DNA from: an uncultured Verrucomicrobiota bacterium | Lineage (GTDB): Bacteria > Verrucomicrobiota > Verrucomicrobiia > Chthoniobacterales > JACTMZ01 | Direction of reading: 5' to 3' | NCBI GenBank assembly: GCA_903953565.1 | Contig: CAJBKE010000004.1 | Location: 1 to 64,000, forward strand | DNA length: 64,000 bases | Shown here: in pieces, positions 1-64,000 of the stretch | Numbering within the stretch: the stretch's first letter is position 1 | How the letters are laid out: each line of letters begins with the position of its first letter | Notes under the pieces: model-generated | What the model saw: the letters and a program-made list of their open reading frames with translations, nothing else | The model's database searches: none | Told to the model about the DNA's origin: nothing | Position numbers and translations under genes: made by a program

Positions 1-1
1 A

Positions 2-3000
2 ACCATCGAAATTCTCGGCAGCGCTGCTGGCGCCAAGACCGTCACCTTCAGCGGCATTGTCAGTGGCGCTGGTGGCATGTTTGTCAACAATGCCAATGCG
101 ACGGTGCTGTTCGACGCGGCCAACACCCAATCGGGCCAACTCACGATCAACGCCGGCACCGTTCGCCTGGGCGGCACGGGCGACACATTTGGCGCCAACA
201 CGCAAGCCATCCGCGTTGGCACGGGCGCGAGTCTCGACTTAAACAACGTCAGCACCACGGTCGGATCGGTCGGCGAAGAAGGCTCTAGCGACGGCGGCAC
301 TATTTCTCTTGGTTCCGCCGTTCTTACTGTCGGCGGCAGTGCGACGACCTTCCAAAACAGCATCTCCGGCACCGGGGGCATCACCCACAGCGGAAGCGGC
401 ACCTTAAATCTCTACGGCTCTCAGAGTTACTCTGGCACAACGTCCGTCAGCGCGGGCACGATTGCCACCGGCGTGGCTATGTCGTCTGCCGTCTACAGCA
501 TCACTGGCACCGGCACTTTTTCCACCTCCGCTGCAAATCTCATTTCCGATACCGCCTCGATGACTCTTGGCGGCGGCACTCTTTCGATCGGTGGAGCGGA
601 GACTTTTGGCAACAATGGCGTCTCCCTGACCGCGTCGACTTCCTCCACTGTTTCCGTTGGCAGCGGGTTCACGGCCTCCGTCAGCGGCACGGTTACCGGC
701 AGCGGCAACGTTAGCAAAACCGGAACAGGTCAAATCAATCTCTCGGGCAACAATGACTACACCGGCACCACCACGGTGAGCGCCGGTTTCTTAGAAGCTC
801 AAAGCGCGAACGCGTTGGGTTCCGTAGCGGCTGGCACCACGGTCAGTTCCGGGGCGACTCTGAAGCTCTGGAGCGCTACTGGCTTCACCAGCGCGGCCGA
901 GGCTCTGACCATCAATGGCAGCGGTGTTGGATCCGGCGGCGCCCTGCTCAACGAGGGTGGCAGCAACTCCTACGCGGGGGCCATCACTCTTGGCTCCGCT
1001 TCACGAATCAACGCGTCGACCAACACCACCCTCACGCTCGATGTGGCCAGCGGCAGCGCTATTACCGGCACGCAGAACCTGACATTCGGTGGCAACGGAA
1101 ACATCCTGGTCAATGACAACATTGCCATCTCCAGCGGGACAATCACCAAGGACGGCAACGGGCGCGTGACTATCTCGGGAACGCAAACGGCCACCGGCGG
1201 CATCACGGTCAGCGGCGGAACGCTGGTCTACAATGCCTCCAACAGTGGCAGCGGCGCAGTCACGGTCAACAGCGGCGGCACGATTGCCGGCACCGGCTCG
1301 ATCGGCGCCACGACGATCAAGAGCGGTGGCACGATGAGTCCGGGCAACAGTCCCGGCACGCAGACCTACTCCAATCTGACTTGGGAGGGCGGCGGCAATT
1401 ACAACTGGCAAATCCATGACGCGACCGGCGCGGCGGGCACTGGCTATGACACCTTCTCGACGGGTTCTTTCTCCATCACTGCGAATTCCGGCAGCAAGTT
1501 CAACGTCAACCTGTGGTCGCTATCCGGCGTTGGTCCCGACACGAATGGTGCCGCGATCAACTTCGACAGCGCGAACGATGGCTCGTGGGTTCTCGGAACA
1601 TTCTCGAGCATCAGCGGCTTCGCGGCCAATGCCTTCACGATCAACACGGCTTCGGCGAACGGCACCAGCGGTTTCGCCAATTCGTTTACCGGCGGCACCT
1701 TCAGTATTTCCACCAATTCCACCCAGTTGCTCCTTGTCTACACGGCGCCGGTCTCGAACTTCACGGTCACGGTGAACTCTGGCGCGGTTGATCAAGGCGC
1801 CGGTTCCGGTATCACAGGTGGCGCGGCCCAGTTCACAGGTGCGGGGGCACTCATCAAGCTCGGCTTGGGGACGTTGGTCATGACCAACAACAACAATACC
1901 TACAGCGGCGCCACGACGATTGCCGAAGGAGCGATCTCCATCACCGCAGCATCTCCCAGCGGGTCCGCTGGCGCGTTGGGCAACGCCTCCACGCCGGTCG
2001 CGGTGGGCACGACCACCAACGCAGTGGCCGCTGGCTTCGACTTTGGCGCTGCTGTGGAGAACGGGCGCGAGTTGACCATCAACGCGGGTAACGGCGCAGG
2101 CGGAACCCGCGCCATCACGACTTCCTTCGGCTCTGGCACCGCCACGCAGTCCGGTGGAGTTACGGTCGGAACCAACACGGCGATCACTGTTGCAAGTGGT
2201 TCGACACTGCTGGTCTCCGGAGCCCTCACTGGCACGTCGGGCCTGAGCGTGAACGGCAGCGGTGTGACAGTTCTTTCCGGTAGCAGCACTAGCTTCAGCG
2301 GCCCTATCACCAACGCCACCGGATCGACACTGCGTGTCGGCAACAACAGCGGCCTCGGCACGGGTAGCCTTGTTTTGAATGGGGGCACTTTTGCCTCCGA
2401 CAGCGGCACCGCGCGCACCCTGGCCAACAATATCACGCTCGGCGGCAATGTGACCCTCGGCGATGCCACCGGAACCGGTGACCTCACCTTGAATGGAACT
2501 GTGGGTCTCGGCTCTTCCACGCGCACGCTCACGGTTGGCAACTTGACAACGCTCGGTGGCGCGGTCGGCGGATCCGGCGGCTTGACCAAGTCCGGCAGCG
2601 GAACGCTCATCCTCGCGGGTGTTAATACCTTCAGCGGCAATGTGGACATCACAGAGGGGCGCCTGAATGTCACCAACAGCAGCGCGATCGGCAATTCGGC
2701 CGCGGTTACTGTGTCCAGCGGCGCCACCCTCGGCGTGAGTTCGCTGGAAGAAATCGGGTCACTGGCCGGAGCCGGCGACGTTTCCCTCGGTGCCTTGCTC
2801 ATCGCGGGCGGAGCCAACACCTCGACCGTCTACTCCGGCGAGATGCGCAATGGCGCGGGTTTTGTCAAGAAAGGCACAGGCACTCTCACTCTGTCGGGTG
2901 CCAGCATCGCCACCGGCGAGACCTACATCGTGGGCGGAACACTTTTGTTCACCGCCAATCAGGGCGGCTCGTTCACCAACATCATCAACATCGGTGAAAC

Positions 3001-4795
3001 GGACTCCACCGGCGCCAATTCGATCTTCGCCATCGGCGGCAACGGGCTGACCTTTGCCAACAACGTCAACGTTCGCGCCGGTGACGCTGACACGGCCACC
3101 ATCGATGCGCAGAACACGACCGGCACGACCACGCTCAACGGCTTGCTGACGCTAGGGAAGAATGCGGACATCCGTGCGGCCGCGGGCGGCGGACTTCTCA
3201 TCAATGGCAACATTTCCGGCAACTTCACCATTGGTAAGCGTGGCGCCGGAACCGCCACCCTCGCGGGCACCACGGCCGGCGGCACAAAGTTCGACCTCTG
3301 GGAAGGTGAACTGCAGATCGCTAGTGCGGGCAACCTTGGGGACTCTGCCACTTCGATCAATAACAAGATTTACTTCGACAGCGGCAGCCTCGGCGCGACT
3401 GGAACCTTCACGATCGGCGCCAACAATGGCATGTTCGTTGGTGGTGGAGGTGCCAAGTTCCGCGTGTCCTCTGCGAACACTCTCACCGTGGCCGGCACCA
3501 TTGACAACACTGCCACCAATGTTATCACCAAGCTGGGTGACGGCACGCTGACCCTCACCAGCACGAGCAACTCGGGTAATAACCGCTTTGACCTGCTGGC
3601 TGGCGAACTCCAAGTCAGTGCGGTCGGAAACCTCGGTGACAAAACCGGTGCTTTCCTCGGCAACAAGCTCTTCTTCAATGGTGGCGCTTTGGGGGCCACC
3701 GGTAACATATTTTTGGATGGCGAGAACGGTGTCACTTTGGGCGGCAACGGCACAATTCGCGTCGCTACCGGCAACACGCTCACACTCCAAGGGTTTATCA
3801 ACGACCAAGAGCTCACCGGTCTGAGCCTCTCCAAAACTGGCGCTGGCACCTTGTTCTTCGACAAGACTGGCGTGAACGAGTTCAGCGGCACCACGCTCGT
3901 GATCAATGAGGGCGTGGTCAGCACTTGGAATCCCGCCCTCTTGCCCTCCGGTATACAGCTCGGCTCCGCCACCGCGGCAACATCCGGCACTTACCGTTTT
4001 GCCAAGACGGATGGCGGCGTCACCGCGAATAACAATTTCACTGTCAACTCCGGCGGCGGCGGCATCCAAGTCACCGACAACACGCTCACCGTTGGCGGAA
4101 CCATTTCAGGAAGCGGCAATTTCAGCAAAACCGGTGCCGGCAGCCTCACCTTGACTGGCAACAACGGTTACAACGGCGCTCTCACCGTCAGCGCCGGAAC
4201 GCTGCAGCTCAATCGCACCGGCGGAGCATCGCTCGGCTCGGTAGGCTCGATCAATGTTGCTGGCACCGCCACGCTGCTCATTTCGGCGACGAGCCAAGTC
4301 AACAACGACCAAGTTGAAGTGACGCTCTCCGGCGGCACAATCACGCGTGGGACCGGCGTGAGTGAAGTCTTCGGGAATCTCAATGTTTCCGCGGCCTCCT
4401 TCCTTAATTTCGGCAGCGGAACCGCTGGCTCCATCGAATTTGGGACGTATACACAAGACACCGGAAGCGCGCTCCTCACCGTGCAGAACTTCTTCCAAGG
4501 CAACTCCCTCGTTTTCAGCCAAAACCTCGTGGACCTCGGTTACATTTCTGCGTCGTCCGCAGGCAGCTTCAACAACGGCTACTTCGCCTTTGCCGACGGG
4601 TTCAACACCACTTGGAATGGCTCTGATGCCTTCACCATCACGGCCATCCCTGAGCCCTCGACCTATCTGGCCGCGGCTGGATTGCTGGCGATGTTCCTCT
4701 GGCCGGTCCGCCGCCGTCTGATCAAAGACACCAAGTCGATCCTCGGCCTGCGTCCCAATGGTCGCGACCGCATCGAGTCTTACCGCAACGCCTGA
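2..4795 (+). CDS. Giant autotransporter-repeat PEP-CTERM surface protein (5' partial)
   Basis: The frame is open to the left edge, so the N-terminus and signal peptide lie outside the window; about 1,597 residues are visible. The protein is built of Gly/Ser/Thr/Asn-rich beta-strand repeats of the passenger-associated (PATR) type, recognisable by recurring units such as SKTGTGQINLSGNNDYTG and TTTVSAG. Such repeats fold as a long beta-helix on the cell surface. A conserved region precedes the C-terminus (TLSGGTITRG, then NFGSG). The end carries a PEP-CTERM sorting signal: AIPEPSTY, a hydrophobic stretch, then WPVRRR. The tail continues about 27 residues past the arginine cluster, which is unusual. 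An exosortase gene in this window is the likely processing enzyme. The exact ligand or role is unknown; adhesion or a surface coat is inference. Confidence 0.9.
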   Translation, partial: TIEILGSAAGAKTVTFSGIVSGAGGMFVNNANATVLFDAANTQSGQLTINAGTVRLGGTGDTFGANTQAIRVGTGASLDLNNVSTTVGSVGEEGSSDGGTISLGSAVLTVGGSATTFQNSISGTGGITHSGSGTLNLYGSQSYSGTTSVSAGTIATGVAMSSAVYSITGTGTFSTSAANLISDTASMTLGGGTLSIGGAETFGNNGVSLTASTSSTVSVGSGFTASVSGTVTGSGNVSKTGTGQINLSGNNDYTGTTTVSAGFLEAQSANALGSVAAGTTVSSGATLKLWSATGFTSAAEALTINGSGVGSGGALLNEGGSNSYAGAITLGSASRINASTNTTLTLDVASGSAITGTQNLTFGGNGNILVNDNIAISSGTITKDGNGRVTISGTQTATGGITVSGGTLVYNASNSGSGAVTVNSGGTIAGTGSIGATTIKSGGTMSPGNSPGTQTYSNLTWEGGGNYNWQIHDATGAAGTGYDTFSTGSFSITANSGSKFNVNLWSLSGVGPDTNGAAINFDSANDGSWVLGTFSSISGFAANAFTINTASANGTSGFANSFTGGTFSISTNSTQLLLVYTAPVSNFTVTVNSGAVDQGAGSGITGGAAQFTGAGALIKLGLGTLVMTNNNNTYSGATTIAEGAISITAASPSGSAGALGNASTPVAVGTTTNAVAAGFDFGAAVENGRELTINAGNGAGGTRAITTSFGSGTATQSGGVTVGTNTAITVASGSTLLVSGALTGTSGLSVNGSGVTVLSGSSTSFSGPITNATGSTLRVGNNSGLGTGSLVLNGGTFASDSGTARTLANNITLGGNVTLGDATGTGDLTLNGTVGLGSSTRTLTVGNLTTLGGAVGGSGGLTKSGSGTLILAGVNTFSGNVDITEGRLNVTNSSAIGNSAAVTVSSGATLGVSSLEEIGSLAGAGDVSLGALLIAGGANTSTVYSGEMRNGAGFVKKGTGTLTLSGASIATGETYIVGGTLLFTANQGGSFTNIINIGETDSTGANSIFAIGGNGLTFANNVNVRAGDADTATIDAQNTTGTTTLNGLLTLGKNADIRAAAGGGLLINGNISGNFTIGKRGAGTATLAGTTAGGTKFDLWEGELQIASAGNLGDSATSINNKIYFDSGSLGATGTFTIGANNGMFVGGGGAKFRVSSANTLTVAGTIDNTATNVITKLGDGTLTLTSTSNSGNNRFDLLAGELQVSAVGNLGDKTGAFLGNKLFFNGGALGATGNIFLDGENGVTLGGNGTIRVATGNTLTLQGFINDQELTGLSLSKTGAGTLFFDKTGVNEFSGTTLVINEGVVSTWNPALLPSGIQLGSATAATSGTYRFAKTDGGVTANNNFTVNSGGGGIQVTDNTLTVGGTISGSGNFSKTGAGSLTLTGNNGYNGALTVSAGTLQLNRTGGASLGSVGSINVAGTATLLISATSQVNNDQVEVTLSGGTITRGTGVSEVFGNLNVSAASFLNFGSGTAGSIEFGTYTQDTGSALLTVQNFFQGNSLVFSQNLVDLGYISASSAGSFNNGYFAFADGFNTTWNGSDAFTITAIPEPSTYLAAAGLLAMFLWPVRRRLIKDTKSILGLRPNGRDRIESYRNA

Positions 4796-5385
4796 CCGCC
4801 TATGGCGGTTGTAGCGCGTGGCTGGTAACGAGTTGCGGTCTGTGGTCGACGAACGGCCGCCGCCAGGGGGCGACCCCCGGCAGTGCCCCTTCGGGCTACT
4901 CACCCAACGACAGCGGGGAGATTAGCAGAAACAAACAGACGAGCGGCGGCGTCCCCGCCGAAGAAACCATGGGTTCGCGGGACACCGTGTCGCAGCAACA
5001 GAAAGACTTAAACAGTTCTAAGCTCAAAACGCGCATCCGATCTCTCGACCTACCCATGAACAACGTGTTGAGAAACGATGCCTGGGGCCAAGTCTCCTGA
5101 CGCCGCCTTGCAGAGTGGGCTGCGTCCATTTGAAAGCTGCGCTTTATCCCGCTTGTTTGCGTACAGGGACCTCGGAATGTTACGAAAGCTTAACACTAAA
5201 CATCTTGTGCTGCGGTGACCCGCCGCGCACTGTTCCGCCCGTCATGAGCGGCCGCAAACCCGAATCTCCCGGCGTAATCGCCGATGCTTCGCATCGCTGC
5301 CTCGGTGCACCGTCCGCTCTTCTTCCCCTTGTTCTCGTCCCCGGCACAAAACCTGCTGTCTACGCAGCTAATCAGGAATCGACCC
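4796..5385. other. Intergenic region with small GC hairpins
   Basis: This 590-base gap separates two paralogous PEP-CTERM genes. Directly at the stop codon is a 6-bp hairpin (ACCGCC/GGCGGT, 4795-4809, 3-base loop) without a T tract, and at 4866-4878 a GGGGG/CCCCC hairpin with a CGA loop. Neither is a convincing intrinsic terminator. Short open frames here have no family resemblance and no ribosome binding site. I see no clear promoter; a weak sigma-54-like match near 4820 has the wrong spacing. The final 200 bases are likely to contain the promoter and leader of the next gene. Confidence 0.5.
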
Positions 5386-7782
5386 ATGCCGACCACGAGA
5401 ATGCCCACTAACCCAACATCCCGTTCGCTTCGCCTCGGGCGGCTTGCAGCCGTCCTTGGACTATTCGCCGTGCTTGCCCAGGAGTCGCTGCTCGCGGGAG
5501 CGACCAATAGCATGAAGAGCAGCTCCGCCATGAATTCGGCGGTCAACTATTCCACGGGAGTTTTGCCGAATAACACCACCGACGTTCTTATCACCACCAC
5601 TTCCACGAATCTGTCGATTACTGCAGCCACTGTGACCGCGGAGTCCCTCTCGGTGAGCAATGGCACCACTTACAATATCGGAAACCGCACCGGCAGCAGC
5701 GGCAACAGCACTCTCACCCTCGGAAACAGTGCCGGTTTCACCAATGCCTACTCCGGCGTGGCTAATGATCTTATCTTTCTCACCAACAACTCCTCGCTCA
5801 CCGTTCACGGTCCCAACCAAGACTCAGGCAGTGGGGCGCTACGGCTGGTCCTGGCCTCGTCCGGCAACTTCTCCGTCTTTTCCGGTTCCACCTTGACCGT
5901 TTCCGCGATCATCAGCGGAGGCTTCGGCATCACGAAGACTGGATCCGGCATTCTGACCTTGAGTGGGCTTAACACGTTCAGCGGCGGCACAACCCTGAGC
6001 GCCGGGCGGATCAACCTTTCGGGCTCGGGAACTCTCGGGGCCAGCAATAGCACGGTGACGGTCAGCGGAGGAACGCTCGATCTGGGCGGATCCGCCACGG
6101 TCACCAATTCGAGCCTGACCGTCTCAGGGGGCATTGTGACGAATGGGACTTTCAACGCCGCCAGTTATTCCCTGCAGGGCGGCACGGTCTCGGCCGCGCT
6201 GGGCGGTTCGGGCGCTTTGACCAAGAGCGGCTCAGGCACGGTGACTCTCGCGGGAAACAATTCCGGCTACACCGGAGCGGTCAACGTCCAACAGGGGACG
6301 ATCGTCACCGCGAACAACAACGCGCTGGGGGCCAACGCGGTCACTTTGACCAACGGCGCCATCCTTGCCGACAACGGTCGGACCATCGCCAATAACTTCA
6401 CCATCGGCAGCATGCCGGCAACGGTGGCGCTGCAATCTTGGGATTTTACCGGGCCCGGCAACGTGGCGACTTTCGCCGCCACTTTCACAAACTCTTCGCT
6501 GGTCACCAACGCACCCCTTAACCTACTGACCCGTGGTGCAGGCGCGTCCGCCAGCACTGGGGCAAACTCTTTCCGGACAACTGGGTTTGAGAACAACGGC
6601 ATCAGCACCACCAATACCGATTATTTCCAATGGCAGGTGGCTGGCGGGGTTGGGGGAATGTCGCTGCGAACGTTGGACGCGCGTTTCAATGGAACAGCAG
6701 GCTTCTATGCATCGCCTGGTGTCACCAACCAGTTTGCATGGAGCACAAACGGGTCGGACTTCAACTTGATCAGCTCGCCGTTCGTCATGACATCCCCCAC
6801 AAGTATGCCGCAAATTGATTTGGCTGGCATCGCGGCACTACAGAACCTCGGGACAAATTCGACTGTCACTTTCAGGTTTTACGCCTCGGGCCAGACCTCG
6901 AGCGGCGGCTGGGGCTTCAACTCGCCGGGCGCAGGGACCAATGGCCTTTCTTTAGGCGGTGCTTTCCAAAACGCGGCCACCGGTTCCGGCACCCTGGGCA
7001 TCACGGAAGCCGGCACGGCGACCTTCAGCGGGAACATCGTGAACCACAACGCAGCCATCTTCACCGCAGCCAGCGGGGGCACGGCGACCTTTTCCGGTGT
7101 CGTTTCCGGTGCAGGTTCGTTGAACAAAACCGGCGCGGGCACCGTGTCGCTCGCCGGCTCCTCGGCCAACACATTCACCGGCATCACCACGGTGAGCGAG
7201 GGGACTTTGCAGCTCAACAAGACGGCGGACACCGATGCCATCGCGGGTGACATCGAAGTGAACAGCGACGCGTTCCTGCTCTTGTCAGCCAGTGGTAACG
7301 TGGCCGACGCAGCGGAGGTCACGCTGTCTGGCGGCACGATCACGCGCGGCGCCGGGGTGAGCGAAACATTCGGTGCGCTCAATCTCAGTGCGGCGTCCAC
7401 GCTCGACTTTGGTCTGGGCGCCACGGGCAGTCTGAACTTTGGGATTTACGAAGAGAACGCAGCGCCGAGCGCTTTGCTCACACTCCAAAACTTTATCCCG
7501 GGCAACTCGTTCACGTTCATCAACGCGAACTTCTCGGAGGCTAGCATCAACAGCTACTTCACCTTCGGGTCAGGGTTCGTGAACAGGAGCATCATCGACA
7601 ACGGCTCCAGCTCGTTCACCATCACCGCCATCCCCGAGCCTTCGACGTATCTGGCCGCGGCCGGCTTGCTCAGCCTGATGCTCTGGCCCTCGCGCAAGCG
7701 GTTGCTCAAGGATGCGAGGAAGATCCTCGGACTCCGCGCGCCCATGCGGGATAGGCTCGCGGCGCAGAGGCAGAAAGCATAG
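5386..7782 (+). CDS. Autotransporter-repeat PEP-CTERM surface protein
   Basis: About 798 residues. I chose the ATG at 5386 because AGGA lies nine bases upstream; an in-frame ATG at 5284 would put a long non-signal-like extension in front. After a basic N-terminus (RSLRLGR) comes a hydrophobic signal segment (LAAVLGLFAVLAQ). The body is PATR-type beta-strand repeats (for example KTGSGILTLSGLNTFSGG). Residues around 350-530 form a non-repeat insert that resembles the folds found in secreted PEP-CTERM proteins. The C-terminal region (VTLSGGTITRGAGVSE, AIPEPSTYLAAAGLL, LWPSRKR, KILGLR) is nearly the same as in the protein that ends at 4795, so the two are tandem paralogues sharing sorting signal and tail extension. 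Probably exported by Sec, then processed by exosortase at the outer surface. Confidence 0.9.
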   Translation: MPTTRMPTNPTSRSLRLGRLAAVLGLFAVLAQESLLAGATNSMKSSSAMNSAVNYSTGVLPNNTTDVLITTTSTNLSITAATVTAESLSVSNGTTYNIGNRTGSSGNSTLTLGNSAGFTNAYSGVANDLIFLTNNSSLTVHGPNQDSGSGALRLVLASSGNFSVFSGSTLTVSAIISGGFGITKTGSGILTLSGLNTFSGGTTLSAGRINLSGSGTLGASNSTVTVSGGTLDLGGSATVTNSSLTVSGGIVTNGTFNAASYSLQGGTVSAALGGSGALTKSGSGTVTLAGNNSGYTGAVNVQQGTIVTANNNALGANAVTLTNGAILADNGRTIANNFTIGSMPATVALQSWDFTGPGNVATFAATFTNSSLVTNAPLNLLTRGAGASASTGANSFRTTGFENNGISTTNTDYFQWQVAGGVGGMSLRTLDARFNGTAGFYASPGVTNQFAWSTNGSDFNLISSPFVMTSPTSMPQIDLAGIAALQNLGTNSTVTFRFYASGQTSSGGWGFNSPGAGTNGLSLGGAFQNAATGSGTLGITEAGTATFSGNIVNHNAAIFTAASGGTATFSGVVSGAGSLNKTGAGTVSLAGSSANTFTGITTVSEGTLQLNKTADTDAIAGDIEVNSDAFLLLSASGNVADAAEVTLSGGTITRGAGVSETFGALNLSAASTLDFGLGATGSLNFGIYEENAAPSALLTLQNFIPGNSFTFINANFSEASINSYFTFGSGFVNRSIIDNGSSSFTITAIPEPSTYLAAAGLLSLMLWPSRKRLLKDARKILGLRAPMRDRLAAQRQKA

Positions 7783-8061
7783 GGCAGACGGCAATTAGCC
7801 GGCGACCGGCGTTCGCAGATCGGGAGTCGGAAATTTTTGGGCCCCGCTTGAAGCAGCTGAGCGCCAGCTAACCGGGGGCCGACAACGGCAGGGCGTGGAT
7901 AGCCTAAAGGCAAACAGAGAGCGCGCAGGAGCTGAGCGCAGCGGTCACATGATCTCCGATTTCGCACGGCCGCGGTGACCTGCTGGCCGGCGCTGGCTGG
8001 ATGCTCCGCGCTCGCTGAAGTTTTGGTTCAAATTCCTTATGAGCGCGGTGATACTGACAGA

Positions 8062-8331
8062 ATGCCAAGGTGCGAACATTGCGGGTTTGGACACGCGTCG
8101 TCTGACCGCTGCGTGAACTGCGGGAGCACGGATCCGTTTCCGCGACGCCGCGTTTACAAGCTGCTTATCGTTATGTTGTCACTCGTTCTTGCCGCCGTGG
8201 CTGGCTATTATTTCTACGGGCGCGCGTTGGAGCTGAACAGAGCGGAGGAACGGGCCAAGGCTGTCGGCAGCCGTGTCTATGAGACGGGGAGCGAGCAGAG
8301 GGCTGAAAGAGGAGAGCTGAAAGCTGAGTGA
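8062..8331 (+). CDS. Small zinc-ribbon membrane protein
   Basis: Predicted 89 residues. The start at 8062 is chosen because the text before it is low in coding character; no good ribosome binding site is visible. Residues 4-21 hold a zinc ribbon of the pattern C-x2-C-x9-C-x2-C (CEHC ... CVNC). A single membrane segment follows (LLIVMLSLVLAAVAGYYFYG), then a charged tail. The last 20 or so codons run into a purine-rich low-complexity repeat (8280-8400) that recurs elsewhere in the window, so the C-terminus may have been extended by repeat insertion. Small zinc-ribbon/one-helix proteins of this shape are common in Verrucomicrobiota, with no known function. The 279 bases upstream hold only minor hairpins. 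Confidence 0.6.
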   Translation: MPRCEHCGFGHASSDRCVNCGSTDPFPRRRVYKLLIVMLSLVLAAVAGYYFYGRALELNRAEERAKAVGSRVYETGSEQRAERGELKAE

Positions 8332-8410
8332 GAGCTTGGAGCAGGGAGTGTGGAGCGCCCGGCAAGGCTGAGAGCGGAGACCTGAAACCCGAGAGAAAGG
8401 CGGGCGGCCG
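8281..8410. repeat. Purine-rich low-complexity repeat
   Basis: A degenerate block of short words such as GAGCTGAAAGCTGAG, GGAGCAGGGAG and ACCTGAAACC. The same words recur at 10326-10375, 10504-10530 and inside the exosortase gene at 11235-11305. It covers the 3' end of the zinc-ribbon gene and the short gap before the next gene. It looks like a dispersed, slippage-prone intergenic element rather than coding sequence. Confidence 0.5.
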
Positions 8411-8458
8411 GAAGCCTTACGCTCTAACTCAAACTCAGGTGTCAGCCTTGGGTCCCGC

Positions 8459-10237
8459 TCACTTCGCGAGCATTGTACGCTCTTCGGGGGTAAGGGTGGT
8501 GGGGTCGACTTTGGTGGCGATTTTTTCGGCCTCGGCTTTGCGTCCGGCAGCGCGAAGGAGAGCAACATGGAGGGCTTGCCAGCGGGGTTCGCCGTTGTCG
8601 TCGGGGAGGATGGCGAGGCCCTTTGTGGCTTGGCCGGTGCGCAGACGGGCGAGGGCGGCGACGCGGCGGATGTCCACCGATTCGGGATCGGCCGCGAGGA
8701 ATTCTTCGGCGGTGGCGGCGGAGGGTTCGATGTTTTCTCCGGCGAGCAGGGAGAAGAAGGCGGCACTGAGGCGCGTGGAGGGATCCTGCGGCTGGAGGGC
8801 GAGGAGTTCGTTGGCGATGGCGGCGCCGTCGGCGGCGGTGGCGGTGGGGGGGAAGTTGCGGATTTGTCCGCGCAGAGCGTCGGCCTTGGCCCCGCTATCG
8901 GAGGCGAGGATGCGCCACGCGGCGAAGGCTTCGGGTTTCCATCCGACGGTCTCGGCATAACGCGCGGCGAAGAGGACGTGAGGCAATTCGGCGAATTGCA
9001 TCACTTGGCGCAGTTGGCGCTTCTCGGATTCCTCCGTGGCGGTGTCGTTGCGTGTGCCGGCGATGCGTGCGCGGAAAAGATGATAGAGCGTGTCGGGCAC
9101 GGTGCCGCCGCGGTTGGTCTCGATGAGTTCGCTGCATTCGTCCCAGCGGTTGAGTCCGCTCAGGGCGTCGAGCCGGATCATCAGCGCGCCGGCGTGGGAG
9201 GTAGCCTCTTCGGGCGTGATGACTTCGAGCGCGGCGTCGTGGGCTTGCAGACCGATGAGCCAGCGGGCGGCGGCGGTGCGTTCGTCGATGTTGGCGTCGC
9301 GTTCCCGCAGTCGGGCGACGAGGTTTTGCACGGCCTCCTTTTGACGGTCGGGATTGGAGGAGATGAGGAGGCGGGCGATGAAGAGTTCGTCTTCAGCAGA
9401 GCAATCGGGGTGAGCGCGGAGGCGGGTGATGGTGGCGTCGAGTTGTTCTTGCGCGGCGGGAGAAAGTCCGGCCTGGCTGAGGGCGAGGACGCGGAGGGCG
9501 GCGAGGGAATTTGCCCGGGTGCCTCCCGCGGCCTGTTCGAGGAGTTGGCGCGCCTCGTCAAGGCGCGAGCGGTCTTGGCCGGCGAGGAGGAGATTGGCCA
9601 GCATGATGCGGAGTTCGTCGGACTCGGGGGTGAGGATGCGGGCGAGGGCTTCGCGCAGGACGGACTCGGCTTGGGATGGTTGTTGCTGCGCGGCGAGGAG
9701 TCCGGCTTCGAGCATGGTGCGTTTGACGGCTTGGTCGGGGGGCAGATCAGGGGGCAGATATTCGAGGGCGCGCGTGACGTCGGCGGCGCGGCCGGCGCCG
9801 AGGGAGCGTTCGCCGAAGATGAGGATTTCGTCGGCGCTGGCTTTTCCGGTGTCTATCTTTTTGCCGATCTCCACAACGCTGGCCATGTCGCCGGCGCGGG
9901 CGGCTTGGTAGATGAGGCGATCGGAAACGCGTTCGTCTTGAAAGGCCATGAGGGCGGCTTGGCGCAGGAGGGTGGAGGCTTCGGCTCCTTCGCCGCGGTC
10001 GATGGCCGCGCCGGCTTGATCCACAATGGCGAGAGCGCGGCGGGCTTTGACTTCGCGGTAAAGCGGACGCGCGCCGAAGGCGGAGCCGATGAGGACGGCA
10101 AGGACAGCGAGCGTCACGGCGAGTCGCCAACCTCGGATCCAGCGCCGCCACCCGACGGGCTCGTCGGCATCGTCGAGGGCATAGCTGGGAAGTTCCGCGG
10201 GAGCTTTAGGAGCTGAGTCGTTTTTTGGTGGGATCAT
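8459..10237 (-). CDS. Membrane-anchored TPR-like repeat protein, exosortase-linked
   Basis: 592 residues. A soluble N-terminus (about 1-35) precedes one membrane helix (about 38-56, VTLAVLAVLIGSAFG). The rest is alpha-helical repeat sequence rich in Ala/Leu/Glu, resembling tetratricopeptide repeats in irregular form (for example ALEYLPPDLPPDQAV, LLLAGQDRSRLDEARQLLEQ), predicted to lie outside the cytoplasmic membrane. It is a paralogue of the protein at 12354-14117: both share the order LITxxEA / WxxLIETx and end in D-x-TTL-x-PEE. The two flank the exosortase gene on either side. It lies downstream of the exosortase on the same strand, separated by 333 bases with a strong hairpin. A scaffold or chaperone role for sorting or polysaccharide assembly is inference. 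No enzymatic motif is visible. Confidence 0.8.
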   Translation of the reverse strand: MIPPKNDSAPKAPAELPSYALDDADEPVGWRRWIRGWRLAVTLAVLAVLIGSAFGARPLYREVKARRALAIVDQAGAAIDRGEGAEASTLLRQAALMAFQDERVSDRLIYQAARAGDMASVVEIGKKIDTGKASADEILIFGERSLGAGRAADVTRALEYLPPDLPPDQAVKRTMLEAGLLAAQQQPSQAESVLREALARILTPESDELRIMLANLLLAGQDRSRLDEARQLLEQAAGGTRANSLAALRVLALSQAGLSPAAQEQLDATITRLRAHPDCSAEDELFIARLLISSNPDRQKEAVQNLVARLRERDANIDERTAAARWLIGLQAHDAALEVITPEEATSHAGALMIRLDALSGLNRWDECSELIETNRGGTVPDTLYHLFRARIAGTRNDTATEESEKRQLRQVMQFAELPHVLFAARYAETVGWKPEAFAAWRILASDSGAKADALRGQIRNFPPTATAADGAAIANELLALQPQDPSTRLSAAFFSLLAGENIEPSAATAEEFLAADPESVDIRRVAALARLRTGQATKGLAILPDDNGEPRWQALHVALLRAAGRKAEAEKIATKVDPTTLTPEERTMLAK

Positions 10238-10570
10238 CGGAAAAACAATTTAGCCACGGATTGAAGAGGATATCAGAGGATATTTCTCGGCCGGCTGACA
10301 CCGGCCGAGAGAGGTATTAATCGGAGCGTGGAGACGGGGAGATTTAGGACTTCAAATTTGAGATTTTGGAAGGACGGATTTTTGACCACAGCGGAGGCTT
10401 GGCTACACGGCCGCAAGGCAAATTTCACGGATGCACGGATTTGAGAAGGGATGAGGGCCGAACCGGAGCGAAGCGGAGATGGTGTGAGTCGAAGACGAGG
10501 GCAAACTTGAAACCTGAGTGAAGGTTAGACGCGGGCTGATGGAATTGCTGAACTTTTCACATGCCACTTG
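10238..10570. other. Intergenic region between exosortase and repeat-protein genes
   Basis: These 333 bases hold no credible gene. They contain the perfect hairpin described at 10285-10310, low-complexity AT words (CTTCAAATTTGAGATTTTGG, 10351-10370), and two copies of CACGGAT near 10426-10440 following AGCCACGGATT at 10251. Words of the form CCACGGAT look like fragments of a dispersed intergenic repeat. The region is the leader of the minus-strand repeat-protein gene. Confidence 0.5.
10285..10310 (-). promoter_or_regulatory. Strong 10-bp hairpin
   Basis: TCTCGGCCGG and CCGGCCGAGA form a perfect 10-bp stem around a 6-base loop. It lies between the end of the exosortase gene and the start of the downstream minus-strand repeat-protein gene. 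No T tract follows on either strand, so it is not a standard intrinsic terminator. It could stabilise the exosortase mRNA end or modulate read-through. Confidence 0.45.
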
Positions 10571-12178
10571 TCACTTGTCACTGTCGCGTTCCGCGACAAT
10601 GCGGCGGTTGAGCCACTCTTGGGCGGCGGCTTCGGCGGCGGCGGGGTCGGTCGGGCCGCGGACGGCGAATTCGAGGACGCGGAGTCCGCGGTTGCGGCGG
10701 CCGGCGACGATGTTTTGCCAACGGATGTTTTTGTCGAAGCTGAATTCGTTGTCCACGCCGCTGGGTGTGCCGTCGTCTTCGACCACAGCATGGAAGACGT
10801 GCACGGGGCGGCCGCGGTCGCGGAAGAGGTAGCGTTGGAACGGCAGACGGAAACCGTTGGCTTCGGCGGTCCAGGTGGGGAGTTTCGTTTCGAGTTCGAA
10901 ACCGGCGGCACCGAGGCAGACGCGCGGATCGTGGACGATGAAGGCGGATTGCACGGAGGTCGGGCCGGCTGGCCATTGGAAGTAGAAAGCCTGCCATTGC
11001 CAGCCGTTCTCGCCGCGCCATTGCTCGGAGTAGGCGGTGACGGGGAAGAGGAGAACGTCGAGGGTTCGTTCGGCGATGGGGACTTCGCGGGCGTTGTCCT
11101 CGGGGCCGGGCGGGGCAATGGTCCACATGACGGGTAATGCGGGTGCTTTGCTTTCGTGCCAGCGGAACCAGGCTTCGCCACCGATCCAAGATGCGGACCA
11201 GAGGACGATGCCCGCGGCGGCAAGTGCCACAGGCATTGAAAATTTCAGATTCGAGATTTCGTGGAAGAAGCTGGGAGCAGGGAGCGGGGAGCAGGGAGCG
11301 GGGAGTGATGAGGGACCGCGGCGGGAAAGGAGTTTGCCGGCGAGGAGAACGAGGGCGGAACTGGCGATGAGGACGGCGAGGCCGGTGCCGTCGTGGATTT
11401 GATCGACGGCCTCGCTGCCGGATTTGCAGGCGGCGACAGAAAGGGTGAGCGAGCGGATGGCGTTGCCGCCGAGTGCGGCTGCGAGTCCAAGGAAGAAAAG
11501 AAAGATGCGGCGCGGGATGGTGAGGCGGAAGAATTCGCCGACGGCGAGGGCGACCATGATGTTGCTCTGCAGCGAACGGATGCCGCTGCACGCTTCCTCC
11601 ACGCCGAGCAGGCTGCCGGGGATGGCGATGAGGTTGCCGCGTTGCTCGGCGGGGTAACCCATCCAATGGAGTGCTTCAACGCAGAGCCCGGTGTTATGCG
11701 ACATGAGCCAACTCATGATGGCGTTTTCCTGCGGGCGCGGCCACGGCACGGCGACGAGGAAGAAAAGAACGGGGAAGCCGAAATGCTTGAGCCACGGCGT
11801 GCCGCCGAGGAAAAAAATCAGGCAGAGTGTCATAGTCACTCCGGCGACGGCAGCAAGAGCCGGGACCATGCGCCAATCAGCGTTGGAAAGAACCATGGGC
11901 TGCAGCGCGGCGAGGAGGAGGGCGGCGGCGAGAAAGAAAATGATCGCGACGGTGCGGCCGGCGGCGGACGGCGCGGCGGGAGCGGGGCGGTCGGGCCAGC
12001 GGCGGGCGAGGAGGAGGAGGGCAAGGATCGGCACAAGCGTGCCGTAGCTGTATTGCGGGTTGAGCGACCACTCCCACCAGTTGGCCCTCAGGACGAGAAA
12101 CCATGCGAAAATCAAGGCCGCAGCCCACCACCACGCGGCGGGGGGAGTGGACTGCGGCAGGGCAGGGGATCGGGGCAT
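10571..12178 (-). CDS. Exosortase with C-terminal EpsI-like domain
   Basis: 535 residues from the ATG at 12178; an upstream in-frame ATG at 12238 would add 20 residues. Residues 1-285 are a multi-helix exosortase/archaeosortase domain with the three catalytic residues: Cys197 in EEACSGIRS, Arg242 in GGNAIRS and His262 in QIHDGTG. This cysteine transpeptidase family cleaves PEP-CTERM tails in the inner membrane and passes the protein to the surface. Residues about 285-312 are a Pro/Ser linker encoded by a 14-base tandem repeat. Residues 313-535 begin with one more membrane helix and form an EpsI-like periplasmic domain (YSEQWRGENGWQWQAFYFQW, HDPRVCLGAAGFE). Its substrates in this window should be the PEP-CTERM proteins ending at 4795, 7782 and 17108. 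Paralogous repeat proteins flank it. Confidence 0.93.
   Translation of the reverse strand: MPRSPALPQSTPPAAWWWAAALIFAWFLVLRANWWEWSLNPQYSYGTLVPILALLLLARRWPDRPAPAAPSAAGRTVAIIFFLAAALLLAALQPMVLSNADWRMVPALAAVAGVTMTLCLIFFLGGTPWLKHFGFPVLFFLVAVPWPRPQENAIMSWLMSHNTGLCVEALHWMGYPAEQRGNLIAIPGSLLGVEEACSGIRSLQSNIMVALAVGEFFRLTIPRRIFLFFLGLAAALGGNAIRSLTLSVAACKSGSEAVDQIHDGTGLAVLIASSALVLLAGKLLSRRGPSSLPAPCSPLPAPSFFHEISNLKFSMPVALAAAGIVLWSASWIGGEAWFRWHESKAPALPVMWTIAPPGPEDNAREVPIAERTLDVLLFPVTAYSEQWRGENGWQWQAFYFQWPAGPTSVQSAFIVHDPRVCLGAAGFELETKLPTWTAEANGFRLPFQRYLFRDRGRPVHVFHAVVEDDGTPSGVDNEFSFDKNIRWQNIVAGRRNRGLRVLEFAVRGPTDPAAAEAAAQEWLNRRIVAERDSDK
11273..11305. repeat. 14-base tandem repeat inside the exosortase gene
   Basis: Two perfect copies of GGGAGCAGGGAGCG (11273-11286, 11287-11300) plus a partial third. 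It encodes a Leu-Pro-Ala/Ser-Pro linker at the junction of the exosortase and EpsI-like domains. Fourteen is not a multiple of three, so a change in copy number would shift the frame. Neighbouring AT words (AATTTCAGATTCGAGATTTC, 11240-11259) match the intergenic low-complexity elements of this region. Confidence 0.75.
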
Positions 12179-12280
12179 CGGACAAGTTTGCTCGAAAAAG
12201 ACGGAAGGCAAAAGGGCAAGATTCTGCCGCTGTCCCGGCATGCAACCCGTTCCGGCGCCGAAATTGTCGTGCTTGGGAAC

Positions 12281-12309
12281 TTGAGAACGCCGCGTTCCTG
12301 AGTTAGATG
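12281..12309 (+). promoter_or_regulatory. Candidate sigma-70 promoter for the plus-strand repeat-protein gene
   Basis: TTGAGA (12281-12286) and TAGATG (12304-12309) are 17 bases apart, about 45 bases ahead of the ATG at 12354. The -35 box is good and the -10 box is poor. It lies in the 175-base divergent region shared with the exosortase gene. Confidence 0.35.
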
Positions 12310-12353
12310 TTGGTTCCCCAGCGGCTTCCCATGGCGGAATACCCGACGCAAGA

Positions 12354-14117
12354 ATGATGGCAAAAAAATCATCCGCAACCACATCGCGAACGAGGCAACT
12401 TTTCCTCCGCTTCCTCGCGCTATCCGCCGCGTTGTTGGTCGTGCTGGGCATCGCCGGAGCGGGGGCTTTCCATTTTTTCCAGGGTTGGCGGGCGAGGGAC
12501 TTGGCGGAAAAGTCGCTGCGGAACTTGGAGGGCGAGAATTTCCGGATGGCTTGGCTGCAATTGAACTCGGCCCGCGCCCTGCGCGAGAACGATGTCGAGG
12601 TGCTGCGTGCCGCTGCGGTGGTCGAGTCCCGGTTCGGTCTTCCCTCCGCTTTGGCATGCTGGGACCGCCTGGAACAAAAAACGCAGCTGACAACGGAGGA
12701 GTTGGTCGAGCGGGCGCGGGCGACGGCACGGTTCGGAGGCAAAGATCAGTTCGATGCGGCGGCGCTTGCCGTCGAAAAGGCCGGTCTCCAGCTCGAGGCG
12801 GCGCAGTTGCGGGCGGGACGGTTTATTTCGCGCGGAGATATGGACGCGGCGATCGAGGAAACGGCGAGAGCCGTCGGCGTTCTCGGAGATCCGGGTTTGA
12901 AGCTCGATTACGCGCGGCTGCTGCTCAGGCGGCACATGGATCGTCTCTCCAACCCGCAGGACAGCCAGATCGCGGTCATCGCCGACAAAATCTCGGCCAT
13001 CATCGACTCGTTGGCCGGCACGGCGCAGGAAAATGAGGCCTTGGCCTTGGGCTTGGCGTTTTTGCAACCGGGGGACGACAGGCGTTCCCAGTGGGCTGAC
13101 AGGGCTTTGCAGGATCTGACGGCCGACAACCCGGCATTGCTCGCCGCGGCTTCGGTCGCGGTGCAGACGGGTCGCGACAAACCGGCGGATCTTTACCGAC
13201 GGTTGCGCCCAGTTTTCGATGCCGCGCCGCTTGACCGCCGTGCGGCATTTTCCCTTTGGTTGACGCGGCAGAGCATGCCGGCCGAGGCACTGACTTTGAT
13301 CACGGTGCAGGAAGCCTCCGAGTCTCCAGAAGCTTTCGCAGCGCGTGTCGAGGCCCTGGGTGCGATGGAGAACTGGAGCGCGCTGATCGAGACCAGCAAC
13401 ACGCAAGGCAAAGCCCCGGACTCCGCGCGCTTCGCATCAAGGGCTCGCGCCGAGTTTGCCTCCGGCTACGCGAAAAGCGGGTTGACGTCCGCCTCCGACG
13501 CGGTGCGGGCTGCTGCCACAGAGGGCAATCTCGAAGCGGTCATGATCTCGATGGATTCCATCGGAGCGCAACCAGCCGTAGACAATGCGCTCGTTGAATT
13601 GTGCGGCGACTCTCGCTACGCCGACAAAGCATTCCGTCTCGCCCGCGAAAGGCTCACGCGGCGCGAGGCGCGCGGCGGCGCGGCACTGGCCGCAGCCGTG
13701 GAGGGGGTTGCCGCAGCGTCCCCCGACAGTCCCGCTCTGGGCGACTACCGGCGCTATGTCACGCTGCTCGAAGAACCGGCCGAGGGCGGATCGGAGGACA
13801 AGGTTCCCCAAGCGCCTACTCCCGAGGAGACCGGCAAAGCGGTTGAAGCCAACCCGGCTGACCCGGCAGTCCGCATCACCCACGGCTTGGCCTTGGTGCG
13901 GGCCGGTCGGGCGAAAGAGGCCTTGGCGATATTCGATGACTTCACCGTCTACTTCAACCGCTTGCCGCCCCCCATGCAGGCCGCACTTGCATCCATCCTC
14001 GCGGCCGGCGGTGAATCTCAGGCGGCCGCGGACATGGCACGGAGGATCGACCGAACCACTCTCGCGCCAGAGGAAGTTGCCCTGTTGCAACCTTTGCCTC
14101 TACCGGGCCCCAGATAA
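12354..14117 (+). CDS. Membrane-anchored TPR-like repeat protein, exosortase-linked paralogue
   Basis: 587 residues. A short basic N-terminus is followed by one membrane helix (about 18-41, FLALSAALLVVLGIAGAGAF). The rest is Ala/Leu/Glu-rich helical repeats of TPR type (GENFRMAWLQLNSARALREN is a typical unit), probably periplasmic. It is divergently transcribed from the exosortase gene and is a paralogue of the protein at 8459-10237: both carry a central LIT-x2-EA / W-x-LIET block and end with DRTTLAPEE or DPTTLTPEE. The LRR protein gene follows after 19 bases, so the two are probably cotranscribed. No catalytic motif is visible. Function as an exosortase- or exopolysaccharide-associated scaffold is inference from position. 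Confidence 0.82.
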   Translation: MMAKKSSATTSRTRQLFLRFLALSAALLVVLGIAGAGAFHFFQGWRARDLAEKSLRNLEGENFRMAWLQLNSARALRENDVEVLRAAAVVESRFGLPSALACWDRLEQKTQLTTEELVERARATARFGGKDQFDAAALAVEKAGLQLEAAQLRAGRFISRGDMDAAIEETARAVGVLGDPGLKLDYARLLLRRHMDRLSNPQDSQIAVIADKISAIIDSLAGTAQENEALALGLAFLQPGDDRRSQWADRALQDLTADNPALLAAASVAVQTGRDKPADLYRRLRPVFDAAPLDRRAAFSLWLTRQSMPAEALTLITVQEASESPEAFAARVEALGAMENWSALIETSNTQGKAPDSARFASRARAEFASGYAKSGLTSASDAVRAAATEGNLEAVMISMDSIGAQPAVDNALVELCGDSRYADKAFRLARERLTRREARGGAALAAAVEGVAAASPDSPALGDYRRYVTLLEEPAEGGSEDKVPQAPTPEETGKAVEANPADPAVRITHGLALVRAGRAKEALAIFDDFTVYFNRLPPPMQAALASILAAGGESQAAADMARRIDRTTLAPEEVALLQPLPLPGPR

Positions 14118-14136
14118 GCGCTCTATCTCACGTGAA

Positions 14137-15894
14137 ATGTTTCCCCGCTGGACAATTTTCCTTGCGTTGATCGCCGCAACGGCCTCTCGCGCTTGCGCCC
14201 AGACTGTTTTCGGCGATTGGTCCTACGTAATCACAAACGGGACTGCCGCAATCTCGGCATACCAAGGAGGAGCGGGTAATGCGGTTGTTCCAGATGTGAT
14301 CGAGCAAAAGCCGGTCACCATTGTTGGCGTTGGTGCGAACGTAGATCCGACCGCGAAACTCACCGGCCTTGTTGTCTCCGACAATGTTGTCACGATCGGC
14401 GCCCGTGCGTTCGAAAATGCCACCAATCTGACCAGCCTCACCTTAGGCACGAATGTCCGAAGTATCGGACGCGCGGCATTCGGCACCGCAGGCAAACTGA
14501 CCAACGTGGTCATCCCCGACAGCGTCGTGACCATCGGCGACTACGCCTTCGAGAAAACCGCCAATTTGTCGAGCCTCACCCTCGGGACAAATGTCCAGAG
14601 CATCGGATATGGAGCGTTCGGCGGCGGCGCGGCAAGCAAACTGACCAACGTGGTCATCCCCGACAGCGTTGTGACTATCGGTGACTACGCCTTCGAGAAA
14701 GCCTCGAATGTATCCAGCCTCACCCTGGGCTCGGGAGTTCAAAGCATCGGTGCCCAAGCGTTTACCTACGCCTACAAGCTCACCAATCTGGTCATCCCCG
14801 ACAGCGTAACCACGATCGGCACCAACGCCTTCGTCTTTGCGACGAATTTGACTAGCGTCACCCTCGGGCCGCGATTGCAGACCATTGGCCCCAGATCCTT
14901 CGGCGACGCATACAAGCTGGCCAGGGTGGTTATTCCGGACAGCGTTACCACGATCGGCGCCAACGCATTTTGGAAAGCCTACAATTTGTCCAACCTGCTG
15001 CTCGGTTCGGGGCTGGTGACTATTGGCAACGGGGCGTTTTCCTATGCCTATCGACTCACGAATGTGGTCATCCCAGACAGTGTGCGCACCTTCAACGGCT
15101 ATGCTTTTTTCAACGCGACAAATCTAGCTCGCGTGACGTTGGGCGCGGGTTTGACCAACATCGGCTATGGTGAATTCTCGGGTTGTGCAAAACTCCAAGA
15201 AATCATTATCCCGGCGGGTGTGACCTCCGTTGGGGATTTTGCCTTCAATTACTGCTCGGCCCTGACAAATGTCTCCTTCCCAGGCGCACTAACCAATATC
15301 GGCAGCTATGCGTTTCAGGAGTGTGCGAGCCTCACCGGAGTTGTCGTGCCCGACAGCGTGAAGGCTGTCGGTCCGTGGGCGTTTGCCTACGGCGACAGGC
15401 TGAGCACCGCGACGATCGGCTCAGGCGTCAATCAAATATCCGACAATATGTTCAACAGCTGCACTAATCTCACGAGCGCTGTTTTTGGCAGCGGTGTGAC
15501 GTCAGTCGGCGACAACGTTTTTACCAACTGTCCGAAGCTGGCCAGCGTGCTTTTCCTCGGTGCAGCGCCCGCCTTGCCCGGTGTGAACAAGGTTGTTTTT
15601 GGCAGCAACCAGACCGCCACGGTGTATTACGTTCCAGGCGCCCAAGGGTGGGGGGCGAGTTGGGCCGGAAGGCCGACCGCCGCATTTGTGCTCAAGTCGA
15701 CCGGGGTTAGCTACAGTCCCGGGGTGGTCACCTTCTCATGGTTTGCCACGGGAGCAGTCCCGGTCAGCGTCGAGCGGCGCGCTTCCCTGCAAACCGTAGG
15801 CTGGACCAGGCTTGTTTCGGGGTTGACGAATGGTGTTTTTGTCGATCAGGCTCCCCCTGCTGGGGCCGGTTTTTACCGTGCCGTTTGTCCGTAA
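14137..15894 (+). CDS. BspA-type leucine-rich-repeat secreted protein
   Basis: 585 residues from the ATG at 14137. That start gives a clean signal peptide (FLALIAATASRACA, cleavage before Gln). Residues about 45-510 are LRR_5/BspA repeats of about 23 residues, recognised by recurring LTNVVIPDSVVTIGDYAF and LTLGTNVQSIG. Repeat DNA is highly similar between copies (for example 14501-14560 and 14640-14700), indicating recent duplication. The C-terminus has a small beta domain (VSVERRASLQTVGWTRL) and no PEP-CTERM, LPxTG or membrane anchor, so the protein is probably released or held non-covalently. BspA-like repeats bind host or matrix proteins in other bacteria; the ligand here is unknown. Confidence 0.87.
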   Translation: MFPRWTIFLALIAATASRACAQTVFGDWSYVITNGTAAISAYQGGAGNAVVPDVIEQKPVTIVGVGANVDPTAKLTGLVVSDNVVTIGARAFENATNLTSLTLGTNVRSIGRAAFGTAGKLTNVVIPDSVVTIGDYAFEKTANLSSLTLGTNVQSIGYGAFGGGAASKLTNVVIPDSVVTIGDYAFEKASNVSSLTLGSGVQSIGAQAFTYAYKLTNLVIPDSVTTIGTNAFVFATNLTSVTLGPRLQTIGPRSFGDAYKLARVVIPDSVTTIGANAFWKAYNLSNLLLGSGLVTIGNGAFSYAYRLTNVVIPDSVRTFNGYAFFNATNLARVTLGAGLTNIGYGEFSGCAKLQEIIIPAGVTSVGDFAFNYCSALTNVSFPGALTNIGSYAFQECASLTGVVVPDSVKAVGPWAFAYGDRLSTATIGSGVNQISDNMFNSCTNLTSAVFGSGVTSVGDNVFTNCPKLASVLFLGAAPALPGVNKVVFGSNQTATVYYVPGAQGWGASWAGRPTAAFVLKSTGVSYSPGVVTFSWFATGAVPVSVERRASLQTVGWTRLVSGLTNGVFVDQAPPAGAGFYRAVCP

Positions 15895-15904
15895 AACGAA
15901 GTCC

Positions 15905-15966
15905 GAAAAAAAATCAAAAAAAGTCGCCCAAATCCCTTGACTTTGTCACTGAACCGACTGTAGTGT
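15905..15966 (+). promoter_or_regulatory. Candidate promoter with A-tract UP element
   Basis: Two A tracts (15906-15923) precede TTGACT (15937-15942) and TAGTGT (15961-15966), with an 18-base spacer. The start of the small secreted peptide follows 20 bases downstream. The implied leader is very short, so the exact start of transcription is uncertain. Confidence 0.4.
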
Positions 15967-15985
15967 CCCTCAAGAAAGAGCATTC

Positions 15986-16141
15986 ATGAAAACCAACTCA
16001 CCCATCTCCATCTCCCTCGTTTGCGTTTTACTCTTCGTGACCGTCGCGTCATTTGCCCAAGCACAGCGACCTAGCCGCGGAGGCGGAACTATTACTCCTC
16101 CCCCACAGCCCATTCCGGTTCCTGTTATTTCTCCCCGCTAA
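15986..16141 (+). CDS. 51-residue secreted Gly/Pro-rich peptide
   Basis: The ATG at 15986 is preceded by AAGAAAGAG at a suitable distance. Residues 1-26 are a typical signal peptide (ISLVCVLLFVTVASFAQA). The predicted mature part is about 25 residues, beginning QRPSRGGG and continuing as a Pro-rich tail ending ISPR. It has no cysteine, lipobox or membrane anchor. It lies between the LRR protein and a PEP-CTERM protein, 46 bases before the latter, and behind a recognisable promoter. I do not recognise a family. A structural peptide, a signal, or a small cell-wall component are all possible. Confidence 0.6.
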   Translation: MKTNSPISISLVCVLLFVTVASFAQAQRPSRGGGTITPPPQPIPVPVISPR

Positions 16142-16187
16142 GTAACCAACCAAACCCTCCACCCCACTAAGCCGCACAAGACAAGAC

Positions 16188-17108
16188 ATGAAAACAACGC
16201 TTCTCTCGGTCATTTTGCTTTCCAGTTGCTTATCGCTCCAAGCGCAGGTTCTGGGCACCAATGTCAACTACTCCACCGGCGGAACAAACGTTCCCGGGTA
16301 TACGGGCTATTTCAACTCTTCGGATGGCTGGAACAACTCCGGTGACCCGGCTTGGGAGGGTCAGAAAGGCTGGACCGGCAGTGGCTCCGGGGCCAGCTCA
16401 GTCAGCCAAGTTGCGGGCACAACCCCGTCTTCTCCAGCCGGCAACGGCAGCGGAACCTTGGGCCTTTTTCTTCCCTCTCTGCCGCTCAACACACCGAACG
16501 TTTATCTGTCGCGCGTTTTTCCGCAAACCGGACCGTTTGCACTCGCCGACCCGACCTTTTCATTCGTTGCGGAATGGAGTATATTGACCTTCGGAGCGAA
16601 CGAAAATGATACTTTCACCATCGACCTTCGCAACGCATCCGACACAGCGAGCCTCTTGACTTTCAGCATCAACAATCAGGGGGTTTCCGACCCTCTCAGC
16701 TACAACTACCTTGTCTCGTCGATCGGCTCGTCCACGATTGCGCAATTTGAAGGCACCTACGGCGGCCTTTACCGTATGCAGGTCGATTTGTCGCCGGTGG
16801 GCGGATACTCGGGGGCGTTTGAGCTCCTTGACCCGGTGACCCGCGCCAGCCTTGGCTCTTTTGCTCTCAATTCCGGGACCCTTGCCGGAGGCGCCACCTC
16901 CTACGATTTCGGGGCCCTTCGCCTCGGGTGGGAGCTTGCCTCCGGTGATCCTAATGCTCCTGGCGACCTTGCCATAGTTGTCAATGAATTCACCGTCACT
17001 TCAACCGGTATCGCCATTCCGGAGCCCGGCACGTGGGCTGCTGGCGCTTTCCTCGCCCTCGCCGGAGCGTATTCCATGCGCCGCCGCCGCAAGGAAGCGG
17101 TGTCGTAA
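16188..17108 (+). CDS. PEP-CTERM sorted exported protein
   Basis: 306 residues with an N-terminal signal peptide (LLSVILLSSCLSLQAQ). The body is Gly/Ser/Asn-rich with beta-sandwich character and no recognised catalytic motif; the middle resembles secreted proteins annotated only as PEP-CTERM. The C-terminus is a classical sorting signal: AIPEPGTW, a hydrophobic stretch, then MRRRRKEAVS. This tail ends soon after the arginines, unlike the long tails of the two giant proteins. A perfect intrinsic terminator follows. Expected to be a substrate of the exosortase at 10571-12178. Confidence 0.88.
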   Translation: MKTTLLSVILLSSCLSLQAQVLGTNVNYSTGGTNVPGYTGYFNSSDGWNNSGDPAWEGQKGWTGSGSGASSVSQVAGTTPSSPAGNGSGTLGLFLPSLPLNTPNVYLSRVFPQTGPFALADPTFSFVAEWSILTFGANENDTFTIDLRNASDTASLLTFSINNQGVSDPLSYNYLVSSIGSSTIAQFEGTYGGLYRMQVDLSPVGGYSGAFELLDPVTRASLGSFALNSGTLAGGATSYDFGALRLGWELASGDPNAPGDLAIVVNEFTVTSTGIAIPEPGTWAAGAFLALAGAYSMRRRRKEAVS

Positions 17109-17131
17109 AACCTTCCCGCAAAAGTTTGCAC

Positions 17132-17165
17132 GAAAGCCGCACTTCAATGTGCGGCTTTCTGTTTT
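17132..17165 (+). terminator. Intrinsic terminator
   Basis: GAAAGCCGCAC (17132-17142) pairs perfectly with GTGCGGCTTTC (17149-17159) around a 6-base loop, followed by TGTTTT. It ends the PEP-CTERM transcript just before the polysaccharide genes. Confidence 0.9.
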
Positions 17166-17201
17166 AGCCCGCCAAGCTAACCTCCGGTCAGGATAAATTC
17201 C

Positions 17202-19541
17202 GTGTTTCGAGTCTACCCTATCCCCCAGTTGCTGCTTTTGGCGGGAGCCTCAGCCTCGATCCTGATCGCTGGTACGCAAGATGTTTGGTCGATTGTTGTC
17301 TTTCTATCCTTTGCCAGCCTTGGCCTCCTTTTCATCCGCCCGACCGTTCGGCCGAGCGCCGTGCCCCTCGTGCTTGTCGCGCTCTTTTGCTCCCTCTGCT
17401 TGCTTGCTTTTTTGCCGCAGGACTATTTCCCGGTCCCGGAGTGGCGCGCGGCCTTGATGAATCTCGGAACGGTTCCCTTGGCGGAATCGGTCAATCCGCA
17501 ACCATGGCAGGGATGGTTCTGGTGGTCGCTGTTGGCCGGGGCTTGTCTAGTGTTCAGCGCCATGCTCACGGCGCCGCTGGAGACCAAGTCGCTGGCCATC
17601 GTTCTTCATGCCGCGGCGGCTTTTGTCGCGATCTGCGCCGTGCTGGCCATCGTCGATTACCAAACCGCATGGCAGTATCCCTTCCACGGCGGCGCCGTCT
17701 TCGGATTTCTTCCCAACCGCAACCACACTGCGACGCTGTTGGTTGTCGGTTCCGTTGTTTCTTTCGGTCTCATGCAGTGGCGTTTGGCCCGGGGTGACAA
17801 AGCCGGTGCGGCGATCGCCGCGTTGTGCGGCGCGCCATCATTGGCCGCGCTGCTCTTTTTCTCCACGTCGCGTGCAGGCGTCGTATTCCTCGTCGTCGGT
17901 CTGGCGGTGTGGGCCGCTGGTGCCGCGCGTTCGACAGTCATGCGCCGTCGGATCCTGGCGACTCTTGCTGTTTTGGTCGTTTTTCTCGGGTTTCTTTTTG
18001 TTTTGGGCGGAAGCACGGTGCGCGATCGCTTGGCCGAACTTTGGCAGGATGCCGTCGCCGTGCAGTCGGCGGGAGCGGATCAGGATGTCGATTTTCGCCA
18101 GCCGATCTTTCGCGACACCGTGCGGATGATCGCCGATGCGCCGGTCAGCGGGATTGGTCTCGGGCAATTCGCCGATGTCTTTCCGCAATACCGCAGGGAT
18201 TCGGCCAGGGCGGCGAGTGTCCTCCACCCGGAAAGCGATTGGCTCATGGTTGCCGCGGAAACCGGCGTTCCTTCGGCTCTGGTTCTCTTCGCGCTGTTGG
18301 TTTGGTATGTCGTCGCCTGTTGGTGTGCCCGCTCGGCCTCCGGTGGCATGCTGCGGTGGACGGCAGCCAGCGCGATCGTCGCCGCTGCGCTCCATGGCAT
18401 GATCGATGTGCCCTGGCATCGCATGCCTGTGGGCTGGTTCCTTCTGACCATTGCGGCTTCGAGCGTGCCTTCCTCTGAACATGTGGCACGTTTTCGCGGG
18501 CTTATTCGGTGCTTCTTTGTTGTTGGCGCACTCGCATTTGCTGCAGGGGCAGTGTGGCTTGGTCTGGAAAAGGGCAAAGGCCGATCGCCCGCCTTTTACC
18601 GGTGGCCCGAGGTGTCCGCTGAACTGCAAAGGCTGGGCAGGGAGTTGCGCTTTTTTCAGGCGGAGAAGACCGCCGAGGAGACCGTGCGCTTTTTCCCCCT
18701 GCGCTACGAATCCTACTATTGGCATGCCGGCTTTTTACGGATGTTCGAGGGCACGGACGGCGAAATCCAGCGTGCTGTTCGGGCCGCACGGGCAGTCGAG
18801 CCGGTGCTACCCGGGGTGCCCCGCGAGCAGGCGGCCATTTTGGCAGACATAAATCCGGAGTGGGAAGCGGAGGCGCGTGTCGAGGCGATACGCCGCGCGG
18901 CGCTGATCGATGATCGGATGCAAACGAGCGGCTCGGCCGTGGCAGAGCTCGGGAAGAGTATCAGCGCGGCCACGCAGCGGCCACAGGTCCAGCTAATGAT
19001 CCGTCGGAGTCTAGGGGCAGATGAGCCGCTTGTGGCCGAGTGGGTATGTCTGGCCAACGCGGATCTGGCCAACGAGTTTCTCACGGGAGGTGGTGCCGAC
19101 AGATGGCTTGATGGATTGCCGCCGGATGTGCGCGGGCGCGTTTTATCTCGATGGGCAAACCTGCCGTCCGGTGGGATGGCGGTGGCTTACATGGAGACTC
19201 GGAACGGGGCGGGGTCTGGGCCCTATTGGAGGCAGTTGGCCAATCACTATGCGAAGGCGGGTGACAAGCCCAAGGCGGTGGCTTTGGTTGCGGAGGCCAA
19301 GGGTGTTGATTTGGGCGGAAACGGCTTGTCCGCCGGTGGGTTCGCCGCGGAGCTGAGGCGGCTTCAGGAGCAAGGAAATGACGTTGCCGTGCGGCGCCTC
19401 GTCAAAGAAGCGGCGGAGGCACCCGGCACCCCGCCCGAGAAGGCGGGCGTCGCCATGGCCTGGTATGCCCAGGCCGGCGACTGGGAAATGGCTTGGAAGG
19501 CTGCTTCGCGGCTGGTCACGGCGACAAAAACAGGGCAATAA
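17202..19541 (+). CDS. O-antigen-ligase-like polymerase with C-terminal helical repeats
   Basis: 779 residues, GTG start with AGGA eight bases upstream. Residues 1-460 contain about ten or more membrane helices and the Wzy_C/O-antigen ligase region: NRNHTATLLVVGSV, a periplasmic loop with DTVRMIADAPVSGIGLGQF, and HPESDWLMVAAETG. Proteins of this family join or polymerise lipid-linked oligosaccharides at the outer face of the inner membrane. Residues 490-779 are soluble and Ala-rich with TPR-like helices, typical of the exopolysaccharide type in Verrucomicrobiota. It starts a plus-strand series that runs through the barrel, Wza, Wzc, Ugd and Uxs genes. Confidence 0.85.
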   Translation: MFRVYPIPQLLLLAGASASILIAGTQDVWSIVVFLSFASLGLLFIRPTVRPSAVPLVLVALFCSLCLLAFLPQDYFPVPEWRAALMNLGTVPLAESVNPQPWQGWFWWSLLAGACLVFSAMLTAPLETKSLAIVLHAAAAFVAICAVLAIVDYQTAWQYPFHGGAVFGFLPNRNHTATLLVVGSVVSFGLMQWRLARGDKAGAAIAALCGAPSLAALLFFSTSRAGVVFLVVGLAVWAAGAARSTVMRRRILATLAVLVVFLGFLFVLGGSTVRDRLAELWQDAVAVQSAGADQDVDFRQPIFRDTVRMIADAPVSGIGLGQFADVFPQYRRDSARAASVLHPESDWLMVAAETGVPSALVLFALLVWYVVACWCARSASGGMLRWTAASAIVAAALHGMIDVPWHRMPVGWFLLTIAASSVPSSEHVARFRGLIRCFFVVGALAFAAGAVWLGLEKGKGRSPAFYRWPEVSAELQRLGRELRFFQAEKTAEETVRFFPLRYESYYWHAGFLRMFEGTDGEIQRAVRAARAVEPVLPGVPREQAAILADINPEWEAEARVEAIRRAALIDDRMQTSGSAVAELGKSISAATQRPQVQLMIRRSLGADEPLVAEWVCLANADLANEFLTGGGADRWLDGLPPDVRGRVLSRWANLPSGGMAVAYMETRNGAGSGPYWRQLANHYAKAGDKPKAVALVAEAKGVDLGGNGLSAGGFAAELRRLQEQGNDVAVRRLVKEAAEAPGTPPEKAGVAMAWYAQAGDWEMAWKAASRLVTATKTGQ

Positions 19542-19553
19542 ACAGGGCTGCCC

Positions 19554-21041
19554 ATGAAGCCCGCCGTCCGCCACGCTTGCGTCCTTTTTGCGTTTGCTGC
19601 GACGACTGCGGAGACCTCTTGGTCGCAGGCTGCGATCGTTACTCCGGTGAGCACGGTGACCGACTCGGTGTTCCGTTCGCAGTGGGTGGGACCTCAGGCC
19701 GATCGGCCCGAATTGGTCGGCATGGTGCCGACGGGCGAGGGGATCAAGCCGGTGGAAGATATGGCCACGAAGGTGCGCGAGGGTTTATGGCTCGGCTCAC
19801 TGCGCATTCGTCCAGGTTTCGGTGCGGGCTGGTCTTACTCGAACAAGAATTCCCAAGGGCAGACGACGACGGCAAACAGTGACAACAGCTTCTTCCTGTC
19901 GCCATCGTTGGGGCTGGCATACGGGCGCGATACGGGGCCATGGACCATCTCGGCGCGCGCGGGCGGCGGATACGTTTATTATCTCAATCCGGACTATTCG
20001 CCGAATGGCACGGGCGCAAACCGTAACCCTTACAACGGGACAATGTCTCTGGGAATCGCTCACTCGGGCTTGCGGCATGCTTTCGACCTCGGTGGCTCGG
20101 CGTCTTTCGGCAACGGCCAAAGCGTGCAGGGCGGTGGTGCTTCAACGCAATTTCTCGGCGCGGTGGGGGCGAACTACAGCTACCTGATCAACGAGTTCCT
20201 CACCACGGGCGCCTACGCATCTTACAATTCGCAGTTGAACCGCTACGAATCGGGTGGGATTGATGGCACTGATGTCGCGACGCTGCGTGGCGGGGGATAC
20301 ATCGACTGGTTGTGGACGGGCAAGACGACCCTGGGTTTGAAGGTCGAGGCGGGACGGATGACGCAGGATGTTCTCGGCGATACCACGGCCGCGGGGCAAC
20401 CGGCGCAGCAAGGCATCGCGACGCGGCAATTCGTCCAAGCGCTCGTGCCTGTCGCGCACAATCTCACGTCGAAGGTGCTCTTGGTTGCGGGGGCCGGCGC
20501 GAGCTTCACGCAGGACGAAAACATTCCCGATGCTTCGTCGCAATACACCGGTGTGCGCCCTGTCTATCTTCTCGGTGCGCAGTATGATCCTTCGGAAAAG
20601 ACGACGATGCGCGCCTACACGTCGTTCGATGGATTCGATATTGTCCCTGCCTACGGTTTCAGTCTGACTTGGAGGCCGCGCGTGACCACGGCGTTCACGC
20701 TCTCCGCATACCAGAACCAGAATTTTTCCATCACGACGGTTGACCAATTCCAGGTCAATCGCGGCTTCACCGCGGGCGTGCAGCAGACGATATTCTCGCG
20801 TTTTGCCGTGGGGGTTTCCGGCGGATGGCAACAGACGGAGAACATTTCCCTCTCGGAAGACCAGCCTGATGGGGGCGATTTCGACTACGCGTTTGTCTCC
20901 GGAAGCCTGCGTTACGCCATCAACAGCTGGGCGTCGTGGCAGGCCACGGTCATGAATTCCACGGGCAACCGCGTCAACCCGACCAGTTCCATAAGTTTCC
21001 CCGAGACAACCGCCTCCGTGGGTTTGAACTTGCTTTTCTGA
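19554..21041 (+). CDS. Outer-membrane beta-barrel protein of the exopolysaccharide locus
   Basis: 495 residues with an N-terminal signal segment (HACVLFAFAATTAETSWSQA). From about residue 75 on, alternating aromatic/polar strands separated by Gly/Asn/Ser turns (WTISARAGGGYVYYLNPDY, ATVMNSTGNRVNPTSS) indicate a beta-barrel, and the chain ends in Phe (SVGLNLLF), the usual signal for barrel insertion. It resembles exosortase/EPS-associated barrels that may form the outer-membrane exit or anchor for polymer. It is 12 bases after the polymerase and overlaps the next gene by one base (TGATG), implying coupled translation. Confidence 0.8.
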   Translation: MKPAVRHACVLFAFAATTAETSWSQAAIVTPVSTVTDSVFRSQWVGPQADRPELVGMVPTGEGIKPVEDMATKVREGLWLGSLRIRPGFGAGWSYSNKNSQGQTTTANSDNSFFLSPSLGLAYGRDTGPWTISARAGGGYVYYLNPDYSPNGTGANRNPYNGTMSLGIAHSGLRHAFDLGGSASFGNGQSVQGGGASTQFLGAVGANYSYLINEFLTTGAYASYNSQLNRYESGGIDGTDVATLRGGGYIDWLWTGKTTLGLKVEAGRMTQDVLGDTTAAGQPAQQGIATRQFVQALVPVAHNLTSKVLLVAGAGASFTQDENIPDASSQYTGVRPVYLLGAQYDPSEKTTMRAYTSFDGFDIVPAYGFSLTWRPRVTTAFTLSAYQNQNFSITTVDQFQVNRGFTAGVQQTIFSRFAVGVSGGWQQTENISLSEDQPDGGDFDYAFVSGSLRYAINSWASWQATVMNSTGNRVNPTSSISFPETTASVGLNLLF

Positions 21042-21790
21042 TGGACGCGCATAGATCATATTATTTCCGTAAAATGCGGCCCGTTTTTCATTGTTTACTC
21101 TGTTTGTTGGTCGTTGCCGCGTTCGGACAGGCACTCGCCCAAGAGGGTGGCGCTACCGATCTTTCCGTTCCTGCCCAAGCGGCCTCGGCTGCCGCGCCCA
21201 TCCCTTCGGCGCCCGCGGCGGCGGTGGCGCCCACGGTGGTTCCGGTGCCGGTTGCCCCGGTCATGCGGGGTGGGGCTCTGGCTTCCGGTGAAAGCGACTA
21301 CGTGCTCGTGGTGGGGGATGTGATCGAGTTGAACGTCTTTCGCGAGCCCGACCTCACGACCCAAGCCACCATCGCGCGGGATGGCACGGTGCAGTTGCCG
21401 CTCATTCGCGAGGTCAAACTGGCCGGTCTGACAATTCGCGATGCCCGGGAACAGTTGCGCGGGCTTTATGACAACAAGTTTCTCGTCGATCCGCAGGTCT
21501 TCCTCAACGTTGTGAAGTATGCCGAGCGTAAATTCACCATCATGGGGCAGGTGGCGCGTCCGGGCAGTTACGAGTTGCAGGGTGGAGAGCGCATCGACCT
21601 TCTCGAAGCCGTCGGCTTGGCCGGGGGTTTCACCCGCATCGCCAACCGCGGGCGCGTCGTTATCCAGCGCCGCGACGGGGAGAATGTCACCGCGATCAAG
21701 GCCAATGCCAAACGCATGGCGGACGGCAGGGAAGAGCCGATCGAGGTGCAACCGGGTGACGTTATCACGGTGAGCGAAAGTTGGTTCTGA
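21041..21790 (+). CDS. Wza-like polysaccharide export protein
   Basis: 249 residues if translation begins at the ATG overlapping the previous stop; an ATG at 21074 gives a shorter signal peptide and is equally possible. A hydrophobic signal (FHCLLCLLVVAAFGQALA) lacks a clear lipobox. After an Ala/Pro/Val-rich linker comes the Poly_export domain (about 83-160, YVLVVGDVIELNVFREPDL) and one SLBB domain (about 163-225, GQVARPGSYELQGG). It is shorter than E. coli Wza, which has several SLBB units and a C-terminal outer-membrane helix; here the chain ends at SESWF, so the neighbouring barrel protein may provide the pore. It pairs with the kinase gene 7 bases downstream. Confidence 0.9.
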   Translation: MDAHRSYYFRKMRPVFHCLLCLLVVAAFGQALAQEGGATDLSVPAQAASAAAPIPSAPAAAVAPTVVPVPVAPVMRGGALASGESDYVLVVGDVIELNVFREPDLTTQATIARDGTVQLPLIREVKLAGLTIRDAREQLRGLYDNKFLVDPQVFLNVVKYAERKFTIMGQVARPGSYELQGGERIDLLEAVGLAGGFTRIANRGRVVIQRRDGENVTAIKANAKRMADGREEPIEVQPGDVITVSESWF

Positions 21791-21797
21791 GCCTGCC

Positions 21798-23987
21798 ATG
21801 AAACAGTCCACCCACACGCCCGATCCCTTCGATCCGCTGCAGGAAAGCTCGGAGCCTTTCGACTGGCGCTATTACTTGCACGTGGTTCTCGAGCGCTGGT
21901 GGTTGGTCTGCCTTTGCCTCTTGCTCGGTGCCATCCTCAGTGTGTTCCTCATCAGCCGGGAGAAAACACTCTACGGTGCGCGCGCTGTTCTTTTTATCGA
22001 GCAGCAGCGGGAGCAGATCTTGGACGGACGGATGCAGTCGGTCCGGGATGATGAAGTCCGCTCGATCGACATGATCAACACGATCGTCGAGACCTTGAAT
22101 AGCTATCCGATGGCCGAACGCGTGGCCAAGCGTCTGGAATTGGCCAGTGATCCCGCTTTCATCAAAGCCGTCGACTGGGACGCCGAGAAGGACGGGGCGA
22201 TGACGGCCGCCGCCGCGGCCGGATCCCTTGGTGACATGGTCAAGTCGACTTACCGGGAAATGACACGTCTGATCGACGTGATCGCTCGCACTCGGGACCC
22301 GCAAATTTCGACCAATCTGGCCAACGGATACGCGGACGAGTATCTGCGCATGCTGCTCGAGCAGACGACGGATGCGACCAAAGCGGCCTCGCAGTTCCTG
22401 GTCGAAGAAGCGGCTCGCCTCGGGGAGAAGATGCGCTTGGCCGAGGAGGCTATGCAGAGTTTTCGCGAGAGGGAGCGGGCGGCTTCGCTCGAGACCATGG
22501 TCAAGGAAGCGCAGATGACAATTGACCAGACCACGGCGGATATTCAGGAAACGGAGACTTTCATCCGGCAATTGGATGCCGACCTTGCGGCCATTAGCGG
22601 TTCCGGCGGCAGCACCGAGACGCTCCTGCGCCTGCCGAGCGTGGGCAACGATCCGCGGGTAGCCCAGCTCAGCGCGCAGATCACCGCGCTCGAGCGTGAG
22701 ATGGACGAAATGACGCGGCGTTACCGCCCGGATCACCCGGCTTTCACCGCAACTAAGACGCGCCTCAATGCCTTGAGTGGCGATCTCTCACAGCTGGCGG
22801 TGGAAGTTGTCGGCCAGTTGGAAACTCGCCGGGCTCAGGCCGAGGCGCAGCTTGAATCGTTGCGCAAGAAGCGTGCGGACGCCGAGAAGCGCCTTTTGGA
22901 GATCACCGGCAAGTCGGTCGAATACAACACGCTTTCTCGCAACCTTGAGGCTGACAAGGCGCTTTACGACTCCGTCCTCGCCCGACTCAAGGAGGTCGAC
23001 GTGACGAGCGGACTGACCGGCCAGTCGATCACGATCCAGGAACGCGCCATGGGCGCGGGGCCTGTTCCGAGCCAGACACTCAAGTATATTATCCTAGGGG
23101 TGTTTGGAGGTCTGGCCGGTGGGGTGGCCCTCGCTTTCGCGCTGAACTACCTTGATCCCTCGCTGCGCAGTATCGAGCAAGTCGAGCAGCGCACGGGGCT
23201 GGGTGTGGTTGCCACGGTTCCGCTGGTCAAAAGCCGCGGGCCGGTCTCGGGTGGTGCCGGGATTAACCTTCCGGCGGTGAGCGACCGTCGCGGTGTGGTG
23301 GCCGAAGCTTACCGCACCATGCGGGCCACGCTGGCCATGATTTCGGGGCGCGACAAGCATCGCGTCTTCCTCATCACCAGCGCTATTCCGGGCGAGGGGA
23401 AGACATTCACCAGTTCGAATTTCGCGGCGACTCTCGCCCAGCAGGGATTCCGCACGTTGCTCATCGACGCGGATCTGCGCAAGCCTTCGGTCTCCAAACT
23501 CTTTTTCAACGAGAACCTCAAGCCGGGCCTGTCCGAAGTCCTCATGGGGTCCACCCCGGTCGAGCAGGCCGTCGTTCCCACCAAGGTGGAAAATCTTTCT
23601 GTTCTGCCTGCTGGCGGCATCGCGCCGAATCCTTCGGAGCTGCTGGCGCACGCGCAATTCGACGAGATGGTGCAGGGCTTGAAGGAGCGATACGACCGCA
23701 TCGTCATCGATTCGTCTCCGGTTCTGGCTGTGCGTGATCCCTTGCTTCTGGCCAAGTCCGTTGATGCATGCTGCCTCATCGTCCGCGCCGGCCGTTCGCC
23801 ATCAAAGGCTTCCGTTCAGGCCATCCGGCTTTTGGCCGAAGCCGACACGCCGGTTTTGGGGGTTGTTTTGAACAGCGTCCGGCAAGGTAACAGTGCCTAC
23901 TATGCTTATACTTATCGGACGTATGGAACTTACGGTGCGAAAGGCGTCTACGGCGAAACGGTGACCCCGGCGGATCCTGCATCCTGA
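21798..23987 (+). CDS. Wzc-like chain-length determinant and bacterial tyrosine kinase
   Basis: 729 residues. The N-terminal Wzz domain (first helix about 35-55) is followed by long coiled coils (about 190-400, REMDEMTRRYRPDHPAF) and a second helix (about 435-455). The cytoplasmic kinase has Walker A (IPGEGKTFTSSN, about 529-540), Walker A' (LLIDADLRKPS) and Walker B (IVIDSSPVL). The C-terminus holds a cluster of seven tyrosines (YYAYTYRTYGTYG), the usual autophosphorylation region. It controls polymer length and export together with the Wza-like protein just upstream. Confidence 0.93.
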   Translation: MKQSTHTPDPFDPLQESSEPFDWRYYLHVVLERWWLVCLCLLLGAILSVFLISREKTLYGARAVLFIEQQREQILDGRMQSVRDDEVRSIDMINTIVETLNSYPMAERVAKRLELASDPAFIKAVDWDAEKDGAMTAAAAAGSLGDMVKSTYREMTRLIDVIARTRDPQISTNLANGYADEYLRMLLEQTTDATKAASQFLVEEAARLGEKMRLAEEAMQSFRERERAASLETMVKEAQMTIDQTTADIQETETFIRQLDADLAAISGSGGSTETLLRLPSVGNDPRVAQLSAQITALEREMDEMTRRYRPDHPAFTATKTRLNALSGDLSQLAVEVVGQLETRRAQAEAQLESLRKKRADAEKRLLEITGKSVEYNTLSRNLEADKALYDSVLARLKEVDVTSGLTGQSITIQERAMGAGPVPSQTLKYIILGVFGGLAGGVALAFALNYLDPSLRSIEQVEQRTGLGVVATVPLVKSRGPVSGGAGINLPAVSDRRGVVAEAYRTMRATLAMISGRDKHRVFLITSAIPGEGKTFTSSNFAATLAQQGFRTLLIDADLRKPSVSKLFFNENLKPGLSEVLMGSTPVEQAVVPTKVENLSVLPAGGIAPNPSELLAHAQFDEMVQGLKERYDRIVIDSSPVLAVRDPLLLAKSVDACCLIVRAGRSPSKASVQAIRLLAEADTPVLGVVLNSVRQGNSAYYAYTYRTYGTYGAKGVYGETVTPADPAS

Positions 23988-24047
23988 GCGGTCAAAACGC
24001 TGGCCAGCCGGTCTTCCCGCTGCTATTTCTCGCAACCTTTTGACCTT

Positions 24048-25418
24048 ATGAAGATTACCTGTCTCGGCGCCGGATACGTCGGCGGACCCACCATGGCGAT
24101 GATCGCGGCGAAATGTCCGGACATCGAAGTCACGGTCGTTGACCCCAACGAAGCGCGCATCGCGGCGTGGAATTCCGATGAGCTCCCGGTTTACGAACCC
24201 GGGCTCGACGAGGTGGTGCGCGAGGCCCGTGGTCGCAATTTGCATTTCAAGACCGATGTCGAGGGTGCTATCCGCGAGGGTGAGATAATCTTTGTCTGCG
24301 TGGGCACGCCGACCAAAACCTATGGCGTTGGCGCGGGACGGGCCGCCGATCTGCGGTTCATCGAAAGTGCGGCCCGCATGATCGCCCGCGTGGCCGATGG
24401 TCCCAAGATTATCGTGGAGAAAAGCACGATTCCGGTGAAGACGGCGGAGGCCATGCTCACCATTCTTCGTTCCAACTCGAGCCACGGCGACTTCCAAGTC
24501 TTGTCCAACCCCGAGTTTCTCGCCGAGGGCACGGCCATCGCCGACTTGCAGAAGCCGGACCGCATCCTCATCGGCGGCGAGCGCACTCCGCAGGGCGAGG
24601 CGGCTATGCAGAAGTTGGTCGGTGTTTATGCCCGGTGGGTTCCCCGTGAGCGTATCATCACGACGAACCTCTGGTCATCGGAGCTTTCCAAACTTGTGGC
24701 CAATGCCTTCCTCGCGCAGCGTATTTCCTCGATCAACTCGATCTCGGCGCTCTGCGAGGCCACGGGTGCCGACGTCGATGAGGTTGGGCATGCCATCGGC
24801 CAGGATTCGCGCATCGGCCCGAAATTCCTCAAAGCCTCGGTGGGTTTCGGCGGGTCGTGTTTCCAGAAAGACATCCTCAATCTAGTCTACCTCTGCGAGC
24901 ACTTCGGGTTGCCCGAGGTCGCGGCGTATTGGGAGAGCGTCGTGAAGATGAATGACTGGCAGAAGGGACGCTTCACCAAACAGATCGTCCGCACCCTTTT
25001 CAACACGGTCTCCGGCAAGCGCATCGCCGTCCTCGGCTTCGCTTTCAAGAAGGACACCAATGACACCCGTGAGTCGGCTGCCATTTCCGTGGTGCGCGGA
25101 CTCCTGGAGGAAAATGCCACGGTTGTGGTTTACGATCCGAAGGTCCCGGCTGACGAGATCCGCCGTGATGTCCTCGGTGCGGGCAAAGACGACCCGCGGC
25201 TTATCATCGCAGCGAGCGCCGAGGAGGCCGCCGACGGCGCCCATGCTTTGGCCGTCTTGACCGAGTGGGACCAATTCAAGTCGCTCGACTTCCCGAAGAT
25301 TTACGCGGGGATGCACAAACCGGCCTTCGTCTTCGACGGACGAAACATCCTTCCGCGAGCCCAGATGGAGCAGATCGGCTTCAAGGTCTTCGCCATCGGC
25401 AAACCCGGAGCAGCCTGA
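24048..25418 (+). CDS. ugd: UDP-glucose 6-dehydrogenase
   Basis: 456 residues. The NAD-binding motif is GAGYVGGP at the N-terminus. The catalytic region [10 protein letters not shown] carries the cysteine (Cys271) that forms the thioester during the two-step oxidation of UDP-glucose to UDP-glucuronate. The sequence follows the longer animal-like type ([31 protein letters not shown]). The UDP-xylose synthase gene follows eight bases later, so its product is expected to go on to UDP-xylose for the polymer. Confidence 0.95.
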
Positions 25419-25426
25419 GGTATTAT

Positions 25427-26353
25427 ATGAGAGTTCTCGTCACCGGCGGCTCAGGATTTTTGGGATCCCACCTGTGCGACCGTCTCATCGGTCAGGGGCA
25501 TGATGTCATTTGTCTCGATAATTTTTTCACCGGACGAAAACAGAACATCGAGCATCTGTTGGGGAATCCGCGCTTCGAACTGATCCGCCACGATGTCATC
25601 GACCCGTTCAAGTTCGAGGTCGATCGCATTTACAATCTGGCCTGCCCGGCGTCGCCGCCGCATTACCAATACAATCCGATCAAGACGACCAAGACTTCGG
25701 TCATGGGGGCGATCAATTGCCTCGGTCTGGCCAAGCGGGTCAAAGCCCGTGTCTTCCAAGCTTCCACTTCGGAAGTCTACGGTGACCCCGCGGTGCACCC
25801 GCAGCCGGAAAGCTACTGGGGCAATGTCAACCCGATCGGCCGCCGTTCCTGCTACGACGAGGGCAAGCGCTGTGCCGAGACCCTGTTTTTCGATTACCAC
25901 CGGGAAAACGGCGTGGATATCCGTGTCGTGCGGATTTTCAACACCTACGGTCCCCGCATGAACCCGGATGACGGTCGCGTCGTCTCGAATTTCATCGTCC
26001 AGGCCCTGCGCGGGCAGGATATCACGGTTTATGGCGATGGATCGCAGACGCGTTCATTCTGCTACGTCGACGACCTCATCGAGGGCTTCCTGCGGTTGAT
26101 GGAGCAGTCGGAGACGGTTGGACCGGTCAACATCGGTAATCCGGGTGAATTCACCATGCTCGAGTTGGCCGAGGTCGTGCTCAAGAAAGTCGGCGGCAAA
26201 TCGAAGATCGTGCACAAGGGCCTCCCGGCGGACGATCCCAAGCAACGTCAGCCGGACATCACGCTGGCCAAGAAATATCTGAAGTGGGAGCCGAAGGTCC
26301 CGCTGGAGCAGGGGATCGAGAAGACGATGGAGTATTTTCGCGGCGAGGTCTGA
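25427..26353 (+). CDS. uxs: UDP-glucuronate decarboxylase (UDP-xylose synthase)
   Basis: 308 residues from the ATG at 25427, which has GAGG six bases upstream. It is an extended SDR with NAD motif [10 protein letters not shown], the family-specific NFFTGRK and [14 protein letters not shown], the active-site TSEVYG and Tyr143-x3-Lys147 (YDEGK). These match UXS enzymes, which convert UDP-glucuronate to UDP-xylose. Next to ugd it completes a two-step route from UDP-glucose. It is the last gene of the plus-strand polysaccharide series and converges with glgP. Confidence 0.93.
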
Positions 26354-26406
26354 GCCGGGGGACAGGCTTTTAGCGTTGCCGTTTTCCGAGCCCGGAAGCC
26401 CCGCTG

Positions 26407-28851
26407 CTACTCGGGGATGCGGACAGGGTCGAGGTGCCAGATATCTTTGGCGTATTCGAGAATGGTGCGGTCGCTGGAGAATTTGCCGACCCGGGCGGTA
26501 TTGAGGACTGCCATTTTGCCCCAACGCGGTTTGTCCTTGAAGGCCTCGGACACCTTGTCCTGCGTCTCGCAATAGGACTTGAAGTCGGCGAGGCAGAGGA
26601 AGGGGTCGTGGTAGAGAAGATTGTCTCGCAGGGGAGCGAGAACGTTGGCGCCTTCGCCCGGGGTGAAGTAGTCGGTGCCAAGCCAGTCGATGATGGCGGC
26701 AAGCTCGGGGTCGGACTCGTAAAACTTCCGCGGGTTGTATCCGTCTTGCACCAACTTGGTCACTTCCTCGACGGTGTTGCCGAAGATGAAAATGTTGTCG
26801 TCGCCGACTTCCTCGCGGATTTCCACATTGGCGCCGTCGAGCGTGCCGATGGTGATGGCGCCGTTCAGAGCGAGCTTCATGTTTCCTGTGCCGGAGGCTT
26901 CCTTGCCCGCAGTGGAGATTTGCTCGGAAAGATCGGCCGCGGGAACGATGCGCTGGGCGAGCGAAACGCGGTAGTTCGGCATGAAGGCGACTTTGAGTTT
27001 GCCCTTGATCCGGGTGTCCGCGTTGATCTTCGCGCCGACCGCGTTGATCGCCTTGATGATAAGCTTGGCTGTGTCATAGCCCGGTGCAGCCTTGGCCGCG
27101 AAGATGAAGACGCGCGGCGGGATATCGAGATTGGGATCCTTGAGCAGACGGCGGTAGAGCCAGAGGATATGAAGGAGGTTGAGGTGCTGGCGCTTGTATT
27201 CGTGGAGGCGCTTGATCTGCACGTCGAACATGGCAGAGGGGTCGACCTCGACGCCGCACTCGTCAAAGATGCGCTTGGCGAGTTTTTCTTTGTTCGCGTG
27301 CTTGACCGCCATGAATTCTTCGCGGAACGAGGCGTCGTCGGCCGAAGGTTCGAGTTTGCGCAGCAGGTCGAGATTGCGCTCCCACCCGCCGCCAATGGTG
27401 CGGGTGATGAGGTCGGCGAGGCGCGGGTTGCAGGCCACGAGCCAGCGGCGCGGGGTGATGCCGTTGGTCTTGTTGTTGATGCGGCCCGGATAGAGTTCGT
27501 CGAATTCGGGGAAGAGGTCGCTTTTGACCAGCTTGGTGTGAAGGGCGGCAACGCCGTTGACCGAATGGCTGCCGACGACGCTCAGGTGGCCCATGCGGAT
27601 CATTTGGTCGTGGCTTTCCTCGATGAGGGAGAGGGCGCGCTTCTTGGCGACGTCACCGGGCCACTTCTTTTCGACCTCGTCGAGGAAGTTCTTGTTGATC
27701 TCGAAAATGATCTGCAGATGACGCGGCAGGACCTTGCGGAACAGGCTGACGCTCCATTTCTCCAGCGCTTCGGGCAGAAGGGTGTGGTTGGTGTAGGCGA
27801 ACGTGCGCGTGACGATCGACCATGCCTTGTCCCAGGGGATGTCGTATTCGTCGACAAGAAGGCGTTGCAGTTCGGGAATGCTCACCGCCGGGTGGGTGTC
27901 GTTCAATTGGATGGCGACTTTGTCGGGGAACTTGGACCAATCGGAGTTGTCTTTCTCAAAGCGGCGGACGATGTCGCGCAGAGAGCAGGCGGTGAAAAAG
28001 TATTGCTGGAGCAGGCGCAACTCTTTTCCGGCCTCGGTGTGGTCGTTCGGGTAGAGAACCTTGCTGATGGTCTCGGCCATGTTCTTCTGCCGGACCGCTT
28101 CCTCGTAGCCTCCGCGGTTGAAGGCCTCCAAATCGAATTCCTCCGGCGCTTTCGACTCCCAGAGGCGGAGAAAATTGACCGTCTCCGTGCCGAAGCCCGG
28201 GATCGGTATATCATAAGGCACGCCAATGATCTTGCGGAAGTCGACCCAGACAGAGCGGGTGCGTCCGCGTCCGTCGTCGACCGTCTCGACGTGTCCGTAG
28301 ACAGGGATTTCCTGCTGGTGTTGCGGGCGGATGATCTCCCACGGGGAGCCGTATTGGATCCACGCATCGGGGAGCTCGACCTGATAGCCGTTGCGGAACT
28401 CCTGCTTGAAAAGGCCGTATTGGTAATGGATGCCGTAGCCGACGGCGGGTAAGTCGAGGGTGGCGAGGGAGTCGAGGAAGCAGGCGGCGAGGCGTCCGAG
28501 GCCGCCGTTGCCAAGGGCCATGTCGTATTCCTCGTCCCGGGTTTCTTCGAGCGGATGGCCGAGATTCTCGAGGGCCTCGCTGACTTCATTGTAAACGCCG
28601 GCGGCGAGCATGTTGTTGGCGAAAAGCCGGCCCATGAGGAACTCCATGGACATATAGTAGACGCGGCGGACGTTCTTCTCGTTGTGGACCGCGAGGGTTT
28701 TCATCATGCGTTCGATGACGCGGCGTTGAATGGCCATAGAGGTGGCAATCCACCATTCGCGGCGCGACGCAGTCACTTGGTCGCGGGCCATGGTGAATTT
28801 CAGCTCGTCGATGATTTCTTTTTCCAACGCCAAGGGTGCAATTTGGTGCAT
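26407..28851 (-). CDS. glgP: Glycogen/starch phosphorylase
   Basis: 814 residues, the usual length for the GT35 family. It releases glucose-1-phosphate from alpha-1,4-glucan with pyridoxal phosphate as cofactor. Diagnostic blocks are [35 protein letters not shown] and the cofactor-binding region [14 protein letters not shown], with the Schiff-base lysine in MKLAL. It is transcribed alone on the minus strand, convergent with uxs and divergent from an FAD oxidoreductase; its start has a pyrimidine-rich upstream region without Shine-Dalgarno. It works with glgX (57547-59727) in glycogen breakdown. Confidence 0.96.
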
Positions 28852-28934
28852 GATGAAGCGGTGAAGGTAGATGGGAGCATCAATGGTGCCAGAAAAATTT
28901 GTTCAAAGTGCGTCGCGCAAGTATTGACAAGGGG

Positions 28935-30179
28935 ATGACAATTGTTGTTGGGGCAGGGTTGGCCGGATTGACCTGCGCGAAAGTGCTGGCGCAAGCCGGG
29001 AAGCCGTTCTGCTTGCTCGAGGCGGCTTCGCGACCGGGCGGAAGAGTGGTATCCGACCGGACTCAGGAGGGCTTCATCCTCGACCGCGGATTCCAGGTTC
29101 TTCTCGATTCGTATCCCGTGGCCCGCAGGCATTTGGATTTCCAAGGATTGGGCGGGGGGCGGTTCCGTGCCGGGGCGATGTTTGTCGGGCGAGGAATGCC
29201 GCGCACTTTGGAGAATCCGCGGCATCGTCCATCGGCGGCCTTGGACGCACTGGGATCGGGGGTGCTCCCGTTACCGGATCAGTTGCGCATGATGCTTTTG
29301 GCGGTCATGGCCGTGACTGGAAGCAGCCGTGTGAACGATCTTTCTACCGAGGCTCTCTTGCGGCGCTGCGGATTCGGGGAGGATTTTTTCGTGCGGTTCG
29401 CACGTCCTTTTTTCGGCGGCGTGCTGCTTGATCCCGGGTTGCAGACGAGCGCTGGTCTGTTTCTCAACTACTTGCGACGCTTTGTCACCGGGCGGGCGTT
29501 GCTTCCTGCGCTCGGGATGGGAGGTCTGGCGGAACAGTTGGCCTCGTATTTACCGCGGGAGTCGGTTCATTTCGAAACACGAGTTGAAGCGCTTGTTTTT
29601 CGGGAGGAGCGCGTGAGCGGGGTGCGCTTGGCCGATGGCAGAGAGATCCAGGCGCAGGAAGTTGTTTGCGCTGTAGATGAACCCTCCACCTGCCGGCTCC
29701 TTGGCCGGGGAAGTCCGCGGTCGGCGCGGGGCACAGCGGTTCACTATTTTGCGGCGGACCGGGCACTTTATTCGGGCGCATGGCTCTGCTTGCCGCCACG
29801 GAGCGACGCGAGTCCGGTGCTGCATGCGGCGATCGTCACGAATGTCGAGCCCGCGCTGGCGCCTGCTGGGTCGCATCTTTGGAGTGTCACGGTGCTGCCG
29901 GAACATCCCAAGGCGGCTGACGCGGAGTTTGTGGCGTGCGAGGTAACTTCATGGTTCCAAGCCGGGGCGGGAGAGCTGCGTCCTTTGTCTTATGTGCAGG
30001 TTCCTTACGCGGTGCCGGAGCAGTTGCCGGGCTTCGAGCGGCGGCCTGCGCCGTGGGGCGCTTTGCCAGATGGTTTGCTGGTGGCGGGAGATGCGGCTTG
30101 TGGCGCGAGCATTGACGCCGTGTTGGCCAGCGGAGAGGCGGCCGCCAAAAAAGTGATTTTGTCCGGCCGGCTTAACTGA
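28935..30179 (+). CDS. FAD-dependent amine-oxidase/phytoene-desaturase-like oxidoreductase
   Basis: 414 residues from the ATG at 28935, directly ahead of the FAD-binding motif VVGAGLAGLTCAKVL; TTG and GTG codons upstream would only add a nonconserved stretch. The motif continues with LLEAASRPGGRV, and the C-terminal FAD motif is LLVAGDAACGASIDAVLASG. The family includes carotenoid desaturases, protoporphyrinogen oxidases and amine oxidases; nothing here fixes the substrate. The following gene encodes a flippase-like membrane protein 23 bases downstream. Confidence 0.85.
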   Translation: MTIVVGAGLAGLTCAKVLAQAGKPFCLLEAASRPGGRVVSDRTQEGFILDRGFQVLLDSYPVARRHLDFQGLGGGRFRAGAMFVGRGMPRTLENPRHRPSAALDALGSGVLPLPDQLRMMLLAVMAVTGSSRVNDLSTEALLRRCGFGEDFFVRFARPFFGGVLLDPGLQTSAGLFLNYLRRFVTGRALLPALGMGGLAEQLASYLPRESVHFETRVEALVFREERVSGVRLADGREIQAQEVVCAVDEPSTCRLLGRGSPRSARGTAVHYFAADRALYSGAWLCLPPRSDASPVLHAAIVTNVEPALAPAGSHLWSVTVLPEHPKAADAEFVACEVTSWFQAGAGELRPLSYVQVPYAVPEQLPGFERRPAPWGALPDGLLVAGDAACGASIDAVLASGEAAAKKVILSGRLN

Positions 30180-30202
30180 TTGATTAGCTGTCTCTTTGGC
30201 TC

Positions 30203-31225
30203 ATGAAGAAGACTTTGCTCACGGCGCTGCAAATTGCGGTTACCATCGGTTTGCTCTGGTGGGTGTTCCATGATCCCGAGCGCCGCAGTGAGATGCTTGC
30301 CGCGGCCAAGTTGGCCAACGTCTGGTGGTTGGGGGCCGGGATTCTGGTGTTTTTTTTCTGCACGATCGTCGCCACGGCGCGTTGGAAGATCTTGCTGGCG
30401 GTGCAAGACATCAACATGACGTGGCTGCGGACTTGGCAGCTTTTCATGATCGGAATGTTCTTCAACCTCTTCATGCTCGGATCGACAGGCGGCGATGTGG
30501 TGAAGATGTTTTTGACCATGCGCGAGGCCAGCAACAACAAAGCGGCGGCGCTGCTGAGTGTGTTCATGGACCGCGTTATCGGCATGCTGGCGCTCATCTT
30601 TTTGAGCGTTGCTTTCCTCTATTTCCGCTACGACCTGCTCAACCATGCGGAGGGGAGTTCGACCCTGCTCAATCTGCTTCTCTGGCTCATGGCAGCTGCT
30701 CTCCTCATTATTGTCGGAATGTTTGCCGTGTCCGCGCTCGGTTGGGTGCACTATCTGCCGCAGTGGACGCCGCTGCGCGGCCGCATCGTGGAAATCTCGG
30801 CGGCTTGTCACATGTATGCCAAGGGGTGGCGGCTGACTATTTGGGCGTTTCTTATTTCCTTTCCGCTCTTCGGGATGTTTTTCACCACGTTCTACTGCGC
30901 GGCGCGTGCCTTCACCGACCAGCTTGGCATAGTGGACATTTTTTCGGTTATGCCGATTGTTGCGGTGATCACGGCCATCCCGATCAGTGTTTCAGGCATT
31001 GGTCTGCGCGAAAGCCTCTTTGTTTCGCTGCTCGCGCCTTTCGGCGTGACTGCGGCGGTGGCCACGCTCATTTCCGTAACCGGCTTTCTGATCAACACAC
31101 TCGGAAGCTTGGCCGGTGGATTGGTTTTCCTTTTCTACCGATCCTCGACCCACGAATCGATCAACCTGCGTGACATGCAGAAAGAGGTCGACCGGCTCGA
31201 GGGCCAGATCGAACACAGCGAATGA
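30203..31225 (+). CDS. Flippase-like membrane protein (UPF0104 / lysylphosphatidylglycerol synthase TM family)
   Basis: 340 residues with about eight membrane helices. The family marks are FFNLFMLGSTGGDVVKMF, the segment SVFMDRVIGMLALI, and ISVSGIGLRESLF near the C-terminus. Related proteins include the flippase domain of MprF and AglD-linked proteins, which move or modify lipid-linked substrates. Its ATG lies 23 bases after the FAD oxidoreductase and its stop overlaps the next start (ATGA). A role in moving a lipid-linked sugar is possible but unproven. Confidence 0.85.
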   Translation: MKKTLLTALQIAVTIGLLWWVFHDPERRSEMLAAAKLANVWWLGAGILVFFFCTIVATARWKILLAVQDINMTWLRTWQLFMIGMFFNLFMLGSTGGDVVKMFLTMREASNNKAAALLSVFMDRVIGMLALIFLSVAFLYFRYDLLNHAEGSSTLLNLLLWLMAAALLIIVGMFAVSALGWVHYLPQWTPLRGRIVEISAACHMYAKGWRLTIWAFLISFPLFGMFFTTFYCAARAFTDQLGIVDIFSVMPIVAVITAIPISVSGIGLRESLFVSLLAPFGVTAAVATLISVTGFLINTLGSLAGGLVFLFYRSSTHESINLRDMQKEVDRLEGQIEHSE

Positions 31226-31587
31226 GGCGTTCGGGCGAGGTGCGACTGCGGCTGAGTTTCGACGGGAAGCTGCTGGGGCGCCCGAGTCTCGCCACGCGCG
31301 TCCGCGAATTGCTGGCTGCGGGGCATTTGAAGCGGCTCCACGTTGCCTTCATTCCATCTATCGTCGGGGGAGCATCAACGCCGACCTTGCTCGGTCCGCC
31401 GTTTGAGTCCTTGCTGCAAAAGTCGGTCACGCTTCGGCTTGAACGCATGCAGCAAAAGGGTGCCCGTTGCGAAGCCGTCTACGCCGTGATGGGGCGCGGC
31501 AAATTTGCTTCCGCGCCAGGCGCATCACGGGTAAAGAAGAGGGCATGCAAACGGGCGGCCCGGAAGACACATTCATTCGCAACCTGA
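31222..31587 (+). pseudogene. Truncated RibD C-terminal (reductase-like) fragment
   Basis: 121 residues, starting in a 4-base ATGA overlap with the previous gene. Residues about 20-95 (LLAAGHLKRLHVAFIPSIVG, GGASTPTLLG, then ESLLQKSVTLRLERMQQKGA) match the end of the RibD/dihydrofolate-reductase-like domain of pyrimidine reductases: the helix before the strand, the GG turn and the final strands. The first 120 or so residues of that domain, with the NADPH-binding strand, are absent, and the C-terminal 25 residues are basic and unlike the family. It is therefore probably a remnant, though translational coupling means a short protein may still be made. Confidence 0.55.
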
Positions 31588-31691
31588 TCATTCTCGCCGG
31601 CGCAGGCGCAGCCATAGGCCTCCTTGCGGTGGCCACCATCGTCACGGTGCTGGTCAGTGCCAATTTCAACATCCTCAATTGGATGGAGTAG
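31545..31691 (+). CDS. 48-residue single-helix membrane protein
   Basis: ATG at 31545 with AAGAAG a few bases upstream. The protein has a short acidic N-terminus (QTGGPEDTF), one membrane helix (about 13-38, LIILAGAGAAIGLLAVATIV) and a short tail ending NWME. It overlaps the end of the RibD-like fragment in another frame and precedes rpmI by 46 bases. I do not recognise the family. Confidence 0.55.
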   Translation: MQTGGPEDTFIRNLIILAGAGAAIGLLAVATIVTVLVSANFNILNWME

Positions 31692-31737
31692 GAAAGTCTT
31701 GCTCTCCGCTGGGTGGCCCGATACTCTCCCGCCCCTT

Positions 31738-31947
31738 ATGCCGAAACCGGTAGCACGCAGAAAAACAAAGAAAGCGGTGGCCAAGCGATTCAAGGTCACG
31801 GCTTCCGGCAAGGTCCTCCGCGCCCAAGCTTCACGACGCCACTTGTTGTCGTCAAAAAGCGCCAAGCGCAAGCGCCAGCTCGCCAAGAGCGTCCTTGTGG
31901 ACGTGACCGACGTCGCCCGCATCAAAGAGAACCTGCCGTTTGGCTGA
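31738..31947 (+). CDS. rpmI: Ribosomal protein L35
   Basis: 69 residues, basic, with the L35 pattern KTKKAVAKRFKVTASGKV and RRHLLSSKSAKRKRQL. It binds 23S rRNA in the large subunit. It heads the conserved order rpmI-rplT-pheS-pheT; the usual upstream infC gene (IF-3) is missing here and replaced by the 48-residue membrane protein. The gap to rplT is 119 bases, longer than usual, and structured. Confidence 0.96.
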   Translation: MPKPVARRKTKKAVAKRFKVTASGKVLRAQASRRHLLSSKSAKRKRQLAKSVLVDVTDVARIKENLPFG

Positions 31948-31965
31948 AAATTGACGCCGGTCGAC

Positions 31966-32066
31966 GCACCTGGCCCCGCGAATCGGGGCTCACGGGATGG
32001 GTGAGGTGCGGGACCGAACAACGAAACGATCCGTCCCGAGGAGACCGCCGCAAGGCGGGACAATAA
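31966..32066 (+). promoter_or_regulatory. Structured leader between rpmI and rplT
   Basis: GCACCT (31966-31971) can pair with AGGTGC (32004-32009), enclosing a hairpin of GCCCCG/CGGGGC (31973-31978, 31984-31989, loop CGAAT). Further on, GAGGAGA (32038-32044) looks like the rplT ribosome binding site but lies 22 bases from the ATG; between them CCGCC-GCAA-GGCGG (32045-32058) forms a GNRA-capped hairpin. Looping it out leaves a spacing of eight bases. L20 regulates its own operon in other bacteria; a similar control here is inference. Confidence 0.5.
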
Positions 32067-32429
32067 ATGCCAAGAGCAACAAACGCGCCGGCCAGTCGTG
32101 AGCGGCGCAAAACGATGGTGTCGAAGGCCAAGGGTTACCGTGGCCGTCGCAGCAAACTCTTCCGTTACGCCAAAGACGCGCGGATGAAGGCCCAAGTCTG
32201 GGCGACCCGCGATCGCAAGACGCGCAAACGGAACCTCCGCGGACTGTGGATCACGCGCATCAATGCCGCGTGCCGCGCCGAGGGGATCACCTACAGCCGC
32301 TTGATGGAAGGCCTGAAAAAGGCGTCCATCGCCATCAACCGCAAAATGCTGGCCGACTTGGCCGTGGCCGACGAGGACACGTTCAAGCAGATCGTGGCCA
32401 GAGGTGCGGCGGCGCTGAAAGCTGCCTGA
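32067..32429 (+). CDS. rplT: Ribosomal protein L20
   Basis: 120 residues. Characteristic segments are AKGYRGRRSKLFRYAKDA, RDRKTRKRNLRGLWITRINA and GITYSRLMEGLKKA. It is an early 23S rRNA-binding protein required for large-subunit assembly. The start at 32067 is fixed by an in-frame stop (TAA) immediately before it. Its presumed ribosome binding site is separated from the ATG by a small hairpin. A stable hairpin follows the stop codon, before pheS. Confidence 0.97.
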   Translation: MPRATNAPASRERRKTMVSKAKGYRGRRSKLFRYAKDARMKAQVWATRDRKTRKRNLRGLWITRINAACRAEGITYSRLMEGLKKASIAINRKMLADLAVADEDTFKQIVARGAAALKAA

Positions 32430-32434
32430 TTTCG

Positions 32435-32503
32435 TTGTAGCCGCGGCACTCCGGTGCCGCGTTTGTCGCAAGGCTGGCGGGGCAGAGGCTGCCGCGGCTA
32501 CAA
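32435..32503 (+). repeat. 14-bp inverted repeat around the rplT-pheS junction
   Basis: TTGTAGCCGCGGCA (32435-32448) and TGCCGCGGCTACAA (32490-32503) are perfect inverted copies. The first arm overlaps the 5' half of the compact hairpin at 32442-32461, so only one of the two structures can form. It may be a dispersed palindromic element or an attenuator for pheST. Confidence 0.7.
32442..32465 (+). terminator. Candidate attenuator/terminator hairpin after rplT
   Basis: CGCGGCAC (32442-32449) pairs with GTGCCGCG (32454-32461) across a TCCG tetraloop closed by C-G, an extra-stable UNCG type, followed by TTTGT. The short T run makes it a weak intrinsic terminator. It lies 12 bases after the rplT stop and 51 bases before pheS. 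Confidence 0.45.
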
Positions 32504-32512
32504 TTTCGCATC

Positions 32513-33532
32513 ATGCGTGAGGAACTGACCGCCCTGCGCGAGCAGGCGCTGCGCGATATCGCCGGCGCGGCGGATTCGCCCGCCCTCGAGCAGGTGCGGG
32601 TGGCCATCACCGGTCGTTCTGGGCGGCTAACACAGGCCGGAGAGCAGATGCGGCATCTGCCGAAGGAGGATCGGCCGGAAGTCGGCAAGCTTCTCCATGA
32701 AGTCCGCACCGCTATCACCGGCGCGCTCGAGTCGCGCACGGCCGGACTCGCAGCGGCCGCCGAAGAGGCTGAGCTCGCGCAAATCGACCCGACTTTGCCC
32801 GGCCTTGCGCGCCCCGTCGGCAGCCTGCATCCCTTGCAGCATTTGCAGCGCCGCGCGGTGGATATTTTCCGCCGCATGGGTTTCGCCTTGGCCGAGGGGC
32901 CCGACATTGAAACCGAATGGCATTGCTTTGACGCGCTCAATACGCCGCCCGACCATCCGGCGCGCAACGAGCAGGACACGCTTTATCTCCCCGACGGCCG
33001 CCTTTTGCGCACGCACACCTCGAGCGTGCAGATCCGCACGATGGAAAATCAGACCCCTCCGATCCGCATCATCGCGCCGGGTGCAGCTTACCGCCGGGAC
33101 GAAGTCGACGCCACGCATCTCGCGCAGTTCACCCAAATGGAAGGGCTCTATGTCGATGAAGGTGTCACCTTGGGAGACCTCAAGGGGACGCTCGAATATT
33201 TCTTCCGCGAGTTGTTCGGCTCCGATGCGAAGGTGCGGTTTCGTCCGCACTTTTTCCCATTCACGGAACCGAGCTACGAAATCGATGTGCGCGCCGCTGC
33301 GTTGGGGGGCGGCGAGCGGTGGCTCGAGCTGGCCGGTTGCGGCATGGTCGATCCGGCAGTCTTCGCACAGATCAACGAACGCCGCGGCGACAATGCGTTC
33401 GATCCGGATAAAGTGACCGGCTTCGCCTTCGGCTTCGGTCTCGAGCGTCTGGCCATGATCCTCTATGGCGTGCCCGATATTCGCATGTTCGTGGAAAACG
33501 ACCAGCGCTTTCTCTCGCAATTTCCGTCATGA
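32513..33532 (+). CDS. pheS: Phenylalanyl-tRNA synthetase alpha subunit
   Basis: 339 residues. After an N-terminal coiled coil, the class II catalytic core carries HPLQHLQRRAVDIFRRMGF, DGRLLRTHTSSVQIRTME, the fTEPSYEIDV block (motif 2 region) and the motif 3 segment GFAFGFGLERLAM. It charges tRNA-Phe as an alpha2beta2 enzyme with PheT. Its stop overlaps the pheT start by four bases (ATGA). Confidence 0.97.
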   Translation: MREELTALREQALRDIAGAADSPALEQVRVAITGRSGRLTQAGEQMRHLPKEDRPEVGKLLHEVRTAITGALESRTAGLAAAAEEAELAQIDPTLPGLARPVGSLHPLQHLQRRAVDIFRRMGFALAEGPDIETEWHCFDALNTPPDHPARNEQDTLYLPDGRLLRTHTSSVQIRTMENQTPPIRIIAPGAAYRRDEVDATHLAQFTQMEGLYVDEGVTLGDLKGTLEYFFRELFGSDAKVRFRPHFFPFTEPSYEIDVRAAALGGGERWLELAGCGMVDPAVFAQINERRGDNAFDPDKVTGFAFGFGLERLAMILYGVPDIRMFVENDQRFLSQFPS

Positions 33533-35820
33533 AAATTTCCCTCGAGTGGTTGAAGGACTTCGTGGCGTTGCCGGAATCCGCTGATGCGTTGGCCGATGCC
33601 TTGACCCAAGGTGGCGCCGAAGTGATCGGACGCGAGGCGCGCGGTCATGTGCCCGACAAAATCGTGGTGGCGCAAATCCTTTCCAGCGAGCAGCACCCCA
33701 ATGCCGACCGCCTGAGCGTGTGTCAGGTCGATGACGGCTCGGGGCAGCCGCGGCAAATCGTCTGCGGTGCGAAGAATTACAAAGTCGGCGACAAAGTCCC
33801 GCTCGCTTTGCCCGGGGCGGTGCTAGGTCCGGATTTCAAAATCAAGGCGGGCAAGCTGCGCGGGGTGGCTTCCGACGGCATGATGTGCAGCGCCAAGGAA
33901 CTGGCACTGGCCGAGGATGCCGAAGGGCTGTTGATTTTGTCCGCCGATGCCGCCATCGGCAAACCGGTGAAGGAATTGTTCCCGCCCGACACGGTGCTGG
34001 AGTTGGAAGTCACGCCGAACCGCCCGGATTTGCTCGGCTACCGCGGGGTGGCCCGCGAGGTGGGCACTTTGACCCGAGTGGAAGCCAACCTCCCACGGTC
34101 CCCGATGGTCGCGGAGAAGCCGGCGGGCGAAGGGGTCAGGCTGGAGGACGCGGGTTGTCCGTTCTACACGGCGCGGATCATCCGCGGAGTGAAAGTTGGT
34201 CCGAGCCCGCAATGGCTGACCGATCGTTTGGCCGCGGTCGGGCTGCGTCCGATCAACAATGTGGTCGACGTGACCAATTACGTTTTGCTCGAAACCGGCC
34301 AACCATTGCACGCGTTCGATTTTACCAAACTGGAAGGAGGTATCGTGGTGCGCAACGCGCGCGAAGGCGAAAGCCTCTCGGCCTTGGATGGCTCGGAGTT
34401 GAAGTTGCGTGGACATGATTTGGTCATTGCCGACGACCGGAAAGCCGTGGCCCTCGCGGGCGTCATGGGCGGCGCGGCCACGGGGGTGGGCGACGGGACG
34501 ACGGATCTTCTGCTCGAGAGCGCGTGGTTCGAGCCGGCGCGCGTGCGCAAGACCTCGCGGGAACTGGGTATTTCGACCGACTCGAGTTACCGCTTCGAGC
34601 GGCGGGTCGATCCAGCCGGCGTCTTGGCGGCATCGGCGCGGGCCGTGGATTTGATTTTGCAGACCGCCGGCGGTGCTGCCGAACCGGACGTGCTCGTAGC
34701 TGGACAGTTGCCGTCTGCCGGATCGCAAGTGGCTTTGGACCACGGCCGTTGCCGTGCGTTGCTCGGGCTGGAGATTACGGATGTGGAGATCGACACGATT
34801 TTGCAAAGGCTGGGGTTGGAAAAAACGGGGACGAATTGGACGGTGCCGAGTTTCCGTCCGGATCTCACCCGCGAGGTCGATCTGATTGAAGAAGTGATCC
34901 GTGTCGCGGGGATCGAACGCGTGCCCTCGCGGTTACGAGGCTTTCCGGCCGAGGCGGGAGTGGCAGATCTGCGTCATGACAATGCGGAAAAGCTTCGCGA
35001 GCGTCTGCGGGCGCAAGGATTCAGCGAGGCGCGGGCATCGCATTTCGTTTCACCCGAGGCTTTGCAGCGCGCGGGGATCGCTGCTGAGGGCGCTGTCGCC
35101 ATCCGCAATCCCCTGGGTGCTGACCAAGCCCTGTTGCGTCCGGTTCTTTTGTCCGGCTTGCTCGAAGCTCTGGCCCGCAACCTGCGCCACGGGGCGGACA
35201 GCGTGCGCTTGTTCGAACTTGGTCCTGTGTTCCGCCAAGGCGAGTCTGGGCAGCAGACCGCTCTGGCCTTGCTGGCCACGGGAACGGGCACCGATCTTTA
35301 CGATGTGAAGGGAGTGCTTGTGGCCGCCCTTGGTGCGGTGGACTTCACTCCGGCGGATGGCGCGACGTTGCAAATTTCCGGCCGCGGTGTCCAAGGGACG
35401 GTCCGCCGTCTGCCACGCACGTTGGCCGAGGCCCACGAAGCGGGTGGCGCGGTGTATTTCGCGGAGGTTCTGCTTGATGGCTGGTTGGAGACTCCAGCCG
35501 GCGCGGTTCGCGTGTTGCCTTTGCCGAAGTTTCCGGCGGTCGAGCGCGACTTGTCCATCTTGCTTCCGCGCGCCACGCCTTATGCGGCGATTGAGAAAAC
35601 TTTGCTCGGGGCCAAGGCGCCGCATCTGCAGGGTGTCGGGTTGAAGGATGTGTTTGTCGACGCGACGGGCGTGAAATTGGCGGCGGATCAGCGGTCCGTT
35701 ACGGTCACCTTGACATTCCGCGACGAGGGTCGAACATTGACCTCAGAAGAAGTCGACCGCGCGGTGGAAACACTGCGCGATCACGCGAAAGCGGAGCTGG
35801 GAGCCGTCTTCCGCGCTTAG
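33529..35820 (+). CDS. pheT: Phenylalanyl-tRNA synthetase beta subunit
   Basis: 763 residues, close to the usual 790. Domains in order are the EMAP-type tRNA-binding domain (about 40-150, ADRLSVCQVDDGSGQPRQIV), the B3/B4 editing region (NNVVDVTNYVLLETGQPLHA, GGAATGVGD), the B5 domain (DVEIDTILQRLGLEKT), the catalytic-like core (DSVRLFELGPVF) and a C-terminal anticodon-binding FDX-ACB domain (PKFPAVERDLSILLPRATPY). Translation is coupled to pheS. The 6S RNA begins about 24 bases after the stop. Confidence 0.97.
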   Translation: MKISLEWLKDFVALPESADALADALTQGGAEVIGREARGHVPDKIVVAQILSSEQHPNADRLSVCQVDDGSGQPRQIVCGAKNYKVGDKVPLALPGAVLGPDFKIKAGKLRGVASDGMMCSAKELALAEDAEGLLILSADAAIGKPVKELFPPDTVLELEVTPNRPDLLGYRGVAREVGTLTRVEANLPRSPMVAEKPAGEGVRLEDAGCPFYTARIIRGVKVGPSPQWLTDRLAAVGLRPINNVVDVTNYVLLETGQPLHAFDFTKLEGGIVVRNAREGESLSALDGSELKLRGHDLVIADDRKAVALAGVMGGAATGVGDGTTDLLLESAWFEPARVRKTSRELGISTDSSYRFERRVDPAGVLAASARAVDLILQTAGGAAEPDVLVAGQLPSAGSQVALDHGRCRALLGLEITDVEIDTILQRLGLEKTGTNWTVPSFRPDLTREVDLIEEVIRVAGIERVPSRLRGFPAEAGVADLRHDNAEKLRERLRAQGFSEARASHFVSPEALQRAGIAAEGAVAIRNPLGADQALLRPVLLSGLLEALARNLRHGADSVRLFELGPVFRQGESGQQTALALLATGTGTDLYDVKGVLVAALGAVDFTPADGATLQISGRGVQGTVRRLPRTLAEAHEAGGAVYFAEVLLDGWLETPAGAVRVLPLPKFPAVERDLSILLPRATPYAAIEKTLLGAKAPHLQGVGLKDVFVDATGVKLAADQRSVTVTLTFRDEGRTLTSEEVDRAVETLRDHAKAELGAVFRA

Positions 35821-35843
35821 ATCTTTCGCATCGTCGAAGCCAA

Positions 35844-36022
35844 TTTGCCCTGGGGAGTTCGAGTAAGCGATCCAAGCCCCGAACCGTATTACATAATCCC
35901 AGGAGGCTGAGCTGTGGCCGGCAAGGACATGCCTTCATTGGAAGTTCGCGCGGGCCGCGGCGGTCGTCCGCCCTTGTCTTCAAGGGATCGGGAATTGGGT
36001 CGTGACGGCTCATCTGGGGCAA
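35844..36022 (+). ncRNA. ssrS: 6S RNA (RNA polymerase regulator)
   Basis: About 179 bases, close to the 184 of E. coli 6S RNA. The ends pair (TTGCCC near 35845 with GGGCAA ending at 36022). The 5' part reads GTTCG, AAGCG, CCA, CCCC, GA, CCG, ATT, CAT in the same order and spacing as E. coli 6S; the 3' part contains CAAGGG and then CGGCTCATCTGGGGC, matching the closing stem. The middle would form the open-promoter-like bubble that binds the sigma-70 holoenzyme. A perfect terminator follows 10 bases later. No promoter is obvious, so processing from pheT read-through is possible. The call rests on manual comparison. Confidence 0.82.
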
Positions 36023-36032
36023 TACTCTGTCG

Positions 36033-36068
36033 AAGCGCCTCCCGTGCGAACGGGAGGCGCTTTTTTTT
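36033..36068 (+). terminator. Intrinsic terminator of the 6S RNA
   Basis: AAGCGCCTCCCG pairs with CGGGAGGCGCTT around a 6-base loop and is followed by a run of eight T. It separates pheT/6S transcription from carA. Confidence 0.93.
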
Positions 36069-36071
36069 GTG

Positions 36072-36118
36072 CAGCGGCGGCCTTCTCGCCGCCAGCTGTT
36101 CCGGACAGCGGCCGCCGC
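36072..36118 (+). promoter_or_regulatory. carA leader with two competing pairings
   Basis: GGCGG (36076-36080) can pair with CCGCC (36089-36093), with flanking CAG/CTG. Alternatively GCGGCGGCC (36074-36082) pairs perfectly with GGCCGCCGC (36110-36118). The two are mutually exclusive and lie 90 bases before the carA ATG. No T tract follows either. Confidence 0.35.
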
Positions 36119-36208
36119 AGGGGATCCGCACACGGGCAGACGGGTTGGCGACGCCACATTTGGCGTGTTGCGGGGTTCGGGTGCAGCGGATACAAGAAGT
36201 GACCAAAC

Positions 36209-37390
36209 ATGACAGCACTTTTGGCATTGGAGGACGGCAGGGTTTTTCGCGGCGAGGGGTTCGGAGCCTCCGGCACCACGACCGGCGAGATTTGCTTCAA
36301 CACATCCCTCAGCGGTTACCAAGAGGTGCTGACCGATCCCTCTTATTTCGGCCAGATCGTGGCCATGACCAATCCGCACATCGGCAATTACGGCATCAAT
36401 GTGGTCGATGAAGAGGCGCACGGGCCGCAGGTGCGGGGCTTTGTTATCGAGGAACTGTCCGAGATTGCGAGCAACTGGCGTTCCGAGGAGACGCTTCACG
36501 AATATTTGCGGCGCCATGGGATTCCTGGCATCCAGGAAGTCGACACGCGCGCGTTGACCAAGCATTTGCGCCAAGCCGGGGCGATGAAAGCGTGTCTCAC
36601 CACGGAGAAAATGTCCGAGGAGGATGCGGTGCAGCGTGCGGTCAAGGGCGACGGGGTGGTCGGAATGGATTTCGTTCGTGAGGTCACGCCGAAGCAAGCC
36701 TACGACTGGGATCCGACAGATGCGGAAAGTCGTCCGTGGAAACTGGCGTCGAATGCCGGTGGGGTCGGCGAGCTTCGTGATGCGGTCGGCAATGTTTTCG
36801 GATTTCTTCCACCGGTGCGCCATCGCGTGGTGGCCTACGATTTTGGCATGAAGCGGAATATCTTGCGCGATCTGCGTCAGCGCGGTTTGGCGGTGCGTGT
36901 CGTCCCTGCGGACACTTCCGCTGAGGATGTGCTGGCCATGGAACCTGACGGCATTTTTCTCTCCAATGGACCGGGGGATCCGGCGGCTCTCGACTACATC
37001 CACAAGAATGTGCGCGCGCTGCTCGGTAAGAAGCCGATCTTCGGGATTTGTCTCGGCCACCAGATTCTCGGCTATGCGCTCGGCGGAAAGACTTTCAAAT
37101 TGAAGTTCGGCCATCGTGGCGGCAACCAGCCGGTGAAAGATTTGACCACCGGGAAGGTGTCGATCACCTCGCAGAACCATGGGTTTGCGGTGGATGCAGA
37201 TTCGTTGCCGTCCGATTCCGAAGTCACTCACATCAATCTCAACGACGGCACGGTCGAAGGGCTGCGCAGCAAGTCGATCCCGGTTTTCAGTGTGCAATAC
37301 CATCCGGAAGCCGCGCCGGGGCCGCATGACGCAGCCTATTTCTTCGACCAGTTCTCCGATCTCATTGCCGAAACCAAGGCTGGCCGGTAA
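36209..37390 (+). CDS. carA: Carbamoyl-phosphate synthase small subunit
   Basis: 393 residues. The N-terminal domain shows the typical [17 protein letters not shown] and HIGNYGIN. The C-terminal class I glutamine amidotransferase has FLSNGPGDP, the nucleophile Cys281 in GICLGHQ, and the triad histidine in [13 protein letters not shown]. It supplies ammonia to CarB for pyrimidine and arginine synthesis; carB is not in the window. An AAGAAG about 11 bases upstream may be its ribosome binding site. Confidence 0.97.
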
Positions 37391-37402
37391 TCTCCACTCG
37401 TC

Positions 37403-37906
37403 ATGCGCCTGACTGTTTATTTTCCGGAAGATAGTCCGACCACGCACGAGTTCGTCGGGCACACGCTGACCGTCGGTCGTTTGGGCGACAACGAGGTGCA
37501 ACTCGAAGAGGGGTCGGTTTCCAGCCGGCACGCGGAGATCGTCGTGCAAGACGGCTCTGCCGTCCTGCGTGATCTCGGTTCAACCAACGGAACATTCCTG
37601 AACCGCGAACAGGTCACCGGCGAGCATCCACTCAACGAAGGCGACGAGATTTATTTCGGAAGCGTGCGCTGCGTCTTCATGGAGCCCGCCGTCACGGTTA
37701 GCGAGGTTGCGGCCTTTGCTGCGGCGGGTGAGCAGATGCCGGCGGCGGATGCCTCCGGCTATGGTGTGCCGGAAAACTTCTCCCCGCTTTCCCCATTTCC
37801 GAAACCAGCCAAGCCGCGCGACATGCTCGGTCTGGCGGCTTGGGGTTCGTTCGGCGTGGGGGTGGCGGCGGCGCTTTACGCGCTCTTTGCCATCTTCACG
37901 GGCTGA
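37403..37906 (+). CDS. FHA-domain membrane protein
   Basis: 167 residues. Residues about 20-90 are a forkhead-associated domain with the phosphothreonine-binding marks VGRLGDNEV, VSSRHAEI and DLGSTNGTFLN. A Pro/Ala-rich linker follows, then one C-terminal membrane helix (LAAWGSFGVGVAAALYALFA). It is likely a tail-anchored reader of Ser/Thr phosphorylation facing the cytoplasm. It starts 12 bases after carA, but no kinase gene is adjacent. Confidence 0.88.
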   Translation: MRLTVYFPEDSPTTHEFVGHTLTVGRLGDNEVQLEEGSVSSRHAEIVVQDGSAVLRDLGSTNGTFLNREQVTGEHPLNEGDEIYFGSVRCVFMEPAVTVSEVAAFAAAGEQMPAADASGYGVPENFSPLSPFPKPAKPRDMLGLAAWGSFGVGVAAALYALFAIFTG

Positions 37907-37912
37907 CCGCGC

Positions 37913-38083
37913 TCAGAAGGCAAAGGTCAATTGGCTGGCCGCCGCCGGTCTCGGGCGTCGCTCGCGCCGGGCAAGCAGGTTGCGCTTGATCAGGGCGAAG
38001 AGGTGGACGCCGAGTTCATGGGGCAGGGGTTGGTCACGGTGATTGTTGGCCTTGTGGGAAGGCCGGTGTGTTTTTGCTTTCAT
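37913..38083 (-). CDS. 56-residue basic protein of unknown function
   Basis: The frame runs from ATG at 38083 to TGA at 37913, filling the gap between the FHA gene and the WYL regulator on the opposite strand. The product is Arg/Lys/His-rich (HRPSHKANNH, IKRNLLARRERRPR) and ends QLTFAF. From codon 17 on, most third positions are G or C, as in the real genes here, which supports coding. No clear ribosome binding site is visible and no family is recognised. Confidence 0.45.
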   Translation of the reverse strand: MKAKTHRPSHKANNHRDQPLPHELGVHLFALIKRNLLARRERRPRPAAASQLTFAF

Positions 38084-38125
38084 CGCCCGCGAGTTTGGGC
38101 GATGGGGTAAGACATTCGCTGTCCC

Positions 38126-39166
38126 ATGCCTCTGAGAAAATCAAAAAAAGCAAAGGTGGCAAAACCTCGCTCCGAGGTCCTCACTCGTCCTCCCATGGAG
38201 CGCATGTGGCGGATCCATCAGGAGTTGGCGGCAGGCGGATACCCGAACTGCCAGGGATTGGCGGTCGATCTGGAGGTTTCCTCGAAAACGGTGATGCGCG
38301 ATGTCGAGTTCATGCGCGACCGGCTCGGACTGCCGCTGGACTACGACGCGGTGAGACACGGGTTCCACTACACCGCGCCGGTGCGGGATTTTCCGGTCAT
38401 GAAGGTTTCGCAAGGCGAAGTTGCCGCACTGCTGCTGGCCCAGAAGTCTCTCGAGCAATTCCGCGGCACAACCTTCGAGCGTCCGCTCGCCGCGGCGTTC
38501 CGGAAGCTGAGTCATTCGCTCGGCGGCGAAATGGAGGTCGCTTGGCACGAATTGGAACAGGCGCTGTCGGTGAGGAGCAGCGGCACCGGTTTGGCAGACA
38601 TGCAAGTTTTCGACGCGCTGGCCAAGGCGGTCATGGAGGGATCCGAAGTCGAGTTCGGTTACCACAAGTTGGCCGGCGAAAAGGCTGAGCGACGTGTGGT
38701 GCAGCCGTATCATCTCGGTTGCATCGAGAATCAGTGGTATTTGTTCGGGCACGATGCAGTGCGTGGCGCCGTGCGCACCTTTGCTTTGCCGCGCATCCGG
38801 GAGGTTGGACGCACGGGTGAAAAATTCCGCCGGCCGAAGGACTTCTCCCTGGCCAAAGTGCTGGATGGGAGCTTTGCCGTCTTCGAGGGCGGTAAAGCAC
38901 GCAAGGTGAGGATCCGGTTCAGCGGGGTTGCCGCGCGCTTGGTCGGCGAGCGGGTCTGGCATGCTTCGCAAAAGTTGGTCCGCGAGGGGCGCGCGTTGTT
39001 GCTGGAAATGAAGGTCGGGTTGTCACCAGATCTGCGGCAATGGATTTTGGGATGGGGCGCGGAGGCTGAGGTTCTCGAGCCGGCGGATCTCCGCGAGGAC
39101 GTGGCAGTTGCGGCAACAGCCGCAGCGGCCGTTTACCGGCGGTCTGGGCGGACGGCCAAAGAATAA
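38126..39166 (+). CDS. WYL-domain transcriptional regulator
   Basis: 346 residues. A basic N-terminus is followed by a helix-turn-helix of the DeoR-like type (about 28-75, CQGLAVDLEVSSKTVMRDVE) and a WYL domain (about 165-235) whose mark is the segment VQPYHLGCIENQWYLFGHD and FALPRIREV. A C-terminal WCX-type extension runs to about 325. WYL proteins bind nucleic-acid or nucleotide ligands and often control DNA-damage or defence genes. No defence system is adjacent; the neighbour downstream is a transporter. Confidence 0.9.
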   Translation: MPLRKSKKAKVAKPRSEVLTRPPMERMWRIHQELAAGGYPNCQGLAVDLEVSSKTVMRDVEFMRDRLGLPLDYDAVRHGFHYTAPVRDFPVMKVSQGEVAALLLAQKSLEQFRGTTFERPLAAAFRKLSHSLGGEMEVAWHELEQALSVRSSGTGLADMQVFDALAKAVMEGSEVEFGYHKLAGEKAERRVVQPYHLGCIENQWYLFGHDAVRGAVRTFALPRIREVGRTGEKFRRPKDFSLAKVLDGSFAVFEGGKARKVRIRFSGVAARLVGERVWHASQKLVREGRALLLEMKVGLSPDLRQWILGWGAEAEVLEPADLREDVAVAATAAAAVYRRSGRTAKE

Positions 39167-39203
39167 GATTCAATCCGGAGCCGGGTTCCGACAGATTTCC
39201 CCC

Positions 39204-40382
39204 GTGCAGACCCACGAGATCCGCCCCGCAGCTTGGCAGCGCCGGTTCTGGTATGCCGCACTGACCGCCTTGGCCATGGTGGCGCTCTTTGCCGTGGTCG
39301 CCGGCGTGATTTATTTGGTCGTGGAGGCTGCGGCCTTTTTGCAACCGCTTCTCATCCCGGTAGTCGCCGCGGTCATCCTCACGTATTTGCTCGGGCCGGT
39401 GGTCGACAAATTCTGCTCGTTCGGCCTCGGGCGCACTTGGTCTGTAGTGGTGCTTTTTCTTTTGATCGGCCTCGGTTTGGCCGGAATCGGTGTCTGGGTC
39501 GGCCCGGTGCTGTGGCATCAGACGGCGCAGTTCGGACAAACCCTCCCGGATCAGGCATCGCGCGGGCAGGAGTTGCTCATGACCACGCTCGAATGGGTGA
39601 AAGGCCTTCAGCAAAAATTCCAACCTGCCGAGGTGACCGGCGTGGAGCGGACGATCCGCGACGAAATCTGGGGCGCGGTCGGCGGACAAGTGGAGCAATT
39701 CGTCGCGTGGTTGCAACAGCGGTTGCCGGATATGCTCTCGGCGATCGGTGGGTTCCTGCAGCGCAGCGTGGGCGGATTCCTCGGCGTGGCCGGCGTGGCG
39801 ATCAGCCTGTTTCTTGTCCCGCTCTTTCTCTTTTTCTTCCTCAAGGACTCGGCCAACTTTGCGCGGGAGTGGCGACAATATATTCCGCTCCCCGAATCGC
39901 CTTTGCGCAATGAAGTGGCTTCGCTGCTCGAGGAAATCAACGGCTACCTCATCCGGTATTTTCGTGGACAGTTCGCAGTCAGCTTGATCGATGGTGCCCT
40001 CATCGGCACCGCGCTGTTCATCATGGGGCTGAACTTTGCACTGCTCATCGGCCTCGCCGTGGGCCTGCTTGCCCTCATTCCTTATGTGGGGCTGACCATC
40101 TGCTGGATTCCAGCCGTGATCATTGCCGCGGCGCAATTCGGCGACTGGACGCATCCTCTCATTGTCACGGCAATTTTCGTGGGCATGAGTAACCTCGAGA
40201 GTTTCTTCATCGCGCCACGAGTGGTGGGCGACTCGGTAAGTCTGAATCCGCTCACCGTCATTCTTTCGGTGCTGATATGGAGCCTGGTGCTCGGCGTGTT
40301 GCTCGGATCATTGCTCGCCGTTCCGCTGACCGCGACGATCAAAGTGCTGCTGCAGCGCTACGTTTGGCACCGGCGGGTGTAA
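39204..40382 (+). CDS. PerM/AI-2E family transporter
   Basis: 392 residues from a GTG at 39204, chosen because it gives a short cytoplasmic N-terminus before the first helix; an ATG inside the previous gene would add 32 unlikely residues. Seven to eight membrane helices with a soluble loop after the third are typical of the family. The conserved C-terminal blocks are LIPYVGLTICWIP, NLESFFIAPRVVGDSVSLNP and [18 protein letters not shown]. Members export small molecules or sodium; the substrate here is unknown. Its 3' end overlaps lpxK on the other strand by 44 bases. Confidence 0.88.
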   Translation: MQTHEIRPAAWQRRFWYAALTALAMVALFAVVAGVIYLVVEAAAFLQPLLIPVVAAVILTYLLGPVVDKFCSFGLGRTWSVVVLFLLIGLGLAGIGVWVGPVLWHQTAQFGQTLPDQASRGQELLMTTLEWVKGLQQKFQPAEVTGVERTIRDEIWGAVGGQVEQFVAWLQQRLPDMLSAIGGFLQRSVGGFLGVAGVAISLFLVPLFLFFFLKDSANFAREWRQYIPLPESPLRNEVASLLEEINGYLIRYFRGQFAVSLIDGALIGTALFIMGLNFALLIGLAVGLLALIPYVGLTICWIPAVIIAAAQFGDWTHPLIVTAIFVGMSNLESFFIAPRVVGDSVSLNPLTVILSVLIWSLVLGVLLGSLLAVPLTATIKVLLQRYVWHRRV

Positions 40383-41544
40383 CCGGATCTCCGGCCAGCC
40401 GGCCGAGCAATTCCTCCCAGTGTTCGCGTCCGCGGAGGATTTCGATTTCCACACGCAGGAAAAGCATGGGCACGGGCGGGTTGTCGATGTCGGGGAAGCG
40501 GACCGCGTCCTTCTCCGTGGTGACAAGTGCATCGAGGGAGCGGCGGTCGCACCATTCGAGAAACCGGAGGATTTCCTTTTTGGTGAAGCGGTGGTGGTCG
40601 GCAAAAGCCTTGGAGATTTCCACCATGGCCCCGAGTTGCCGCACGCCCTCCTCGAAGCTCTCCGGTCGGGCGATGCCGCTCATCGCGCCGACATGCCGAC
40701 CCTTGAGGTGATCGAGCGGAAGATTTTCGCCGGTGCGCAGATCCTGCCAGTGCCGCGGGGCATGGTTGCATTCGATGATGGCAGCGGTGCGGTTGAGCTT
40801 GCGCAAGCGCGCGAGGAGGGCCTCGTCCGGTTTCGGTCCGCTTTTGGTAACGACGATGTAGGACGCTCGGCGCAGATTGGCCGGCGGCTCGCGCAGCGTT
40901 CCGCGGGGCAGGAGGTGCTCGTTGCCGAAAGGCGCCTGGCTATCAACCAGCACGACATCGATACGGTGCCGCAGGCGCTGATATTGCAGGCCGTCATCGA
41001 GGAGAAGAACGTCGCTGTCGAAGTGCCGCAAAGCATGAAGCCCGCTCTTCACGCGGTCCTTGTCGACGAGGACGCACACGCCGGGAAGATTTTTAGCCAG
41101 CATGTGCGGTTCGTCCCCGGCGCGTCGGGAATCGAGGAGAACGTCTTTGCCGTCGGAAACAATGCGGGGAGGGAAGAGGTCGAGGTGCTTGAAGAGTTTG
41201 TTGCGTAGTCGCTGTGAGAACGGACGAGGGACGCTCTTGTATCCGCGACTGAGAATAGCCACGCGGCGTCCGCGGCGTTGCAATTCGCGGGCCAGCATTT
41301 CCGCGACGGGCGTCTTTCCCGTTCCTCCCACCGTCAAATTCCCGACGCTGACCACGGGGCAGCCCAATTCCTGAGGCCGGAAAAGGCGGCGACGGTAGAG
41401 TCCGAGCCGGATTTGCACCGCCTGTTCGTAGACTTTGGCGAAGCCGCCGAGGACGAATTTGAGCGCGTTGGCCCGACCGCCCTCGCGGCGTTCGAGAATA
41501 ACATCGACGGCATACCGTTCGAATCTCTCGAGGACAACTCGCAT
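40339..41544 (-). CDS. lpxK: Tetraacyldisaccharide 4'-kinase
   Basis: 401 residues. It has the family blocks [19 protein letters not shown] (P-loop, about 65-80), [22 protein letters not shown] and [20 protein letters not shown], and the C-terminal [11 protein letters not shown]. It phosphorylates the disaccharide precursor of lipid A at the inner membrane, showing that the organism makes lipid A. It lies two bases downstream of thrB on the same strand, and its end overlaps the AI-2E transporter gene convergently. Confidence 0.95.
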
Positions 41545-41546
41545 GA

Positions 41547-42383
41547 TCAGGACTCGACTTGCGTGCCGCGGTTGTCAGCCCCAAGGACAAGAACGCGGGA
41601 GGACGGAAGCGCAGACTGCATCGCGGCGGCAACGGAGTCGGGTTGGTGAACGGTGACGCAAGCCACAGCCGAGCCGGATCCGCTCAAATATCCGCCGAGG
41701 GCACCGGCTTCCACGCCGGCGGAAATGACGCGGCCCAAATGAGGGAGCCTTGCTTCGCGATAAGGTTGGTGGAGGCGATCGAGCATCGATCCGCGCAGAA
41801 GCTCGTAACGCTGCGAGGCAAAAGCTGCTGTGATCATGCTGGCCTGAGCCACGTTGAAAACGGCGTCTAAGCGGGAAATTGTCTCCGGCAGTTCGTTGCG
41901 CGAAGAATCGGTGTCGACTTCCTCCTGCGGAATCAGAACCACGAAGCGCACCTCCGGGGCGATGTCGCAGCGGAAGTAGCAGCCGTCAGATTTTGCCGCA
42001 GCAAAGCCCCCGAAGGCAGCTGGAGCCGCGTTGTCCGGGTGACCTTCGAGATTGGCACACAGCAAATAGAGGGCCGTCGGATCGAGCGGTCGGGCGGACA
42101 GTTCATTGAGGCCATGCAGGATGCCGAGGCGCACGGCGACGCTGCTGCCGAGGCCGCGGGAGCGGGGGATGTCCCCGGCGATGGACCATCCGTAGTCGAA
42201 GGGTGCTAGGCCGGTGGCGGCGAAAAACGCTTCCGCAGCGGCTCCGACCATGCCGTCTGCAATCGGAGCGGCGCCCCGAACGATGGTCACGCGATTATGC
42301 AACTCGAGCGCCACGCCGAGGCAGTCGAATCCCGGACCGAGATTCGCGCTGGTGGCGGGGACGCGCACGATAACTTTATCCAT
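41547..42383 (-). CDS. thrB: Homoserine kinase
   Basis: 278 residues from ATG at 42383, slightly short for the family (about 300). It is a GHMP kinase: the substrate region [20 protein letters not shown], the ATP loop [12 protein letters not shown] (about 90-101), and the C-terminal [14 protein letters not shown]. It converts homoserine to O-phosphohomoserine in threonine synthesis. It probably forms an operon with lpxK; the start lies in a 104-base divergent region shared with the transketolase gene. Confidence 0.92.
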
Positions 42384-42487
42384 ATTCAGCGACCAGATTG
42401 GCGGAAACGCCTCCCCGTGGCAAATCCCCCGCTCGGGAGAGTTTGCTTGCCGCCGGGCTTCGGCAACGGCGAAATAGAGAATTACCC

Positions 42488-44482
42488 ATGAGCCTGCCCC
42501 ACGATATTCTCTCCTTGGCCGCGCGCGATGCGCGGGGACTTGCCATTGATGCCATCGCCGCCTGCAAAAGCGGCCACCTTGGTTTGCCGCTGGGCTGCGC
42601 CGAAATCGGTGCGGTCCTTTTCGGAACTGCTCTTCGCTACAATCCCAAAGAGCCTCGCTGGTTGAACCGCGATCGTTTCGTTCTCTCTGCGGGTCACGGC
42701 AGCATGTTCCTCTACAGCTGGCTGCACCTTGCGGGCTTCGAGGTGTCCCTCGAAGAGGTGAAAAACTTCCGCCAGCTCGGCAGCATAACGCCCGGACATC
42801 CGGAATTCGGCGAGACGCCGGGAGTAGAGGCAACGACGGGGCCGCTCGGGCAAGGTGTGGCCAATGCGGTTGGTCTGGCTATTTCCGGCAAAATGTCCGA
42901 AGCGCGCTTCAATACGCCGGAGCATCGTATTTTCGATCACAAGGTCGTGTGCCTCGCCGGCGACGGTTGCTTGCAGGAAGGCGTGGCGAGCGAAGCATGC
43001 TCGTTGGCTGGCCACCTCCAGCTGGACAACCTCATCCTCATTTACGATTCGAATAACGTCACGCTCGACGCGATGGCCTTGTTCACGCAAAGCGAAGACA
43101 CCATCGCCCGTTATAAAGCCTATGGGTGGGACGTGCAGGAGGTGGATGGGCAGAACATGGAGGAGTTCCTGCGTGCTTACGACAAAGCGAAGTCGGGGCA
43201 CGGCAAGCCGCATCTGATCGTGGCAAAAACACTCATCGGCAAAGGAATCCCTGAGGTCGCGGGAACGAGCAAGGCGCACGGCGAGGGCGGCGTGAAGTTT
43301 GCCGACGCGGCACGCGAAGGCATCGGCTTGCCCGCGGAAAAATTTCACGTCTCGGCCGAAGTCCGCGAATTCTTCGCCCGTCATGCCAAAGACCTCGAGG
43401 CGGAATGTGCCGATTGGCACAAGCGCTTCGATGCTTGGCGCGAGGCGAACAAAGATCTCTCGCATGAACTGGATGAATCCGTGGAGAAGGACTACCCCGA
43501 TCTCCTCAAGTGCATTCCGGATTATCCGGCCGATGCGCCCGACATCGCGACGCGCAAAGCCGGCAGCGATGTTTTGCAGCATGTGGCCAAGGCCATGCCT
43601 CTGGTCATTAGCGGCAGCGCCGATCTGCATGGCTCCACGCTCAACTACATCCAAGACGGCGGGGACTTCGACGCGCGCAACCACGCCGGCCGGAACATCC
43701 GCTTCGGTATCCGTGAACACGGGATGGCCGGTATCATGAACGGGATCGCCTATGACGGAATTTTCCATGCCAGCGGCGCGACCTTTCTTGTCTTCAGCGA
43801 CTACTGCCGCGGTTCCATACGCATTGCCGCGCTTTCGCATTTGCCCGTGGTCTACATTTTCACACACGACTCAGTCGGGGTGGGCGAGGACGGCCCGACC
43901 CACCAGCCGGTGGAGTCGGTTGCCGCTCTGCGGGCCATCCCGAACCTCGACGTGATCCGGCCGGCGGATCCGGCCGAGACGGCGGGGGCCTTCGCTGCCG
44001 CTTTCGACCGCAAAGACGGCCCCACGCTCTTGGCTCTTTCGCGCCAAGTGGCTCCCACCCTGCGTCAAATCCCCGAGGAAGATGCCCGGTTGGGGACGTT
44101 GCGGGGCGGATACATTGCGCGTCGCGAGACAGCGCCGCTCGCCCTTATCCTTTTGGCCACCGGCAGCGAATTGCACCTCGCCATGGAGGCGGCCGAAAAG
44201 CTGGGGCCCTCGGTCCGTGTGGTTTCCCTGCCTTGCTTCGAGCGTTTCGAGCGCCAGACCGATGCCTACCGTGAGGAAGTCTTGCCCGCGGCATGCGACC
44301 GCCGCATTTCCATCGAAGCGGGCGTCACGCAGCCTTGGTTCCGCTATGTCGGGCTCCGCGGCAAAGCCATCGGCATCGACCGCTTTGGTTTGAGCGCGCC
44401 GGGGGGCACGGTCATGAAACAGCTCGGGATCAGCGTCGACTCTTTGCTGCAGGCCGGCCAAGCCATGCTCGCCGCGCGATGA
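42488..44482 (+). CDS. tkt: Transketolase
   Basis: 664 residues. Thiamine diphosphate binding is shown by [20 protein letters not shown] with DSNNVTLD. Other family marks are [50 protein letters not shown] and [18 protein letters not shown]. It moves two-carbon units in the pentose phosphate pathway. I chose the ATG at 42488; an in-frame ATG at 42398 would add 30 poorly conserved residues. The amylase gene starts one base after its stop. Confidence 0.96.
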
Positions 44483-44483
44483 A

Positions 44484-46316
44484 ATGCGTTTCAGCACCGC
44501 GGTTCTGATCGTTGTCGTCGCTTCCGGCACGATCCGGGCCGAGGAATCCGTGAAGACAAGCGAGTTCGTGCCCGATTGGGCCAAGGATGCCGTTTGGTAT
44601 CAGATTTTTCCCGAGCGTTTTCGCAATGCGGATCCGTCGAATGACCCGACCAAAGCCGACATTGCCGGCGCATTCCCCCTGGCGCCGGATTTGCCATGGC
44701 AGATCCATCCTTGGACGTCCGATTGGTATGAGCGGCAGGTTTACGAAAAGGACGCGCCGATTCCTTTTCATCATCTTGTGCAGCGCCGTCGTTACGGGGG
44801 CGACCTGCAGGGCATCATCGAGAAGCTCGACTACCTGCAGGAGTTGGGCATCAACGCTATCTATTTGAATCCGGTCTTCGATTCGCCCTCGTCGCACAAA
44901 TACGACGGCATGAGTTACCATCATATCGATCCGAATTTTGGCCCCGATCCGGCCGGCGACCGGAAGTTGATTGCGGGGGAGGATCCAGGGGACCTTTCGA
45001 CGTGGGTGTGGACTTCGGCGGACAAATTAGCTCTCGAACTGCTCAAGCAGTGCCACGCGCGCGGAATTCGGGTCATTTTTGACGGCGTATTCAATCACAT
45101 GGGCCTTCGTAGCTGGCCTTTCCTTGATGTGATCGAGAAGCAGCAAGATTCAGCTTACGCCGATTGGTTCACGGTCAATTCCTGGCGCAATGAGGAAAAA
45201 GGCACGAAGTTCGATTACGAAGGCTGGTTCGGGCACAAAACGTTGCCGGAATTCCGGGAGGATGAGGAGGGGATCGTGGCTGGTCCGAGGGACTACATTT
45301 TCGCCGCGACCCGTCGCTGGATGGATCCCGATGGCGATGGCGATCCGTCCGACGGTATCGACGGTTGGCGCTTGGACGTCGCCTTCTGTGTGGCCCATCC
45401 GTTTTGGAAGAAGTGGCGCAAGGTGGTCAAAGGCGTCAATCCGGACGCTTACATCACGGCCGAATTGATCGATCCGGTGCCGGAGTTGAAGCCCTACCTC
45501 CAAGGTGACGAATTCGATGCGGTGATGAATTACAACTTCGCTTTTGCTTCCTCGGATTATTTCGCTGATGAAAAGACGCGGATATCCACCACCGAATTCG
45601 ACCGGCGTTTGCAGGAATTGCGCGAGGCTTTCCCTCCCGGAGTCGCCGAGGTGCAGCAGAATCTTTTCGGCAGCCATGATACCGACCGGATCGGCTCGCA
45701 CATCGTCAACCGCGATAAGGAGCATGCCAACAACTGGGAGGCTTACTTCAACTTCTCCAAAGTCGAGAACGGACAATACGACCCACGCAAGCCAACAACG
45801 GACGAACTGGAATCGCAAAAGTTATTTGCCGTGCTGCAGATGACCTACGTGGGTGCGCCCATGATCTATTACGGCGACGAGGTCGGAATGTGGGGTGCCA
45901 ACGATCCGGACTGCCGCAAGCCTATGGTGTGGGATGATTTGGTCTACGAGGATGAAGTCGCGCTGCCTGATGGTTCGAAGAAGGATCAGCCCGACAAAGT
46001 CGAAGTGAACCGCAACCTGCTCGAGCACTACCGCAAGCTGATCGCTTTGCGTCGTGACTTGTCTTCGCTGCGTCGCGGGTCCTTCGAAACGGTCTTGATT
46101 GACGACGAGAACCAGCTCTACGGGTTTCGTCGTAAGTTGAAAGACGAAGAGGTCATCGTGATCCTCAACAACTCGAACCAGAAACAAGAAGCTGCGCTCG
46201 AGGTGGCGGGCAGTTGGCAGGACCGCTGGAATGGTGGGCAGCTCGCCGCAACCGACGGCCGTTTATCGGTTCCTCTCGCGCCCCGTGGAGCCAGCATTTT
46301 GGTGCGGGCCGATTAG
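44484..46316 (+). CDS. Exported GH13 alpha-amylase/neopullulanase-type glycosidase
   Basis: 610 residues with a signal peptide (MRFSTAVLIVVVASGTIRA). The (beta/alpha)8 barrel begins at WAKDAVWYQIFPERFRNAD; family blocks are VFNHMG, the nucleophile Asp298 in DGWRLDVAF, the acid Glu327 in TAELID and Asp399 in GSHDTDR. An aspartate-rich DPDGDGDPSDG before the nucleophile could bind calcium. A small C-terminal beta domain ends the chain. Probably periplasmic, cleaving maltodextrins or cyclodextrins. Its start is one base after the tkt stop (TGAAATG), implying cotranscription; its stop shares TTAG with the convergent gene. Confidence 0.9.
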   Translation: MRFSTAVLIVVVASGTIRAEESVKTSEFVPDWAKDAVWYQIFPERFRNADPSNDPTKADIAGAFPLAPDLPWQIHPWTSDWYERQVYEKDAPIPFHHLVQRRRYGGDLQGIIEKLDYLQELGINAIYLNPVFDSPSSHKYDGMSYHHIDPNFGPDPAGDRKLIAGEDPGDLSTWVWTSADKLALELLKQCHARGIRVIFDGVFNHMGLRSWPFLDVIEKQQDSAYADWFTVNSWRNEEKGTKFDYEGWFGHKTLPEFREDEEGIVAGPRDYIFAATRRWMDPDGDGDPSDGIDGWRLDVAFCVAHPFWKKWRKVVKGVNPDAYITAELIDPVPELKPYLQGDEFDAVMNYNFAFASSDYFADEKTRISTTEFDRRLQELREAFPPGVAEVQQNLFGSHDTDRIGSHIVNRDKEHANNWEAYFNFSKVENGQYDPRKPTTDELESQKLFAVLQMTYVGAPMIYYGDEVGMWGANDPDCRKPMVWDDLVYEDEVALPDGSKKDQPDKVEVNRNLLEHYRKLIALRRDLSSLRRGSFETVLIDDENQLYGFRRKLKDEEVIVILNNSNQKQEAALEVAGSWQDRWNGGQLAATDGRLSVPLAPRGASILVRAD

Positions 46317-47092
46317 AAAACGAACGGAATGCCTTGGGCTGCGAAGGCGGCTTTTTCATCCGCCAGGTATTGATCAGCCAACTTCGTGAATCCTCCATCG
46401 GCACGGAACTTGGCCAAAAATGTATTCACTTCGGCCAGCAACGCGGTGTCCGCGGGTCGGAGGGCGATGGCCCACGATTCCCGCTGCAGTGGCGCGAGCA
46501 GCGCACGCACCTTGCCTGGGTTGCGTTGGGCATTCTGAAAGACCGACATCTGGTCGTAAATGAATGCGGCAGCTTTGCCCTGTACGACTTCGAGCACGGC
46601 GGAGTTTTCCTTCTCGAGGGTGAGGATGCGCGCGTTGCGAAGGTTGGCGCGGGCGAAGACCTCACCGGTGGTGCCCTGACGCACCACGATGGTTTGGCCT
46701 GCTTGGTCGAGTGAGGCCAGATCCGTTGCGGTGCTTGCCGCGGGGACCAGTGCAGCCAGCCCAGTGGTGAGGTAGGGCTCGGAAAAAGCCACGGCCTTGG
46801 CTCGTTCTGGCGTGGCGGTCATGGAGGAAATGATCAGGTCGATTTTGCCGGACTTCAGAGCCGGAATCAGTCCGGTGAATGGCATATTGGCGACCTCCAC
46901 CGGGCGCCCGAGATAGGTGCCCAAGGCTTCGGCGATCTCCACGCTGATTCCGGTAGGCTTACCCTCCGGACCGATTGTTTCAAAAGGCGGATAAGAAAGA
47001 TCCATACCGACTCGCAGCGGTGAAAGCTGGGCGGAGAGTGAGCCGGTGAGGAGAGCGAGAAGGGCGATGAGGTGTAGCGGCATGACGCGCAT
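46313..47092 (-). CDS. Amino-acid-type periplasmic solute-binding protein
   Basis: 259 residues from ATG at 47092; an ATG three codons later is equally possible. A signal peptide ([18 protein letters not shown]) precedes a family 3 binding-protein fold: [40 protein letters not shown] and [11 protein letters not shown]. The C-terminal region ends in [16 protein letters not shown]. It would deliver a polar amino acid to an ABC transporter, but no permease or ATPase gene is adjacent. It overlaps the amylase gene by 4 bases tail to tail and is divergent from mscL. Confidence 0.88.
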
Positions 47093-47173
47093 GGGAGCAC
47101 CCGGCCGCGGGGGCGTCAACAACCTCATTTGGACTCGCCTCGGGGGAAGGCGGGTGGCAGAAAAGCAACCGTT

Positions 47174-47596
47174 ATGTTGCAAGAATTCAAAACCTTCATC
47201 GCCAAGGGCAACGCCATCGACCTCGCGGTCGGCGTTGTGATCGGCGCGGCCTTCGGAAAAATTGTCTCCTCCCTCGTCGACGACCTCATCATGCCCCCGC
47301 TTGGTCTGATTTTCGGCAAAGTCGATTTCAGCCAGCTTTATGTCAGTCTGGACGGCAAGAGCTACGAGACTCTCGCGGTGGCCCAAGCGGCAGGTGCGCC
47401 GACTTGGAATTACGGGAATTTTATCACCGTTCTCATCCAGTTTGTTATCATTGCATGGGCCATTTTCCTCGTGGTTAAAGCAATCAACACGCTGAAGCAA
47501 AAAGAAGAGGCCAAGCCTGCAGCCCCGCCGGAACCTTCCGCCGAGGAAAAGGTGCTCCTCGAGATCCGCGACTTGCTGAAGAAGCAGTCCAACTGA
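47174..47596 (+). CDS. mscL: Large-conductance mechanosensitive channel
   Basis: 140 residues. The N-terminal amphipathic helix and pore helix read [20 protein letters not shown] followed by [16 protein letters not shown]; the second helix is [20 protein letters not shown], and the C-terminal helical bundle [14 protein letters not shown]. It forms a homopentamer that opens under membrane tension. It is divergent from the solute-binding protein gene. Confidence 0.96.
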
Positions 47597-47639
47597 CCCC
47601 GGGGCTTGCTCCCGCCGCCGGGGCGTGTTTGATGGCGGC

Positions 47640-49094
47640 ATGACGGAGCAAGGCAAACGCCCGGTTGTGGCCGTGGCCGGTGCGTCGGGTTTTGTCGGTT
47701 CTGCTTTGCTGCCAGAACTGACCGACGCCTTCGACGTCCTTGCCTTGCGCCGCACACCGGCCGCCGAATTGCCGGGCGTGCGCTGGCAACAGTGCGATCT
47801 CTTTTCGCTCCTGCAGACCGAACGCGCGCTCGAGGGCGTCGATTACGCGGTATACCTCGTCCACTCCATGCTGCCGGCGCGCCTCACCCAGGCGCGGTTC
47901 GAGGACATGGATTTCATTCTAGCCGACAACTTTGCCCGGTCCGCTGCGCGTGCGGGGGTGAAGCAGATCCTTTATCTCGGGGGCATCATTCCGGACGACG
48001 CGCAGCTTTCCCGGCATTTGGCCAGCCGCCTGGAGGTTGAACGCGTGTTGGCCGCTCGCCGGGTGCCGGTAACCAGCCTGCGGGCCGGGCTCATTATCGG
48101 TCCCCACGGTTCTTCTTTCCGCATGGTGGTCCGTTTGGTGAACCGTTCACCGATCCTGCTCTGTCCTCACTGGACTCGCTCGATGACCCAGCCTGTCGGG
48201 CTACGGGACGTCGTCAGATTGCTCCGCTACTGCGTCGGGCGCGAGGAGATGTATGGGCGTGCCTTCGATTTGGGCGGTCCCGAAGTCATGACCTACGTCG
48301 ATCTGATGCGCCGCACGGCCGAGCGCCTCGGCAAGAAGCGTTGCATTATCGCGGTGCCCTTCATTCCGACCCGGCTGAGCGTGCTTGGCATGCGCATGAT
48401 CACGGGGGCCCATCGCGAACTGGTCGCGCCTTTGGTGGAAAGCCTCCGTCATGCCATGGTCGCGCACTCGCCGACACTCCAAGAACGCGCGGGTATTGTG
48501 GCCCAGCCCTTCGACGAAGCCCTCGACGAAGCGCTGCCGGCCGAGAAGGCGGCCTCGGAAGAAGCCGACGATCATCTCGCCCGGCGTCATGTGCATAGTG
48601 AGGAAGGGCTCTATGTGTGTTCGATCCAGCGTTTGCCGCTTCCTCCGGGTTACGATGCCATTTGGGTTGCGCGGGAATATGCGCGGTGGTTGCCATCATT
48701 CTTCAAGCGCGTTTTGAGAGTGACTGTCGACGAGCACCTCAACCTGGCTTTCCGGGTGACAGGGTTGAAACCTCCTTTGCTCGAACTGAGCTATGCCAGC
48801 AACCGCTCCTCGGCTGACCGTCCGCTTTATTACATCACCGGCGGTTTACTGGCCCGTCTGGGGACGACGCCGGACGGCCGTGCTCCTGCGCGCCTCGAGT
48901 TCCGCGAGAGCCCCGACCGGCGGAGTGTGCTGGCGGCCATTTTCAATTACAGCCCGGCCCTTCCTTGGTGGTTTTACCGTCTGACGCAGGCGCCCATCCA
49001 TCTGCTGGTCATGAAATTGTTCGGTTGGCACCTGGCGCGACAGCAACCGTTGGCCCGCCACGCCCCGGACGGTCGCCCGGTCGGTCATGCCTGA
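47640..49094 (+). CDS. NAD(P)-binding SDR/NmrA-like protein with C-terminal DUF2867-type domain
   Basis: 484 residues from ATG at 47640. The N-terminal Rossmann fold has VVAVAGASGFVGSALLPEL and a chain of atypical SDR marks (DYAVYLVHSML, KQILYLGGII, TSLRAGLIIGP). After about residue 290 comes a different domain (SEEGLYVCSIQRLPLPPGYD, YYITGGLLARLG, FRESPDRRSVLAAIFNYSPA) resembling the DUF2867 lipid/ligand-binding part found in such fusions. The substrate is unknown. It starts 43 bases after mscL. Confidence 0.82.
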   Translation: MTEQGKRPVVAVAGASGFVGSALLPELTDAFDVLALRRTPAAELPGVRWQQCDLFSLLQTERALEGVDYAVYLVHSMLPARLTQARFEDMDFILADNFARSAARAGVKQILYLGGIIPDDAQLSRHLASRLEVERVLAARRVPVTSLRAGLIIGPHGSSFRMVVRLVNRSPILLCPHWTRSMTQPVGLRDVVRLLRYCVGREEMYGRAFDLGGPEVMTYVDLMRRTAERLGKKRCIIAVPFIPTRLSVLGMRMITGAHRELVAPLVESLRHAMVAHSPTLQERAGIVAQPFDEALDEALPAEKAASEEADDHLARRHVHSEEGLYVCSIQRLPLPPGYDAIWVAREYARWLPSFFKRVLRVTVDEHLNLAFRVTGLKPPLLELSYASNRSSADRPLYYITGGLLARLGTTPDGRAPARLEFRESPDRRSVLAAIFNYSPALPWWFYRLTQAPIHLLVMKLFGWHLARQQPLARHAPDGRPVGHA

Positions 49095-49144
49095 TTGGAG
49101 TCGGTGCTTGTGCGGGGCAGTGGGCGGCCTGTAAGGATTTGTTC

Positions 49145-49624
49145 ATGAGTAAACTCCCTCTCCTTCTCTCCTTCATGTTGCTGGCAGCCAGCGGCATCCG
49201 CGCGCAGGAAGAAGCCGAAGCACCCAGCGCCACTCCCGAAGCCGAGGCATCGGCGACTTCCGTCGAAGGTGCCCCCGCGTCCGAGTCGCCCGCTGCGGCG
49301 TCCGAAGCACCGGTCATTCAAGCTGAAGACCTCGCCTCCATGGAGTCCAAGATCGGCAGCGAGGTGATCATCGAAGGCGTGGTCGCCAATGTTGGCCGCG
49401 GTCCGAGCGGTAACATAACCTTCCTCAACTTCGGTGATCGGCGCACGGGATTTGTTGCGGTGGTTTTCCGCCCCGCCTATGAAAAGTTTCCCGAGGGGTT
49501 CGACAAGTATGCGCAGCAGAAGGTGCGCGTGCGCGGTTCGCTGGAAAAATACCGCGATCATCAGATCCAGATCAAAATTTTCACACCGGACCAGATCGAG
49601 ATCGTCGCGTCCAGCACACCGTAA
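49145..49624 (+). CDS. Exported OB-fold-like protein with acidic Ala/Glu/Pro linker
   Basis: 159 residues. A signal peptide (LPLLLSFMLLAASGIRAQ) is followed by a low-complexity linker of Glu/Ala/Pro/Ser (about 22-60) and a small beta domain (about 62-158, KIGSEVIIEGVVANVGRG, ITFLNFGDRRTGFVAVVF, KVRVRGSLEKYRDHQIQIKI). The last part looks like the exported OB fold of the tRNA_anti/YdeI type often seen as DNA-binding-protein-like in secreted proteins. Function is unknown. The 66-base gap to the ribE end carries nothing else obvious. Confidence 0.7.
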   Translation: MSKLPLLLSFMLLAASGIRAQEEAEAPSATPEAEASATSVEGAPASESPAAASEAPVIQAEDLASMESKIGSEVIIEGVVANVGRGPSGNITFLNFGDRRTGFVAVVFRPAYEKFPEGFDKYAQQKVRVRGSLEKYRDHQIQIKIFTPDQIEIVASSTP

Positions 49625-49690
49625 ACATCTTCAACAAGCCAGCGCTAGAAGTTGCCGGTTGATCGCGATGTTCCTATCGCGATCACTCAG

Positions 49691-50296
49691 TTACTGTTTC
49701 GCCGCGTCGCCATCACCCATCAGGCGCTCGACGTATTTGGCGAGGATATCGAACTCGAGGTTCACGCGGTCGCCGACTTCGAGATCGCCCAAGTTGGTGT
49801 TTTCCAATGTGTGGGGAATAATCCACACGGAAAAGCTGTCCTCGTTGATCGCGGCCACGGTCAGGCTGGTGCCATTGATGGCAACCGAGCCCTTGAAGGC
49901 AAGATAGCGCGCGAAATCTCGGGGCAGCGACAAGTCGATGCGCAGGTCGGGGCCTTTTTCCTCCAACCCGACCACATCCGCAGTGCAATCAACATGGCCC
50001 TGCACGAAGTGTCCGCCGAGGCGACCGTCCACCCGCAAAGCACGCTCGAGATTCACGGGGTCGCCCGGCTTCAAGTCACCCAGATTGGTCCGGGAGAGAC
50101 TTTCCTCGAGCAGGTCGAACATGAATTGTCCCTCGCGATGCGCGGTCACGGTAAGGCAGCAGCCGTTGACGGCTACACTTTCCCCGACACGCACTCGCGC
50201 AGCCGAGCGCGGCGCACGCACGAGGAGTTGCACCGTTTTGTCGGAGCGCCGTAGCCAGACGACATCGCCGATTTCACGAACCAGACCGGTAAACAT
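49691..50296 (-). CDS. ribE: Riboflavin synthase alpha chain
   Basis: 201 residues made of two lumazine-binding repeats. The first starts MFTGLVREIG, with SVAVNGCCLTV; the second has GHFVQGHVDCTADV and SVAINGTSLTV. The enzyme dismutates two 6,7-dimethyl-8-ribityllumazine molecules into riboflavin. No FMN riboswitch is visible upstream, and no other rib genes are adjacent apart from the RibD-like fragment far away at 31222. It is divergent from the lipoprotein gene. Confidence 0.96.
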   Translation of the reverse strand: MFTGLVREIGDVVWLRRSDKTVQLLVRAPRSAARVRVGESVAVNGCCLTVTAHREGQFMFDLLEESLSRTNLGDLKPGDPVNLERALRVDGRLGGHFVQGHVDCTADVVGLEEKGPDLRIDLSLPRDFARYLAFKGSVAINGTSLTVAAINEDSFSVWIIPHTLENTNLGDLEVGDRVNLEFDILAKYVERLMGDGDAAKQ

Positions 50297-50416
50297 GGGC
50301 AGGATTATTTACCATTTCCCCGCGCGATGAAAAGAGAACAGCGCGTAAAAGGTTACCCGCTCGCAGATGTTTGGCTTGGCCGGGGAGAGGGGGACGCGGA
50401 TAATCCGCGAAATACC

Positions 50417-50956
50417 ATGCGCTCCCAGAAACCCACCAGCCTCATGCACTCTCCGCTTTCCCGACTCGCCCTTCTTCTCATTGCCAGTCTCAGCCTTTTC
50501 GCCAGCGGATGCGCCACGACCGGCCGTCCAGTCGCCGCTCCCGCCAAGCCCAAAACGGTTCCAGTCACGGCCACCGCGTATTCCAGCGGCGCCAAGTGCA
50601 ATGGTGCATGGGCCCATCGCAACGCGATCGGCGGTCGGCTCAAATCAGGCGCGGTCAATAGCGCTGCGACGGATTGGTCTCGCATTCCATTGGGGACCAA
50701 GTTCCGCGTAGTCGAGACGGGAAAAGTCTACATAGTCGACGACTACGGCTCGGCCATGGTCGGGAAGGATAAAGTGGATCTCTTCCACACCAGCTACCGC
50801 GATGTCTACCGCTGGGGGGTGCGTCAAGTGACGCTCGAAATCATCGAGTGGGGTTGCCCGGATAAAAGCTTGGCCGTGCTCAAGCCCCGCGCGCGCGCCC
50901 CGCACGTGCGGCGAATGGTCGAGGCACTCAAGCTGCAATCGTCCAGCGCCGGCTGA
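50417..50956 (+). CDS. 3D-domain (RlpA/MltA-C-like) lipoprotein
   Basis: 179 residues from ATG at 50417; ATGs at 50327 and 50444 are alternatives. The signal peptide ends in a lipobox (LFASGC, cysteine as acyl site). The mature part carries a 3D domain: VTATAYSS, IPLGTKFRVVETGKVYIVDD and YGSAMVGKDKVDLFH, with the three aspartates of the barrel. Such domains occur in lytic transglycosylases and RlpA-like cell-wall enzymes, suggesting a peptidoglycan-hydrolase role in the outer-membrane periplasmic face. Confidence 0.82.
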   Translation: MRSQKPTSLMHSPLSRLALLLIASLSLFASGCATTGRPVAAPAKPKTVPVTATAYSSGAKCNGAWAHRNAIGGRLKSGAVNSAATDWSRIPLGTKFRVVETGKVYIVDDYGSAMVGKDKVDLFHTSYRDVYRWGVRQVTLEIIEWGCPDKSLAVLKPRARAPHVRRMVEALKLQSSSAG

Positions 50957-50966
50957 GCGGGTTGCT

Positions 50967-52850
50967 TTAGCGCTGCAGACTTCCCTCGATGGTGTCAGCG
51001 GGCAGGGGATCCGCTTGCCAAGTTTGTCCGCTTCGCCCCCGTTCCGAGGGTGTGCTGAAGGTCAGGAGGTCCAACCGTAGCCGGAAAAACAGCGGGGAGA
51101 ATTCCGCTGCGCCACCCGGTTCGAGCAATCCCAGAACCGCCGGCGAGCGCTCCTGCAAGCGCGCGAGGAAGGGCATAACCCACCCGGGCGGTTGCCCCGA
51201 GGAGCGGTATTCCAGCGCGGCGAACCAGAGTTGCCAGTCCAGCCGCGGCATGTGAGGCATGAAGAAGGGCATCTGCGTGTTGCCCGGGTCCATCTTGTAG
51301 CGGAACCGGTAGGGAGCCCAGTTGAGTCCATCCGCACTCGCCTCGATCGTGATTTCTGGTCGCTCCGTGGTCATGACGCTGAAAAGTCCGTAGGAATTCG
51401 TGCTTCGAAATGCCCCGGTCGGACCGATGAGCGGCATTACCGTCGCCGGCGAAACAACGCGCAGCACGAGCAGGAGTTGCAATGTGGTCAGCACGAAAAT
51501 GATGACGGCGAAAAAAGGCGTCGCAACACGGTGGATTCGCTCGGGCCACCGAGTGGCTGCGGGCACATTCGGGCTCAACTCAAGCCGACGACGCAGGAAT
51601 TGCGGCCACCACGAATCATCAACGAGCGAAACGCAGAGGGCCAAGGTGAGCCAGTTGAAAAAGCCGTAGTGGCCGGACAGCATGATCAGAATCATGAGTG
51701 CGCTGAACGCCAGACAGGCGGTCATGCGCAGTCGTCGCGGGCCGGCAATGAGAAACGGGGCGACCAACTCGATGGCAAACACGCCGATAAGCGACACAAT
51801 GTGAAACCATCCCGGAACCTGCGCGATCCACCAGCTCATCCACACCGGAATAGGCTGGGTGAAGTAGTGGAAGCCCAGCGCCGTGCCGTCGAGCCACGCA
51901 TTGGTTCCTGTCGCATCGAATCCATAAAGTTTGACGACACCCGATTCGAACATGAGGCGGAAGAGAAGCCACCAGACAAGCCATCGGCCAATCCGCGAAG
52001 GTGCCGCGGAATCAAAGCCGAGGTAGCGCACCCACGGGACGTAGAAGACAACAAGCAGCCCGGTCTCAAGGAGCAGGGCATCCCATTGGAAATTCAAAAA
52101 AACGGGGACGGCCGAGGCAAAAGACAAGTAGCAGAGCCACGCCACGAAAGCCGAGGCGGCGGGTAGGAATCCGAGAACCAGCAAGGCCGAGGCAGCGGTG
52201 CCGATGCCAAGCCACACGTGCAGAGCGGAATCGCTCGCGCCGAACCAAAGAAGGCTCGGCATCTGCAGCCACCGCGCCGCGGTGCCGCCTTGAGAGGCAA
52301 AGTGATTTTGTGCCGCCGCGAGGTGATCGGCCACCGGAAGGATACCTTGCGATCCGGCCAAGCCGTCGATTTGCACCCAAAGGGAAACGAAAGCACTAAG
52401 AAAGACGAGGCCGACAAGGCGCGGAAAGAGATAACCGGAAATTTGGTAAGTCGGACGCCGGGTGGTTTGGCCCCAAAAGGCATTGGTGAGCGCGCCGCAC
52501 AACCCGCGATGACCCGCCACCCACGAATAGAAATATTCCGCCGCGACCCGGAAAGGTGGAAATCGCCGATAGAGCTTCTCCGCCCATTGTCCATCGCGGC
52601 CACCAGCGGCCAGGGCTTCCAATGCGGCACCAGCACCCGTGGCCAAGCTGCCATCCGTGCGGGCCAGGACAATCCGCGCAAAGGGAACGCCCCCGGCGGC
52701 GGCGACCACATCGGGCGGTGCCGACTGCAGGGTCCGATATTCCACCGAGCCGGCGGAGTCCGCTTGCCAGCGGTCGACCCAGCGCCGGCAAAAACTGCAA
52801 TCTGCGTCCCAGTAGAGCACGGGTTTGCCCTGTGTTTGCTGCGCGTCCAT
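50967..52850 (-). CDS. DCC thiol-disulfide domain fused to lipase-maturation-factor-like membrane protein
   Basis: 627 residues if translation starts at 52850; an ATG at 52961 would add 37. Residues 1-115 are a DUF393/DCC domain with the redox motif DADCSFCRRWVDRW. The rest resembles vertebrate LMF1: about ten membrane helices (FRLMFESGVVKLYG, FNFQWDALLLETGLLVVFYV as LNFQWDALLLETG) and a C-terminal soluble part with YRFRYKMDPGN, MPHMPRLDWQLWFAAL and WVMPFLARLQE. LMF1 helps lipases fold in the endoplasmic reticulum; bacterial relatives are unstudied. The fused redox domain may support disulfide formation. Divergent from the PBP gene. Confidence 0.87.
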   Translation of the reverse strand: MDAQQTQGKPVLYWDADCSFCRRWVDRWQADSAGSVEYRTLQSAPPDVVAAAGGVPFARIVLARTDGSLATGAGAALEALAAGGRDGQWAEKLYRRFPPFRVAAEYFYSWVAGHRGLCGALTNAFWGQTTRRPTYQISGYLFPRLVGLVFLSAFVSLWVQIDGLAGSQGILPVADHLAAAQNHFASQGGTAARWLQMPSLLWFGASDSALHVWLGIGTAASALLVLGFLPAASAFVAWLCYLSFASAVPVFLNFQWDALLLETGLLVVFYVPWVRYLGFDSAAPSRIGRWLVWWLLFRLMFESGVVKLYGFDATGTNAWLDGTALGFHYFTQPIPVWMSWWIAQVPGWFHIVSLIGVFAIELVAPFLIAGPRRLRMTACLAFSALMILIMLSGHYGFFNWLTLALCVSLVDDSWWPQFLRRRLELSPNVPAATRWPERIHRVATPFFAVIIFVLTTLQLLLVLRVVSPATVMPLIGPTGAFRSTNSYGLFSVMTTERPEITIEASADGLNWAPYRFRYKMDPGNTQMPFFMPHMPRLDWQLWFAALEYRSSGQPPGWVMPFLARLQERSPAVLGLLEPGGAAEFSPLFFRLRLDLLTFSTPSERGRSGQTWQADPLPADTIEGSLQR

Positions 52851-52959
52851 GTTGGCCAACAAGCCTGCAATGGTGTAGGATGCAAGTCGAGTCGTCCCGG
52901 GCCGGTATCCGGTGGCCATCCGCCGCCTTTGCCGTCCAAGGAAGCTTTGCCCATCGCGC

Positions 52960-55458
52960 ATGCCACGTAAGAATTACTCTTGGGAAGAGGAGCCCCCGCG
53001 CCGCCGTTCTGCGTGGCGCTGGCTGATCTTGATCCCGCTGCTACTCGCTCTCCTTGGCGCGTTGGTGGCAGGGGTGGGTCTTTACTACATGCGCAGCGAA
53101 TTCATGACTCTGGCTGCGCAATACGATTTCAAGCGGCTGGATCGCATGGAGTCGGCCTCGGTCATTTACGACCGCAAGGGTGCTCAGATGGGAAAAATCT
53201 TCATCCAGAACCGCAATCCGGTGTCTTATGACAAAATATCACCCTTGCTGGTCAACGCGGTCATCGCCGCGGAAGACCAGCGTTTCTGGGATCACGACGG
53301 TGTCGATTATTTCGGTGTCCTGCGCGCCGCACAGGCCAACTGGACGGCGGGGCGGATCCGTCAGGGCGCCAGCACGGTCACGCAACAGTTGGCGCGCAAT
53401 TCCTTCGAACTCAAGGAGCGCACTTACCGTCGCAAGCTCCTCGAAATGGCCCTTGCTCTGCAGATCGAGAAGAATTTCCCCAAGAAAAAGATCATGGAGA
53501 TGTATTTGAACCGCGTCTATTTCGGCGGCGGCCTTTACGGAGCCGAGGCGGCGGCGCGCGGCTATTTCGGCGTGTCGGCCGCCGAACTCACGGCTTCGCA
53601 GGCCGCCGTGCTTGCCGGATTGTTGAAAAGCCCGAACAGCCTCTCGCCGTGGACCAACGTCGAAGCTTCCAAGGCCAATCGTGATGTGGTGCTGAGGCAG
53701 ATGCGGGATCTCGGTATGCTTGATGCCACAGCTTATCGCGAGGCGCTGGCTGAACCGCTCTCCGTGCGCCAGCGCCCGGAGCCCGTCCGGCAATCCTACG
53801 CTCTGGACTATATCCGGCAGCAGGCCATTGCCTCCCTCGGATATGACCGGGCCATGAATGGCGGGTTCCGTATTTACACCACGATCGATACCGACATGCA
53901 GCGCGCGGCCGAGGTGGCCCTGCAGCGGCGGGCCACCGAGGTTGAACAACGTCCGGGCTACGGCAATGAAAGTTTCGAGGACTTTGCCGGAAGACTGGCT
54001 GCCAATCCGCCCAAGTTGGGGGATTCGAACACCAAGCAGCCGACTTACCTGCAGGGCGCCGTGCTTGTTTTGGACAACCAGACCGGCGGGGTTGTTGTCA
54101 TGGTCGGCGGACGCGATTTCCGCCACAGCGAATACAACCGCAGTGTGCAGGGGCGGCGACCGCTCGGCACAGCGTTCCTGCCGATTGTTTATGCTGCGGC
54201 CTTCGAGAAGGGGGTTTTCCCAGGAACGGTCGTGCAGGATTGGGCTTTGGACAACCGCTTGGTCGGGATCGGCGGTGCCGCGGGGATTCTCGGTGAGTGG
54301 GGCGTTGAGCGCGTCGACAACCAATACGACGGCGAGGTGACGGCACGCGAAGCGTTTGTCCGCGGCAAGAATGCGGCCGCGGTCCGTGTCGGGTTCAAGA
54401 CCGGTCTCGAGGCCGTGGGTAAAGTGGCCAAGGATGCCGGCATCGAGTCCCCCTTGCGTCCTTTTGCCAACGCCTACCTGGGCACGAGTGAGGTGACGTT
54501 GGAGGAGAGCACGCTCGCTTACACCATGTTTCCCGGCGGCGGCACACGACCAGCGCGGACGCACGTTATCGATCGTATCGAGGATTCCGATGGCGAGGTG
54601 ATTTACCGGCGCTCGGAAGAACGGAAAACCGTGGTCTCCGACGCAACGGCATGGCAGGTGCACAGTCTGATGACGGACGCGTTGGCTCGGGGCACGGGGG
54701 ACAAAGCCATGACCGACTATGGCCTCGCCGTGGCGGGTTCGGCGGGAAAAACCGGAACGGCCTACGGCTTCACCGATGTCTGGTATTTGGGTTACAGCGA
54801 CCGTTTGACCTGCGGCGTGTGGATGGGATTTGACCGACCGAAGCAAATTTTCCGCGGTGCGTTCGGACGCGATTTGGCTCTTCCCGTTTGGGTCGATGTC
54901 ATGAATTCATCGCGCGAGGAGTTCCCATCTGCCGTCATGAAACCTCCGGTCACGGTGGAACAAGTCGAGGTGTGCCGTCTCACTGGGGAAGCTGCGACTG
55001 ACAAGTGCATTGAGAAAGTCCGCGGGCCCGACGGGACGGAAGTTTCCGAATCCACAGTTTACACTGAATACGCGCGCATCGGCAAAGGGCCGACCACTGC
55101 CTGTCCGCTGCATTCCGGCGGCCCAAAGTCGTTCGTCAAAGAGTTCCAAGAGGAGGAGTGGCCCCGTGCCGCGGCGGCCATTGACCTTTCCAAAATCCGG
55201 CCCGTCGATGTGTCATCATTGCCGGTGGTTGGCGCGGCCGATCCTTACGAGAGTTTTTCGCCCGCATCCATGGCGGTGATGGCGGCACAGGTTCCCGTAG
55301 CCGAAGCCGAGGCCGTAAGTCCGCCGGCCGGTGCCCCTGCGGCGGCGCAACCCGCCGTGCAGGAAGTGCGTGCCGCTCAAGCAGCGGGTGTTTCTGCCGC
55401 GGTGCAGACAGAGCGGTCCGAAATGGCGCTGCCTAAGCCTCCGCCGATCCGGTTTTAG
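52960..55458 (+). CDS. Class A penicillin-binding protein with degenerate transpeptidase motifs
   Basis: 832 residues. One membrane helix (about 18-42) is followed by a GT51 glycosyltransferase with the catalytic Glu105 in AAEDQRFWDHDG, QGASTVTQQLARNSF, and EMYLNRVYFGGGLYGAEAAA: all intact. The transpeptidase region keeps K597-TG (GKTGTAYGFTD), but the nucleophile motif SxxK reads T404-A-F-L407 (PLGTAFLPIVYAAA) and the SxN motif reads G469-K-N. Both are unusual, so crosslinking activity is doubtful while glycan-strand polymerisation should remain. A long Ala/Glu/Pro-rich tail (about 760-832) closes the protein. It overlaps the PKS gene by four bases tail to tail. Confidence 0.9.
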   Translation: MPRKNYSWEEEPPRRRSAWRWLILIPLLLALLGALVAGVGLYYMRSEFMTLAAQYDFKRLDRMESASVIYDRKGAQMGKIFIQNRNPVSYDKISPLLVNAVIAAEDQRFWDHDGVDYFGVLRAAQANWTAGRIRQGASTVTQQLARNSFELKERTYRRKLLEMALALQIEKNFPKKKIMEMYLNRVYFGGGLYGAEAAARGYFGVSAAELTASQAAVLAGLLKSPNSLSPWTNVEASKANRDVVLRQMRDLGMLDATAYREALAEPLSVRQRPEPVRQSYALDYIRQQAIASLGYDRAMNGGFRIYTTIDTDMQRAAEVALQRRATEVEQRPGYGNESFEDFAGRLAANPPKLGDSNTKQPTYLQGAVLVLDNQTGGVVVMVGGRDFRHSEYNRSVQGRRPLGTAFLPIVYAAAFEKGVFPGTVVQDWALDNRLVGIGGAAGILGEWGVERVDNQYDGEVTAREAFVRGKNAAAVRVGFKTGLEAVGKVAKDAGIESPLRPFANAYLGTSEVTLEESTLAYTMFPGGGTRPARTHVIDRIEDSDGEVIYRRSEERKTVVSDATAWQVHSLMTDALARGTGDKAMTDYGLAVAGSAGKTGTAYGFTDVWYLGYSDRLTCGVWMGFDRPKQIFRGAFGRDLALPVWVDVMNSSREEFPSAVMKPPVTVEQVEVCRLTGEAATDKCIEKVRGPDGTEVSESTVYTEYARIGKGPTTACPLHSGGPKSFVKEFQEEEWPRAAAAIDLSKIRPVDVSSLPVVGAADPYESFSPASMAVMAAQVPVAEAEAVSPPAGAPAAAQPAVQEVRAAQAAGVSAAVQTERSEMALPKPPPIRF

Positions 55459-56501
55459 GAAATGCCCACCCGGCAAGCGTGCGCGCTGAAACCCGCGCCA
55501 AACGAGGTCAGCCACCAGTCGGTCGACTCTTCGGGTTGGCTATCGCGCAGGGCCTCGGCCAAAGCGAAGAGCACGGACGGACTGCTCATATTGCCGTGGC
55601 GTCTCAAGATCTTCCGGGAGACGCCAAGATCGTGTTGCGGAAATTCTTTCGCCAACGCATCGAGCACATCGCGGCCGCCGGTGTGCGAGAGGATCCGCCC
55701 AATGGGACGCTGGCTTCCGGCTGCGGCGCGCGCGTAGAGCTTGCTCACCGCACCGGCGGCCAATGATGGCACGGATGGGTGGAGCAGGTTGCGGAGTTTT
55801 CCCTGCCGTTGCTCGAAGCGTATGCGGTCGCGCTCCTGCGGATCGTGATGTGTATCGAACGAATGGCACCGCAAGCCCGACGGCCCCGGCTGCGACTTCC
55901 AAATGGTGGCTGCCGCGCCATCGCCGAACAGGCACGAGCTGATGATGACACCCGGATCGTTGTCGAGATAGAACGCCGCGGAACAAACCTCCACGGCGAG
56001 GCAGGCCACGGTGGCGGCGGGGTGCGCGGCGAGGATTCCGTCCACGGCACGAAGCGCGGGAATGGCGGCGCCGCAGCCGAGTCCGACAAGATCCTGCAGC
56101 CACGCATTATCCCGCAAACCCGCGATCTCCGAAACATAGCTGCTGACGCCCGGACACAAATATCCCGTGCAAGTGCAGACCACGAGTGCATCGAGAGCGT
56201 CCGGCCGCACTCCCGCTTGTTCCAGGGCCTCTGAGAGGGCTTGTGCGCCGAGTGGCGGCGCCGTTTGCCGGAATTCCTCGTTGAGTTCGTCGGCGTCCAT
56301 ATCGAAGAGCCTGTTGATATCCCGCACGGCAAACTGACGACGATCGATGCCGGAATCGCCGCGCAGGATGGCCGACAGAAGCAAACGCGAGCGGCGATCA
56401 AGCTGGTCGTGTAGAGCTGGTGAGGACTTGGCCAAGAGCAAGCATTCTGGCTGGGTGAGGGACCGGGCCGGATTCGCGGTGGCCAGTGCGTGGAGGAACA
56501 T
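55455..56501 (-). CDS. Type III polyketide synthase (chalcone-synthase-like)
   Basis: 348 residues, typical for the family. The catalytic triad is Cys143 (DLVGLGCGAAIPAL), His273 (ILSHTGGRDVLDAL) and Asn304 (RRHGNMSSPSVLFAL); the end SFGAGFSAHACRVG matches the GFGPG-type loop. These enzymes extend an acyl-CoA starter with malonyl-CoA to make resorcinols, pyrones or related lipids. It follows an FAD oxidoreductase gene by six bases on the minus strand and is last in the operon with glgX and the redoxin; the FAD enzyme probably modifies its product. Confidence 0.93.
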   Translation of the reverse strand: MFLHALATANPARSLTQPECLLLAKSSPALHDQLDRRSRLLLSAILRGDSGIDRRQFAVRDINRLFDMDADELNEEFRQTAPPLGAQALSEALEQAGVRPDALDALVVCTCTGYLCPGVSSYVSEIAGLRDNAWLQDLVGLGCGAAIPALRAVDGILAAHPAATVACLAVEVCSAAFYLDNDPGVIISSCLFGDGAAATIWKSQPGPSGLRCHSFDTHHDPQERDRIRFEQRQGKLRNLLHPSVPSLAAGAVSKLYARAAAGSQRPIGRILSHTGGRDVLDALAKEFPQHDLGVSRKILRRHGNMSSPSVLFALAEALRDSQPEESTDWWLTSFGAGFSAHACRVGIS

Positions 56502-56507
56502 GATGAT

Positions 56508-57512
56508 TCAGTGGCTCAGCCGGTAAAGGGTGTTGAAGGGAAGGAGCCCCATGCGGTGCAGCGCGTGTATGAGACTTCGGCGTCCCGGGTCCAAAAGCCA
56601 AGGGTGGATCAGTCGGCTGACCAAAATTCTCCGCCGGAATCGCCGGTGCAAATCGCGCGAAACTCCCGCGATCGTCCCGGTCCATGGCACCAGCCCGCGG
56701 GACCAGGCCTCGAAATGCCCTAGCGAGGCCGAGGCACTCTGCAGGGCGATGGTCATGCCATGGCCGGTGAATGGCGGAATCAAGCCTTGTTGGTCGCCGA
56801 GGGATGCGGGCGCCATGGCCTTGGACGCGTAATTCAGCCCGGCCACCGCGCAGTCGGTGCCCTCAATGGATTCTGCGGCTTGCAGACGATCGGCCAGATC
56901 GTTCAGACCGACCGCACGAATCCTTCCGGTCAAAGAGCACGATTCGCCCGCGCGCGGGCGGGGGAACAGCCCGCAAACATTGACCAAGGAATCTTCGACC
57001 CGGGTCAGGCCAACATAGGCACCGCGGCCCAGATGCACCTCGAGGGCATCGTGCAGCGGAAGAGAACGGAAATGTTGTTTGAGGCCGATCCACGGCGAGG
57101 AAGCGAGGGGGCGTCGTCCGCAAGCTATCACGCGCCCCTCGGCGGGTTCTGCAGTGCATCGTTGCTGCGTGCGCAAGTCGCCGCCGGAAGCGGTGAAAGC
57201 TTCGGCCATTTTGGCATCAAGATTGAAGCGACTCAGACATAGTGCGGGATGGGGAAAGTGGTGACGCATATCCGGCCGGCCGGGCTCGCACCAAGTGACA
57301 CTGCGGGCCGGGCGCGCGGGTTTCAGCAGCTCCCGCAACTGCAGGCGGGAGGACGTTTGCTCGTCGAGACCGGTGATGAATTCACCGCAGACCCGGTGGC
57401 GTGGATAGGATCCGGATTCGATCAAGCGGACCGGAATTCCCCGGGCCCGCAAACCAAGCCCGAGGGAAAGTCCGGCCAGGCCACCGCCGATGATTTCCAC
57501 GGTGCGGAGCAT
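56508..57512 (-). CDS. FAD-dependent oxidoreductase of the geranylgeranyl-reductase/hydroxylase type
   Basis: 334 residues from ATG at 57512, placing the FAD motif VEIIGGGLAGLSLGLGLRAR at the N-terminus. Further marks are PRHRVCGEFITG and, in the C-terminal half, GLIPPFTGHGMTIALQSAS, where GHGM is the usual FAD-binding GD/GH motif. Family members hydroxylate or reduce phenolics and lipids. It sits directly before the type III PKS gene (six-base gap) and 34 bases after glgX, so it most likely modifies the PKS product, giving a hydroxylated lipid or quinone. The product is unknown. Confidence 0.87.
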   Translation of the reverse strand: MLRTVEIIGGGLAGLSLGLGLRARGIPVRLIESGSYPRHRVCGEFITGLDEQTSSRLQLRELLKPARPARSVTWCEPGRPDMRHHFPHPALCLSRFNLDAKMAEAFTASGGDLRTQQRCTAEPAEGRVIACGRRPLASSPWIGLKQHFRSLPLHDALEVHLGRGAYVGLTRVEDSLVNVCGLFPRPRAGESCSLTGRIRAVGLNDLADRLQAAESIEGTDCAVAGLNYASKAMAPASLGDQQGLIPPFTGHGMTIALQSASASLGHFEAWSRGLVPWTGTIAGVSRDLHRRFRRRILVSRLIHPWLLDPGRRSLIHALHRMGLLPFNTLYRLSH

Positions 57513-57546
57513 AGTATCGGTATCCGTGGGTGAGAGTGCCTGGCCG

Positions 57547-59727
57547 CTAACTGCGGCCGTCGGCAATGTCCTCGCGCCCGAGGCAAAGCACGCAACTCTT
57601 CGGGATCAGGTTGAGACGCGGGTTGGCCGGCAAGCGCGGTTCCTGTCCGCGCTCATAAATATCCTCGGGCGACGGCCGCGAAGTGTCGGCCAGCAAGTGC
57701 CAGCTCCAGCCGGCCGGCAGGTGCGGCAACACGAAATCGAGCGGCTCCGAATGCATGTTGAATGCGGCGTAAACGAATTCGCCTTCACCCCCGAGCGCAT
57801 GGTCGTGTTGACCGCAAATCATGAAAGCCAAGGAATGACTGAACTCGCCCCAGTCCGGCTTGCCCGGCTCGACACCTTGCCACGAAATATCGGGATACCC
57901 GCTACCGATACAATCATCACCGGTGAACCAGTCGGATCGGCGCAGGCTGGCGTGGGCGCGGCGGAAGGCGATGAGAAGACGGGTGAAGCGGAGAAGTCCC
58001 TCATGGCGCGCGACCAGATCCCAGTCGAGCCAGTTCCATTCGGTGTCGTGGCAGTAAGCGTTGTTGTTTCCCCGTTGCGTGCGGCTGATCTCATCGCCCA
58101 TGTAGATCATGGGAACACCCTGGCTGACCATGAGAAGGGCCATGGCATTCTTGGCACAGCGCAGCCGTAAAGCGTTGATCTCGGGATCGCTGGTCGGGCC
58201 CTCCGTGCCGCAATTCCACGACCAGTTGTCGTTGCCGCCGTCGATGTTGCTTTCGCCGTTTTCCAAATTGTTTTTCGCTTCGTAGGCAAAGAGGTCGGCC
58301 AAGGTGAAGCCGTCGTGGCAGGTGATGAAATTGACCGAGGCCGAGGGTTTCCGTCCGCTCGCGCGGTAAAGATCGGGCGATCCCATGATGCGCTGGACCA
58401 TTTCGCCGACCGAATCGTCATCGCCGCGCAGGAAACGGCGGGCCGCGTCGCGGTATTTGCCGTTCCACTCCATCCACCGGCCGTAGCTCGGAAAGTTGCC
58501 GACCTGATAAAGTCCGCCGGCATCCCAAGCTTCGGCAATAAGTTCGCAGTGGGCCAGGACCGGGTCGTGCGCGATGGATTCGAGCAGCGGCGGATTCGGC
58601 AGGGGATGACCTTGCGAATCGCGGCCGAGAACCGATGCCAGATCGAAGCGGAAGCCGTCGATGTGGTATTCGGCCGCCCAGTAACGAAGGCAGTCGAGGA
58701 CGAAATCCCTGACCACGGGCTGGTTGCAATCGAGCGTGTTGCCGCAACCGCTGAAGTTCAGGTAATCGCCGTTGGGGGCGAGCAGATAGTAGGTTTTGTT
58801 GTCGAGGCCCCGGAAAGAAATGACCGGTCCGGACGCGTCACCTTCCGCCGTGTGGTTGAAGACGACATCGAGAATGACCTGGATGCCCGCAGCGTGGAGG
58901 CTCTTGACCAGATCTTTGAGTTCGTTGACCTCCTGCCCCTTATTGCCGCTTGCGGCGAAGCCCGCTTTCGGTGCGCGGAAGGCCAACGTGCTGTAACCCC
59001 AGTAATTGCAGAGAGGTTCGCCGGTGTCGGGGTTCTTGCGAAAATTCTCGTGCTCGTCGAACTCGAAGATCGGCATGAGTTCCACGCAATTGATCCCCAA
59101 CTCGACCAAGTGGGGAATTTTCTCCCGCAGCCCGTCGTATGTCCCGGGATGAGCCACGCCGGACGATGCGTGCCGTGTGAAACCGCGCACATGCATTTCG
59201 TAGATGACGAGGTTGGAGACCGGAAGGTCGAGCGGGCGATCGTGCCCCCAGTCGAAGTCATTTTCCGGTATGCGTCCGCGGTGCGGGAAGATATCTGCTT
59301 TGCGCGCAGGACTGCAAAAAACCGTGCGCCCGCCGACGGCGCGGGCAAAGGGATCAAGGAGAACGTGGCGGCGGTCGAAGCGGTGGCCGGCATGCGGGTT
59401 GAACGGACCGTCCATGCGGTAGCCGTATTCGATTTCGTGAGGATCGAGATCGAAGACCATCATGGCAAAGACATCGCCCATGCGGAATTCGGGAGGAAAA
59501 GGAATCTCCGCGAAGGGACGGTGCTCGCCCTTCTGGAAGAGAACCAAGGTGCAGGACGTGGCGTTGGACGAGAAGACCGAGAAATTGACTCCGCCGGGGA
59601 CGAGACTCGCGCCGAAGGGCAGGGGATGACCGTAGCGGAGACGGAATACGCCGTGGTGGTGTGTGGGATGTTGTCGGCGTTCCGCGGAGCGATTAACCCC
59701 GCTGCGCTGCGAGGTGACTACTTCCAC
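57547..59727 (-). CDS. glgX: Glycogen debranching enzyme
   Basis: 726 residues. The N-terminal CBM48 (PFGASLVPGGVNFSVFSSNA) precedes a GH13 barrel with VIYEMHVRGFTRH, VILDVVFNHTAEGD, the nucleophile Asp in DGFRFDLASV, the acid Glu in IAEAWDAGG and Asp in FITCHDGFTL. The isoamylase-type NNNAYCHDTEWNWLDWD is also present. It removes alpha-1,6 branches after glycogen phosphorylase has shortened the chains. Its start overlaps the redoxin gene end by ten bases, and FAD oxidoreductase and PKS genes follow; the metabolic link to these is not obvious. Confidence 0.95.
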   Translation of the reverse strand: MEVVTSQRSGVNRSAERRQHPTHHHGVFRLRYGHPLPFGASLVPGGVNFSVFSSNATSCTLVLFQKGEHRPFAEIPFPPEFRMGDVFAMMVFDLDPHEIEYGYRMDGPFNPHAGHRFDRRHVLLDPFARAVGGRTVFCSPARKADIFPHRGRIPENDFDWGHDRPLDLPVSNLVIYEMHVRGFTRHASSGVAHPGTYDGLREKIPHLVELGINCVELMPIFEFDEHENFRKNPDTGEPLCNYWGYSTLAFRAPKAGFAASGNKGQEVNELKDLVKSLHAAGIQVILDVVFNHTAEGDASGPVISFRGLDNKTYYLLAPNGDYLNFSGCGNTLDCNQPVVRDFVLDCLRYWAAEYHIDGFRFDLASVLGRDSQGHPLPNPPLLESIAHDPVLAHCELIAEAWDAGGLYQVGNFPSYGRWMEWNGKYRDAARRFLRGDDDSVGEMVQRIMGSPDLYRASGRKPSASVNFITCHDGFTLADLFAYEAKNNLENGESNIDGGNDNWSWNCGTEGPTSDPEINALRLRCAKNAMALLMVSQGVPMIYMGDEISRTQRGNNNAYCHDTEWNWLDWDLVARHEGLLRFTRLLIAFRRAHASLRRSDWFTGDDCIGSGYPDISWQGVEPGKPDWGEFSHSLAFMICGQHDHALGGEGEFVYAAFNMHSEPLDFVLPHLPAGWSWHLLADTSRPSPEDIYERGQEPRLPANPRLNLIPKSCVLCLGREDIADGRS

Positions 59728-60272
59728 TTGATGTTGCAGCCCATGCTGGGCTGCTGAGGAGACGGAGTCGGGGCGCCGGCGAGGAGATCGTCGAGCGCAC
59801 GTCGCAGGTCGGTTCCGTCGCAGGCTACTTTGTTTCCGGGGGTGCTGCCGTCGAGGCGGCCGTGATAATAGAGGCCGCGGAGGCCATCGAAGACAAAGAA
59901 CTCCGGGGTGCAGACGGCATGGAAGGCGCGGGCGACATCCTGCGATTCGTCGTAGGCAATGGGAAACGGAATGCGACGATCGGTCACCATGGCTGCGAGC
60001 TTGGCCGGCGAATCGTCCGGATAAGCGGAGGCGTCATTGGCGCTGATGCCGAGAAAGGCTACTCCTTTGGGCAGGTAGTCATTCGCCGTGCGGACGATTT
60101 CCGGGAGCACGTGGACCACGTAGGGGCAGTGGCGGCAGAGAAAAATCACCACGAGAGCCTTGTCGCCGGCAAAGTGCCCGGGGGTTAGCGTGTCCCCGGT
60201 GGTCACATCGGGCAGCGAAAAATCGGGAACCGGCATCCCGGCGGCCAATTCATCACTGGTGGTCAGCGCCAT
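59718..60272 (-). CDS. Thioredoxin-fold redoxin (AhpC/TSA-like)
   Basis: 184 residues without a signal peptide, so probably cytoplasmic. The fold has VPDFSLPDVTTGD, the active-site CxxC in VVIFLCRHCPYVVHVLPE, and GISANDASAYPDDSP, which is the pattern of the redoxin family often annotated as thioredoxin-like peroxiredoxin. It may reduce peroxides or a protein partner. It is first in the minus-strand operon with glgX and overlaps it by ten bases. Confidence 0.87.
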   Translation of the reverse strand: MALTTSDELAAGMPVPDFSLPDVTTGDTLTPGHFAGDKALVVIFLCRHCPYVVHVLPEIVRTANDYLPKGVAFLGISANDASAYPDDSPAKLAAMVTDRRIPFPIAYDESQDVARAFHAVCTPEFFVFDGLRGLYYHGRLDGSTPGNKVACDGTDLRRALDDLLAGAPTPSPQQPSMGCNIKWK

Positions 60273-60372
60273 TGCGGAATGTTCGTCGGCGCCGACCGGA
60301 AAAGCAATCCTCCGACCTTCCCGGTTGAGTTGGTGATTGACGCCGGGGCCTCAGACGGAAAAATCGCCCGCG

Positions 60373-61236
60373 ATGAAAATCCATCTCAACCGCGCGGGAC
60401 ATTCCTTGGGTCAGTTCACTCCGGAGGAACTTCGTTCCGGCTTCCGCGAGGGCAAGTTCACCTCCACTGATCTTGCCTGGAAAGACGGCATGCCGACATG
60501 GCGCCCATTATCCGAGGTTATTGACGAACTCGCGCCCGACGCCCCGCGAGAAGATGCGGTGCCCGCGTTGCCTGTTGTGGCCAATGGTTTGCCTTGGGAA
60601 CACCGTGCCGAGACCGGCTTCATCGGTGGAATATTCGAAACGGTCCGAATGGTTCTCCTCGAGCCCAAAGCCGCTTTCGCCACGATGAAGCAAACGGGAG
60701 GCCTTGGTGCGCCGCTTTTCTTCTTCGTGCTCCTCGCCACTTTGGGTGGCGCGGCCGGTGTGTTTTATCAATCCGTCTACAGTTCGCTCGAGTCGGCAGC
60801 CACGCCAGAGCAGCAAGCGGTGGCGGCGATCTTCTCCTCCACTGCGGCCATTGGGATGACCATTATGCTTCTGCCCCTGTTCCTCGCCGCGTTCGCATTC
60901 GTTTCTGCCGGGTTGGTGCATCTTGCTTTGATCGTCGTTGGCGGGGCCAAGCGGCCCTTCGAGGCCACATTCCGCGTGGCTTGCTATGCCGGAGGCTCCA
61001 CGGCGGTTCTCCAGCTTCTGCCCGTTTGCGGGACGGTTGCGTCATCGATCTGGAATTTCGTCTGCATGATCGTGGGGTTGTCCGAAGTTCACGGCATCAG
61101 CAAAGGCCGCGCGATTATCGCCGTCCTGCTTCCCTCCATCGTCTGCTGCGGACTGGCCATTGCCGCATTTGCCGCGGTGATTGCCGCAGCAGGAGGCATG
61201 TCGGAGGTCCTCAAGGCGGCGACGGAAAATCTGTGA
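60373..61236 (+). CDS. GYF_2 and Yip1-like membrane protein
   Basis: 287 residues from ATG at 60373. Residues 1-55 are a GYF_2 domain (GQFTPEELRSGFREGKFTST, WKDGMPTWRPLSEV). The rest is a YIP1-type domain with five membrane helices (FFVLLATLGGAAGVFYQSVY, STAVLQLLPVCGTVASSIWN, VHGISKGRAIIAVLLPSIVC). Common in Verrucomicrobiota, with unknown function; perhaps it organises membrane proteins. The next gene overlaps it by four bases (GTGA). Confidence 0.85.
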   Translation: MKIHLNRAGHSLGQFTPEELRSGFREGKFTSTDLAWKDGMPTWRPLSEVIDELAPDAPREDAVPALPVVANGLPWEHRAETGFIGGIFETVRMVLLEPKAAFATMKQTGGLGAPLFFFVLLATLGGAAGVFYQSVYSSLESAATPEQQAVAAIFSSTAAIGMTIMLLPLFLAAFAFVSAGLVHLALIVVGGAKRPFEATFRVACYAGGSTAVLQLLPVCGTVASSIWNFVCMIVGLSEVHGISKGRAIIAVLLPSIVCCGLAIAAFAAVIAAAGGMSEVLKAATENL

Positions 61237-61652
61237 CCATTTCCTCCAGTCCTCCGCCGCTCCCGTGGAAGTTTCGCACTGCGCCGGAGCGCTGGTTTCT
61301 CACTTTTGCCGCGGCCTCGGCTGTGGTGGTAGCAGGCTTCATGCTGGCGTCCCAATATTTGCATCTGCCTTGGGTTTGCGCATGGCGTGGGATGACCGGC
61401 TTACCTTGCGCCGGTTGCGGTGGCACGCGGGCGGCGGTCTTGGTGCTGCAGGGGGAGTGGTGGCGGGCACTGATTCTGAACCCTGGCGTTGTCCTTGGTT
61501 CGGCGGTGGTGGCTGCTGCCGGTGTCTACGCGTTGGCGGTTGTTCTTTTACGCATGGAGCCTTGGCGTCCGCGCTTCTCTGGTTGGCGCTGGATGCTCGC
61601 CGTGGCCGTGGCGGCGAATTGGCTCTACCTCCTGACTGTCAGTCGTTCTTGA
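61233..61652 (+). CDS. DUF2752 membrane protein
   Basis: 139 residues from a GTG overlapping the previous stop. The family motif is GLPCAGCGGTRAAVLVLQGEW, with two cysteines that may bind metal or haem, and three membrane helices. Function is unknown. The GTGA overlap with the Yip1-like gene implies cotranscription and a shared membrane role. Confidence 0.83.
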   Translation: MTISSSPPPLPWKFRTAPERWFLTFAAASAVVVAGFMLASQYLHLPWVCAWRGMTGLPCAGCGGTRAAVLVLQGEWWRALILNPGVVLGSAVVAAAGVYALAVVLLRMEPWRPRFSGWRWMLAVAVAANWLYLLTVSRS

Positions 61653-61659
61653 GCGGACA

Positions 61660-62439
61660 TTACCCAAGGATCACGGGCGGCAGAGCCTCGTCATGCCGGG
61701 CGCAACATACCTCGACCGAGTCATCGCCATTCAAGGTATCCGCAACCGCCGCAACAGCCAGCTCCGTCGTGTTGCAATCGCGGCTGAGGTGACCGAGCAC
61801 GACCTGCCGGAGTCTCGCGGAGCGCGCTTTGGCCACGAGATCGGCGGCGGCGCGGTTGGAAAGGTGCCCGTGCGGAGACATGATGCGTTGCTTGATGGAA
61901 AACGGGCGCTTGGTGTCGGACTGGAGCAACTGCTCGTCGTGGTTGGCCTCGACGAAGAGACAATCGACTTCGCTCACATGATGGAGAAGGGACCGCGTGA
62001 CATGACCGAGATCGGTGAGAATGCCGATGGAAAGGGACTTGCATCGGATGGTGAAACCCACCGGGTCGACGGCATCGTGCGGGACGGAAAAAGCGGTCAC
62101 CTCGAAGGACTCCAGCGTAAATGTGCTGCCGGTGGCAAAGAGCCGCCAATCCGCGGCCAGATTGCGCTGGTCATGTCCGCGCACCTCATCCGCGGTCAGA
62201 CGCGTGGCGTAGACCGGACAACGCAGGGTTTGGAGCAAAACAGGCAGTCCGCCCGCGTGGTCGCCATGTTCGTGGGTCAGCAGAACGGCAGAGATCTGCT
62301 CCGGATCCAGACCCGCGGCGGCCAGTCGTTTCATTGTTTTTCGGGCGCTAAGACCCGCATCAATCAAGATGGCCGTGTCACCCGAGCGGAGCACGGCGGT
62401 GTTGCCGCTGCTGCCACTGCCAAGGACGATGAGTTCCAC
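61660..62439 (-). CDS. YycJ/WalJ-type metallo-beta-lactamase-fold hydrolase
   Basis: 259 residues. The metal-binding motif is LLTHEHGDHAGGLPVL (HxHxDH), preceded by GSSGNTAVLRSGDTAILIDAG, and other ligands occur in ILTDLGHVT and FVEANHDEQLL. This family includes YycJ, a DNA exonuclease linked to cell-wall regulation in Firmicutes. Its role here is unknown. It is convergent with DUF2752 and divergent from thyA. Confidence 0.9.
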   Translation of the reverse strand: MELIVLGSGSSGNTAVLRSGDTAILIDAGLSARKTMKRLAAAGLDPEQISAVLLTHEHGDHAGGLPVLLQTLRCPVYATRLTADEVRGHDQRNLAADWRLFATGSTFTLESFEVTAFSVPHDAVDPVGFTIRCKSLSIGILTDLGHVTRSLLHHVSEVDCLFVEANHDEQLLQSDTKRPFSIKQRIMSPHGHLSNRAAADLVAKARSARLRQVVLGHLSRDCNTTELAVAAVADTLNGDDSVEVCCARHDEALPPVILG

Positions 62440-62516
62440 GGCGCGAGGCTAGTGCCTCGGGATCGGGGCGACAAATCCGCTTTTTCAATCGTAGCCACTA
62501 AGCTAAAAGATCACCC

Positions 62517-63311
62517 GTGCTTGAGTACCATCGCTTGCTCAAACTGGTTCTGGAGGAGGGGCGTCCGCGCACGGACCGCACGGGGACTGGCACGATCGGC
62601 TTGTTCGGCGCTCAGGCGCGCTTCGACTTGCGGGAAAGTTTTCCACTCGTGACGACCAAAAAGGTCCATGTCAAATCGATCATCCACGAGTTGCTCTGGT
62701 TTCTTCGCGGGGAGACAAACATTCGCTATCTGAAGGACAATGGCGTCAGTATTTGGGACGAATGGGCGGATGAATATGGCGATCTTGGCCGGGTTTACGG
62801 GGCGCAATGGCGGAGTTGGCGCGGCGCGGATGGCCGCACGGTCGACCAGATCGCGGAAGCGGTAGCCATGATCCGGACCAAGCCGGACAGCCGTCGGATC
62901 ATTGTCTCCGCTTGGAATCCCGCGGAAATCGGTGAAATGGCGCTGCCACCCTGCCACGTGCTGTTCCAATTCCATGTGCAGGATGGCGGGTTGAGCTGCC
63001 AGCTGTATCAGCGCAGCGCCGACCTCTTTCTCGGCGTGCCTTTCAACATCGCCTCGTACGCCCTGCTCACCATGATGGTTGCGCAAGTTTGCGACTTGGA
63101 GCCTTTGGAATTTGTTCACACCTTCGGTGATCTGCATCTTTACTCCAACCATCTCGACCAGGCACGCGAGCAACTGTCACGCGAGCACCGCCCGCTCCCG
63201 CGGATGAGACTTAATGCGGAGCGACGCAATCTGACTGACTTCGTTTTCGAGGACTTCACGCTTGAGGGTTACGACCCGCATCCGGCCATCAAGGCCCCCG
63301 TCGCCGTATGA
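62517..63311 (+). CDS. thyA: Thymidylate synthase
   Basis: 264 residues, the same length as E. coli ThyA, starting at a GTG. The catalytic nucleophile is Cys146 in [13 protein letters not shown]; other marks are [52 protein letters not shown] and [15 protein letters not shown]. It methylates dUMP to dTMP using methylene-tetrahydrofolate. The folA start overlaps its stop by four bases (ATGA). Confidence 0.97.
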
Positions 63312-63805
63312 TCGCCGTGGCAGCCATGGCGGCCAACCGTGTTATCGGGGCCGAGGGAAAAATTCCGTGGCACCTTCCGGAGGATTTGCGGTGGTTCAAG
63401 GAGTTGACCATGGGCGGGACTTTGCTCATGGGGCGCGTCACGTATGACTCGATCGGGCGCCCGTTGCCGGGACGCCAGACGGTCGTGATGAGCCGGAAGG
63501 ATGGGCTGTGCATTCCGGGAGTGACCTGCATTCGTGATCTGAGCGGTCTGCGTGGCGCTCCGGTGCAAGGAGAAGTGTTTGTTGTGGGCGGGGCGGAGAT
63601 CTACCGCGCCGCTCTCCCTTATTGCCGCGACCTTTACCTCACCGAGGTGCGGCATGACGTCGCGGGCGATCGTAAAATGCCGATGTTCGAAGACATTTTC
63701 CGGTTTTCTGCTTTGCTGCGCGAGACGCCCGAAATGCGCATCGTTCATTATGTGAACGACGAGGTCCGCGAATTGCCGCGGACTCGCTTGGAATCGCCGC
63801 CTTGA
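63308..63805 (+). CDS. folA: Dihydrofolate reductase
   Basis: 165 residues. It has the active site [20 protein letters not shown], the cofactor-binding [20 protein letters not shown] with VVMSR, and [16 protein letters not shown]. It regenerates tetrahydrofolate for thyA, with which it is translationally coupled. Its stop abuts the end of the convergent MlaD-like gene. Confidence 0.96.
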
Positions 63806-64000
63806 TCAGCGCTGCTTCTGCGAGTCCTTGTACCAAAGGACTCCGTGGCGACGCAGGTTGGCGATGAGAGCTTTGATATCGTTGGCAGTCTGGCGGTCGT
63901 TGAGCAGCATGGGCAGGGGCCCGGACCCGGTTCTGGCCGAAAGCATCAGTTTGCGGGCATCAGCCGCCGCCGCCTGAAGGTCCTTGGTTGTCTGGTTGAT
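63806..64000 (-). CDS. 3' end of a probable MlaD/MCE-family protein (partial)
   Basis: Only the last 64 residues lie in the window; the gene starts beyond the right edge. They read as a helical region (INQTTKDLQAAAADARKLML) followed by a short Gly/Pro stretch, GPLPMLLNDRQTANDIKALI and ANLRRHGVLWYKDSQKQR. The ending with NLRRHGVL-x-YKD is typical of MlaD-type substrate-binding proteins of phospholipid transport in this phylum. The rest is needed to be sure. Confidence 0.6.
   Translation of the reverse strand: MNQTTKDLQAAAADARKLMLSARTGSGPLPMLLNDRQTANDIKALIANLRRHGVLWYKDSQKQR

Follow-up and report, generated by a model that had tools for sequence, protein, structure and literature searches.

The window analysed here is a stretch of 64,000 nucleotides from an uncultured Verrucomicrobiota bacterium of the order Chthoniobacterales, and it contains the gene of a class A penicillin-binding protein (PBP) with a degenerate transpeptidase (TP) domain, referred to here as P0001 (Table 1). 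The position of its ATG start agrees with the N-termini of the aligned orthologues, and the protein displays the architecture of class A PBPs, with one N-terminal membrane helix, a GT51 glycosyltransferase (GT) domain and, downstream of it, the transpeptidase fold. P0001 scores 489.3 bits against the NCBIfam model PBP_1a_fam (TIGR02074), slightly below the curated cut-off of 508.75, and also stays below the cut-off of mono_pep_trsgly (162.8 vs 182.65). The C-terminal extension carries three Cys and one His residue that could form a disulfide or a metal site. The PBP start codon shares bases (overlap at 52959-52961) with the opposite-strand ATG at which the divergent upstream gene (50967-52961, minus strand) begins in its longest reading. 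This gene resembles lipase maturation factors and has a DCC1-like domain; its real start is perhaps located further inside. Downstream, the convergent region 55455-57566 (minus strand) holds a type III polyketide synthase-like gene beside a weakly matching FAD-binding-domain gene, and several members of the genus retain the former beside the PBP. These neighbouring genes were rejected as an explanation of the transpeptidase loss, since the neighbourhood is common to the genus only.

Table 1. Features of the P0001 gene, in positions of the window
Feature	Positions	Strand	Remarks
Class A PBP gene with degenerate transpeptidase (P0001)	52960..55458	+	832 aa plus stop, single open reading frame
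Predicted membrane helix, residues 18-53	53011..53118	+	AlphaFold2 model, pLDDT >90 from residue 21
GT51 glycosyltransferase domain, residues 78-248	53191..53703	+	Pfam PF00912, E 1e-62
Glu105	53272-53274	+	GT51 catalytic glutamate, by position
Glu162	53443-53445	+	GT51 catalytic glutamate, by position
Pseudo-transpeptidase domain PF00905, residues 366-606	54055..54777	+	Pfam, E 8e-16, above cut-off
Degenerate SxxK, T404-A-F-L407	54169..54180	+	Start of helix 403-416, normal site of the nucleophile
DNR.V.IGG..GILGEWG.E block, residues 431-450	54250..54309	+	Between SxxK helix and SxN, low-confidence loop
Degenerate SxN, G469-K-N471	54364..54372	+	Sequence and alignment
KTG, residues 597-599	54748..54756	+	Intact in P0001
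C-terminal extension with conserved C672, C683, C715, H718	54973..55113	+	99% conserved in T..x clade members

An earlier note on this DNA had described the GT51 motifs as complete, including Glu105, and this description holds, as Glu105 and Glu162 are both present and, together with D106, H112, G136, S138, Q143, K159 and N184, invariant in 134 aligned relatives. In transpeptidases of this type, the SxxK motif provides the nucleophile serine and the general-base lysine. When P0001 is aligned to the PBP1a structures 4oon, 3udf and 5u2g, T404-A-F-L407 falls on SxxK, GKN (469-471) on SxN and K597-T-G-T on KTGT, and translation and alignment thereby agree with the earlier reading of a TAFL sequence at 404-407, GKN in place of SxN and an intact KTG. 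P0001 lacks the nucleophile/base pair of SxxK as well as the SxN serine, the KTG being present; the corresponding codons in this genome are ACA (404), CTG (407) and GGC (469). A sequencing error is ruled out, given that orthologues of independent genomes share Thr404 without Lys407. P0001 is therefore a class A PBP in ancestry and domain layout but, as judged from these motifs, not a penicillin-binding transpeptidase in its active site. The further suggestion that the protein uses a different residue is unsupported in most of the clade described below, because no other SxxK is conserved. Among the 109 relatives with Thr404 and without Lys407 (state T..x), no conserved alternative S/TxxK was found in the TP region or the C-terminus, where four such strings occur after residue 250, namely SNTK356 (2/109), TGDK579 (18/109), SAGK594 (6/109) and SFVK724 (24/109). 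Thr404 itself may act as nucleophile in the minority of members with TxxK, SxN and KTG.

All orthologues of the genus in which this region is covered read G-T-[AG]-F-[LVA]-P, and one orthologue of 48% identity reads GTAFIP. A best match to P0001 better than 1e-150 is found in 134 of the 147 genomes of the order (counts read from a table), most of which also hold a second match at the level of the canonical paralogue. No match to the family occurs in G017 and G027 (f8/g8), two single-contig genomes of 0.9 Mb within the order, as expected of reduced symbiont-like genomes. The class-wide search adds orthologues from families f34 and f15, including one that reads GTAILP/SKI/KTGT in the f15 genome G228 (positions 2,584,479-2,586,881), taken as Akkermansia muciniphila ATCC BAA-835. 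Within Chthoniobacterales, the family represents a second class A PBP, and with the members from two further families it extends over two orders of Verrucomicrobiota. When the ten motif columns were masked before tree building, the P0001 family formed one clade, both with FastTree (138/180 rows, local support 95) and with an IQ-TREE mixture model (64/79 rows, SH-aLRT 99). Its 138 members carry Thr404 in 128 cases and Ser404 in 10, Lys407 in 27, Ser469 in 83 and Asn471 in 113, while K597 and G599 are present in 138/138 and T598 in 99/138. Classified by positions 404 and 407, 109 members are, like P0001, T..x, 19 are T..K, 8 are S..K and 2 are S..x. Outside the clade, Ser404, Lys407, Ser469, Asn471 and K597-T-G are found in 42/42 canonical sequences. 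The DNR.V.IGG..GILGEWG.E block varies hardly at all within the clade and does not occur in the canonicals. Searched as a DNA pattern among 388 genomes of the phylum, it matches 17, which all belong to Chthoniobacterales, f34 or f15, although such a strict pattern overlooks many true members and absence elsewhere is therefore only indicative; no GILGEWG block was found on viral contigs.

Among the 23 TP positions conserved in at least 93% of the canonicals, those lost in T..x sequences are S404, K407, S469, N471 and T598 only, i.e., five of the seven motif positions, and all 16 non-motif positions are present in P0001. The hypergeometric probability of such a motif-only loss is 6e-4 at the 93% cut-off, 0.001 at 97% and 0.01 at 100%; at 90%, 18 of 44 TP positions differ and the signal is blurred (p 0.09), and thus the motif-only claim is limited to near-invariant positions. 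Pairwise dN/dS of the TP domain is about 0.02-0.12 in close pairs, similar to that of the protein's own GT domain and of the TP domain of the canonical paralogue. The AlphaFold2 model built from a 134-row alignment, which replaced one from a 10-row genus alignment with a pLDDT of 43, reaches a mean pLDDT of 87.7. The transpeptidase fold is predicted with confidence (pLDDT about 95 outside one loop), with the nucleophile-bearing helix modelled from residue 403; in the block, the loop 441-450 has a pLDDT of about 52. The best Foldseek matches of the model are PBP1b and PBP1a. The alignment, the same losses across two orders and the catalytic nature of all near-invariant TP losses support the central claim of the earlier note, that the glycosyltransferase is whole and the transpeptidase apparently non-catalytic. 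The pattern is that of a pseudo-enzyme domain, apparently old and useful, and not of decay, since the same loss has been kept across two orders.

We consider it quite probable that P0001 is a membrane-anchored class A PBP with GT activity only, which retains a structural or regulatory pseudo-transpeptidase and leaves the crosslinking of its glycan strands to another transpeptidase acting in trans. As we infer GT activity, absence of acylation, role of the pseudo-domain and identity of the partner, the GT51 domain would polymerise lipid II into glycan strands, and the C-terminal domain, with its transpeptidase fold intact, would be unable to form the acyl-enzyme for lack of the nucleophile, of the lysine of SxxK and of the serine of SxN. 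The pseudo-transpeptidase would be retained as a scaffold for the GT domain, as a docking surface or as a non-covalent holder of stem peptides. The near-invariance of K597, G599 and T600, which belong to the carboxylate-binding strand of canonical PBPs, and the replacement of Thr404 by Ser only argue against a mere scaffold; these retained residues might bind a ligand or support weak chemistry. The strands would be crosslinked by the canonical class A paralogue or by a class B PBP of the same genome. The earlier note's proposal of a separate class B enzyme as partner is thus incomplete; either type could serve, since the genome encodes, some 30 kb beyond P0001, a canonical class A PBP (G000:C4:85360-87138, minus strand; SSVK/SRN/KTG, 39% identical, 647 aa, without the GILGEWG block and without the C-terminal extension) and, of six PF00905 domains in total, four other than the two of class A, as well as two SEDS proteins. 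Crosslinking in trans has a precedent in pneumococcus, where PBP2b and PBP2x, both of class B, carry out crosslinking in combination with a class A PBP2A that mutation has deprived of TP activity (review PMC4632607). However, it is not automatic, because in E. coli TP-inactive PBP1A alone did not make PBP2 active, and the TP of bifunctional PBPs depends on their own ongoing GT activity (review PMC4632607).

An unlikely variant is that the pseudo-transpeptidase is chiefly a regulator, which would gate the GT domain by non-covalent binding of a partner protein or of stem peptides via KTG and the GILGEWG loop. The invariant lysine and glycine of KTGT, the purifying selection on the TP domain and the 20-residue block beside the site, near-invariant in the clade only, are consistent with such a role. 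However, the block is predicted as a low-confidence loop and, since members with a regained SxxK also carry it, is independent of the dead state; both ligand and partner are hypothetical.

Position 404 requires two changes on either tree, from Ser to Thr at the base of the clade and from Thr to Ser in genus g30 of family f6 (L093, L157, L163-L167, L169, L172 and L174), and a model without the second change is worse by 19-22 log units. Independently of the tree, the codons indicate that Ser404 was re-derived from Thr in g30, since the catalytic serine is encoded by TCN in 42/42 canonicals and by AGC, one step from the Thr codon ACC, in 10/10 g30 sequences. The canonical class A PBPs of three of the g30 genomes use TCN in 5/5 cases read, although AGC also encodes many other serines in the g30 genes. 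Among the ten g30 sequences, Lys407 is present in eight and Leu407 in two, and SxN and KTG in all. It seems somewhat favoured by this pattern that the catalytic Ser was replaced by Thr in the ancestor of the two orders and that Thr later reverted to Ser in g30, bringing a complete SxxK/SxN/KTG site back in 8/10 sequences, in what would be a natural loss and regain of an active site. At Lys407, parsimony gives seven changes and irreversible loss is worse by 6-11 log units, which fits repeated loss with some regain, less firmly than the reversal at 404; the other catalytic positions changed five (469), three (471) and ten (598) times. The rest of the site (SxN Ser and Asn, KTG Thr) is intact in 26 of the 27 members with Lys407 vs 29 of the 111 without it. 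An association between retention of Lys407 and of the rest of the site was set aside despite these strong raw counts, as there are too few independent contrasts (4-6, none informative).

These data also bear on the possibility that Thr404 is an altered nucleophile, i.e., that the protein works as an acyltransferase with a catalytic threonine, slow or specialised and perhaps not inhibited by beta-lactams, which we regard as quite improbable. Thr404 is found in all 109 T..x members, K597 is invariant, 19 members combine Thr with Lys407 and almost all those with Lys407 keep the rest of the site; Thr members with Lys407 and the rest intact are therefore one methyl group away from a canonical site. 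However, the general base is lost in P0001 and in most of the clade, often together with the SxN serine, and the other catalytic positions decay repeatedly, as the changes counted above indicate. Moreover, Ser and Thr in the first turn of a helix can act as helix caps, which would explain the retention of Thr404 at that position, and we know of no family with a threonine-nucleophile variant of the PBP transpeptidase fold. A decaying gene, an assembly error or a recent pseudogene, to which the degenerate motifs might point, has a negligible probability and is refuted by conservation and dN/dS, with the frame open and the same Thr kept in dozens of independent genomes under strong purifying selection.

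The protein that we thus take to be a glycosyltransferase with a pseudo-transpeptidase shares membrane helix, GT51 domain, linker and transpeptidase fold with bifunctional class A PBPs (E. coli PBP1a and PBP1b, A. baumannii and P. aeruginosa PBP1a), whereas the Ser and Lys of SxxK and the Ser of SxN are replaced and the GILGEWG block is added. The canonical paralogue of the same genome has the same domains and differs by its SSVK/SRN/KTG motifs. GT-only activity would be expected likewise of monofunctional glycosyltransferases (MtgA/SgtB), but these have no transpeptidase domain, unlike the 832-aa P0001 with its PF00905 domain. Laboratory-made TP-dead class A PBPs (pneumococcal PBP2A, E. coli PBP1A/1B) combine an active GT with an inactive TP and can, in the pneumococcal case, feed class B PBPs (PMC4632607), but they are engineered and not naturally fixed. 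Natural examples are the 13 of 100 class A PBPs of Streptomyces that lack SxxK, with SxN and KTG mostly kept (2016 review PMC6273383), although these belong to a different phylum, are scattered exceptions and were read as functional PBPs. Akkermansia was counted among the bacteria retaining a class A PBP in a 2021 survey (PMC8406291). In the open-access literature, no report of TP-dead class A PBPs in Verrucomicrobiota was found, and no passage on class A PBPs was found in the V. spinosum essential-gene paper (PMC12283558). SxxK-less class A PBPs as such are already known; new are the fixation of the loss throughout a clade of two orders, the Thr state itself, the reversal supported by codons and a second family.

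Class A PBPs are treated as bifunctional by default, and domain-based annotation counts the clade as crosslinking, penicillin-binding enzymes. Two Verrucomicrobiota orders, including the cultivable gut species A. muciniphila, possess a class A PBP expected to polymerise without crosslinking. This raises the testable question of how a transpeptidase domain serves the glycosyltransferase without chemistry and which enzyme crosslinks the strands. Moreover, the Thr-to-Ser reversal provides a natural series (S..K, T..K, T..x and S..x) on one scaffold for the decay and revival of an acyltransferase site.

Loss of the TP function appears not to be restricted to the P0001 clade. In the Akkermansia family, 17 of 18 genomes tested encode a further, independent class A PBP of some 570-640 residues (L238/L261, G228:C1:1490161-1491951, and L262-L277), with intact GT51 motifs, SxxK replaced (GDLFTP, GAAFEP and others) and SxN and KTG unrecognisable in the alignment. 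Its TP domain is more eroded than that of the P0001 clade, and its gene adjoins a canonical class A gene in several genomes. Since this second family appears TP-dead with GT motifs intact, the phylum would have seen two or more losses of the TP with retention of the GT. Judged by sequence, the class A PBPs of A. muciniphila would comprise two TP-dead proteins and a single complete one, a point relevant to the targets of beta-lactams and to what is concluded about the wall of this species. An f34 genome also holds an extra copy of the GTAFLP family (L241; G206:C1, near 363675), with GKT in place of SxN and WGG in place of KTG.
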